Source: Desulfuromonas sp. TF (lineage in GTDB: Bacteria; Desulfobacterota; Desulfuromonadia; Desulfuromonadales; ATBO01). From it: a stretch of DNA of 36,521 nt. Each line of letters opens with the position of its first letter. Position 1 is the stretch's first letter. A program made the translations under genes and the position numbers. The notes under the pieces are model-generated. The model was not told the DNA's origin and made no database searches. It saw nothing but the letters and a program-made list of their open reading frames with translations. Of this stretch, positions 1 to 36,521 are shown one piece after another. The stretch lies in the NCBI RefSeq assembly GCF_000472285.1, contig NZ_KI421413.1, forward strand, positions 345,852 to 382,372. Reading direction: 5' to 3'.

Positions 1-1
1 A

Positions 2-571
2 ATCTCCGCCTCGGTGGTCATGAGTCTTCTGTACGGCTACATCCACGCGGTGGTGGAATCGGTCTGTTCTCCCCTCGCCGTCGCAGAGCGGGTGAACAGG
101 TTTCTCAAGTCATTCACCGCCCGCTCTGAAGTCTACGACCACCTTTTCTCCGCCACCCTCTTTTTCGGCATCATCGAGCCTAAAAGCCTGGAAATGCACT
201 ACTTCAATGCCGGCCATCCGGCGCCTCTGGTGCGCCGGGACCGCCGCCTCATCCCCTTGGAGGCCACCGCACCGCCGGTCGGGTTCTTCAATATCCCGGA
301 AGGCGCCATCAAGTCTTACCGGTTCCGAAAAGGCGACCGCTGGCTCCTCTATACCGACGGGATTACGGAAACCGCAAACGTGGGGGGCTCGCTGTTCGGA
401 AGAGAACGGGTGGAGAAACTCCTGCTGAGCCATGAAGGCGATCATGTGGAGTTTCTCGATCTGCTCCTCGGAGCGATCCGGGAATTCGACGCCGGCCATT
501 CGCCCCGGGACGACTGCACGGCCATTGCCATCGACTTCCACCGGGGTTCCAAGGGAGAAGAGGATGGTTAA
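2..571 (+). CDS. SpoIIE/RsbU-type PP2C protein phosphatase, C-terminal part
   Basis: The reading frame is open from the window edge, so the N-terminus (probably a sensor or receiver part) is missing. About 189 residues remain. They carry the hallmarks of a SpoIIE-type serine/threonine phosphatase: the stretch NAGHPAPLV, the LLYTDGITE motif, and a C-terminal DDCTAIAIDF segment whose aspartates bind metal in this family. Such enzymes usually dephosphorylate an anti-sigma-factor antagonist in partner-switching systems, often as the output domain of a response regulator. No antagonist or anti-sigma gene is visible next to it, so the target is unknown. The stop overlaps the ATG of the decayed GH15 gene that follows. 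Family assignment is firm; the role in this organism is inferred. Confidence 0.85.
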   Translation: MSASVVMSLLYGYIHAVVESVCSPLAVAERVNRFLKSFTARSEVYDHLFSATLFFGIIEPKSLEMHYFNAGHPAPLVRRDRRLIPLEATAPPVGFFNIPEGAIKSYRFRKGDRWLLYTDGITETANVGGSLFGRERVEKLLLSHEGDHVEFLDLLLGAIREFDAGHSPRDDCTAIAIDFHRGSKGEEDG

Positions 572-897
572 AGGGATAGGCGACTAAGGCATCATCGGCA
601 ACTCCCGGACTGCTGGGGCTAGGGTGCGCTTTACCGCCTTTATCGGTGCGCTGAAGTCACCGATGGCGAGACGGAAATCGTTCCGCACTTCACTCCGCGC
701 TTCGATTACGCCGGGGCCGAGGACCGTCTGGAGATCTCCGGAGAATCGGTCCTGGCGTGGGGGGGGCGAGCAGAGACCCGGTGACGGGCGATCTGGAGGT
801 GACCGACGCCGAGGGGAACCACGTCCCCCACACCTACTGCTTCGTCTGGAAGGAGACCCACCCGGAAACGGAGCAGTTCGGCGGTATCGACAACTAA
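564..897 (+). pseudogene. Decayed GH15 glucoamylase-like gene
   Basis: An ATG at 564 after an AAGGGAGAAGAGG ribosome site reads MVKGIGD, then an in-frame TAA at 585, then GIIGNSRTAG. With Tyr in place of the stop this is the GDYGIIGNSRTAAL opening typical of GH15 glucoamylase/trehalase-like proteins. About 40 bases on, another frame reads LYRLYRCAEVTDGETEI, followed by PHFTPRFDYAG and LEISGESVLAWGG, resembling the later beta-sandwich part of the GH15 N-domain. So the gene has a stop, an internal deletion and frame changes. A run of eight Gs near 759-766 marks a further frame break. The last part (LEVTDAEGNHVPHTYCF to the TAA at 895) does not look like GH15 and is unidentified. The remnant cannot make an active enzyme. 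Confidence 0.7.
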
Positions 898-922
898 ACT
901 CAAACGGAAGGAAGAAAAACCG

Positions 923-1882
923 ATGGTAGCAGTCTTCAAGGAATGTCTACAGGAAATCGATCCCGGATTCACTTGCTTCGAGAAACTGCAGACGCTGCAG
1001 GTCAACCTCGGCGACCAGTGCAACATGCGCTGCGCCCATTGCCATATCGACGCCTCCCCGGCAGGAAGGAAGGTCATGGGGCGGCCGGTCATCGACAAGA
1101 TCGCCGAAGCTCTGGAGCGCATGCCGGGGACCATTCTGGATATCACCGGCGGCTGTCCCGAGATGAATCCCGATTTCCGTCGTCTGGTCGAGTCGACAGC
1201 CTCCCATTTCCCCCGCCGGATCGTACGCAGCAATCTCACAATCCTGACCGAATCCGGCTTCGAATGGCTTCCGGAATTCTTCCGGGAGCAGCGCCTGGTG
1301 GTCACCGCATCCCTTCCCTGCTACCTGGAGGAGAACGTGGACCGGCAGAGAGGTAAGGGAACCCATGCCCGCAGCCTCGCCGCACTGCGCCGGCTGAACG
1401 ACCTCGGCTACGGTGGCGGACTGGAGCTGAACCTCGTCTATAACCCCGGAGGCGACTTCGTCCCCGGCTCGCAGCAGGAGCTTGAGGAGGCGTACCGGAA
1501 GGAACTGTTGGAGAAGTACGGAATCCGCTTCAACCACCTCTTCACCATCACCAACGCCCCCATCGGGCGCTTCCGTGAGTACCTGGAGTCCAGGGGGATT
1601 TACGAGCGCTACCTGAACCTGCTGGCGACCCGTTTCAACCCGGAGGCGGCCCGGAACATCATGTGCCGTACCCTGATCAGCGTCGACTGGAAGGGATTTC
1701 TGTACAATTGCGACTTCAACCAGGCGATCGGATTGCCGATCACCGGTGGAGATGGGGAGATCTTGAAGATCGAGGACCTGGAATCGGCGGCAAGGAGCGG
1801 CAAGGAACTCGTGCTTTCCGAGCACTGCTACTGCTGCACCGCCGGGGAGGGATCGAGTTGCACAGGGGCGCTGGTGGCGTGA
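923..1882 (+). CDS. ArsS-like radical SAM protein with Cys-rich C-terminal domain
   Basis: This is a 319-residue radical SAM enzyme. Residues 33-40 read CNMRCAHC, the CxxxCxxC motif that binds the SAM-cleaving [4Fe-4S] cluster. The C-terminal third has further cysteines (CRTL, YNCDF, HCYCCTAGEGSSC), typical of the DUF3641 region that probably holds auxiliary clusters. This architecture matches the family named ArsS (radical SAM/Cys-rich, TIGR04167), linked to arsenosugar biosynthesis together with the arsenite methyltransferase ArsM. No arsM or ars regulator is seen nearby, so an arsenic role is not supported by context, and many members of the family are uncharacterised. The start has a good GGAAGGA ribosome site 11 bases upstream. 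Full length for the family. Confidence 0.8.
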   Translation: MVAVFKECLQEIDPGFTCFEKLQTLQVNLGDQCNMRCAHCHIDASPAGRKVMGRPVIDKIAEALERMPGTILDITGGCPEMNPDFRRLVESTASHFPRRIVRSNLTILTESGFEWLPEFFREQRLVVTASLPCYLEENVDRQRGKGTHARSLAALRRLNDLGYGGGLELNLVYNPGGDFVPGSQQELEEAYRKELLEKYGIRFNHLFTITNAPIGRFREYLESRGIYERYLNLLATRFNPEAARNIMCRTLISVDWKGFLYNCDFNQAIGLPITGGDGEILKIEDLESAARSGKELVLSEHCYCCTAGEGSSCTGALVA

Positions 1883-2007
1883 TCGGTTTGATTCACTCCG
1901 ACATACATCGTTGTAAACCAGATTACATTCCGGCCAGGGCCAGACTCCTAGAATTAATACAGAAAGAAACAACCAACAAAAGGAGTTTGGCCGCATGCCT
2001 TTTGTGA

Positions 2008-2148
2008 CAGGCGGCCCTTGATTGGCCAGGGAAATTTTTCGCCACCAAGCTCGTGCAGCGTCCCTACTTCCGGAGTGATGAAGAGAACAGTGACATTAAG
2101 GAACACAACCCGAGCGATGCCTGCATGACCTGTCATGCGTTCAAGTAG
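2008..2148 (+). pseudogene. C-terminal fragment of a c-type cytochrome
   Basis: The frame reads LDWPGKFFATKLVQRPYF and continues to NPSDACMTCHAFK and a TAG at 2146. CMTCH is a CxxCH haem c attachment site. There is no start codon in this frame. An ATG at 1995 with a good AAAGGAG site opens a different frame that stops after eight codons (MPFVTGGP), so the fragment is probably the frameshifted tail of a former cytochrome gene. The family is not identifiable. A chance CxxCH in a non-coding stretch cannot be excluded, but the frame composition is protein-like. Confidence 0.45.
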
Positions 2149-2220
2149 GAGTTCTCATCAGAGCCTCGCTCCAGAACAGATTCGATCGATCCTGAATGTC
2201 GTGACATTTCGGACACGTAA

Positions 2221-2260
2221 AAAGGGCCATTCTAATCCCCTCGGATCTGAATGGTCCTTT
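2221..2260 (+). terminator. Hairpin terminator candidate
   Basis: AAAGGGCCATTC (2221-2232) pairs with GAATGGTCCTTT (2249-2260) with one G-T pair. The 3' arm ends in a T-rich stretch (TTTCTCTTTG). It would end transcripts coming from the cytochrome remnant on the plus strand. Confidence 0.5.
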
Positions 2261-2494
2261 CTCTTTGTCCAGGAAACTTGAGAGTTTGCTTGAGGGGTAT
2301 TGAAGAATGAGGGAAAGAACGAGGGCGACCGAACTGCAGTCGTCACTACTGCCCGGGCGCCCCTTTTGCTCTGCCAAAAACCAGACCCTCCCCCAGCCCT
2401 TGGCGTGGTGAATTTACCATGCAATATGACCAACCAACAAGCAATAATGGGTTCCTCCTCTAGAAAAGCATTGGGGGAGGAGGCAGCGCCCATT

Positions 2495-2523
2495 TTGACT
2501 TAAACTGCAAACTATTTTAAAAT
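2495..2523 (+). promoter_or_regulatory. Sigma70-like promoter in a gene-free stretch
   Basis: TTGACT (2495-2500), a 17-base spacer and TAAAAT (2518-2523) make a near-consensus promoter. Transcription would start near 2530, only about 10 bases before a strong terminator hairpin. No reading frame with a ribosome site follows, so it may drive a very short RNA or be a relic. Confidence 0.4.
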
Positions 2524-2525
2524 AA

Positions 2526-2539
2526 GGTAAATATTTACC
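2526..2539. promoter_or_regulatory. 14-bp perfect palindrome at the predicted start site
   Basis: GGTAAATATTTACC is a perfect palindrome immediately downstream of the -10 box at 2518-2523 and abutting the terminator at 2540. Its position fits an operator, but no regulator can be named. Confidence 0.35.
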
Positions 2540-2565
2540 AGGAAGCTGGACGCAGCTTCCTTTTT
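2540..2565 (+). terminator. Strong intrinsic terminator
   Basis: AGGAAGCTG (2540-2548), a GACG loop and CAGCTTCCT (2553-2561) form a perfect 9-bp stem followed by TTTTT (2561-2565). This is a textbook rho-independent terminator, although no intact gene lies upstream. Confidence 0.7.
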
Positions 2566-2605
2566 GCCCTGGGGACCTACCCTCCTGATCTTCAGGGCTT
2601 TTTTT
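2566..2605 (+). terminator. Second tandem terminator
   Basis: GCCCTG (2566-2571) pairs with CAGGGC (2593-2598), and seven Ts follow (2599-2605). It directly follows the terminator at 2540, so the two form a tandem pair. Confidence 0.55.
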
Positions 2606-3057
2606 ATCTAGCCGTTGACAAAATGCCCCCCATTGACCCGGTATGGGACGGTCTTCTTGCTTTAAACAAGGGCCGCCCTTAGAAAAGGACAAGAGTCATA
2701 ATTTGCTAACGAGTTGCTTCATGCGTTCCTTTAACCATTCCCTGTTATCGGGGATTTCAGGAAAGAGGCGGAATGCCTGCTCCTTGGATACAAATACTAT
2801 GCAGGACAATATTTCGGGGAAAATCCACCCTTTCCCGCCTTATGACTCCGGACACCACCTTTTCGAAATCGGACTCGGTACATCAGAAACGGCCGCCGGC
2901 AAAGACGACCGATCGGGTTTTATAAGTTCTGGTGTTCCATGATTTCATCCATGATCTGACTTTGGCGAAAGACGAACGGGGCCGATGCCAGGGAGACGAT
3001 TACGATAAATACGGCTTTAATTTCAAACGCCTCCGATTGTTCGAACGGGGTAATCCC

Positions 3058-3092
3058 TGCCGTGGCGGGAATCGCAGCTTCCCGCCACGGCA
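3058..3092 (-). terminator. 14-bp perfect hairpin after the AhpD-like gene
   Basis: TGCCGTGGCGGGAA (3058-3071) and its exact complement (3079-3092) flank a 7-base loop, 12 bases past the stop of the minus-strand AhpD-like gene. The stem is very stable but has no T-tract on either side. It may stabilise the mRNA end or act with Rho. Confidence 0.55.
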
Positions 3093-3104
3093 TCATCCGG
3101 CGGA

Positions 3105-3662
3105 TCAGCCTGCCTTGGGCACCCTTTGCGCTCCGGCAAAGGCTTTGTCCAGAGGCGTATCGACCAGGTTGTTGGTGTAGTTTGACAGGGTCTTGAGGGT
3201 CACGCCCAGCACGACTTCCAGCACTTGCGAACGGCTGAACCCGGCATCGAGAAACGTCCGGACTTCCTGCTCGGAGGCCCAGCCCCGCTTTTCGACCAGC
3301 GTCTCAGTGAACCGACGCAGGGCTTCCAGGCGCGGATCGGGAATGGGGCGCTCTTCACCCAGGGCCTCGATCACCTCTTCGGGCACCTTTTGCATTCTGG
3401 CGATGGTCGAGTGCGCCGCGACGCAGTAATCGCATCCGTTCCTGATGCTGGCCGCAATCAGGACCGTTTCGCGCTCCGCCGCGGTCAACGAAGATTTTGC
3501 CAGCAGATCGGAGACCGAAATATAGGCCTCAAGGGCAGCCGGCGCCTCGGCCAGCACTCCGAGCAGATTGGGGATAAAACCGTTTTTGCGCTTGGCACCC
3601 TCCAGGAGCGGTCGGGAAGCTTCGGGTGCGGTTTCCATGGTATGAACGGTAAGATGTCTCAT
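3105..3662 (-). CDS. AhpD-like / carboxymuconolactone decarboxylase family protein
   Basis: A 185-residue protein with the AhpD/CMD core. The segment RNGCDYCVAAHS gives the CxxC pair (Cys77, Cys80) and His84, preceded by the conserved ERE acid region. In AhpD and peroxidase-related members, this CxxC-xxx-His set reduces peroxides or peroxiredoxins. Two ATGs are possible; the second (3662, MRHLTV) is preferred because AAAGGAG lies 8 bases upstream of it but only 2 bases before the first (3668). It follows the OYE gene by 18 bases on the same strand, so the two are almost certainly co-transcribed under the TetR-type operator at 4885. The context suggests defence against electrophiles or peroxides. 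The substrate is unknown. Confidence 0.85.
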   Translation of the reverse strand: MRHLTVHTMETAPEASRPLLEGAKRKNGFIPNLLGVLAEAPAALEAYISVSDLLAKSSLTAAERETVLIAASIRNGCDYCVAAHSTIARMQKVPEEVIEALGEERPIPDPRLEALRRFTETLVEKRGWASEQEVRTFLDAGFSRSQVLEVVLGVTLKTLSNYTNNLVDTPLDKAFAGAQRVPKAG

Positions 3663-3680
3663 GTTCATGACTCCTTTGTG

Positions 3681-4802
3681 TCAGGCGCCGAGGGGCGCCG
3701 GTTGGGGGGCGAGAAACGGGTAGTCGATATAACCCCGCTCGTCGCCGCCGTAGAAAGTCGAGGGGTCGGGAACGTTCAGTTCAGCGTTTTCGGCGAAACG
3801 CTCCGACAGGTCCGGATTGGCGATATAGAGGTTGCCGAAGGAGACCAAGTCGGCTGAGGCATCAGCCAGGGACTGACCTGCCCGGGCGCGGTCGTAGCCG
3901 CCGTTGGCGATGTAGGTTCCGGAAAAGGCCCTGCGCAGGGCCATCCGGTCGTAAGTTTGTCGCGTCTGGAAACCTCCGAAGTCATTTTCCACCACATGGA
4001 GGAAGGCCAGGCTGAACCGGTTGAGTCGGTCAGCCGCATATCCGAAGGTGGCGTCGGGATCGGAATCGATCAGACTGTTGAAACTGTTTATGGGCGAAAA
4101 GCGCACGCCGACCCGGTCGGCGCCCCAGACCTCGGTCACGGCTTCGGTCACCTCAAGCAGCAGGCGCACCCGGTTCTCCAGCGAACCGCCATAAGCGTCG
4201 GTGCGCCGATTGGTGCTGTCGCGGAGAAACTGGTCGAGCAGGTAGCCGTTGGCCGCATGGATTTCCACACCGTCGAATCCTGCTGCCAGGGCGTTTTTCG
4301 CTGCCTCCCGGAACTGGGCTACGATGCCCGGGATTTCCCGGAACTCCAGAGCCCTTGGGGTGACAAAAGGCTTCTTACCGTCATGGGTGATGGCCTCTCC
4401 CTCGGGTCTGATGGCCGAGGGTGCCACTGGAAGCATCCCGTTCGGTTGCAGTGAAGGGTGGGAGATGCGGCCAACATGCCAGAGCTGCAGGAATATGCGA
4501 CCGCCGCGATGGTGGACGGCATCTGTGATCTGCTTCCAACCCGCTACCTGTTCGAAACTGTGGATGCCGGGCGTACCGGGATAACCAACACCCTGGGGCG
4601 ACACCTGACTCCCCTCGGTGATGATCAGACCCGCCGAGGCCCGCTGGGCGTAATATTCGACGTTCATATCCCGGGGAATATTGCCGGATCCTGCCCGGTT
4701 GCGGGTCATGGGCGCCATCACGATGCGGTTTGGCAGCGCATGGCGGCCAACTTGTATGGGAGTGAATAGCTTGTTTTCGTTGACGCGTTGAATGTTTTTC
4801 AT
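3681..4802 (-). CDS. Old Yellow Enzyme family alkene reductase (NemA-like)
   Basis: A 373-residue FMN-dependent TIM-barrel oxidoreductase. It opens with LFTPIQVGRHALPNRIVMAP, has FLQLWHVGR, and carries the substrate-binding His-x-x-Asn pair in GVEIHAANGYLLDQFL, then DAYGGSLENR. Together these place it in the classical OYE/NemA group (xenobiotic or ene reductases using NAD(P)H) and not among the larger Fe-S 2,4-dienoyl-CoA reductase type. Length is normal for the group. The ATG has GGAGG about 10 bases upstream. In E. coli, nemA is controlled by the TetR-family NemR, and here a tetR gene lies immediately upstream with matching operators. Likely role: reduction of activated alkenes, quinones or nitro compounds in the cytoplasm. 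Confidence 0.92.
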   Translation of the reverse strand: MKNIQRVNENKLFTPIQVGRHALPNRIVMAPMTRNRAGSGNIPRDMNVEYYAQRASAGLIITEGSQVSPQGVGYPGTPGIHSFEQVAGWKQITDAVHHRGGRIFLQLWHVGRISHPSLQPNGMLPVAPSAIRPEGEAITHDGKKPFVTPRALEFREIPGIVAQFREAAKNALAAGFDGVEIHAANGYLLDQFLRDSTNRRTDAYGGSLENRVRLLLEVTEAVTEVWGADRVGVRFSPINSFNSLIDSDPDATFGYAADRLNRFSLAFLHVVENDFGGFQTRQTYDRMALRRAFSGTYIANGGYDRARAGQSLADASADLVSFGNLYIANPDLSERFAENAELNVPDPSTFYGGDERGYIDYPFLAPQPAPLGA

Positions 4803-4884
4803 GGCGTTTTTCCTCCGATTTCGGGTTGTTTGGAGGGCCCGATCCTGTTCTCAGGCAGGTTGGGATTCCCATCCGAACATTTTG

Positions 4885-4900
4885 TAAGTCAACTGACTAA
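4885..4900. promoter_or_regulatory. TetR-type operator upstream of the OYE gene
   Basis: TAAGTCAACTGACTAA is a 16-bp near-palindrome with GTCA/TGAC half-sites and a 2-base centre. It lies 3 bases downstream of the predicted -10 box, where a bound repressor would block the OYE promoter. It matches the site at 5488-5503 at 13 of 16 positions. Confidence 0.65.
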
Positions 4901-4903
4901 ATA

Positions 4904-4933
4904 ATTAGATAAAAAAACTCATATACTTTTCAA
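4904..4933 (-). promoter_or_regulatory. Promoter of the OYE-AhpD unit
   Basis: On the minus strand TTGAAA (4933-4928), an 18-base spacer and TCTAAT (4909-4904) form a sigma70-like promoter. It overlaps the end of tetR and is followed at once by the operator at 4885-4900. Confidence 0.5.
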
Positions 4934-5476
4934 TGACCTTTTCAACACGGCAATCTGCCGATCTACAATATTGGGGTCATTAAAGGTACTGGCCAGTACG
5001 CTGATGCCCTGTACGGTGGCAATGAACTGCAGGGCATGCCCGGCCGCGTCTTCCTTGTCCAACAGCCGGTATTGTTCGGTCACCCACTCGACATGCATAT
5101 CGAGAAGTTGCCGTGCCTGATCGGCCAAGGGCCCCTCAGATTTGCACAGCTCCTGGGCCAGGCTGCCGAATGGGCAGCCGTGCAAGGCCACCGCCTCCCT
5201 GAGGTGTATCGGCATCTCCAGATAGGAGGCCAGACGCTCTCGTGGATCTGGATGGCTTTCCCATGCTTCGGCCATGGCGCGGAACTCATTGGCACGCTCG
5301 TTGATCACCGCGGCAGCAATATCCTCTTTGGTTTTAAAATAGTAATAGACATTGCCCAGCGGAACACCCGATTCCTGAGCGATATCCGCCAAGGTGGTCT
5401 GGCTGAACCCTTTGCAGTGGATCAGGTTTTTGGCTGCTTCCACCAGCCGCTCTCTTTTATCGCCTGCGCGCGCCAT
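4919..5476 (-). CDS. TetR/AcrR family repressor
   Basis: A 185-residue TetR-family regulator. The N-terminal helix-turn-helix includes TTLADIAQESGVPLG and the family signature NVYYYFKTKEDI. The ligand domain contains HGCPFGSLAQELC, with two cysteines in a region where NemR-like members have redox-active Cys; a sensing role for them is inference. The gene sits between the P460 genes and the OYE-AhpD pair, all on the minus strand. A strong promoter and a palindromic operator (5488-5503) lie directly upstream, and the same operator recurs before the OYE gene. It therefore probably represses itself and the OYE-AhpD unit, and is released by an electrophile or related ligand. Confidence 0.9.
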   Translation of the reverse strand: MARAGDKRERLVEAAKNLIHCKGFSQTTLADIAQESGVPLGNVYYYFKTKEDIAAAVINERANEFRAMAEAWESHPDPRERLASYLEMPIHLREAVALHGCPFGSLAQELCKSEGPLADQARQLLDMHVEWVTEQYRLLDKEDAAGHALQFIATVQGISVLASTFNDPNIVDRQIAVLKRSLKSI

Positions 5477-5487
5477 AAACCCCCCAT

Positions 5488-5503
5488 TAGGTCAGTTGAC
5501 TAA
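5488..5503. promoter_or_regulatory. TetR-type operator upstream of tetR
   Basis: TAGGTCAGTTGACTAA shares the GTCA-NN-TGACTAA core with the site at 4885. It lies between the tetR -10 box and its start codon, about 10 bases past the -10, which fits autorepression. Confidence 0.65.
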
Positions 5504-5513
5504 CTTAGTTATT

Positions 5514-5542
5514 AATATAGACGCCCCTTCCCCCGCTGTCAA
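5514..5542 (-). promoter_or_regulatory. tetR promoter
   Basis: On the minus strand TTGACA (5542-5537), a 17-base spacer and TATATT (5519-5514) give a nearly perfect sigma70 promoter. Confidence 0.75.
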
Positions 5543-5554
5543 GAGGGGAAGGGG
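5524..5554 (-). terminator. G/C-rich hairpin between P460 gene and tetR
   Basis: CCCCTTCCCC (5524-5533) pairs with GGGGAAGGGG (5545-5554), just past the stop of the minus-strand P460 gene. It has no T-tract. Its loop holds most of the tetR -35 box, so it could separate the P460 transcript from tetR. Confidence 0.4.
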
Positions 5555-5558
5555 ACAT

Positions 5559-6119
5559 TTACCGAAGAGGCGGATATCCGTAGATATACACCCAATCGTT
5601 CTGCTTCGCCGGAAGATGGCACGGGATACAATCGGTCTTGTAGTCCTTCGTGACGGTCGTGGTAGAGTCGTCCGCGTTGAAAAGAGCCCAGCCCCACCCG
5701 TCGCCCCAGAGCCTGTTGTCCGGAAAGCGCCCCTCGGTGTCCTTGATCATCACGAACCAGCCTTTGATCTCGGTACCCCAACTCACCTTCCCCGTGGTCA
5801 GTGGCGCAGTCTTGGTCTGGAGCAGTTCCTTGACCAGCACTGCCCCGTCCGGAAATTTCCCGGTTTTACGGTATGCCTCGATGGTGCCGGGCTGGGTATA
5901 GACGCCATGGAACTCGGCTGCGCCCTCCCCCTCCTCTTTGCTTGCGATCGACCACGTACCGAGAAAATCCCAATTTATCCGGTAATCGGTCGGCACCTTT
6001 ATGTTGCCTGCCCCGTCTACATACGGCGAGAAGGAACCCGAGCTGCCGCCATCGGTAGCGAAGGAACTGCCGGCAGCGACAACGAACATGAAAACAGCAA
6101 AAATCGCCAGCCTTTTCAT
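5559..6119 (-). CDS. Periplasmic cytochrome P460-family haem protein
   Basis: A 186-residue exported protein. Residues 1-21 form a signal peptide (MKRLAIFAVF, hydrophobic core, then SSFA). The C-terminus carries the haem c site CIPCH (Cys164, Cys167, His168) followed by NDWVYIYGYPPLR, the closing pattern of the cytochrome P460 family. HGVYTQPGTIEAYRKTGKFP and DGAVLVKELL are also family-like. Characterised P460s oxidise hydroxylamine or bind NO; many homologues in other bacteria have no known reaction. The second ATG (6119) is chosen because GGAGG touches the first ATG (6125) but is well spaced from this one. A related gene lies just upstream (6250-6855), with a terminator-like hairpin between the two. 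Confidence 0.85.
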   Translation of the reverse strand: MKRLAIFAVFMFVVAAGSSFATDGGSSGSFSPYVDGAGNIKVPTDYRINWDFLGTWSIASKEEGEGAAEFHGVYTQPGTIEAYRKTGKFPDGAVLVKELLQTKTAPLTTGKVSWGTEIKGWFVMIKDTEGRFPDNRLWGDGWGWALFNADDSTTTVTKDYKTDCIPCHLPAKQNDWVYIYGYPPLR

Positions 6120-6132
6120 CCCCATCCTCCGT

Positions 6133-6187
6133 AAAAATTCGGTGGCCGGACATAACCTTCGGCGTTTGTCTCGGCCACCCGTTTTTT
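6133..6187 (-). terminator. Hairpin with T-tract between the two P460 genes
   Basis: On the minus strand GGTGGCCG and CGGCCACC (arms at 6172-6179 and 6141-6148) form an 8-bp stem followed by GAATTTTT and then the next gene's GGAGG. Read on the plus strand the same stem is followed by TTTTTT (6182-6187), so it is bidirectional. It either ends the upstream P460 transcript or acts as an attenuator for the downstream one. Confidence 0.6.
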
Positions 6188-6249
6188 AGATACACCTCGG
6201 ACCTCTCAAAGGCAGGAGAGGAAGTGAGAATTCCAGGTGCTGTTATTGC

Positions 6250-6855
6250 TCACATTCCCGAAGACTTTTGGCTCGCCCGCAGCACAGGATAGTATTGGGT
6301 GAAGACCCAGTCTTGCGCGGCATTCCCCTGGTGGCAGGTGTTGCATGCCGAGGTGGGGGCGGCCATGACCTTTTCCTTGTGGGGCTTACCTTGACCGGTG
6401 GTAAAGGTGAAATAGGCCCAGTTGCCCGGCTCTTTGGGGAATCTCTTGGAGTCTTTAAAGGCAACCTCCAGCCCGATGTACTCACCCATGAAATAGCCGT
6501 TGCCGCTGGCGGCCTTTTTCGACCCAACGCTTATAAGTTCCTTGATCATGACCGTCCCGTCGCGGAATTCTCCGGTCTTTTTATAATGCTTCCAGCTCGC
6601 CGGGTCGATATAGACGCTGTGGAATTCGGGAAAGGCGGCCTTTCCGTCATTCATGTCGTTGGGGGTTAACGGCGTGCCGACTTGAATCCACTCCCGGAAG
6701 ACTTCCGCTTTCGGTTGCAGAAGTGCTCCCTCCTTGTCGAAGGTCAGCACCTCCTTCATTTCTCCTGCCATTGCAGACCTAGGCGAGAACGCCATCCCGA
6801 TCGCCAGGGCCAGGGTCAGAACCAAAATACGCCCAGTGAGGGTCGAGCTTTTCAT
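6250..6855 (-). CDS. Second periplasmic cytochrome P460-family haem protein
   Basis: A 201-residue protein homologous to the one at 5559-6119. A signal peptide ends near residue 30 (SPRSAMA before GEM). The haem c site is CNTCH (Cys171, Cys174, His175), followed by QDWVFTQYYPVLR, the typical P460 ending. The middle shares the motif pattern of its neighbour: EFHSVYID, KHYKKTGEFRDGTVMIKEL. It has about eight extra C-terminal residues. The ATG at 6855 is preferred over a start 42 bases upstream because AAAGGAGG lies just before it and the signal peptide begins there. The two genes probably arose by duplication and diverged. Possible roles are hydroxylamine or NO chemistry in the periplasm, but the sequence does not show which. 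Confidence 0.85.
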   Translation of the reverse strand: MKSSTLTGRILVLTLALAIGMAFSPRSAMAGEMKEVLTFDKEGALLQPKAEVFREWIQVGTPLTPNDMNDGKAAFPEFHSVYIDPASWKHYKKTGEFRDGTVMIKELISVGSKKAASGNGYFMGEYIGLEVAFKDSKRFPKEPGNWAYFTFTTGQGKPHKEKVMAAPTSACNTCHQGNAAQDWVFTQYYPVLRASQKSSGM

Positions 6856-7452
6856 GATGTACCTCCTTTGGTTTTGTTGGTTATGACTGAGAAGCAAATA
6901 TGGTCACGTATAGCAGCCTTTGTGGGAAAGACAAATGACCGCTCGCAATTTCCAAGCTGGAGGACTCTATAGCAGTGTCGATTGGATGCGGAAGGCCAGA
7001 TCCTTTTCAAAGTGATTTCAAGAACATAAACGTTTGGGAGAGCGTGTTCAGGAACCGCTTCCCTCTCCGCCCCCTCCTAAAAATTCTCCGAATGCAAAAC
7101 CGGAAATTAGTTCGGGAGAAGTTCGTAAACGGTGATCGAGCTGGTACATCGATCCGAGGCTAAATGCTGGAATTGTTGAAGCGATCTGATGGGATCCGCA
7201 CAACAAAAAGTGTGGAAAGCGGGATGACTTGACGGGTCTGAAAGTGGGGGTACAGTAAACCCGATGGGACATCCTGTCGGACAGCCCGTGGTTTTCCGTG
7301 GCTGGCAATGGTGTTTCCGGCACCAACGGATACCGATGTATCGCTCATCACAGCCGAAGTCATGGCCGTTCGCACTCGATTTGGTCACGTTCCTCAAGGG
7401 ATAGGAAAGCGAACGTCGGAGCACCAGAGAAATAAAACTCAGGAGGTAAATC
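6856..7452. other. 600-bp gap between divergent P460 and hydrolase genes
   Basis: No convincing gene is seen on either strand. A weak promoter candidate for the hydrolase is TTGACG (7229-7234), 16 bases, TACAGT (7251-7256). If it is used, the leader would be about 190 bases. Frames reading through here have no recognisable motifs. Confidence 0.4.
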
Positions 7453-8361
7453 ATGAAAGCGCAGACCAACCAACCCGCAGGGACAGCAACAATAGCCAAG
7501 GTCGCCTACCGGACGGTGAAGGTCGACAGCCTGGATATCTTCTACCGAGAGGCAGGGTCGAAGGATGCCTCCGCCGTGCTTTTGCTGCACGGCTTCCCGA
7601 CCAGTTCGCACATGTTCCGAAACCTGATTCCGGCGCTGGCCGACGAGTTTTACCTGATTGCGCCGGACTACCCTGGATACGGGAACAGCTCGATGCCGAG
7701 CGTGGACGAGTTCGAGTACACGTTCGATCACCTGGCTGAGGTGATCGAAAAGTTCACGGAGAAGGTCGGACTGAAAAAGTTCGCCCTGTACGTCCAGGAC
7801 TACGGCGCGCCGGTCGGCTACCGCCTTGCTGTCAAGCACCCCGATCGAGTACAGGCTTTGGTGGTACAGAACGGCAACGCCTACGACGAGGGGATCGACA
7901 ACGACTTCTGGAAACCGCTCAAGGCGTACTGGAAGGAGAGGACTGTGGAGCGTGAGAAGCCCCTGCGCGGATTCTTCAACCGCGAAGCTACCATCGGGCA
8001 ATACACCGAGGGGGTCCGGGATAAGGAGGCGATCAGTCCCGACAACTGGAACATCGACCAGCCACTACTCGACCGATCCGGGAACGCCGAGATTCAGCTA
8101 GCTCTGTTCTACAGCTACGGCAGCAATCCGCCGCTTTACCCAAAGTGGCAGGCCTACTTCCGCGAGCATCAGCCGCCGACGCTCATCGCCTGGGGAAAGA
8201 ACGACCCGATCTTCCCGGCAGCCGGCGCCGAGCCGTACAAGAGAGACCTGAAAAATCTGGAGTTCCACCTGCTCGAAACCGGGCACTTTGCGCTTGAGGA
8301 GGACGGCGGCAAGATAGCCGGCCTGATGCGGGATTTCCTCCGTAGAAACGTCAAAAGGTAA
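7453..8361 (+). CDS. Alpha/beta hydrolase of the haloalkane dehalogenase / epoxide hydrolase group
   Basis: A 302-residue alpha/beta hydrolase. The oxyanion-hole motif HGFP is at 46-49. The nucleophile elbow reads YVQDYGAP, so the nucleophile is Asp116 and not Ser, as in haloalkane dehalogenases and epoxide hydrolases. Asp251 (GKNDPIF) and His278 (ETGHFAL) complete the likely triad. No tandem-tyrosine epoxide-hydrolase signature stands out, so the reaction (dehalogenation, epoxide opening or other) cannot be decided. No signal peptide is seen, so it is probably cytoplasmic. The ATG is preceded by a strong CAGGAGGTAAATC. A broken ferredoxin-domain gene follows 18 bases downstream on the same strand and may once have been co-transcribed. 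Confidence 0.88.
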
Positions 8362-8379
8362 TTCCCGGAGAGTCGCCTG

Positions 8380-8576
8380 AACATTTACAGGTCTTGGTTT
8401 GTAGAGAATGAGGTTTATCCCGAATTCGACTGCCGCTCGGGGATCTCCAGACCTGCATGCACGAACTTCTCGAAGGGGAGGTGGACTATGCCGTCGAGCC
8501 GCTGGACCCACCCTATCCGGGCCAAGTTCTGCCCTGCTGCGCCCGGCCCTCGACGGACTTGGTGATCGATGTGTGA
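8380..8576 (+). pseudogene. Frameshifted C-terminal plant-type [2Fe-2S] ferredoxin domain
   Basis: One frame reads ENEVYPEFDCRSGI. After a one-base shift near 8450 the next frame reads QTCMHELLEGEVDY, then PPYPGQVLPCCARP and STDLVIDV before TGA at 8574. Joined, they give FDCRSGI-(C)-xTC, the cysteine motif of plant-type ferredoxins, plus the usual fourth-Cys region LPCCARP. There is no start codon. This is the tail of a larger reductase or ferredoxin fusion whose front part is gone. The cysteine expected directly after SGI is lost at the shift. It is surely non-functional in this form unless the shift is a sequencing error. Confidence 0.7.
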
Positions 8577-8831
8577 TCCTGCTATGGGGCCCCTCCCCTT
8601 CTAGCTTGTTTGATCAAGTAAGTTCTCCCAGATCCTTTTCTCAGTTCCCCTAAGGACAGGCGAGGCCCCAGCCGAAACGATGAAAATTTGTGGTTGCGGG
8701 AGAAGATCTGAACAGCGGAGTTAGACGCTGCGACGATGATCAATCAGAGGCGCCCAATTTACCTCTCACTGTTCTGTTAAGTACAGGATTTCAACACAAC
8801 TATCTGCAACCAATCTGCAACTGCATAATCA

Positions 8832-8865
8832 AAAGGGCTGTAACCCATTAGGGTTACAGCCCTTT
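8832..8865 (-). terminator. Terminator of tRNA-Leu
   Basis: AAAGGGCTGTAACCC (8832-8846) and its exact complement (8851-8865) form a 15-bp stem with a 4-base loop, 7 bases past the 3' end of tRNA-Leu. On the minus strand it ends with Ts (CCCTTTTGATTATG). Confidence 0.75.
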
Positions 8866-8872
8866 AAAATTC

Positions 8873-8959
8873 TGGTGCCGAAGGGGAGACTCGAACTCCC
8901 ACGCGCCTACGCGCACTAGACCCTGAACCTAGCGTGTCTACCAATTCCACCACTTCGGC
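8873..8959 (-). tRNA. tRNA-Leu (anticodon CAG)
   Basis: Read on the minus strand, the 87 bases begin GCCGAAG and end CTTCGGCACCA, giving a perfect 7-bp acceptor stem with a genome-encoded CCA. The anticodon loop TTCAGGG gives CAG, decoding CTG. GTTCGAGTC is the T-loop, and there is a long variable arm as expected for tRNA-Leu. Its 3' end faces the decayed accessory region. Confidence 0.95.
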
Positions 8960-8973
8960 TTGAAGCGAAGGAA

Positions 8974-9002
8974 TATATAGCAAAAGGAATTCTCCATTGC
9001 AA
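8974..9002 (-). promoter_or_regulatory. tRNA-Leu promoter
   Basis: On the minus strand TTGCAA (9002-8997), a 17-base spacer and TATATA (8979-8974) lie just upstream of the tRNA. Confidence 0.6.
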
Positions 9003-9042
9003 CAAAAAAATCGCAGCAACGGGTTTCAACACGAGCCTCGCG

Positions 9043-9070
9043 TTGACTTGAAAGGACCCGTTGATAATCT
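9043..9070 (+). promoter_or_regulatory. Proline dehydrogenase promoter
   Basis: TTGACT (9043-9048), 16 bases and TAATCT (9065-9070). This placement would make a TTG start at 9061 impossible and supports the start at 9121. Confidence 0.45.
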
Positions 9071-9120
9071 TTAAGTGGAGGGATTCCAGGCATTCCGACC
9101 ATTTCAGAGATGAGGAAAAG

Positions 9121-10035
9121 TTGAGTCTATTTCGCCAGACCCTCCTGTTCCTTTCCCAGCGCAAGGAGCTGGAGGAATTCTTCAAACACAACCCCTTGGC
9201 CCAGCAGGCTCGAAGTCGTTTTGTGGCCGGCGACACCCGGGCAGAGGCCCTGGAGGTCACCCGGAAGCTCAATGCGGAAGGGTTCAGCGTCACCCTCGAT
9301 TATCTGGGAGAGGAAGTCATCGATCCGGACCAGGCCAGGGAGGCCTCTGAAGAGTATGCGGGAGCTGTGGAGGAGGCGGCGGCGGCGGGATTGAATACGG
9401 GAATTTCCGTCAAGCTCTCCCATCTTGGCGTCCGCATCGATGAGCAGCTCGCCTTTTCCAACCTGATGAACGTGGTCGAGAGGGCCGCGCGCGTCGACCG
9501 CTTCGTCCGGGTAGACATGGAGGGGTCGGACCTCACCGACGTCACCCTGAAGCTCGTCAGCAGAGTTCGTCAGTCGACGCCGAACATAGGTACCGTCATC
9601 CAGTCCTATCTGCGCCGCAGCGATGCCGATATCGCCTCCCTCAACAGGGAGAAAATTCCCGTTCGCCTGGTCAAGGGGGCTTATCTTGAACCGGAGGAAA
9701 TCGCTTTTCAGAACGAAGAAGAGGTGGTCCTCTACTACATGCGCCTGACCGAAGCGCTGATCCACAGCGGCACCCGGCCCGCTTTCGCCACCCACGATAC
9801 AAAGCTGATCGAATTCGTCATTGACCTGGCCGACATCTTCGGCCTGAAAAAAACCGATTTCGAATTCCAGATGCTCTATGGAATCAGCAACGAACTGCAG
9901 AAAAATCTCATCGCCGACGGATACCGGGTGCGGGTTTATCTTCCCTACGGCGACGACTGGTATGGCTATTTCATGCGCCGGCTGGCCGAACGCCCAGCGA
10001 ACCTGTGGTTTCTCCTGCGGCACTGGAAGAAATAA
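9121..10035 (+). CDS. Monofunctional proline dehydrogenase
   Basis: A 304-residue FAD-dependent enzyme that oxidises proline to pyrroline-5-carboxylate. Family signatures are visible: VRVDMEGSD, RLVKGAYLEP, FATHD, FEFQMLYGI and the C-terminal YFMRRLAERPANL, whose arginines bind the proline carboxylate. Length matches the monofunctional bacterial enzymes of Thermus and Bacillus type. A TTG start at 9121 (SLFRQTLLFLSQ) is preferred, with GATGAGGAAAAG just before it. A longer reading from 9061 would begin inside the likely promoter. No pyrroline-5-carboxylate dehydrogenase gene is adjacent; it must be encoded elsewhere. The enzyme would feed electrons to quinones at the membrane. Confidence 0.88.
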   Translation: MSLFRQTLLFLSQRKELEEFFKHNPLAQQARSRFVAGDTRAEALEVTRKLNAEGFSVTLDYLGEEVIDPDQAREASEEYAGAVEEAAAAGLNTGISVKLSHLGVRIDEQLAFSNLMNVVERAARVDRFVRVDMEGSDLTDVTLKLVSRVRQSTPNIGTVIQSYLRRSDADIASLNREKIPVRLVKGAYLEPEEIAFQNEEEVVLYYMRLTEALIHSGTRPAFATHDTKLIEFVIDLADIFGLKKTDFEFQMLYGISNELQKNLIADGYRVRVYLPYGDDWYGYFMRRLAERPANLWFLLRHWKK

Positions 10036-10038
10036 ATC

Positions 10039-10079
10039 AGCTTTAAGCTTTAAGCTTGAAGCTTACAGCTTAAGGCTTT
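10039..10079. repeat. AGCTTTA/AGCTTGA direct and inverted repeats between convergent genes
   Basis: Iterated AAGCTT-type units (AGCTTTAAGCTTTAAGCTTG, then AAGCTTACAGCTTAAGGC) lie between the ends of the convergent proline dehydrogenase and NFACT genes. The last units code for the NFACT C-terminus. The inverted units can fold into hairpins and may act as a bidirectional terminator. Confidence 0.45.
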
Positions 10080-11725
10080 AACGGCTTCACCACCACCGTC
10101 CGATAGCGCTCCACAGTGACCAGCCCCGGCCTCGCCCCTTTCGGCTTGCGCACCCACTTGCCCTCGGCGACCATCACCTCAACCTTTCCGGCCTCCTTTC
10201 CCCGTGAATACGCGGCGGCGATAGATGCGGCATGGAGCACATCCGCCTCGGGAATCTCGCCCCGGTGCGCTCCCCTCTTCAGAACCAGGTGACACCCAGG
10301 CATGTTGTGGGCATGGAACCAGAGATCGTCGGGACCGCTCACCTGTCGGCTGATATGATCGTTGCCGCGGTTGTTCTTTCCCCAGCAGATCTCGAAACCG
10401 CCGGGACTCAGGGTACGGCGAAGCTGCTCCTGCGGACCGGCGGCGACGGTTCTGCGCCCCGGTTCGGAGCGGGTGCGGATCTTTCCGGCGGCAGCCAGCT
10501 CCCGTCGGATCGCCTCCAGCTCTTCCGCTCCCTCGGCCTCCTCCAGTGCCAGAGCCGCACCTTCCAGCCACTCCATCTCGCCCAGGGTCTCGGCACGGCG
10601 ACGTTCAGTATGTTCAAGGCCTCTTTTCCCCTTGCGATGCAGTTTGAAGAAGCGCTCTGCGTTCTCCTGCGGCGTGAGGGCAGGATCCAGAGGGAGGGTG
10701 ACCGGTGCCGGCGGGTCGGCGTACCAGTCATCGAGAACGACTTCCGCCATTCCTCTTTTAAGGCGATGCAGATTAGCCAGTAGAAGATCCCCCAATTCGC
10801 GCTGGCGTTCGGACCGAAGCGCCTTGTCGCGCTCGTCCTCGATATGCCTCAGGCGCTTGCGAAGGCGCTGCAGTTCCTTGCGCACGACCCGCTCCAGTTC
10901 CTCCCTGCCGCCGCCGAAGACTTCGGCTTCTCCGCGGTAAAAGGCGTCGGCGGCAACCGAGGGGCTGGGAAAGGTTTCGATCCGCTCCGGAGTGATGTAC
11001 TCCGGGAGATACGCCGCAAGCACTTGTTTTCCATCCCGGACTCCGATCCAAGGAGTGAGGTCGCGCGCCAGCCAGCGCTCCCTGAACCGGCCGAGAACCT
11101 CTTCGGGCGATTTGCCCCGCGCGACGGCTGCCGTCAGGTCTGCAGCGACCAGTGGGGTCATGGGGGAGAGGTTTTCCAGGATCCATGAGTTGAAATCGCG
11201 GCCGGCGGGAATCTCGGGGAGGCCCTCGGCGAGGTCGAGACGGCGGGGCTGTTCGGGAGCCCGGTAGGGAAGCCCAGGCAGAACCTCCCTTCCCTCCCCC
11301 TCCCATGCGATGCGGTGAAGGGCGTCCACGATGCGGTCATGGGAATCGAGAAGGATCAGGTTGGGGCGCTGGCCGAGCAGTTCGGCCATCAGGGTCCATC
11401 GCTCACCGTCGCCGCCCGCAAAGAGCAGGCGGACGATCCTCTCGCCGGGCAGCCGCTCGAGCTCCAGCAGTCGGCTAAGGCGCGAGCGCAGCAATTGACA
11501 GAACCGCGGCGGCGCGGCAGGATTGGGCAGCTTTTCTTCGGTGAGATGGATGCGCCCCGCTCCGGGGGCGGCACAGAGGAACAGTCGCAGATTTTCCCGA
11601 CCGTTCCAGAGGCGCAGGAGAAGTTGCTCCGGTCCGGGCTGATGTATTTTGCTCACGGCCGCGCCGCGTATTTTTTCCCGCAGTTCAGCGGCCACGGCTT
11701 CGATGAAGAGGATATCCATGGACAT
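10070..11725 (-). CDS. NFACT-family protein (RqcH/FbpA-like)
   Basis: A 551-residue NFACT protein. The N-terminal NFACT-N domain runs to about residue 240, with the typical opening SMDILFIEAV. Charged coiled-coil helices follow (about 260-420). The C-terminal NFACT-R (DUF814) domain includes ICWGKNNRGND, GPDDLWFHAHNMPGCHLVL and the final VERYRTVVVKP. Family members (RqcH, Rqc2/NEMF) bind stalled 50S subunits and, in B. subtilis, add alanine tails to trapped peptides. The Asp-Arg pair needed by RqcH appears here as Glu-Arg (GERIV), so tailing activity is uncertain. The start is placed at ATG 11725; ATG 11719 (MDILF) is also possible and neither has a strong ribosome site. Convergent with proline dehydrogenase. 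Confidence 0.85.
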   Translation of the reverse strand: MSMDILFIEAVAAELREKIRGAAVSKIHQPGPEQLLLRLWNGRENLRLFLCAAPGAGRIHLTEEKLPNPAAPPRFCQLLRSRLSRLLELERLPGERIVRLLFAGGDGERWTLMAELLGQRPNLILLDSHDRIVDALHRIAWEGEGREVLPGLPYRAPEQPRRLDLAEGLPEIPAGRDFNSWILENLSPMTPLVAADLTAAVARGKSPEEVLGRFRERWLARDLTPWIGVRDGKQVLAAYLPEYITPERIETFPSPSVAADAFYRGEAEVFGGGREELERVVRKELQRLRKRLRHIEDERDKALRSERQRELGDLLLANLHRLKRGMAEVVLDDWYADPPAPVTLPLDPALTPQENAERFFKLHRKGKRGLEHTERRRAETLGEMEWLEGAALALEEAEGAEELEAIRRELAAAGKIRTRSEPGRRTVAAGPQEQLRRTLSPGGFEICWGKNNRGNDHISRQVSGPDDLWFHAHNMPGCHLVLKRGAHRGEIPEADVLHAASIAAAYSRGKEAGKVEVMVAEGKWVRKPKGARPGLVTVERYRTVVVKPLKP

Positions 11726-11855
11726 GGGACTGAGATTAGATGAAACCGGAGGCTTGAGCAAGGGAATCAGGACGGCCGGATCGAGGAAGCTGCGAGATCC
11801 GCGGAATTCGTTATAGTATGTGAATCCAAGGGTTTATTCTCCAGGCATTATATTC

Positions 11856-13255
<1,400 letters not shown>

Positions 13256-13290
13256 TACCCTGCATCAACGACTGCTTCGTAAAGAATGAA

Positions 13291-13322
13291 AAGGCAGGTC
13301 CGTCCCAGGACCTGCCTTTTTT
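13291..13322 (+). terminator. Terminator of metY
   Basis: AAGGCAGGTCC (13291-13301) pairs perfectly with GGACCTGCCTT (13308-13318), and six Ts follow the stem from 13317. A classic rho-independent terminator. Confidence 0.85.
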
Positions 13323-13457
13323 ACCCAATTTTTCCATCCGGCGTGTTATGATGCCTGCCATCATCAATCAGGACAAAACGACTTCAGACGCTCCGACGAT
13401 CTAGACCTGCCATCCTTGTGGCGCGCCCCTGCGCGCCTCTTCAATTTGACACTGATT

Positions 13458-14348
13458 ATGGCCGAGCGCACCGCAAAAAATCTCTTTGAATATGCCCTTT
13501 TTCTGGTTTTCGTCTTTGCCGCCAGACTTCTCCCCCGCGGAGCCGCACTGGCTCTTGGCGGACACATAGGGCGGGTCTGCCAGTTTCTGATCCCGAAGAA
13601 ACGTAAACTCGCCTACGACAATATCCACAGGGCTTTTCCTGAGATGTCCGCCTCGGAGGTGAAAGTTATTGTCTCAGAAACCTTCCGCAATCTCGGCATC
13701 AGCGGCATGGAGATGTTGACCCTGAACCGTTTCGAATCAGAGCAGGACCTGCAGAAAAACTTTGACATCACTGGCCTCGAACATCTGCGCGAGGCCTATG
13801 ATCTGAACCGGGGAGTCTTTCTGCTGACCGGACATATCGGATTCTGGGAGGTAGGCACCTTCCTCCTTCCCAAGGTGGGGTTCCCCGCCGATTTTGTCGC
13901 AAAGAAGATGAAGAACCCGTATGTCGACAAGTATTTTCAGCGCATGCGGGAAGCCGGCGGCGGCCGCTGCCTGGACAGTAAAAAAGGAGCGAGGCGGATC
14001 ATCCGTTCCCTCGGGGAGAAACGGGGAGTAGCCATCCTTCTGGATCAGCACATCTCCCGCAACGAGGCTGTGGTGGTTGATTTTTTCGGCCGCAAGGCCT
14101 GCACCACACCCGTCATCGCTCAGATCGCCATGAAAAACGGGATCCCCGTGGTCCCCCTTTTCTCCTACCGAACCCGGGATTACAGGCACAATATCGTGAT
14201 CGAGCCGATGGTCCTCTTCCCCGACGAATCCGGCGAGGAAGCGGTCGTTCGCAATACGGCCCTGCTCACGGCAAAAATCGAGGAGGCGGTCCGCCGGGAT
14301 CCTGCCCAGTGGTTCTGGGTTCACCGCCGATGGCGGGACCTGGGATGA
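13458..14348 (+). CDS. LpxL/HtrB-family acyltransferase
   Basis: A 296-residue member of the lysophospholipid/lipid A acyltransferase family. A membrane anchor lies at residues 9-25 (LFEYALFLVFVFAARLL). The catalytic H(x)4E motif is His126-Glu131 in LTGHIGFWEVG. ILLDQHI, FFGRKACTT and the closing WFWVHRRW are typical of LpxL/LpxM. The enzyme probably adds a secondary acyl chain to lipid A at the inner membrane, but some members in deltaproteobacteria act on other lipids. Start: ATG 13458 (MAERTAKN) is preferred over an upstream TTG at 13416, although its ribosome site is poor. The stop overlaps the start of trmL by 4 bases (ATGA), so the two are translationally coupled. Confidence 0.85.
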   Translation: MAERTAKNLFEYALFLVFVFAARLLPRGAALALGGHIGRVCQFLIPKKRKLAYDNIHRAFPEMSASEVKVIVSETFRNLGISGMEMLTLNRFESEQDLQKNFDITGLEHLREAYDLNRGVFLLTGHIGFWEVGTFLLPKVGFPADFVAKKMKNPYVDKYFQRMREAGGGRCLDSKKGARRIIRSLGEKRGVAILLDQHISRNEAVVVDFFGRKACTTPVIAQIAMKNGIPVVPLFSYRTRDYRHNIVIEPMVLFPDESGEEAVVRNTALLTAKIEEAVRRDPAQWFWVHRRWRDLG

Positions 14349-14824
14349 TGATCCCTCATCCCTCTTTCCATATCGTACTGATCGAACCGGAGATCCCCCC
14401 CAATACAGGCAACATCGCGCGTCTGTGCGGGGCCACCGGGACGGTTCTGCACCTGGTGGGAAAGCTCGGCTTTTCCATCGACGACAAGCATCTCAGGCGG
14501 GCGGGGCTCGATTACTGGGAGGCGGTGGATGTGCAAAGGTGGGGGAGTCTTGAGGAGCTGCAGCAGGCGTTTCCCCTAGGCCGCTGGTGGTATACCTCGA
14601 AAAAGGGAGTCAAATCCTATGTCGAGGCGGATTTCCGACCCGGCGATTTTATCGTTTTCGGCAAGGAAACCCTGGGGCTTCCGGAAAAGCTCCTTGCCGC
14701 CCATCCCGAAAAGACCCTTCGCATCCCCATCTTCTCTCCCGTCGTCCGCAGTCTAAATCTCTCCACCGCGGCAGGAATAGTTCTGTACGAAGCCCTGCGA
14801 CAGAGCGGACGACTGAGCGACTGA
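14345..14824 (+). CDS. trmL: tRNA (cytidine/uridine-2'-O-)-methyltransferase TrmL
   Basis: A 159-residue SPOUT methyltransferase. It shows the SpoU-family motifs in order: PEIPPNTGNIARLC near the N-terminus, VFGKETLGLP, and IPIFSPVVRSLNLSTAAGI forming the trefoil knot that binds SAM. Small single-domain size fits TrmL (YibK), which methylates the wobble base 34 of tRNA-Leu isoacceptors. The start at 14345 overlaps the preceding stop in an ATGA; the window has a longer frame from 14309 that lies inside the acyltransferase gene. The last codons fall in an 8-base tandem repeat that includes the stop. Convergent with ogt. Confidence 0.92.
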   Translation: MMIPHPSFHIVLIEPEIPPNTGNIARLCGATGTVLHLVGKLGFSIDDKHLRRAGLDYWEAVDVQRWGSLEELQQAFPLGRWWYTSKKGVKSYVEADFRPGDFIVFGKETLGLPEKLLAAHPEKTLRIPIFSPVVRSLNLSTAAGIVLYEALRQSGRLSD

Positions 14825-14832
14825 GCGACTGA
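14811..14832. repeat. 8-bp tandem repeat across the trmL stop
   Basis: GACTGAGC occurs twice, followed by GACTGA. The repeat contains the trmL stop codon, so copy number changes would alter only the last residues. Confidence 0.6.
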
Positions 14833-14842
14833 CCACTTATCC

Positions 14843-15370
14843 TTATAATTGCAGCCGCTCGTGCTCAAGCAGCCACTCCTTTGTCGCGATCCCCTCCCCT
14901 CCCGAATATCCCGTCATTTTCCCTCCCCTCCCGACCACCCGATGGCAGGGAATGACGAGGGGCAGAGGATTTGTGGCCATCGCCCGACCCACGGCCCGGG
15001 CGGCACCCGGACTCCCGACGGCAGCCGCCAGCTCGCCATAGGTGACGGTCGTTCCGTATGGAACCCCGACCAGCTGCCGCAGGACGGCCGAGGAAAAGGG
15101 GGGAATCCCGGGCAGTTCCAAGGGCAGATCAAAATCGCGCCTCTCGCCCCGGAAATATTCCTCAAACTGACGCTGCGCCTCGGCAAGAAGGGAGTTTTCG
15201 CCTGGCGCCGCCACCGGGTACCCCTCGGCAATGCGCCCGCGCACCTCCTCTTCGGAGGGATGGGAGACGACGGCAGCCAAGCCCTCCCTTCCCGCCACCA
15301 GACCGAGCCATCCGATGGGGGAGCGGCACAAGCCGAAAATATGTCCGTCCGCTGTCGATATCCTCTTCAT
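14843..15370 (-). CDS. ogt: Methylated-DNA-protein cysteine methyltransferase
   Basis: A 175-residue DNA repair protein that takes the methyl group from O6-methylguanine onto its own cysteine. The active site VIPCHRVV has Cys142 as acceptor. The helix-turn-helix DNA-binding part includes VPYGTTVTYGELA and ARAVGRAMATNPLP, with RAVGRAM holding the arginine finger. There is no Ada-type zinc domain, so it is the Ogt form. The start codon lies in an ATGA overlap with the murJ stop and has GAGGAAAGA just upstream, giving translational coupling to murJ. A longer frame beginning at 15571 lies inside murJ and is not supported. Confidence 0.93.
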   Translation of the reverse strand: MKRISTADGHIFGLCRSPIGWLGLVAGREGLAAVVSHPSEEEVRGRIAEGYPVAAPGENSLLAEAQRQFEEYFRGERRDFDLPLELPGIPPFSSAVLRQLVGVPYGTTVTYGELAAAVGSPGAARAVGRAMATNPLPLVIPCHRVVGRGGKMTGYSGGEGIATKEWLLEHERLQL

Positions 15371-16941
15371 TTCTTTCCTCGCATCAGTTTTCCTTTCATC
15401 AAAGCCATCGCCTCGGCGGCTTCGGGAACCTTGAACACCACGCAGCCCATCGCGTAAATGCCGGTTCCGGCAGCAACCGCCGCGCTCAGCACTGCCGCTT
15501 TGAGCCAGATCGCCCCTGCCGTACTCCAGGGCGCAAATTCCAGGATATACCAGACCACCGCGGCCATGCAACCCGCGGCAGGAAGGAGACGTACCAGAGA
15601 GGCAAAGAGCCGGGATAAACCCAGCCGCCCGACCTTGCGGTGCAGAGCCCAGACCAGAAGCAGGCAGTTGAAAATCGAAGAAAAGGTAAGAGCCATGGCC
15701 AGACCGGTATGGCCGAAGGGCTTCATCAGAATGAGGCCTGTTCCGGCGTTGACAAGCAGTGTCCAGAAGGAAATCCAGACGGGGGTGCGGGTGTCCTTCA
15801 TGGCGTAAAAGGCAGGCACCACGACCCGACTAACCCCGACGAAGAGGAGCCCCGGGGCGAAAGCCGCCAGGGCCAGCGCCGTCTGACGCACCTCGTAATA
15901 CCCGAATGCACCCTTCATGAAAAAGAGGCTGTACACGGGCACCGCGCAGAGCATCAACCCCACCGCCGCCGGAACGGTAATCACGGCGATCAGGGCCAGG
16001 GCGAAGCGCAGCGAATCCTTGAGCCCTTCCTCATCCCCCAGCGATGCCTGCCGGCTCATGGCGGGGAGGACGGCCTGGGCCAGGGAGACGACGAAAATGC
16101 CTTGGGGGAATTCGAACAGGCGCTGCCCGTAATACAGATAGGAGACACTCCCTTCGGGGAGGAAGGAGGCGAGCAGACGGGTCACTACCACATTGATCTG
16201 ATAGATCGCCACCCCGGCGATCCCGGGGAGCATCAGGCGGCTTACCCGCACGACTGCGGGATGCCGGAAATTGAAATCGAGATGCAGGCGGACCCCCTTG
16301 CGCCGCAGGACGGGAAAATGCATGAGAAGCTGCACCGCGCCCCCGATCAGGACGCCGATGGCCAGAGAGGTGATCGGGATTTCGAACAGGGGCGAAAGGA
16401 CCAGCGCGCAGAGTATCATGGAGAGGTTGAGAAAAAGCGTGGAGACGGCAGGGAGGAAATAATGTCCCAGGACGTTCAGAATGCCTGTGACGAGCCCCAG
16501 GAGACTGATGAAAAAAATGTAAGGGAACATGATGCGGTTAAGGAAATCCGTCAGGACCAGCTTCCCCTCCACCGCACCGAAGCCGAACCCTATGCCTCGA
16601 ACCAGGAGGGGCGAGCCCAGAACACCGAGGAGCGTCACCGCCGCCATGATCAGCAGCAGCAGGGTCCAGCATATCGACGCCACCCGCATCGCCTCCTCAT
16701 CCCCCTGCCGGTGGCGAACATCGGCAAAGGTCGGAACAAAGGCAGCGGTCAGGGATCCTTCAGCAAAGAAACGTCGCAGCAGGTTGGGAATGGTGAAGGC
16801 CATGAAAAAAGCATCCGTGCCGAATCCGGCGCCGAAAAGAGCGGCAACGACCATGTCTCGCACCAGTCCGGCAATGCGGCTGAGCCCGGTCGCCACTCCC
16901 ATGACTCCGGTGGCCATGGATATCTGTTTTCTTTCGGACAT
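15367..16941 (-). CDS. murJ: Lipid II flippase MurJ
   Basis: A 524-residue polytopic membrane protein of the MOP superfamily, with about 14 predicted membrane segments. The N-terminal part contains the MurJ signature: LSRIAGLVRDMVVAALFGAG, TDAFFMAFTIPNLLRRFFAE and GSLTAAFVPTF, with the arginines lining the substrate cavity. MurJ moves lipid II across the inner membrane for peptidoglycan synthesis. Length is as usual. It is divergent from rpsT and coupled to ogt by a 4-base overlap. A perfect 10-bp dyad lies about 40 bases upstream of the start. Confidence 0.95.
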   Translation of the reverse strand: MSERKQISMATGVMGVATGLSRIAGLVRDMVVAALFGAGFGTDAFFMAFTIPNLLRRFFAEGSLTAAFVPTFADVRHRQGDEEAMRVASICWTLLLLIMAAVTLLGVLGSPLLVRGIGFGFGAVEGKLVLTDFLNRIMFPYIFFISLLGLVTGILNVLGHYFLPAVSTLFLNLSMILCALVLSPLFEIPITSLAIGVLIGGAVQLLMHFPVLRRKGVRLHLDFNFRHPAVVRVSRLMLPGIAGVAIYQINVVVTRLLASFLPEGSVSYLYYGQRLFEFPQGIFVVSLAQAVLPAMSRQASLGDEEGLKDSLRFALALIAVITVPAAVGLMLCAVPVYSLFFMKGAFGYYEVRQTALALAAFAPGLLFVGVSRVVVPAFYAMKDTRTPVWISFWTLLVNAGTGLILMKPFGHTGLAMALTFSSIFNCLLLVWALHRKVGRLGLSRLFASLVRLLPAAGCMAAVVWYILEFAPWSTAGAIWLKAAVLSAAVAAGTGIYAMGCVVFKVPEAAEAMALMKGKLMRGKK

Positions 16942-16977
16942 GAGAAGTTTCCGTTCAGATCACGCTGAAGCCCCGAA

Positions 16978-17005
16978 ATAGGGATTATTTTTTATTAATC
17001 CCTAT
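16978..17005. promoter_or_regulatory. 10-bp dyad between murJ and rpsT
   Basis: ATAGGGATTA (16978-16987) and TAATCCCTAT (16996-17005) form a perfect inverted repeat with an 8-base AT-only spacer. It lies in the leader of murJ and could be an operator or an mRNA hairpin. Confidence 0.4.
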
Positions 17006-17068
17006 ACCTGTCTGCTTAACCTATTGATGATGCAATGATTTTTATTGATTAATTTAACATTTTTTATC

Positions 17069-17097
17069 TTGACTGCAAAAACATCCAATGCTATAAA
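17069..17097 (+). promoter_or_regulatory. rpsT promoter
   Basis: TTGACT (17069-17074), a 17-base spacer and TATAAA (17092-17097) form a strong sigma70 promoter, with AT-rich DNA upstream as often found at ribosomal protein genes. Confidence 0.8.
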
Positions 17098-17150
17098 TCG
17101 GACCCTAAGTCAAACTAGCGTCATCACTTAATCCATTGGAGGATAAAACC

Positions 17151-17417
17151 TTGGCCAATCACAAATCCGCGATCAAGAGAAACAAGCAGAACGCTCTGCG
17201 CAATGCCCGCAACACGCACATTCGGTCTACCATGAGGACTTATGTCAAACAGGTCCGCCAGGCGGTCGCCGAAGGCAATGCCGAATCGGCCAAGACGGCT
17301 CTGGAGAGGGTCATCCCCTTTATCGATAAAGCCGCCACCAAAGGAATCATTCACAAGGCAACCGCCAGCCGCAAAATCTCCCGCCTTACCAGACTGGTGA
17401 ACGCCCTTCAAGCTTAG
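17151..17417 (+). CDS. rpsT: 30S ribosomal protein S20
   Basis: An 88-residue basic protein beginning [14 protein letters not shown], the standard S20 opening, and rich in Lys/Arg/Ala helices. It binds 16S rRNA in the body of the small subunit. The start is a TTG at 17151 with GGAGG (17138-17142) 8 bases upstream; a TTG start for S20 is common and limits its own expression in E. coli. An earlier in-frame TTG at 17136 overlaps the ribosome site and is not used. A monocistronic unit with its own promoter and a strong terminator. Confidence 0.97.
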
Positions 17418-17436
17418 TCGAGTTTGCTTCAGCTAT

Positions 17437-17471
17437 AAAAAAAAGGGGCCCGTGCGGCCCCTTTTTTTTTT
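17437..17471. terminator. Bidirectional terminator between rpsT and holA
   Basis: Eight As, GGGGCC, a CGTGC loop, GGCCCC and ten Ts form an intrinsic terminator that works for both the rpsT transcript and the converging holA transcript. Confidence 0.9.
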
Positions 17472-17476
17472 ACTCG

Positions 17477-18478
17477 TCAGCCGGGCTCGCCCACCGCAAT
17501 ATCCTGCACCAGCTTCTCAAGCAAGACGGCCGGATGAGCCCCGCTTGACTTGAGCGCCATATCGACGTCAAGAAAGAGTTCGAAGGAGTGCCGGTACTGC
17601 ACTGAAGAAAACCGCCGGGCCTGTTTTACTAGTCCGTCGAGAAAATAAGGGTTTATCCCGATGCGTCGGCAGAGATCCTGTTTGCCCGTTCCCTGTTCAA
17701 GAAGCTCCCGGGTCTTCCAGAGCTGCCGGAAATGCCGCACCATCATGCTGAGGATGAGCAGCGGGGCCACCCCTTCAGCGAGAAGCCTGCTCAGAAGACG
17801 CAATGCCTCTCCGGTATTCTTGTCTCCCATGGCGTTGGTCAGGTCGAAGATGCTGTCCACCCGGGTATCGGAAACAACGGCGGCCACATCTTTGACATCG
17901 GCCAGATTCCTCTCCCCCAGATAGGCAAAGAGCTTGCTCAATTCGCCGTGCACCTCCTGGAGATTGGTCCCCATCCGTCGGCAGAACAGGGCCAGAGCAT
18001 CCTCGGTGAAAGAGCGTCCCGCCTCATGGGCCTGGGATTTTACAAATGCCGGGATCTGATTGTCGTACAGCTTCTTGTATTCGACCAACTCTCCCTTTTT
18101 ATTGAATTCCTGGAAAAACTTCTTGCGCCGGTCGATCTTGTCGGCGGTGAAAACCAGGACAGTTTCCGGCATGGGATGCTGCAGATAGGGAACAAACGCT
18201 TCAAGCTCTGCGGCGGCTAGGTTCTGGGCATCCTTGACCAGCACCATGCGATGCGCGGCAAACAGAGGGAGGGTGCGGACCGTATCGAGAATGGTTTCGG
18301 CTCGGGATTCCCGGCCGTGATAAAGGTTATAGTTGAAGTCGCGTGTATCGGGGGGGACGGCCAGATCGAGTACGCGCTGCAACGTCCGCTCCAGGGAAAA
18401 GGTTTCTTCACCGAAGAGAAAGAGCAGCGGTGGAATTTTATGCGCTGCGAGATTCCGATCGAGTTCCACAGGCGTCAT
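17477..18478 (-). CDS. holA: DNA polymerase III delta subunit
   Basis: A 333-residue clamp-loader subunit of the HolA family. The N-terminal domain includes PPLLFLFGEETFSLERTL, and VLVFTADKIDRRKKFF and LQEVHGELSKLFAYLG are typical of the AAA+-like fold without a working ATP site. The delta subunit opens the beta sliding clamp. The start at 18478 (MTPVELD) has GGAGAGG upstream; a longer frame from 18676 overlaps lptE and is not supported. It lies 16 bases after lptE on the same strand, and the leuS-lptE-holA order is common in proteobacteria. Confidence 0.92.
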   Translation of the reverse strand: MTPVELDRNLAAHKIPPLLFLFGEETFSLERTLQRVLDLAVPPDTRDFNYNLYHGRESRAETILDTVRTLPLFAAHRMVLVKDAQNLAAAELEAFVPYLQHPMPETVLVFTADKIDRRKKFFQEFNKKGELVEYKKLYDNQIPAFVKSQAHEAGRSFTEDALALFCRRMGTNLQEVHGELSKLFAYLGERNLADVKDVAAVVSDTRVDSIFDLTNAMGDKNTGEALRLLSRLLAEGVAPLLILSMMVRHFRQLWKTRELLEQGTGKQDLCRRIGINPYFLDGLVKQARRFSSVQYRHSFELFLDVDMALKSSGAHPAVLLEKLVQDIAVGEPG

Positions 18479-18494
18479 CTGAGAGCCTCTCCGG

Positions 18495-19004
18495 TCAGAA
18501 ATTGTCCACGATCCTGAAATAAAGCTCCTCGGCCTGGCGTTCGATGATGACATCGATGGCTTCGGCCTCATTGTCTTCCTGGACGGCCTTGTCGTCGTTG
18601 GAAGGATACTCCTCCGTCCAGGAAAGGCTTCCCTTCCACAGAGTCTTGCCATCGGAAGCACGATAAAGGACGGCATCGACGGCCATGGCCGATCGGTACT
18701 CGGTTATTTCGTCGTCTAGTCCGAAAGATACCGGAGAGGTCGAATAGGCGGTGACGGCTCCGGACAAAACAGCGTCGGCGCGGGTCCGGTCTTCGGTGAT
18801 ATGCAGACTGCGGGTCCGGGCGAACTCCCTTGTCACCTCCTTGGTGATGAGGTTTTCCAGAAACGGCTCGGCGGTACGATTGGCAAAGAGTTCGATATAG
18901 AGGGTCCGGATTTCAGGAGGCAGGTTGTTCACGTCTCCGGAGAGATGATAACCGCAGCCGCACAAAAGAAACGGAAGTACCCAGAAAAGAATCAGGCGCC
19001 GCAT
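18495..19004 (-). CDS. lptE: LPS-assembly lipoprotein LptE
   Basis: A 169-residue lipoprotein. The signal peptide ends in a lipobox (LCGC, lipidated Cys17), followed by GYHLSGDVNNLPPEI, the LptE/RlpB opening. LptE plugs the LptD barrel and helps insert LPS into the outer membrane. The start ATG overlaps the leuS stop by one base (TGATG), so it is coupled to leuS; a GTG one codon upstream is the alternative. It carries the usual IELFANRT segment. The C-terminus is acidic (DNEAEAIDVIIERQAEEL), as is common in the family. Confidence 0.9.
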   Translation of the reverse strand: MRRLILFWVLPFLLCGCGYHLSGDVNNLPPEIRTLYIELFANRTAEPFLENLITKEVTREFARTRSLHITEDRTRADAVLSGAVTAYSTSPVSFGLDDEITEYRSAMAVDAVLYRASDGKTLWKGSLSWTEEYPSNDDKAVQEDNEAEAIDVIIERQAEELYFRIVDNF

Positions 19005-21556
19005 CACGCCACCACCACGTTGACCAGCCGGCCGGGGATGACGACCACCTTTCGCACCGTTTTTCCGCTGGTGAAACGGGCCACGTTTTCCTCGGTCAGA
19101 GCCGCCTTCCGCACCTCTTCTTCATCGGCATCCGCCGCGACGGTCACCTTCCCCCGGACCTTGCCGTTGACCTGAATGACAATGACTTTTTCGTCTTCGA
19201 CCAGAGCCGATTCATCCCAGTCCGGCCACCCTGCGGCCTCGATCCCTCCCTCGTGTCCCAGGCCGCTCCAGGCTTCTTCGGCGACATGGGGGACGAAAGG
19301 AGCCAGAAGGCGAACCACCGTCTCCAGGGCCTCCCTGAGCGCCCCGGGATTCTCCTCTTTGCGATCGAACGCATAGATGGCGTTGACCAGTTCCATGACG
19401 GCGGCGATGGCCGTATTGAAATGGAAGCGGCCGTCGATATCGTCAGTCACCTTCCGGATGGTCCGGTGGGTCGTACGACGCAGGATCCTGGCATCTCCTT
19501 CCGTTTCAGGCGGCCGGTTATCTTCGATCAGCTCCAGATTATCATAAATGGCCCGCCAGACCCGGTTGAGAAAACGGTAGCAACCCTCCACCCCCTGCTC
19601 ATTCCATTCCAGGTCCTTCTCCGGAGGCGCGGCGAAGAGGGAGAAGAGACGGGCGGTATCGGCGCCGAAGCGCTCTATGAGGCTGTCTGGATCAACCACG
19701 TTTTTCTTCGACTTGCTCATCTTCTCATTACGGCCGACACGCGTTTCCTTGCCGCAGATCGTGCATTTTCCGTCTCCGACCTGCTCCGGATAGAGCCACC
19801 CATGCTCGGGACAGGAACGGGTTTCCATGCAGACCATCCCTTGTGTGAGGAGGTTGCGGAAAGGTTCATCGACGTTCATCATCCCGAGGTCGCGCAGCAC
19901 CTTGGTAAAAAAGCGGGCGTAAAGCAGGTGCATGACAGCGTGCTCGATACCGCCGATGTACTGATCGACCGGCAGCCAGTATTCGGCCGCCTGGCGGTCG
20001 ACGGGAGCGGAAGGAAAATCGGGGCTGGTGAAACGGGCGAAATACCAGGAACTCTCCACAAAGGTGTCGAAGGTGTCTGTTTCCCGCCGCGCCGCATCGC
20101 CGCACTGGGGGCAGGTGACGGTAGCGAAGGCGCTGCTCTTCGCCAGAGGGCTTCCCCCCTCCCCGGTGAATTCGACATCGGTCGGCAGAACCACCGGAAG
20201 ATCCTGCTCAGGCACCGGAACGACCCCGCAGACATCGCAGTAGATGATGGGGATGGGCGTCCCCCAGTAACGCTGGCGCGATACGCCCCAGTCGCGAAGA
20301 CGGTAGTTGACCGTTTTTTTACCGATCCCCTCCTTCTCAAGGTATTCGGCGATCCGTTCCTTGGCTTCCTCGTTGTCGAGACCGTCGAACTCCCTGGAGT
20401 TGGTCATGACGCCCGACCCGGTCCAGGCTTCGGACATGGCCTCCGGATCAAGGCTTTTGCCCTCAGGTTGAATGACCACGGTCATGGGAAGATCGTATTT
20501 GCGGGCGAATTCGAAGTCGCGCTGGTCGTGGGTGGGGACCGCCATGACCGCCCCGGTGCCGTAGTCCATGAGAACGAAATTGGCCAGGAAAACCGGCATC
20601 CGCAGCCGGGTGACCGGGTTTATACAGTAGGATCCGGTGAAGACCCCCTCTTTTTCGAAGTCCTCACTGGTGCGTTTTATCTTGTCCTGTTTCTTGACCC
20701 GGTCGATGAACGCTTCCACCGCCTCCCGCTGCTCCGAAGTGGTCAGTTCCAGCGCCAGGGGGTGCTCCGGGGCCAGGCTCATGAAGGTGGCTCCGTACAG
20801 CGTGTCCTGACGCGTTGTGAAGACGCGAATCTTCTTCAACGAGGTTTTCAGGGGGAATTCGATTTCACAGCCGATGCTGCGCCCTATCCAGTTGCGCTGC
20901 ATGGTCAGGACCGGCTCCGGCCATCCCTTCAGACGATCGGTTTCCTCCAGCAGTTCACGGGCGTATTCGGTCGTCTTGAAGAACCACTGCTCCAACTCCT
21001 TCTGTGCCACCTCGCTGTCGCAACGCCAGCAGCACCCGTCCTCCACCTGTTCGTTGGCCAGAACGGTCCGGCACTCGGGGCACCAGTTGACGAAAGAACT
21101 CTTCTTGTAGGCCAGCCCCTTTTTGAACATCCGGAGGAAAATGAGCTGTTCCCATTTATAGTAGTCGACGTCGCAGGTGGCCAGTTCGCGGTCCCAGTCG
21201 TAGGACAAGCCCATCCGCTTAAGCTGCGAGCGCATGTTGGCAATGTTTTCGCGGGTCCATTTGGCAGGATGGATTCCATGCTGAATCGCGGCGTTTTCGG
21301 CAGGCATGCCGAAAGCATCCCAGCCCATGGGATGAAGGACGTTGAACCCCTGGAGCCGCTTGAATCGTGCTATCACATCGCCGATGGAATAGTTGCGGAC
21401 ATGTCCCATATGGATGCGTCCCGAAGGATAGGGGAACATTTCCAGGAGGTAGAATTTCTTCCTGTCGACTCGCTCCTCTACTTTGAAGGTTTTTTTCTCC
21501 TCCCAGACGGACTGCCACTTGCTCTCTACGGCACTGGGTTCATAGCGCTCTTGCAT
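19004..21556 (-). CDS. leuS: Leucyl-tRNA synthetase
   Basis: An 850-residue class I synthetase. The HIGH-type motif is in [15 protein letters not shown] (about 42-55) and the KMSKS motif lies near residue 610 ([14 protein letters not shown]). The CP1 editing domain includes [11 protein letters not shown] and [14 protein letters not shown]. Paired cysteines (CPECRT, CCWRC; CPQCG; CPEHG, CTICGK) suggest zinc sites as in many bacterial LeuRS. It charges tRNA-Leu with leucine. The start at 21556 follows GGAGGAG; a frame opening at 21655 lacks a ribosome site. The long plus-strand frame over the same bases is an antisense shadow. Confidence 0.97.
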
Positions 21557-21583
21557 ATCTCCTCCGCGCCCTTTCGGCTCCGG

Positions 21584-21612
21584 TAAAAACAGGAAAACCG
21601 GCCTGTGCCGGT
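21584..21612 (-). terminator. Terminator-like hairpin between infA and leuS
   Basis: On the minus strand ACCGGC-ACAG-GCCGGT is followed by TTTTCCTGTTTTT. It probably limits readthrough from infA into leuS, whose start lies about 30 bases further on. Confidence 0.5.
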
Positions 21613-21723
21613 ATGAATCAAGGTAAACGCCGGGGCGATCCCCGAAAAAGCGCAACGGAAGAGATGGGCGGCGAGGGGAACCTCGCCCTCGCTTCAGTCC
21701 GGCCCCGGCCGTTGCTAACGAAC

Positions 21724-21942
21724 TTACTTTTCCCGGTAGGTAATCCGCCCCCGGCTCAGATCGTAAGGGGAAAGCTCCACGGTGACACGGTCGCCGGGGA
21801 GAATGCGGATGTAAAATTTGCGCATTTTGCCGGAAATATGAGCCAGTACGATATGGCCATTGTCCAGTTTGACCCGGAACATGGCATTGGGGAGGGGTTC
21901 GATGACCGATCCCTCGACTTCAATCGCTTCTTCTTTAGCCAA
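21724..21942 (-). CDS. infA: Translation initiation factor IF-1
   Basis: A 72-residue single S1/OB-fold protein. [20 protein letters not shown] and the C-terminal [12 protein letters not shown] are diagnostic of IF-1, which occupies the ribosomal A site during initiation. The start has AAGGAGG upstream. It has its own promoter (22006-22033) and lies between leuS and the GAF/CheY unit, all on the minus strand. Confidence 0.97.
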
Positions 21943-22005
21943 AAGAGCCTCCTTGAGGAACTATGAATAGTGGAGATTGACCGGACGGGTCCAGGCAATC
22001 CCGAG

Positions 22006-22033
22006 TATTTACACAATGAACCGGGATTGTCAA
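22006..22033 (-). promoter_or_regulatory. infA promoter
   Basis: On the minus strand TTGACA (22033-22028), a 16-base spacer and TAAATA (22011-22006). A CCGGG/CCCGG inverted repeat surrounds the -35 box. Confidence 0.6.
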
Positions 22034-22057
22034 CCCCCGGATTCGCAGGACAGGCGT

Positions 22058-22438
22058 TTATGCTCCGAGGTTCAACAGACGCCGGGCGGCCTCGAGTATT
22101 TTGGTCGTCTGGATCGGCTTGGTGATATAGTCGTTCGCTCCCAGGGCCAGGGCGCGGTCCCGGTCCTCCGTCGCCCCTTCCGTTGTGATGATGACGATCG
22201 GCACATTCTTGTAGTTGGGATCGTTGCGAACAAGGCTCACCAGCTTAAGCCCATCCATTATAGGCATGTTGATATCGGTGAAGATCAGATCGAATTTTTC
22301 GCTCGACAGCTTCTTCAGACCATCCACGCCGTCATTCGCCTCGACGATGTTGAGTCCGCGCAGACGCTTCAGTGCGAATACGATGAGCTGGCGCATGGTT
22401 GGCGAATCTTCAACGATGAGCACCTTAAAGGTAGACAT
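22058..22438 (-). CDS. CheY-like single-domain response regulator
   Basis: A 126-residue receiver domain with no output domain. The acidic pocket is in LIVEDSPTMR, the phospho-acceptor is Asp55 in FTDINMPIMDG, the switch Thr lies in IITTEG, and the conserved Lys is in YITKP. The protein is close in pattern to the CheY at 33186-33560: both have EDSPTMR, TDINMP, NDPNYKN/NNPNYKN and TEG, so they look like paralogues at the two ends of the cluster. It follows the GAF gene by 18 bases and ends the unit. Likely phosphorylated by the CheA here; its target (motor, pili or another output) is unknown. Confidence 0.9.
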   Translation of the reverse strand: MSTFKVLIVEDSPTMRQLIVFALKRLRGLNIVEANDGVDGLKKLSSEKFDLIFTDINMPIMDGLKLVSLVRNDPNYKNVPIVIITTEGATEDRDRALALGANDYITKPIQTTKILEAARRLLNLGA

Positions 22439-22456
22439 GAAAAATCCCTCCCCGGA

Positions 22457-23278
22457 CTATTTGGTCAAAAGATCAAGAAAACCCTGGATGGTCGACAGCT
22501 TCCGTTCCGATTCAGAATAGAGCTTGGAAGAGAAGATAGCGGTGGCGGCATGACCTGCCAGCAGGGTAAAGAGTTCGTAATCCACCTCGGCAAACCGGTC
22601 CTTCTGAACCAGCAGTTTATAGATGACGATCACGCCGATGACGTGTTCCTTGATCTTGAGGGGGATGCAGACAATGGGATGATTGAAATCCCTGACATAT
22701 CCCTCCATCTCATCGATGAAGTAGTTTTCTCCCGTTTTGGCCATCTGACCGATGATCCCCTCGCCGATGCCGACCTTCGGCAGTTCGGACTGCTCCAGAC
22801 CTTCCGTGGCCACCGCCTGCAGCTTGTTGGTTTTTTCGTCCAGAAGCATGATGGCGAATTCTTCGGCGCCGATGAGATTGATCACGATCTCGGTAATGAC
22901 CTGAAGGACCTCGCGAAAATCGAGAGTCGAATGGAGCTGATAGGAGGCGATATAAAGGTTGGCCAGATTGTTGTTTTCCGTCTCGATCTCGACGTAACGG
23001 TTGGCGAAATCGAGGTTCTCCGCCTCTATCTGCTTGATGCGATCGAGAATCTCACTCTTCTCCTGCTCCAGCTCCTCAATGCGGCGAAGCAACTTTTCCG
23101 CTTCGATACCGGAAAGGCCGCCCTCTGTCTTGACGGTTTCCTGAAGTTGCAGAATCTGAAAACGCAGCCGCTCGTTTTCCTTGAGCAGTTCCTGGGTGAA
23201 TTCGGCACCCTTCTTAAAGACCTGCAGAAATTCCTCGGCCCTGCTTGCCGAACCTCTGGTGTCGTCTTTTTCCGCCAT
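22457..23278 (-). CDS. Coiled-coil and GAF domain protein
   Basis: A 273-residue soluble protein. Residues about 20-110 are charged heptad-like coiled coil (ENERLRFQILQLQETV, EELEQEKSEILDRIKQIEAE). A GAF domain follows (about 115-255), including FREVLQVITEIVINLIGAEE, GIGEGIIGQMAKTGE and CIPLKIKEHVIGVIVIY. GAF domains bind small ligands or act in dimers; there is no catalytic domain. Together with a CheY directly downstream and che genes upstream, it may be a cytoplasmic sensor or scaffold of the chemosensory system. The start has AGGAGA upstream. A MITE-like hairpin ends immediately before this ribosome site. Confidence 0.82.
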   Translation of the reverse strand: MAEKDDTRGSASRAEEFLQVFKKGAEFTQELLKENERLRFQILQLQETVKTEGGLSGIEAEKLLRRIEELEQEKSEILDRIKQIEAENLDFANRYVEIETENNNLANLYIASYQLHSTLDFREVLQVITEIVINLIGAEEFAIMLLDEKTNKLQAVATEGLEQSELPKVGIGEGIIGQMAKTGENYFIDEMEGYVRDFNHPIVCIPLKIKEHVIGVIVIYKLLVQKDRFAEVDYELFTLLAGHAATAIFSSKLYSESERKLSTIQGFLDLLTK

Positions 23279-23288
23279 GGTATTCTCC

Positions 23289-23453
23289 TAAACTTGATGC
23301 ACTCGCAAAAACTCAGAGGATGGCTAAGCAAAAATTTCGTCCTACAAGGCATGGTGGTTTTTCTGGGGCGAAGGCATACATCAGGTATGTCGAGGTCCTG
23401 AAAAAACACCGTAACGCCGTAGGGCGGACTTTTTGCGACGCCATTAAACTTGA
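23289..23453. mobile_element. MITE-like hairpin element with 9-bp direct repeats
   Basis: TAAACTTGA occurs at 23289-23297 and again at 23445-23453. Just inside them are inverted arms: TGCACTCGCAAAAACTC (23298-23314) matches the complement of GACTTTTTGCGACGCCA (23428-23444) at 13 of 17 positions. Further inside, CGTCCTACAAGGCATGGTGG pairs imperfectly with the stretch before 23428, and GCATAC-ATCAG-GTATGT marks the centre. The left arm has about 23 extra bases (near 23315-23337). The element has no reading frame of its own. The direct repeats look like a target-site duplication, so a non-autonomous transposable element is likely; a structured leader RNA is the alternative. The next 200 bases up to CheB hold nothing that I recognise. 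Confidence 0.6.
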
Positions 23454-23659
23454 CAGGTGCCCGATATCAGGCGCAATCCTACCAGCACCCGGAATAAATG
23501 TCGACCTTTTACACTGTCTTTCCGTCCGGATAACGGTTTCTTTTCCGCCACAGCGGCCTCATCCTCTTGAGCAACCTCAGACTTTCTGCCCCCGAAGGAA
23601 GAACTCTCCGTCTGCTACCCGGAAATTCACCCGAGTTCCTCCTGAACTTCCCGATGCCA

Positions 23660-24733
23660 CTAAGCGGAATAGCGACCAAACCCGCAACGGTGGAGGATCG
23701 CCCCTCCCATCTGAGGCAGCGGCACAATCTTGTCCACCTTACCAGTGGCGATGGCCTCCTTGGGCATGCCGAAGACCACGCTGCTGCTTTCCGCCTCGGC
23801 AAGGACGGCGCCACCCTCTTCCTTGATGCTCACCACCCCCCGGGCGCCGTCGTTCCCCATGCCGGTCAGGACGACTCCCAGCAATCGAGATCCGAAAATT
23901 TCACTGGCGGAAGTGAACAGGACATCGGCCGACGGGGTGTAGCGCTGATTGGCAGCGGGCTCCACGACTTCCGCCAGGACTTCGTCGCCGCGCCGGCGAA
24001 AAAGCAGATTCTTTGCGCCGGGCGCCACCAGAACGGTACCGGGACGCATCCGGTCCCCCGAACGGGCCTCGCGGATCTCCAGAGGACAGTACTTGTTGAG
24101 ACGATCGGCAAAAGCCTTGGTGAATCCCGGAGGCATATGCTGGGCGATGGCGATGCCGAGGGGAATCGGCTCCCTTATAGCTGAGAGAATGGCCTGAAGA
24201 GCTGGCGGTCCCCCCGTTGAAGCGGCGATAACCACCTGATTGATCTGTTCCCCATCTGCTGCCCTGATTTTGGCGGCCTGCCGCAAGGGCCCAGCGGTGC
24301 CGGGAGCGGGGCGGTTCAGGACCTTCTTCATATCGGTGCGGGCGATGGTCCGAACCTTTTGGAGCAGGTCTTCCTGGATACTGAAAAGTTCCGGCGAAAC
24401 CCTGGCCGAGGGCTTGGCCACGAATTCGACCGCGCCGAACTCGAGGGCCCGGAATACGTTTTCGTCTTCGGATCGCGCCGAAACCACGATCACCGGAGTC
24501 GGCCGGTTCTGCATGACCACCCGCAGAAAAGAGAAGCCGTCCATGCGGGGCATCTCAAGATCTAGAGTGATCAGGTCTGGCTTGAGGTCGAAGACCTTTC
24601 GCAGCCCCTCCTCCCCGTTGACCGCATAACCGACCACCTCGACCCCCGGGATGGTTTCGAGCATTTTGATGATGGTGCGTCGATTGTAAGCCGAATCGTC
24701 CACCACGAGCACCCGCACCTGGTCGTTCATCAT
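23660..24733 (-). CDS. cheB: Chemotaxis methylesterase/response regulator CheB
   Basis: A 357-residue protein with an N-terminal receiver domain (VLVVDDSAYNRR; phospho-acceptor Asp58 in TLDLEMPRMDG) and a C-terminal methylesterase domain. The catalytic set is visible: Ser in IAASTGGPPAL, His in AQHMPPGFT, Asp in TGMGNDGARG. CheB removes methyl groups from chemoreceptors and deamidates some of them when phosphorylated by CheA. The start overlaps the cheR stop (ATGA), so cheR and cheB are coupled; ATG 24730 and a GTG at 24739 are alternatives. Full length. It is the last gene of the main che run before the hairpin element. Confidence 0.95.
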   Translation of the reverse strand: MMNDQVRVLVVDDSAYNRRTIIKMLETIPGVEVVGYAVNGEEGLRKVFDLKPDLITLDLEMPRMDGFSFLRVVMQNRPTPVIVVSARSEDENVFRALEFGAVEFVAKPSARVSPELFSIQEDLLQKVRTIARTDMKKVLNRPAPGTAGPLRQAAKIRAADGEQINQVVIAASTGGPPALQAILSAIREPIPLGIAIAQHMPPGFTKAFADRLNKYCPLEIREARSGDRMRPGTVLVAPGAKNLLFRRRGDEVLAEVVEPAANQRYTPSADVLFTSASEIFGSRLLGVVLTGMGNDGARGVVSIKEEGGAVLAEAESSSVVFGMPKEAIATGKVDKIVPLPQMGGAILHRCGFGRYSA

Positions 24734-25605
24734 CGCCACTCCCCACCCCCCGTCTGCGGCGGACGCTGATAAACCATGTCATGGGTGTAGTGTCTCAGGA
24801 CAAAGGCGTTCGTGATGCTCATCAGCGATTCGGAATGTCCGAGGAGAAGAAATCCTTCCGGCCTGAGTCTCTGATAGAAATTCTCCACCACCCGCTTCTT
24901 GGCAGCAAGATCGAAATAGATGATCACGTTGCGGCAGAAAATGACGTCCATTTTCCCAAGAAGGGCGACCCGGGGGGTGTCGAAGAGATTCAGATGGCTG
25001 ATGGTGACCAGCTTTTTCAGAGAATCGGCAATGCGATGCTTCCCGTCGACCTCGGTGAAAAAACGCCGCTGCACGGCAGTCTCCGTGCTGCGGAAGGACG
25101 CGGATCCGTAAACCCCCTTCCGCGCAGTCTGCAGAACCTTATGGCTGATGTCGGTGCCGATGATATCCACCTGCCAGTCTGCAAAAGCGGGTATGTCGTG
25201 CAGCAGCATGGCAATGGTATAGGGTTCCTCGCCGGTCGAACATCCCGCACTCCAGATCCGGAGCTTTCGATCCCCTTCCCTCGCCTTGCGTTCGCGAATC
25301 TCCGGAAGAATCTCCTGGGTGAAGGTTTTGAGCTGAAAGTCCTCCCGGAAGAAATAAGTCTCATTGGTAGTCAGGGCATCGATGACTTCATTGAGTTCTT
25401 CCTCCTTTTGTCGCCCGTAACGCAGGAGATAGTAGTAATCCTTGAAGTTCTTCATTTTATGATGCTGCAGCCGCTTGCCCAGACGTTTTTCCAGCAGGTA
25501 TTTGGAGTCTTCGGTAAAATGCAGCCCGCAGTGCTGATAGACGAAATCCCGCAGCAGACGAAATTCCTCGTCGTTCAGAGGTATGTCGGGGGTAAAGAAC
25601 AGCAT
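24730..25605 (-). CDS. cheR: Chemoreceptor methyltransferase CheR
   Basis: A 291-residue SAM-dependent glutamate methyltransferase. The N-terminal helical domain includes VYQHCGLHF and KRLGKRLQHH. The catalytic domain has TTNETYFFREDFQ, the SAM-binding IWSAGCSTGEEPYT, and DVIFCRNVIIYFD. It methylates chemoreceptors. There is no TPR extension, and the C-terminus lacks nothing obvious. The ATG overlaps the HEAT-gene stop by one base (TAATG), and its own stop overlaps cheB, so translation is coupled on both sides. The receptor it modifies is not encoded in this window. Confidence 0.95.
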   Translation of the reverse strand: MLFFTPDIPLNDEEFRLLRDFVYQHCGLHFTEDSKYLLEKRLGKRLQHHKMKNFKDYYYLLRYGRQKEEELNEVIDALTTNETYFFREDFQLKTFTQEILPEIRERKAREGDRKLRIWSAGCSTGEEPYTIAMLLHDIPAFADWQVDIIGTDISHKVLQTARKGVYGSASFRSTETAVQRRFFTEVDGKHRIADSLKKLVTISHLNLFDTPRVALLGKMDVIFCRNVIIYFDLAAKKRVVENFYQRLRPEGFLLLGHSESLMSITNAFVLRHYTHDMVYQRPPQTGGGEWR

Positions 25606-27635
25606 TAACGACTCACCTCAGAAGCTTTGCCAGAATCCGAAAGAAGCCCCCGGAGCTGATGGCAAACCAGATCCTCCCCTTCGACCAGGAGCCTTTCTTC
25701 CAGATGGTGACGGCAGCTTTCCCCCACGAGTTCGGCCAGGGCACGGGCAAAGGTGAGGCGCACCTCCCAATGCCGATGATTGAGCAGACTCTCTAGCACT
25801 GGAGGGATCCAGTCGCTGCGACCGCCGGCAGTCAGGAGCTGAAGAGCCGCATTCACGACTTCTTCATCGTCATGGGTCAAAGTGGCGACCAGAGAGGAAT
25901 GGGCCTTTTCGGCCCCCATAGAGGAGAGGGTTTCGAGGGCGGCGATAGCGACCAGCCCCACCGGGTCGGTCAGGGTCCCCTGCACCAGCCGGAACGCTTC
26001 CTCCGAAGGGATTCCTCCGAGAGCTCGAACCGCCGCGCTTCGCACCCAGATATCTTCGTCCCGCAAAGCCAGCTCCAGAGCTCCGACAACCTGAGAGTCG
26101 CCGATCGTGCCGAGGGCTTCGACGGCAAGACGCCGCACTTCGTCATCTTCATCGGTCAGGGCGAGCATCAGAGCTTGAAGTCGACCATCCCCGCGTTTGC
26201 CCTCAAAAGCGCGGACTGCCGCCCGCCGGACCAGGGAGGATTCGTCCTTCATGGCAAAGGTGAGAGTGCCCTCGACGTCGCCGCCATCCAGACGACCGAG
26301 AATCGACACTGCATGCATGCGCCATTCGGGATCTTCATGCTTCAGAAGGGGATGGAGAATGGTCATGGCCTGCCGCCGGTGCCGCATACCCACTTTGCTG
26401 AGGGCATCCATGGCCATTTCCCTGACCTCCTCGCAGGAATCTCCCAGGCGGTCGACCAGCGGGACCAGAGCGGCCGCCTCGCCTAGTTTTCCGAGGGACT
26501 GGGTTGAAGCCAGACGCAGCTCAGGGTCGGGAGAAGAGAGGGCGGACAAAAGGAGCTGCATCGCCTCGAGACATCCCGCTTCGCCGAAAATGTAGGAGAG
26601 ATATGTCCTGGTGCGGCTGTCTGCATCGGTCCAGAGTTCCATGAGCCCGCAGACCGCTTCTCTATCCAACGCGACCAGGCTTTTTGCTGCGCTGGTGCGA
26701 AGGTCCTCGTCAGAGAGCGCGCCCAGGAGACGGGGTGCGAAACGGCCGTCCCCAATCTGGCCCAGGAGTTCCGTCGCTGACAGGCGTACGGCGGCGTCGG
26801 CGGAATCGATCATATCGGCGACGGCTTCAGCCGTCGGAGTGCCGCAGAAGCGGGCCAACTGCTCAGGCGCTGCTTCCGGCCATTTCGCGCCTAGGCGCGA
26901 CAGAGCAACCGCGGCCGATTCCCTGACGTTGCGTACCTGGTCGGATAGCCCTTCTATCAGAACAGGCAGAGCGTCCCCATCTCCAACCCTTCCGAGACAA
27001 TCGAACAAGGCTTTCCTCAGCAGACGATCATCCTTATAGCAGAGGAGGCTGTCCATCGGAACCGGAGCACCGATCTCGCCGAGGGCTTCCAGGACGGTGA
27101 ACCGGAACCAGAGATCCGAATGTCCCATCGCCGAAATAAGAGCGGGAACGGATTCAACACTGCCGATTCGGCCCAGGTTTTCCGCCGCCGCCGCCCGCAC
27201 ATTGTCATCCGGATCGGACAGGGCCCGGAGCATCGACGGCACGATCGATTCATCTCCGATTTCGCCGAGGATATCAAGAACGAATTTGCGGACGTCGTGA
27301 TCGCTGCAGGAAAGCTCCTCAAGAAGCAGGGGAATGGCCAAACGACCGAGTCGCACCAGGATTTCAACGGCCGTATTACGAAGGCCGGCATTATCCTCGG
27401 AATGCAGCAGCTCGATGATTTCCCCGGTCAGTGCGTCCCCACCCGGCAGAGAGATAAAAAGTTCAGCCGCCTCTTTTCGCACCCGCCAGCTTTCATCTCC
27501 CAGAGCTCGAATGATTGCCGGAGCGGAGTCCCCGGAGGAGCAGCGACCTAATTCTTTGAGCCCCTGCAATCTCTCTTCTTCCTGAGCGGAATCCAGCAAC
27601 TCGCGTATTTTCTTTTCATTCACCACGGAAATCAC
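25605..27635 (-). CDS. HEAT-repeat protein of the che cluster
   Basis: A 676-residue protein built almost wholly of HEAT (PBS-lyase type) repeats, roughly 20 units of about 31 residues. Typical pieces are DESWRVRKEAAEL, DPDDNVRAAAAENLGRIG, DEDIWVRSAAVRALGGI and HRHWEVRLTFARALAEL. There is no signal peptide or membrane segment. HEAT solenoids act as protein-binding scaffolds; a catalytic role is not expected. It starts at a GTG (27635) with AGGAGA upstream and overlaps the zinc-ribbon receiver gene by 20 bases, and its stop overlaps cheR. The tight coupling suggests that it works in the chemosensory complex, perhaps as an adaptor for CheR/CheB or receptors. That function is inferred from position only. 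Confidence 0.85.
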   Translation of the reverse strand: MISVVNEKKIRELLDSAQEEERLQGLKELGRCSSGDSAPAIIRALGDESWRVRKEAAELFISLPGGDALTGEIIELLHSEDNAGLRNTAVEILVRLGRLAIPLLLEELSCSDHDVRKFVLDILGEIGDESIVPSMLRALSDPDDNVRAAAAENLGRIGSVESVPALISAMGHSDLWFRFTVLEALGEIGAPVPMDSLLCYKDDRLLRKALFDCLGRVGDGDALPVLIEGLSDQVRNVRESAAVALSRLGAKWPEAAPEQLARFCGTPTAEAVADMIDSADAAVRLSATELLGQIGDGRFAPRLLGALSDEDLRTSAAKSLVALDREAVCGLMELWTDADSRTRTYLSYIFGEAGCLEAMQLLLSALSSPDPELRLASTQSLGKLGEAAALVPLVDRLGDSCEEVREMAMDALSKVGMRHRRQAMTILHPLLKHEDPEWRMHAVSILGRLDGGDVEGTLTFAMKDESSLVRRAAVRAFEGKRGDGRLQALMLALTDEDDEVRRLAVEALGTIGDSQVVGALELALRDEDIWVRSAAVRALGGIPSEEAFRLVQGTLTDPVGLVAIAALETLSSMGAEKAHSSLVATLTHDDEEVVNAALQLLTAGGRSDWIPPVLESLLNHRHWEVRLTFARALAELVGESCRHHLEERLLVEGEDLVCHQLRGLLSDSGKASEVSR

Positions 27636-28563
27636 CCCGGCTCTCCTGCAAACAGAGTTCTATTTTGCGACGTTCGATAAATGTCGCAAAGGCCTGCTCC
27701 AGAAAATCCTCCAGGCTGCGGATTTCAGGCGCAATCCTCTCTTTGAAAAGCCGCTTTCCTTCATCAATCTCCGAAGAAAGCAAATGATGAAAGGTTCCCT
27801 GGCGGATCCCCTCCTCGACACGGTCCTGATTGTAAAGAGCGATATCGGAGACGATGATACGGGCCAGACGACGGGCTTTCAAGATTCTTTCCTCGGTAGC
27901 CTCCCCCGAAACCTCATTCTCTTCAGCGCTTCGGATCCTTTCTTTGACTTCATCATCAAGAACTTGCGAATCCCGATCCTTCTCCTCTGCCTGAAGGGTC
28001 TGCCCCACGGTGATTCCCCCGGAAGCCTGTTCACCGGGAGGAGCCGATACGGCATTCACGGCCAGCCGATTGATTTTGGTAACAAGATCGTCGGGGATAT
28101 GATGCTTTTCGATATAATCATCGGCGCCGTACAATGAAGTGGGAGTTCTTTTGTACGCCATTCTGTTGTAGACGGAAGATAACAGAAGGATTTTTACCTC
28201 TTCCAGCCCCGGTCTCTTACGTACTTTTTCCACTACCTCAAAGGTGAATAGGCCGGGAAGGGCCACATCGACCACCGCAACCTGGGGGGGCGACGCAGCC
28301 ATGAGATCGAGGGCATCCTGTCCGTCATGGCAGGTCCTGCAGGAAAGGCCGGCACGGTTCAAAATTTCTTCGATGGTGGCGCAGAGCGCCTGGTCGCTAT
28401 GAGCAACGAGGACGCTGAATCCTGTGTTCTCTACAGTGACCGACGGCACTTCGACTTTGAAGACCTCGCGGCAACGACCGCACCTCAGGGTCACCCGTTT
28501 TCCGCCGAGTCGCCGGCGGTCCAGACGCAGACGCGCCGCACAGGCGGGGCAACTTACAATCAT
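27616..28563 (-). CDS. Zinc-ribbon plus receiver-like domain protein
   Basis: A 315-residue protein. Residues 1-36 form an MJ0042-type zinc ribbon (Cys5, Cys8, Cys28, Cys31 in SCPACAARLRLD and RCGRCREVFKV). A receiver-like domain follows (about 48-165). It keeps Asp99 (VAVVDVALPG), a Ser in the switch position (LLLSS) and Lys153 (DDYIEKHH). The usual acidic pair is degenerate: the strand reads VLVAHSDQ instead of VLVVDDD. The C-terminal 150 residues are helical and unassigned. Phosphorylation is doubtful without the acidic pair, so it may be a pseudo-receiver used for binding. The start is ATG 28563. It sits between cheW and the HEAT gene after a 149-base gap, so it may start its own sub-operon. 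Confidence 0.75.
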   Translation of the reverse strand: MIVSCPACAARLRLDRRRLGGKRVTLRCGRCREVFKVEVPSVTVENTGFSVLVAHSDQALCATIEEILNRAGLSCRTCHDGQDALDLMAASPPQVAVVDVALPGLFTFEVVEKVRKRPGLEEVKILLLSSVYNRMAYKRTPTSLYGADDYIEKHHIPDDLVTKINRLAVNAVSAPPGEQASGGITVGQTLQAEEKDRDSQVLDDEVKERIRSAEENEVSGEATEERILKARRLARIIVSDIALYNQDRVEEGIRQGTFHHLLSSEIDEGKRLFKERIAPEIRSLEDFLEQAFATFIERRKIELCLQESRGDFRGE

Positions 28564-28712
28564 CAAAACCTCGCAATAATCGAATAACGTCCGGGAACTG
28601 TCAGAGAAAATCTCAGCTAGTCGGCATGGAAAAAAATGTCGGATGACAGGCGACGGCCGGGGAGGTCCGTGCTGTCACAGCACAGTGAATCCGTTTTTCA
28701 TTGCCCTTATTT
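28564..28712 (-). other. Gap in the che cluster with small hairpins
   Basis: This is the only sizeable gap inside the cluster between the DUF4388 gene and cheB. It holds GTGCTG-TCA-CAGCAC (28669-28683) and a 5-bp GCCCT/AGGGC stem close to the cheW stop. Neither has a good T-tract. Partial termination or mRNA processing here is possible. Confidence 0.3.
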
Positions 28713-29225
28713 TCAGGGCGTTTTCTCAATTTTATCCAGATCGATCTTTTCGTCGGAAGAGAGGATTCTTTCAAGGTCCAGCAGCATAACCAGATCCTCG
28801 TCTTTTCTGCAGACGCCAAGGAAGAACTCCGCTCCCTTGCCTTTGAGGAATTTCGGCGCCGCCTGAATTTCGTGTCGGGAATAACGACGGACTTCCGATA
28901 CCTCATCGACCATCAACCCGAGAATTTTGCCTGAGAGGCCACAGATGATGACCCGAGTCTTGCGATCGGTTTCAGTTTTCGCCTGGTCGAAACGTTTGCG
29001 CAGGTCGACCACCGGGATAACCACCCCTCTCAGATTGATCACTCCTTCAATGAATGCCGGAGCCTTGGGGACGGGGGTCAGCCGCTGCGGCCGGATAATC
29101 TCCTTGATGCGAAGAATATCAAGGGCGTACAATTCCGTTCCTATGCGGAAGCAGGCCAACTGGATCTCCTGGCGAAGCTCTTCCGGTTTGGCCGGCGCCT
29201 CCATTTTTTCAGCATTTCTAATCAT
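28713..29225 (-). CDS. cheW: CheW-type coupling protein
   Basis: A 170-residue CheW with only a short N-terminal extension. The CheW fold is clear: ACFRIGTELYALDILRIKEI, VPKAPAFIEGVINLRGVVIP, VVDLRKRF and GLMVDEVSEVRRY. CheW links CheA to chemoreceptors. The ATG overlaps the stop of the upstream response regulator (ATGA). A second CheW with a long N-terminal tail lies two genes upstream (29614-30324), and the two differ in sequence, so they are not recent copies. They may couple different receptors or occupy different places in the array. Confidence 0.93.
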   Translation of the reverse strand: MIRNAEKMEAPAKPEELRQEIQLACFRIGTELYALDILRIKEIIRPQRLTPVPKAPAFIEGVINLRGVVIPVVDLRKRFDQAKTETDRKTRVIICGLSGKILGLMVDEVSEVRRYSRHEIQAAPKFLKGKGAEFFLGVCRKDEDLVMLLDLERILSSDEKIDLDKIEKTP

Positions 29226-29593
29226 TTGGCAAGAAACCTCTGAATCGTTTCGATGACCATGGCGGATTTGAAGGGCTTGGTGATATACCAATCCGCTCCG
29301 ACCGTTTCGCCCCGCGCCATATCTTCACGGCTTTTCTTGGCGGTCAACATGATGACTGGAATATTCCTGGTGGATTCGTGGCTCTTGATCCGCCGGCAGA
29401 CTTCGAAACCATCCATTTCCGGAAGCATGATGTCAAGCAGCACCAGATCCGGCAGCTCTTCAGCAATGGCATCCAGCGCCGCCTGGCCGTTCGAAACCCC
29501 TCTTACCGCATAACCCTTGGAAGTCAGGAGAATGCTCTCGAGTTTCAGCAGGCTTTCTTCGTCCTCTACGATGAGTATCTTTTGTTTAGACAC
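29222..29593 (-). CDS. Single-domain response regulator
   Basis: A 123-residue receiver domain alone. ILIVEDEESLLKLE gives the acidic pocket, Asp54 (LLDIMLPEMDG) is the phospho-acceptor, IMLTAKK holds the switch Thr, and YITKPF holds the Lys. The pattern is closer to PilH/DivK-type receivers than to the two CheY-like proteins with EDSPTMR in this cluster. It begins at a GTG with AGGAGA upstream, lies between the two cheW genes and overlaps the second one. It may serve as a phosphate sink or a separate output of CheA. Confidence 0.88.
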   Translation of the reverse strand: MSKQKILIVEDEESLLKLESILLTSKGYAVRGVSNGQAALDAIAEELPDLVLLDIMLPEMDGFEVCRRIKSHESTRNIPVIMLTAKKSREDMARGETVGADWYITKPFKSAMVIETIQRFLAK

Positions 29594-29613
29594 CTACCCT
29601 CTCCTTTCTTCCA

Positions 29614-30324
29614 TCAGATGAGTTCCGCGTTCAGCACATTCGCCAGATCCAGCAGAATCATCATTCTCCCCTGATCCCGGCCAACCCCTTCCACCATATC
29701 CCGGTCCAATCCGGAAAGGACAGCCGGCGGAGGTTCAATACCCTGAGCCGGAAGACGCACCACCTGATTAAGGCTGTCAACGACAAGCCCCGCTGACTTT
29801 TCTCCATATTGGCATACGATGATCCGTGAAGCGGAGGTGATTTCCGCCGTCCCCAGCTTCAATCGCCTTTTGAGATCGAAGACGGGGATGATGACCCCGC
29901 GCAGGGAAATGATACCGAGAATGAAGTCGGGCACACGGGGGAGATCGGTTATTTCTCTCGGTTTGATTATCTCGCGAATCTGTCCGATGTCCAGAGCATA
30001 TTCTTCGCTTCCGAGAGTAAAGGTCAGCCACTGCCGCAGGTCTTCTTCCTGACTGTCCCGCCCGGTTAATCCTTGCAGGTAGCTTTCTTCGGTCGCCAGT
30101 TCCATCTCGGGGCGAAAGCGGAAAAGTGCTTCCAGGGGATCCATCGCAGCGGGCCGGTCCAAGGGCTTCGGAATATGTTCCAGAGGGATGTCGGCCGTTG
30201 ATTTCTCCGGCGCCCCCTGAATGGAGGGAGCGGAACGAACATCTCGCCGCAAAGGGGGGCTGGGGTCGCCGGGAGGTTGCTCTTTGCGCGAGCGGGCTTT
30301 TTTCCGGATTTCAGCAAGATCCAT
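29614..30324 (-). CDS. CheW-domain protein with long N-terminal extension
   Basis: A 236-residue protein. Residues 1-95 are a charged, proline-rich tail without a recognised domain (RKEQPPGDPSPPLRR and similar). The CheW domain occupies about 97-232: WLTFTLGSEEYALDIGQIRE, VPDFILGIISLRGVIIPVFD, GLVVDSLNQVVRLP. It probably couples CheA to receptors; the tail may bind another partner, such as the neighbouring AAA ATPase. The start overlaps the end of the ATPase gene by 14 bases, so translation is coupled. Family identity is firm, the tail's role is unknown. Confidence 0.88.
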   Translation of the reverse strand: MDLAEIRKKARSRKEQPPGDPSPPLRRDVRSAPSIQGAPEKSTADIPLEHIPKPLDRPAAMDPLEALFRFRPEMELATEESYLQGLTGRDSQEEDLRQWLTFTLGSEEYALDIGQIREIIKPREITDLPRVPDFILGIISLRGVIIPVFDLKRRLKLGTAEITSASRIIVCQYGEKSAGLVVDSLNQVVRLPAQGIEPPPAVLSGLDRDMVEGVGRDQGRMMILLDLANVLNAELI

Positions 30325-31150
30325 CAGTCATTTCCTTCTGCGGCGAAAAAACGAGATCGAGTTCGACCATAACATCATCGAGAACCTCCGGACCTATGGC
30401 CCGAGATTCCCTGCCGAACCCCTCCAGAAGTGCGAGAGAGGCGGCATGATTGATCTTTCGCGGGATGCCGCCGGAATACTGGTAAATGCGTTCCACGGCA
30501 CCGGGGAGGAAGAGCCCCGGCTGTCCACCGGCCACGCGTAAACGGTGGTCAAGGTATTCCGCCGTTTCCTCCAGAGAAAGCGAACAGAGATGGTACTGCA
30601 TGCCGATGCGCTGCCTCAGAGGTTCATAAACACGGTGAGCCAGCCGCTTGCGCAGTTCGGGCTGCCCCATCAGCACGATGCTCATGAGATTGCGGTCGTC
30701 AAGCTGGAAATTCGTCAGAAGTCTGATCTCGTCGAAGGTCTCCTTGTGCGGGACCAACTGAGCCTCATCGATGACCAGGACCGGACAAATCCCATCCTCA
30801 TAGAGACGGTAAAGCCCCGACCCAATCTGCTCCAATAGATCGGTCTTGAACTTTGCCGGATCTTCCACGCCCAAGCGCAGCGCCACCCCCCTCAGAAATT
30901 CCAGGGGAGTCAACCGCGGGTTGATGAAAAGAATGACCCTGTACCCCTCGTCGAGTTCATCCATGAGAGCGCGTGACAGAGTCGTTTTGCCGCAACCGAT
31001 CTCTCCCGTCAAAAGGATGAGGTCCCGCTCCTCTACCGCATAGATGAGGCGGGCAAGCGCCTCGCCGTGCATCCGGCTTAAAAACAAGAATCGGGGGTCT
31101 GGGGTCTTGCTGAAAGGCCGTTCCGTGAAGCCGAAAAATCCTTCATACAT
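30311..31150 (-). CDS. ExeA/GspA-like AAA ATPase in the che operon
   Basis: A 279-residue ATPase. It starts MYEGFFGFTERPFSKTPDPR, the hallmark of the ExeA/GspA family (AAA_22). Walker A is GEIGCGKT (49-56), Walker B is VLVIDEAQ (124-131), and MGQPELRKRL follows. Typical ExeA proteins add a transmembrane segment and a peptidoglycan-binding domain, and work with ExeB in secretin assembly; those parts are absent here, so this form is cytoplasmic. The gene overlaps cheA by 8 bases and the long cheW by 14, so it is firmly part of the operon. Its job may be positioning or remodelling of the chemosensory complex (compare ParA-like ParC in other che systems), but this is speculation. Confidence 0.85.
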   Translation of the reverse strand: MYEGFFGFTERPFSKTPDPRFLFLSRMHGEALARLIYAVEERDLILLTGEIGCGKTTLSRALMDELDEGYRVILFINPRLTPLEFLRGVALRLGVEDPAKFKTDLLEQIGSGLYRLYEDGICPVLVIDEAQLVPHKETFDEIRLLTNFQLDDRNLMSIVLMGQPELRKRLAHRVYEPLRQRIGMQYHLCSLSLEETAEYLDHRLRVAGGQPGLFLPGAVERIYQYSGGIPRKINHAASLALLEGFGRESRAIGPEVLDDVMVELDLVFSPQKEMTDGSC

Positions 31151-33182
31151 GAATGGCCGTCTCTCCCCTGAGCGTTTCGCTCATCAGCCCTCCGATGTCG
31201 AGAACAAGAATCGTTTTCTGGTTCCCAAGATCAGCCGCCCCGGCGATGCCTCGAACGAAAGAAAGGGCATTACCGAGGGACTTGATGACCACGTCCTGTT
31301 GACCGAGGAGGTCGTCGACGACGATTCCGAGTCTCTTTTCCGCCATGCCCACCACTGCTACGAAGGAGCGTCCGGTCCCTGTGGAGGCTTCCGAAAAACC
31401 GAACACTTCGCTCAGACGCAGAAGCGGCAAGGTGCTCTGGCGAAGCTCGACCACTTCCCGCCGCTCGATGGTGCGGATGGCGGACGATTCGAGCATGAAG
31501 GTTTCAAGTACGGAACTGATCGGGATCGCATAGGTTCTGCCGCAGGCATTGACGATCAGCGCCTTGATGATCGCCAGGGTGATGGGCAGAGTTATGATCA
31601 TGGCGGTTCCCTCTCCAAACCGGCTGTCGATTTCTATCATTCCGGAGAGAGCGGAGATGTTGTTCTTGACCACATCCATTCCCACCCCCCGGCCGGACAG
31701 GTCGCTTACTTCGTCCCGGGTGGAAAAACCAGGCGTAAACACCAGATCGTAGATATCCTCTCGCAGCAATTCCACCCCTTCGTTAATCAGACCTTTCTGT
31801 ACGGCCTTACGGCGAACCCTCTCCGGATCTATCCCGCGGCCATCGTCGCGCACCTCAAGGACGACATGGTTCCCCTTCTGAGACGCCCAGAGACAGATCG
31901 TTCCCTTCTCCGATTTTCCGGCGGAGAGGCGCTCGTCGACGGGCTCGATTCCATGATCAATGGCATTGCGGATGATGTGCATCAGCGGGTCGGCCAGATC
32001 CTCCATGATCAGCTTGTCCAGTTCGGTATCCGCTCCGCGAATGTCGAGAGCCACCTTTTTGCCTTGTTCGCTGGCAACCCGTCTGACGATACGGGACATT
32101 TTCTCGAAGAGCTGACCCACTGGGACCATGCGGACTTCCATGACCCCCTTCTGCAGTTCTTCCAGGCGCCGCTCAAGTGTACGGGTGGCTTTGAGAAGCT
32201 CCATGCCCAGCTCGCGCTCTTTTTCAGCTTTGAGCCGCTCGGCTATGGTGCTGATCAGCCCCTTGGAAAGAACCAGCTCCCCGACGATATTCATCAGCAA
32301 ATCGAGTTTTCCGATATCCACCCTTACGGTCCGGCTGATCGATCTCAGAGAGGTTTCCGAAGCTTCTCCCATCTCCTCGATTTCCTCGACCGCCGCCGGA
32401 CCCGCGAACTCTTTGACTGCGGCGGAAGGTTGGACGTTTCCTCCGCCAAGGTGATCAACGGAGATATCTTCCCTTGCCAGAAGAGAGCAAATCTGCTCCG
32501 CCGTCTGGGATGAACCAAACAGAATCTGGAACGCTATCCGATCGGATATGTCTCCGGCACAGGGTAGAGTGCTGATGACCTCACCCTTTTTTTTCAGCTG
32601 GTCTGTAATTTCGGCGAGGTCCTGATCGAAACTGGCCAGACTGAAAGTGGCCTTCACTCGCAGAAGGTTGCGCCCCTTGTTCAGATTCTCCAGCAGCCGG
32701 TGCTCCTCGTATTCGGTGAGGACGTTGAGGATCTCCGAATCAATTTTCAGGGTGTCGAGAAGATCGCCTCCCGGTTGCCGCCCCCCGCTCATGAAGGCGT
32801 CAATGCGCCGAACAAGAGGCCTGACGTCGAAAGAGAAGTTTTCGTTTTCGCCTTTTCCGTGAACCAGGCGCGCAAGTGCTTCCAGGGCATCGAAGAGGAT
32901 CTCGACAAGTTCGGCATTCCACGAAATCTTTCCAAGCCGCAGGCTGTCGAGCAAATTCTCCATGTTGTGAGCAAGTTCAGTGATATCGTCGAATCCAAAC
33001 ATGCCCGAAAGCCCTTTGATGGAATGGGCCCCGCGGAAAATACCGTTCAGGATTTCCGGATCGCTTCCTCCCCCGTCGGCGCTGTCGCCGAGCGCCACCA
33101 GGTCGAGGTTCAGCTTTTCGATAATTTCCTCGGCCTCTCCCAGGAAATCTCCGATCGCACTGGATAACGACTTGTCGGTCAC
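31143..33182 (-). CDS. cheA: Chemotaxis histidine kinase CheA
   Basis: A 679-residue kinase with the standard order of domains. P1 (HPt) has the phosphorylated His53 in GAHSIKG. A ferredoxin-like P2-type segment (about 172-245, LLRVKATFSL) probably binds CheY. The dimerisation domain begins near 288 (VDIGKLDLLMNIVGELV). The ATPase domain shows the N box HIIRNAIDHGIE (402-413), G1 DDGRGID (446-452) and G2 GRGVGMDVV (497-505). The CheW-like P5 domain occupies about 535-670. Start is a GTG with GGCAGGAG upstream, 3 bases past the cheY stop. All catalytic motifs are intact. It should phosphorylate the CheY, CheB and other receivers of this cluster. Confidence 0.96.
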   Translation of the reverse strand: MTDKSLSSAIGDFLGEAEEIIEKLNLDLVALGDSADGGGSDPEILNGIFRGAHSIKGLSGMFGFDDITELAHNMENLLDSLRLGKISWNAELVEILFDALEALARLVHGKGENENFSFDVRPLVRRIDAFMSGGRQPGGDLLDTLKIDSEILNVLTEYEEHRLLENLNKGRNLLRVKATFSLASFDQDLAEITDQLKKKGEVISTLPCAGDISDRIAFQILFGSSQTAEQICSLLAREDISVDHLGGGNVQPSAAVKEFAGPAAVEEIEEMGEASETSLRSISRTVRVDIGKLDLLMNIVGELVLSKGLISTIAERLKAEKERELGMELLKATRTLERRLEELQKGVMEVRMVPVGQLFEKMSRIVRRVASEQGKKVALDIRGADTELDKLIMEDLADPLMHIIRNAIDHGIEPVDERLSAGKSEKGTICLWASQKGNHVVLEVRDDGRGIDPERVRRKAVQKGLINEGVELLREDIYDLVFTPGFSTRDEVSDLSGRGVGMDVVKNNISALSGMIEIDSRFGEGTAMIITLPITLAIIKALIVNACGRTYAIPISSVLETFMLESSAIRTIERREVVELRQSTLPLLRLSEVFGFSEASTGTGRSFVAVVGMAEKRLGIVVDDLLGQQDVVIKSLGNALSFVRGIAGAADLGNQKTILVLDIGGLMSETLRGETAIHV

Positions 33183-33185
33183 TGA

Positions 33186-33560
33186 TTACTCCTGCCCCAG
33201 AAATCTGCTGACGAGTGCCTGAAGATCGTCCGGCGAAAAAGGTTTCACCAGGTAGGCGTCAGCCCCCAGTGCGAGTCCTTTTTCCCGGTCCCGTTCGCTC
33301 CCTTCAGTGCTGACGATGAACAACGGCGTGTTTTTGTAGTTTGGATTGTTCTTGATGAAGCTGACCAGTTCAAGTCCGTTGATGTCCGGCATGTTGATGT
33401 CGGTGATCACCAGGTCGACCTTTTCCCGCGGGAGAATGCGCAAGGCGTCGAAACCGTTGGCGGCCTCCACCAGGATATAGTCTCCCATGGCAGCGATAGC
33501 GGAAACGATGAATGACCTCATGGTCGGTGAATCTTCGGCAATCAGGATCTTTTTAGGCAC
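33186..33560 (-). CDS. cheY: CheY response regulator next to cheA
   Basis: A 124-residue receiver. LIAEDSPTMR gives the acidic pocket, Asp54 (VITDINMP) is the phospho-acceptor, Thr85 (IVSTEG) the switch, Lys106 (YLVKPF) the conserved lysine. The GTG at 33560 is chosen because AAGGAG lies about 10 bases upstream and the protein then starts as normal for CheY; a longer frame from 33704 lies inside the DUF4388 gene. Its position directly before cheA, with 3 bases between, makes it the likely main substrate of this CheA. Confidence 0.92.
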   Translation of the reverse strand: MPKKILIAEDSPTMRSFIVSAIAAMGDYILVEAANGFDALRILPREKVDLVITDINMPDINGLELVSFIKNNPNYKNTPLFIVSTEGSERDREKGLALGADAYLVKPFSPDDLQALVSRFLGQE

Positions 33561-33576
33561 CTGTCCGCGCTCCTTG

Positions 33577-35301
33577 CTAGATGGCGACATTGCCCCTGAG
33601 ACGGCGTTCAAGAAGGGCTTTTTCCATGGCCAAACCTGCCTGGGACAGAAAAATCTCCAGTGATTCGGTATTGACGATCGGTAATTTCTCAGGCAGGTTG
33701 TCACCGTACAGCACGGCCACGACCTGCCCCTCGCTGATTATGGGGCCGAGGAAGATCTCTTCCGGCTCGTCTCCGCCGAGCTGTTCCTTGAGGTAGTTGT
33801 CCCACCGGCTGTCGCCGAGGCGGACCCTGCGGGCGGATTTATCGGCAATAACCTGGTTGAAGATCGACTTATCGCCTCGGGGTATCTTCATCCTTCGGAC
33901 ACGGGCATCTGCCATTTCTCCGCTCAGTTCGATGCCGAACTGACCCAGCCCGACGATTTCCTTCTCCTTGGCCAGAAAAATGACCGCCCGATTCATCAGT
34001 TCACTTGCAAAACGAAGAACCAGGAGAATAATCCCTCCGCCCAGCGAAGGGTTGTGAAGTTCCTGCAGCATTCCTTTGAGAAGGTGCAGCCCCGGTGACT
34101 CCGGCCCTCTTCCCTGCCGGTCCGCAGTGGTTTCCTCTCCCATTTCCTTGAGGAGTTCCGCTCCCCAGTTGTAGGTCGCGGATTCCACCGGAACTTCGAT
34201 CCCTGATGCGTCACCCAGAAAAACACTCATGGTTTCAGCAAAAGCCTGAAGGGCACGGGCCCCCCGCTCATCCCGGATTTCGTTCTTCTTCGGCTTGGGC
34301 ATAACCGCCGACACCCCGAATTGCCGGACTTTTTCTTCGGCTTCAAGGTTGGAGTGATCCGACATCACGAAAACGGCAAGCTGAGGGAATCTTTTCTTGA
34401 TATTCTGAAGAAGCTCTATTCCGCCGAGAATGCCGGTGCCGTTCAGACGCGGCATGATCAGATCGACCAGAAGCGCGGGGGCTTCGCCGGCCCGGGCGGC
34501 GACTTCGACGGCGGCCAGGAATTCATTGCCCTCGTTGAATGCGGAAACGGAATAGCCGAGCGCCCCGAGGGCGCGGCGAATGCCTTCGGCCGTGGGAGGG
34601 TCATCATCCACCAGAAGGACCTGCATCCCAGGTGCCGCAGTTGCCGGGGCGGCCGGTTCGGTCTCTGAGGAAGACGGATTTTCCTTCACGGCTTCACGGC
34701 CTGAGGGTGGTTCTTCTTCGAGCTCCAGAAGGCTTTCCATGTCGACGACGGATTCTGAAACCTCCTCCTCGACAGGTTCGCCCCGGTGGCGCCGCTCGTC
34801 GAGGATTCGACTCCCCTCCATGGCCAGCCATTGGGGATTCAATCCCTGATCGAGCATGAACTGCAGGGGGTTGAGAGTGGTCGCTCCCATTTCAGAGGGT
34901 TCACCCAGCTCGAAGGAGAAGGTCCCTTCCATCCAGGCGAAGAAGTTATAAACGATCTTCTCGACCTGCTCCTTCACCGCTTCTTCGATTCTGTCCTTGG
35001 GAACGCCGAAATGTTCGGCGATGATATCCCCGAGCCGTGGCGGGGGAAGGTCGCTTTTCTTCTGAATGGATACGGCTTTTTTGAGGGTCGGGATATCGAC
35101 GAGGGACTTGCGAACCAACAGGTCGCCTATATTTTCGCGGAACATGGTGGAGGTGGCGCGGATAACCTGCCCGTCCCTGAAGACAACCTTCCCCTCGCGG
35201 CCGCGGCTGGCCAGAGACAGCACCCCTGATTTGCGGCTGAGGCTGACGATCTGAAGAATATCCCCCAGACTGAGGTCTTCGAGGTTTCCGACAAGACTCA
35301 T
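33577..35301 (-). CDS. DUF4388 - receiver - GAF-like protein heading the che operon
   Basis: A 574-residue soluble protein. Residues 1-150 are a DUF4388 (PATAN-type) domain: MSLVGNLEDLSLGDILQIVS, SRKSGVLSL and GKVVFRDGQVIRA. A Glu/Pro-rich linker (about 175-225) leads to a complete receiver domain (MQVLLVDDDPPTAEG; phospho-acceptor Asp280 in LLVDLIMPRLNG; Lys in VMPKPKK). The C-terminal part (about 400-570) is GAF-like, ending GPIISEGQVVAVLYGDNLPE and FLSQAGLAMEKALLERRL. DUF4388 proteins are common in Geobacter and myxobacteria next to signalling genes. It may be a CheA-phosphorylated output or a sensor. It is the first gene after the promoter at 35374. Confidence 0.82.
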   Translation of the reverse strand: MSLVGNLEDLSLGDILQIVSLSRKSGVLSLASRGREGKVVFRDGQVIRATSTMFRENIGDLLVRKSLVDIPTLKKAVSIQKKSDLPPPRLGDIIAEHFGVPKDRIEEAVKEQVEKIVYNFFAWMEGTFSFELGEPSEMGATTLNPLQFMLDQGLNPQWLAMEGSRILDERRHRGEPVEEEVSESVVDMESLLELEEEPPSGREAVKENPSSSETEPAAPATAAPGMQVLLVDDDPPTAEGIRRALGALGYSVSAFNEGNEFLAAVEVAARAGEAPALLVDLIMPRLNGTGILGGIELLQNIKKRFPQLAVFVMSDHSNLEAEEKVRQFGVSAVMPKPKKNEIRDERGARALQAFAETMSVFLGDASGIEVPVESATYNWGAELLKEMGEETTADRQGRGPESPGLHLLKGMLQELHNPSLGGGIILLVLRFASELMNRAVIFLAKEKEIVGLGQFGIELSGEMADARVRRMKIPRGDKSIFNQVIADKSARRVRLGDSRWDNYLKEQLGGDEPEEIFLGPIISEGQVVAVLYGDNLPEKLPIVNTESLEIFLSQAGLAMEKALLERRLRGNVAI

Positions 35302-35344
35302 GAAGATTCCAGGCAGTATGGACGCAAGGCGTCGAAGACGATGT

Positions 35345-35464
35345 CTAACAGTCTAGAATTAAATAGAAATAAATATATATCGCAGCATGGTGAGTAAGTA
35401 AAGGTTTTTCAGCCCGCTCAAGAGTGAAATCCTGCCACGCAAAACGGATGTTTGCCTTCTTCAT
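35345..35464 (-). CDS. Possible 39-residue small protein after der
   Basis: An ATG at 35464 follows GAAGGAGA, 10 bases past the der stop. It reads MKKANIRFAWQDFTLERAEK and ends in a hydrophobic, tyrosine-rich stretch (AIYIYFYLILDC) before the stop. The good ribosome site and position argue for expression. Against this, the likely promoter of the che operon overlaps its end, and there is no known family. It could be a small membrane peptide or chance. Confidence 0.3.
   Translation of the reverse strand: MKKANIRFAWQDFTLERAEKPLLTHHAAIYIYFYLILDC
35374..35402 (-). promoter_or_regulatory. Likely promoter of the che operon
   Basis: On the minus strand TTTACT (35402-35397), a 17-base spacer and TATATA (35379-35374) lie about 75 bases upstream of the DUF4388 gene in an AT-rich patch. 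No sigma28 or sigma54 motif was seen there. Confidence 0.45.
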
Positions 35465-35474
35465 TCTCCTTCGT

Positions 35475-36521
35475 TCAACCCTTTTGCTGCTCACGGTCTT
35501 TGAACGTGAGCCTGAGCGGGGCTCCGGTAAAACCGAAGGATTCGCGGAGTTTGTTGACAAGATAACGCTCATAGGAGAAATGGACCCCTTCGGCCCGGTT
35601 GGCGAAAATGACGAAACTCGGCGGCCGAACGGCCGTCTGGGTGATATAAAAAAACTTGAGCCTCCTCCCCTGGTAAAGCGGCGGCTGATGACTTTTGACC
35701 GCTTCCATCAGCATCCTGTTCAGGGCCGGTGTGGGAACGCGCTTGTTGTATTCCGCAGCCACCTCCTCGACCGTTGCCATAATCTTTGCAACCCTCTGGC
35801 CCGTGAGCGCGGAGACGAAAATGACCGGGGCATGGGGAAGAAACTTGAAGTCGAGACGCAGTTTTTCCAGAAATTTCCCCATGGTGGAGTTATCTTTTGC
35901 CAGCAGGTCCCACTTATTGACCAGCAGAATGAGCGCCCGCCCCTTCTCGTAAGCATAGCCGGCCACGGTCAGGTCCTGATCGGTGACCCCTTCTTCGGCA
36001 TCGATGACCGCCAGCACCACATGAGCCCGGTCCATGGCTTTGAGCGCCTGGATGACGCTGTATTTTTCCAGCGCCCGGCTCACCTTCCCCTTCCGCCGGA
36101 TACCGGCGGTGTCGATCAGCACGTAACGTTTCTGATTGTAGATGAACGGCGTGTCGACGCTGTCCCGGGTCGTACCCGCCTGAGGATTGGCGACCACCCG
36201 CTCATAACCGAGGAGGCGGTTGACCAGGGACGATTTCCCCACATTCGGCCGCCCGACAATGGCCAGCCGCACCTCCTCCCGGTCCTCCTCGACAGGCTGG
36301 GCCGGCGGAAGAAGGGGCAGCACCTCATCCATCAGTTCACCCACCCCGCGGCCATGCTCGGCGGAGACCGTGTAGAGTTCATCGACCCCCAGGGCATAGA
36401 ACTCGCCGATGCCCGCTTCCTGCTTTTCCCCGTCCACCTTGTTGATCACGAACAGGACAGGCTTGTCCACCCGCCTCAGCCGGGAGGCCACCTCGATATC
36501 GGAAGGTGTCAGCCCCTCCTT
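35475..36521 (-). CDS. der: GTPase Der (EngA), N-terminus outside the window
   Basis: 348 residues of the tandem-GTPase ribosome assembly factor. The end of the first G domain is seen ([10 protein letters not shown] as G4, VSAEHG as G5). The second G domain is complete: [16 protein letters not shown] (G1), [12 protein letters not shown] (G3), LLVNKWDLL (G4) and FVSALTGQ (G5). The C-terminal KH-like domain includes [18 protein letters not shown] and ends [16 protein letters not shown]. Der helps mature the 50S subunit. The first G1 motif lies beyond the right edge. It ends upstream of the che operon on the same strand. Confidence 0.97.

What the first reader, a model, noticed from the sequence alone, without database searches (positions are those of the whole stretch)
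23289..23453. MITE-like hairpin with 9-bp direct repeats inserted at the GAF gene ribosome site
The sequence shows TAAACTTGA on both sides of a 147-base segment with imperfect terminal inverted repeats (13 of 17), paired inner segments and no coding capacity. That is the layout of a non-autonomous transposable element with a target-site duplication. It lies directly before the AGGAGA of the GAF gene, so it would become the mRNA leader of the GAF-CheY unit and may cut it off from, or connect it to, the cheB transcript. From memory, similar CGCAAAAAGTC / GACTTTTTGCG intergenic repeats occur in deltaproteobacterial genomes, but I cannot verify this here.
Basis: partly seen in the sequence, partly recalled or inferred. 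Interest (0 to 1): 0.65.

Follow-up and report, generated by a model that had tools for sequence, protein, structure and literature searches.

The report
Mobile hairpin that favours gene ends
The stretch just before this bacterial sensor gene is a 150-base jumping DNA hairpin that makes no protein and has dozens of relatives in the same genome; across related bacteria its copies often sit right at the stop signal of a gene, nearly always facing the same way, which is unusual for such elements.

Summary
Window 23296-23445 is a 150-bp non-coding hairpin element with imperfect terminal inverted repeats and a target-site duplication (TSD). The family gives 44 BLAST matches in this genome, this copy included, and occurs in 24 of 58 genomes searched, up to 98% identical. 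In 29 of the 29 other cheB-GAF loci examined the element is absent. It is a MITE-type insertion just upstream of the GAF ribosome site. No autonomous partner was found.

Two features exceed the ordinary. (1) The right end abuts the 3' end of an open frame of at least 150 codons in 36 of 85 copies, the left end in 4 of 85; with TSD intact it is 20 against 0 of 49. At 100 codons or more, 24 of 40 right-end stops are TGA made of a flank T plus the element's GA. (2) In relatives, not here, IS110-type ends sit at one position of the hairpin (10 of 22 end hits), beside a possible bridge RNA. The window copy itself is unremarkable.

The parts
23296..23445 (+). the MITE-like element, 150 bp, orientation of the family consensus GATGCACTCGC...GCGACGCCATC
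23290..23295 (.). target-site duplication, left copy AAACTT
23446..23451 (.). target-site duplication, right copy AAACTT
23296..23314 (+). left terminal repeat GATGCACTCGCAAAAACTC
   Evidence: alignment of copies
23319..23339 (+). second, inner copy of the end motif (GATGGCTAAGCAAAAATTTCG), base of the main hairpin
   Evidence: two left motifs at constant offsets in copies
23427..23445 (-). right terminal repeat, read on the - strand as AATGGCGTCGCAAAAAGTC (family: GATGGCGTCGCAAAAAGTC)
23319..23445 (+). main imperfect hairpin
23421..23422 (-). position (CT on the - strand) equivalent to the site where IS110-type ends sit in relatives; unoccupied here
23284..23289 (-). AGGAGA, likely ribosome site of the GAF gene, directly after the TSD
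   Evidence: read; same position in relatives' leaders
22457..23278 (-). GAF-domain gene
23660..24739 (-). cheB (receiver + CheB methylesterase)
23476..23504 (-). sigma-70-like promoter match between cheB and the element (TCGACA-17-TAGGAT, 9 of 12); consensus match only
   Evidence: 1 found, shuffles mean 0.3

Best explanation
A MITE-type non-autonomous DNA transposon. Shown by sequence: a dispersed family, imperfect terminal inverted repeats GATGNNNTCGCAAAAA[G/C]TC, 6-bp TSD with consensus near TC-ANNNNT-GA, no coding capacity, a long hairpin, and absence from the orthologous site in relatives. Inferred: an unidentified transposase acting in trans cuts a 6-bp staggered, palindrome-like target and pastes the element. 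Here it landed between cheB and the GAF gene, 6 bp (the TSD) upstream of AGGAGA, so any GAF transcript that starts upstream of it carries the hairpin in its leader. Across the family the right end lies at gene 3' ends, often so that target T plus element GA keep a TGA stop; whether this comes from the insertion step or from selection is not known. In its host the element is most likely a near-neutral passenger.
For: 44 matches in the own genome. 24 of 58 genomes with matches, best 98% identity in another family of the order, while the GAF gene of MITE-bearing relatives is only 69-76% identical in DNA (8 loci), which points to horizontal spread. TSD length 6 stands out: 74% positional identity against a shuffled-pair mean of 44%, maximum 48% of 500, over 103 copies; the only other length above its shuffle maximum is 7 (46% against 38%), which overlaps it. 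cheB next to GAF in 30 of 30 loci examined and the element only in the window's genome. By a home-made gene call, 29 of 30 own copies examined (30 of the 44 matches) are intergenic. In 8 of 11 further own-genome places examined, both ends are fused with the hairpin gone, at several different junctions, as expected of deletion at a hairpin base.
Against: No autonomous partner: no inverted-repeat pair bracketing a transposase in the loci checked for PF01609, PF00665, PF13751 and PF01610, nor in 231 loci (1.04 Mb) scanned apart from an IS110 lying inside a copy and pairs of separate elements; one chance-looking distant pair, L167, was not followed. 46 of 103 copies share fewer than 5 of 6 TSD bases. 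The cheB-GAF gap of the window without the element is about 225 bp, longer than in 27 of 29 relatives (range -8 to 255 by a crude stop-codon rule), so the empty site could not be aligned base by base. No movement was observed.
Confidence: 0.93

Rival explanations
1. A conserved leader RNA or regulatory element of the GAF-CheY unit that happens to have repeats at its ends.
For: It lies directly before the ribosome site and folds stably. A promoter-like match lies just upstream.
Against: Absent from 29 of 29 other cheB-GAF loci examined; dozens of copies beside unrelated genes; no Rfam family at gathering threshold in the window except a tRNA; the fold is weaker on the GAF mRNA strand.
Confidence: 0.04
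2. A REP/REPIN-type palindrome moved by a RAYT tyrosine transposase.
For: Short, palindromic, intergenic, high copy number, and used by IS110-type elements as a landing site, as REPs are (abstract of PMC1525189).
Against: RAYT genes were not searched for.
Confidence: 0.03
3. The bias to gene 3' ends is selection after random insertion: copies elsewhere or the other way round are lost, for example because the + strand RNA hairpin (more stable in 93 of 94 copies) would destabilise an mRNA if it trailed a gene.
For: Strand asymmetry of folding. The target motif is close to symmetric, so target sequence alone should not set orientation.
Against: Copies with TSD of at least 5 of 6, presumably younger, already show 20 right against 0 left of 49, as strong as the rest (16 against 4 of 36).
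Confidence: 0.5

Closest known systems
Prokaryotic MITEs in general (review PMC10969869, sections read)
   Same: Under 500 bp, terminal inverted repeats, flanking direct repeats, mainly intergenic, stable stem-loop, truncated derivatives
   Different: Doubled left end motif; strong one-sided placement at stop codons; no parent IS found
Chunjie MITE of Geobacter uraniireducens (only as described in PMC10969869)
   Same: MITE of the wider Geobacter relatives, tens of copies, conserved ends and direct repeats, many partial copies
Multicopy nucleotide sequences of Geobacter and Pelobacter genomes (passages of PMC2996986, PMC2700814, PMC3543383, and section 21 of PMC2996986)
   Same: Repeated, partly palindromic intergenic families in the same bacterial group
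   Different: Alignments are in supplements I could not open, so identity with any of these families is untested
REP palindromes as targets of IS110-type elements (abstract of PMC1525189; passages of PMC11208160)
   Same: A repeated palindrome serves as a landing site for IS110-type elements, with a CT core in IS621
   Different: Here the target is a TSD-flanked MITE; the bridge RNA is predicted from sequence only

Membership tests
MITE | short (<500 bp), no coding capacity | tested here: met
   150 bp; no ORF contained in the element in the 100-aa list; 60 of 103 copies are exactly 150 bp
MITE | terminal inverted repeats | tested here: met
   imperfect, 14 of 19 in this copy, conserved in the family
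MITE | target-site duplication | tested here: met
   6 bp; 49 of 103 perfect, 57 of 103 at least 5 of 6
MITE | dispersed, multicopy, intergenic | tested here: met
   44 matches; 29 of 30 examined intergenic by a home-made gene call
MITE | related autonomous element or transposase with the same ends | tested here: inconclusive
   none found, but searches were partial
MITE | demonstrated mobility | not testable with these tools
   only comparative evidence: 29 of 29 relatives' sites lack it
REP/REPIN | no TSD (recalled definition) | tested here: not met
   6-bp TSD in the family
REP/REPIN | RAYT transposase | not tested
   no search was run
conserved leader RNA | conservation at the orthologous locus | tested here: not met
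   0 of 29 relatives' loci examined
known Rfam family | score above gathering threshold | tested here: not met
   only a tRNA at 8876-8959 in the whole window

The most novel reading that the evidence does not exclude
The family is a safe-site MITE: its unknown transposase, or an accessory factor, places it at stop codons in one orientation, and the element's terminal GA restores TGA so that the gene is read unchanged. It is in turn a programmed landing site for a bridge-RNA-guided IS110 element, giving a two-layer system of harmless gene-end insertion.
Probability: 0.25. Interest if true: 0.68.

Novelty: new variant of a known kind. Interest (0 to 1): 0.45.

Why it matters
The window copy alone is one more MITE. 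The family is of wider use: one-sided insertion at stop codons with the stop rebuilt from the element's own end is a concrete, testable rule for how a small transposon can multiply without breaking genes. If it is set at insertion, the missing transposase would be a natural enzyme that targets gene ends. The recurring IS110 position offers a natural set of insertions for testing bridge-RNA targeting.

Tried and rejected
Autonomous partner: end-motif searches, convergent long pairs fetched and read (pairs of separate elements around ordinary genes such as leu genes and uvrC, named here from the translated sequence), scan of 231 loci, four transposase families (sites checked). PF01609 gave 50 rows but only 30 loci, all 30 checked; the other three families gave 7, 4 and 6 matches, all checked. 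Nothing brackets a transposase except L204, which is an IS110 inside a copy and not the partner, since the family makes a TSD and IS110 was seen at a CT core.

Plasmid and phage collections: no match. Viral contigs: 27 stretches hold the loose end pattern, most in unrelated phage sequence; one, L158, is a true relative at 87%.

RNA consensus: alifold on 94 copies kept only 14 inner pairs, so no claim of covariation of the whole stem is made. The excess of G-U over A-C there is biased by folding the + strand; one search is the fairer comparison.

Intrinsic terminator in the element: none found in 23200-23760, so termination was dropped as the cause of the orientation bias.

G030 doubled copies: identical pieces joined at N, taken as assembly artefacts.

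Bridge RNA: left guides fit their own targets (8 and 6 of 9 against 4 and 3 of 9 crosswise), but 126 of 5000 shuffles also reach 8 of 9, and the right guides do not discriminate (own 4, 6, 7 of 8; crosswise 4-6 of 8). The left target of L233 is off its contig.

Literature: no description of this element found in searches (two sequence-string hits are unrelated human-gene papers, by title); supplements were not open to me.

Full report
What was checked. The direct repeats and the inverted ends are at the stated coordinates. The + strand folds at -70.1 kcal/mol, z -5.33, with 0 of 200 shuffles as good; the - strand, which the GAF mRNA would carry, gives z -2.17 with 9 of 200 as good.

A dispersed family. 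The 186-bp query has 44 matches in the own genome, the window copy included, from full length at 85-97% identity to short end fragments. Of 58 genomes searched as relatives, own included, 24 have matches; at most 14-18 per genome were scored, so copy numbers there are lower bounds. Best identities to the window copy are 98% in a genome of another family of the order. An exact 31-base pattern in the named genome collection gave 55 stretches, 54 labelled with Desulfuromonadales, Desulfuromonadaceae, Desulfuromonas, Pelobacter, Geobacteraceae or Deltaproteobacteria and one with Chloroflexi. The GAF gene of eight relatives that carry the element is 69-76% identical in DNA, so copies 91-96% alike in those genomes are more similar than vertical descent would suggest; horizontal movement is inferred.

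Ends and duplication. A BLAST of the consensus against all fetched loci gave 245 hits; 97 partial, 2 at edges, 11 with N and 32 duplicates were dropped, leaving 103 distinct complete copies. Left and right flanks agree over exactly 6 bases at 74% of positions, against 44% on average and 48% at most in 500 shuffled pairings; length 7 reaches 46% against a shuffle maximum of 38% because it overlaps it. 49 copies match 6 of 6, 57 at least 5 of 6, and 46 fewer, so nearly half have no clear duplication. The target is close to TC-ANNNNT-GA. The 9-bp repeat of the window is therefore a 6-bp TSD, AAACTT, widened by the preferred GA and by a C to T change at the element's last base.

Anatomy. The left side carries two end-like motifs 23 bases apart, GATGCACTCGCAAAAACTC and GATGGCTAAGCAAAAATTTCG, the right side one. 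The inner left motif pairs with the right end to form the hairpin. In 8 of the 11 own-genome places examined the hairpin is gone and both ends are fused at several different junctions, with three places partly deleted; deletion at the hairpin base is inferred. In 93 of 94 copies the + strand RNA folds more stably than the - strand (means -63.1 and -49.1); the copies are related, so these are not independent.

This locus. The GAF protein has matches in 101 of 136 genomes of the order. In all 30 best loci, the window's included, cheB lies just upstream; the element matches only the window's. The other 29 gaps run from -8 to 255 bp by a crude rule, with AGGAG-like sites before GAF in most. The window's gap without the element is about 225 bp, longer than in 27 of the 29, so a base-by-base empty site could not be shown. 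A promoter-like match at 23504-23476 on the - strand would, if used, put the element in the GAF leader; this is a consensus match only.

Orientation at gene ends. For 85 of the 103 copies with at least 600 bp on both sides I asked whether an open frame running into the element stops within -15 to +11 bases of the junction. At 100 codons or more: right end 40, left end 8; at 150: 36 and 4; at 200: 26 and 2. The control 200 bp outside gives 2 and 3 at 100 codons. Relatives alone (69 copies) give 31 and 5 at 100 codons. Of the 40 right-end stops, 24 are TGA made of the last flank base T and the element's GA. With TSD of at least 5 of 6 (49 copies) the count at 150 codons is 20 and 0; with less (36 copies) 16 and 4. 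Splitting by identity gives 16 and 2 (44 copies) and 20 and 2 (41 copies). The 36 right-end frames fall into 36 clusters by shared 4-mers, and 36 against 4 has a binomial p of 1.9e-7. Of 20 of these 36 frames sent to Pfam, 18 have a family, for instance phosphoglycerate kinase, Hsp90 and chorismate synthase. A home-made gene call in the own genome gives a stop within 5 bp of the right end in 14 of 30 copies (one of them, L016, truncated at that end) and of the left end in 0 of 30. Both ends begin GATG, so either orientation would keep TGA; stop-codon rescue cannot by itself explain the bias. The window copy follows the same orientation, with the cheB 3' end 216 bp from its right end, but it is not one of the stop-codon cases.

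IS110 layer. L204 is a named Desulfuromonadales contig in which a 329-aa IS110-type transposase (PF01548, PF02371) lies inside a copy: consensus 126-150 on one side, 1-127 on the other, sharing AG/CT. The protein has matches at E <= 1e-60 in 3 of 136 genomes, not in the own one. A pattern for the left end of this IS (it includes one flanking C) gave 22 hits in 8 of 136 genomes; 9 lie at the same right-arm position and 1 at the mirror position in the left arm. A further site in L233 is seen from the right end only. The remaining 12 lie elsewhere, several at other GC-rich palindrome-like sequences; one (L316) is too degenerate to call. Upstream of the transposase is a 272-base region with stretches matching target and donor as in IS621 (passages of PMC11208160): the left target guide fits 8 of 9 in L204 and 6 of 9 in L234, against 4 and 3 of 9 crosswise, but 126 of 5000 shuffles also reach 8 of 9, and right guides do not discriminate. 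The bridge RNA is suggestive, not shown.

Reading. It is a MITE by sequence criteria with its partner unknown. The family's placement at stop codons in one orientation is the unusual part; selection and targeting remain open.

Noticed in passing
85 complete copies in fetched loci (e.g. L003, L004, L005, L010, L011, L107, L108, L332): Right end of the element abuts gene 3' ends (36 of 85) far more often than the left (4 of 85), often rebuilding TGA with the element's own GA.
   Followed up: yes
L204 158-1617; also L233, L299-L301, L306, L307, L310, L311, L313-L315: IS110-type element or its end sits at a fixed CT in the hairpin stem; upstream RNA shows partial guide-like matches.
   Followed up: partly
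L217 509-664 and 4591-4745; L271 about 3021-3172: A second subfamily with the same ends and a different middle; the L271 copy has a perfect 6-bp TSD AATGAT.
   Followed up: no
L319 1463-1520: A 58-bp palindromic element with the same ends and a perfect 6-bp TSD ATGTGT.
   Followed up: no
L228 300-750: Three copies in head-to-tail tandem with about 10-bp spacers.
   Followed up: no
L091-L096, L100, L101: Eight short own-genome relics in which both ends are fused and the hairpin is lost, at several different junctions.
   Followed up: partly
L158 273-400; L150, L157, L159, L161: IMG/VR contigs with a relative of the element (L158, 87%) or with the same end motif and other interiors.
   Followed up: no
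94 copies: + strand RNA folds more stably than - strand in 93 of 94 copies; cause unknown.
   Followed up: partly
L194 (JADFVC010000358.1): A contig labelled Chloroflexi carries the element; transfer or a misbinned contig.
   Followed up: no
window 8876-8959: tRNA gene on the - strand.
   Followed up: no
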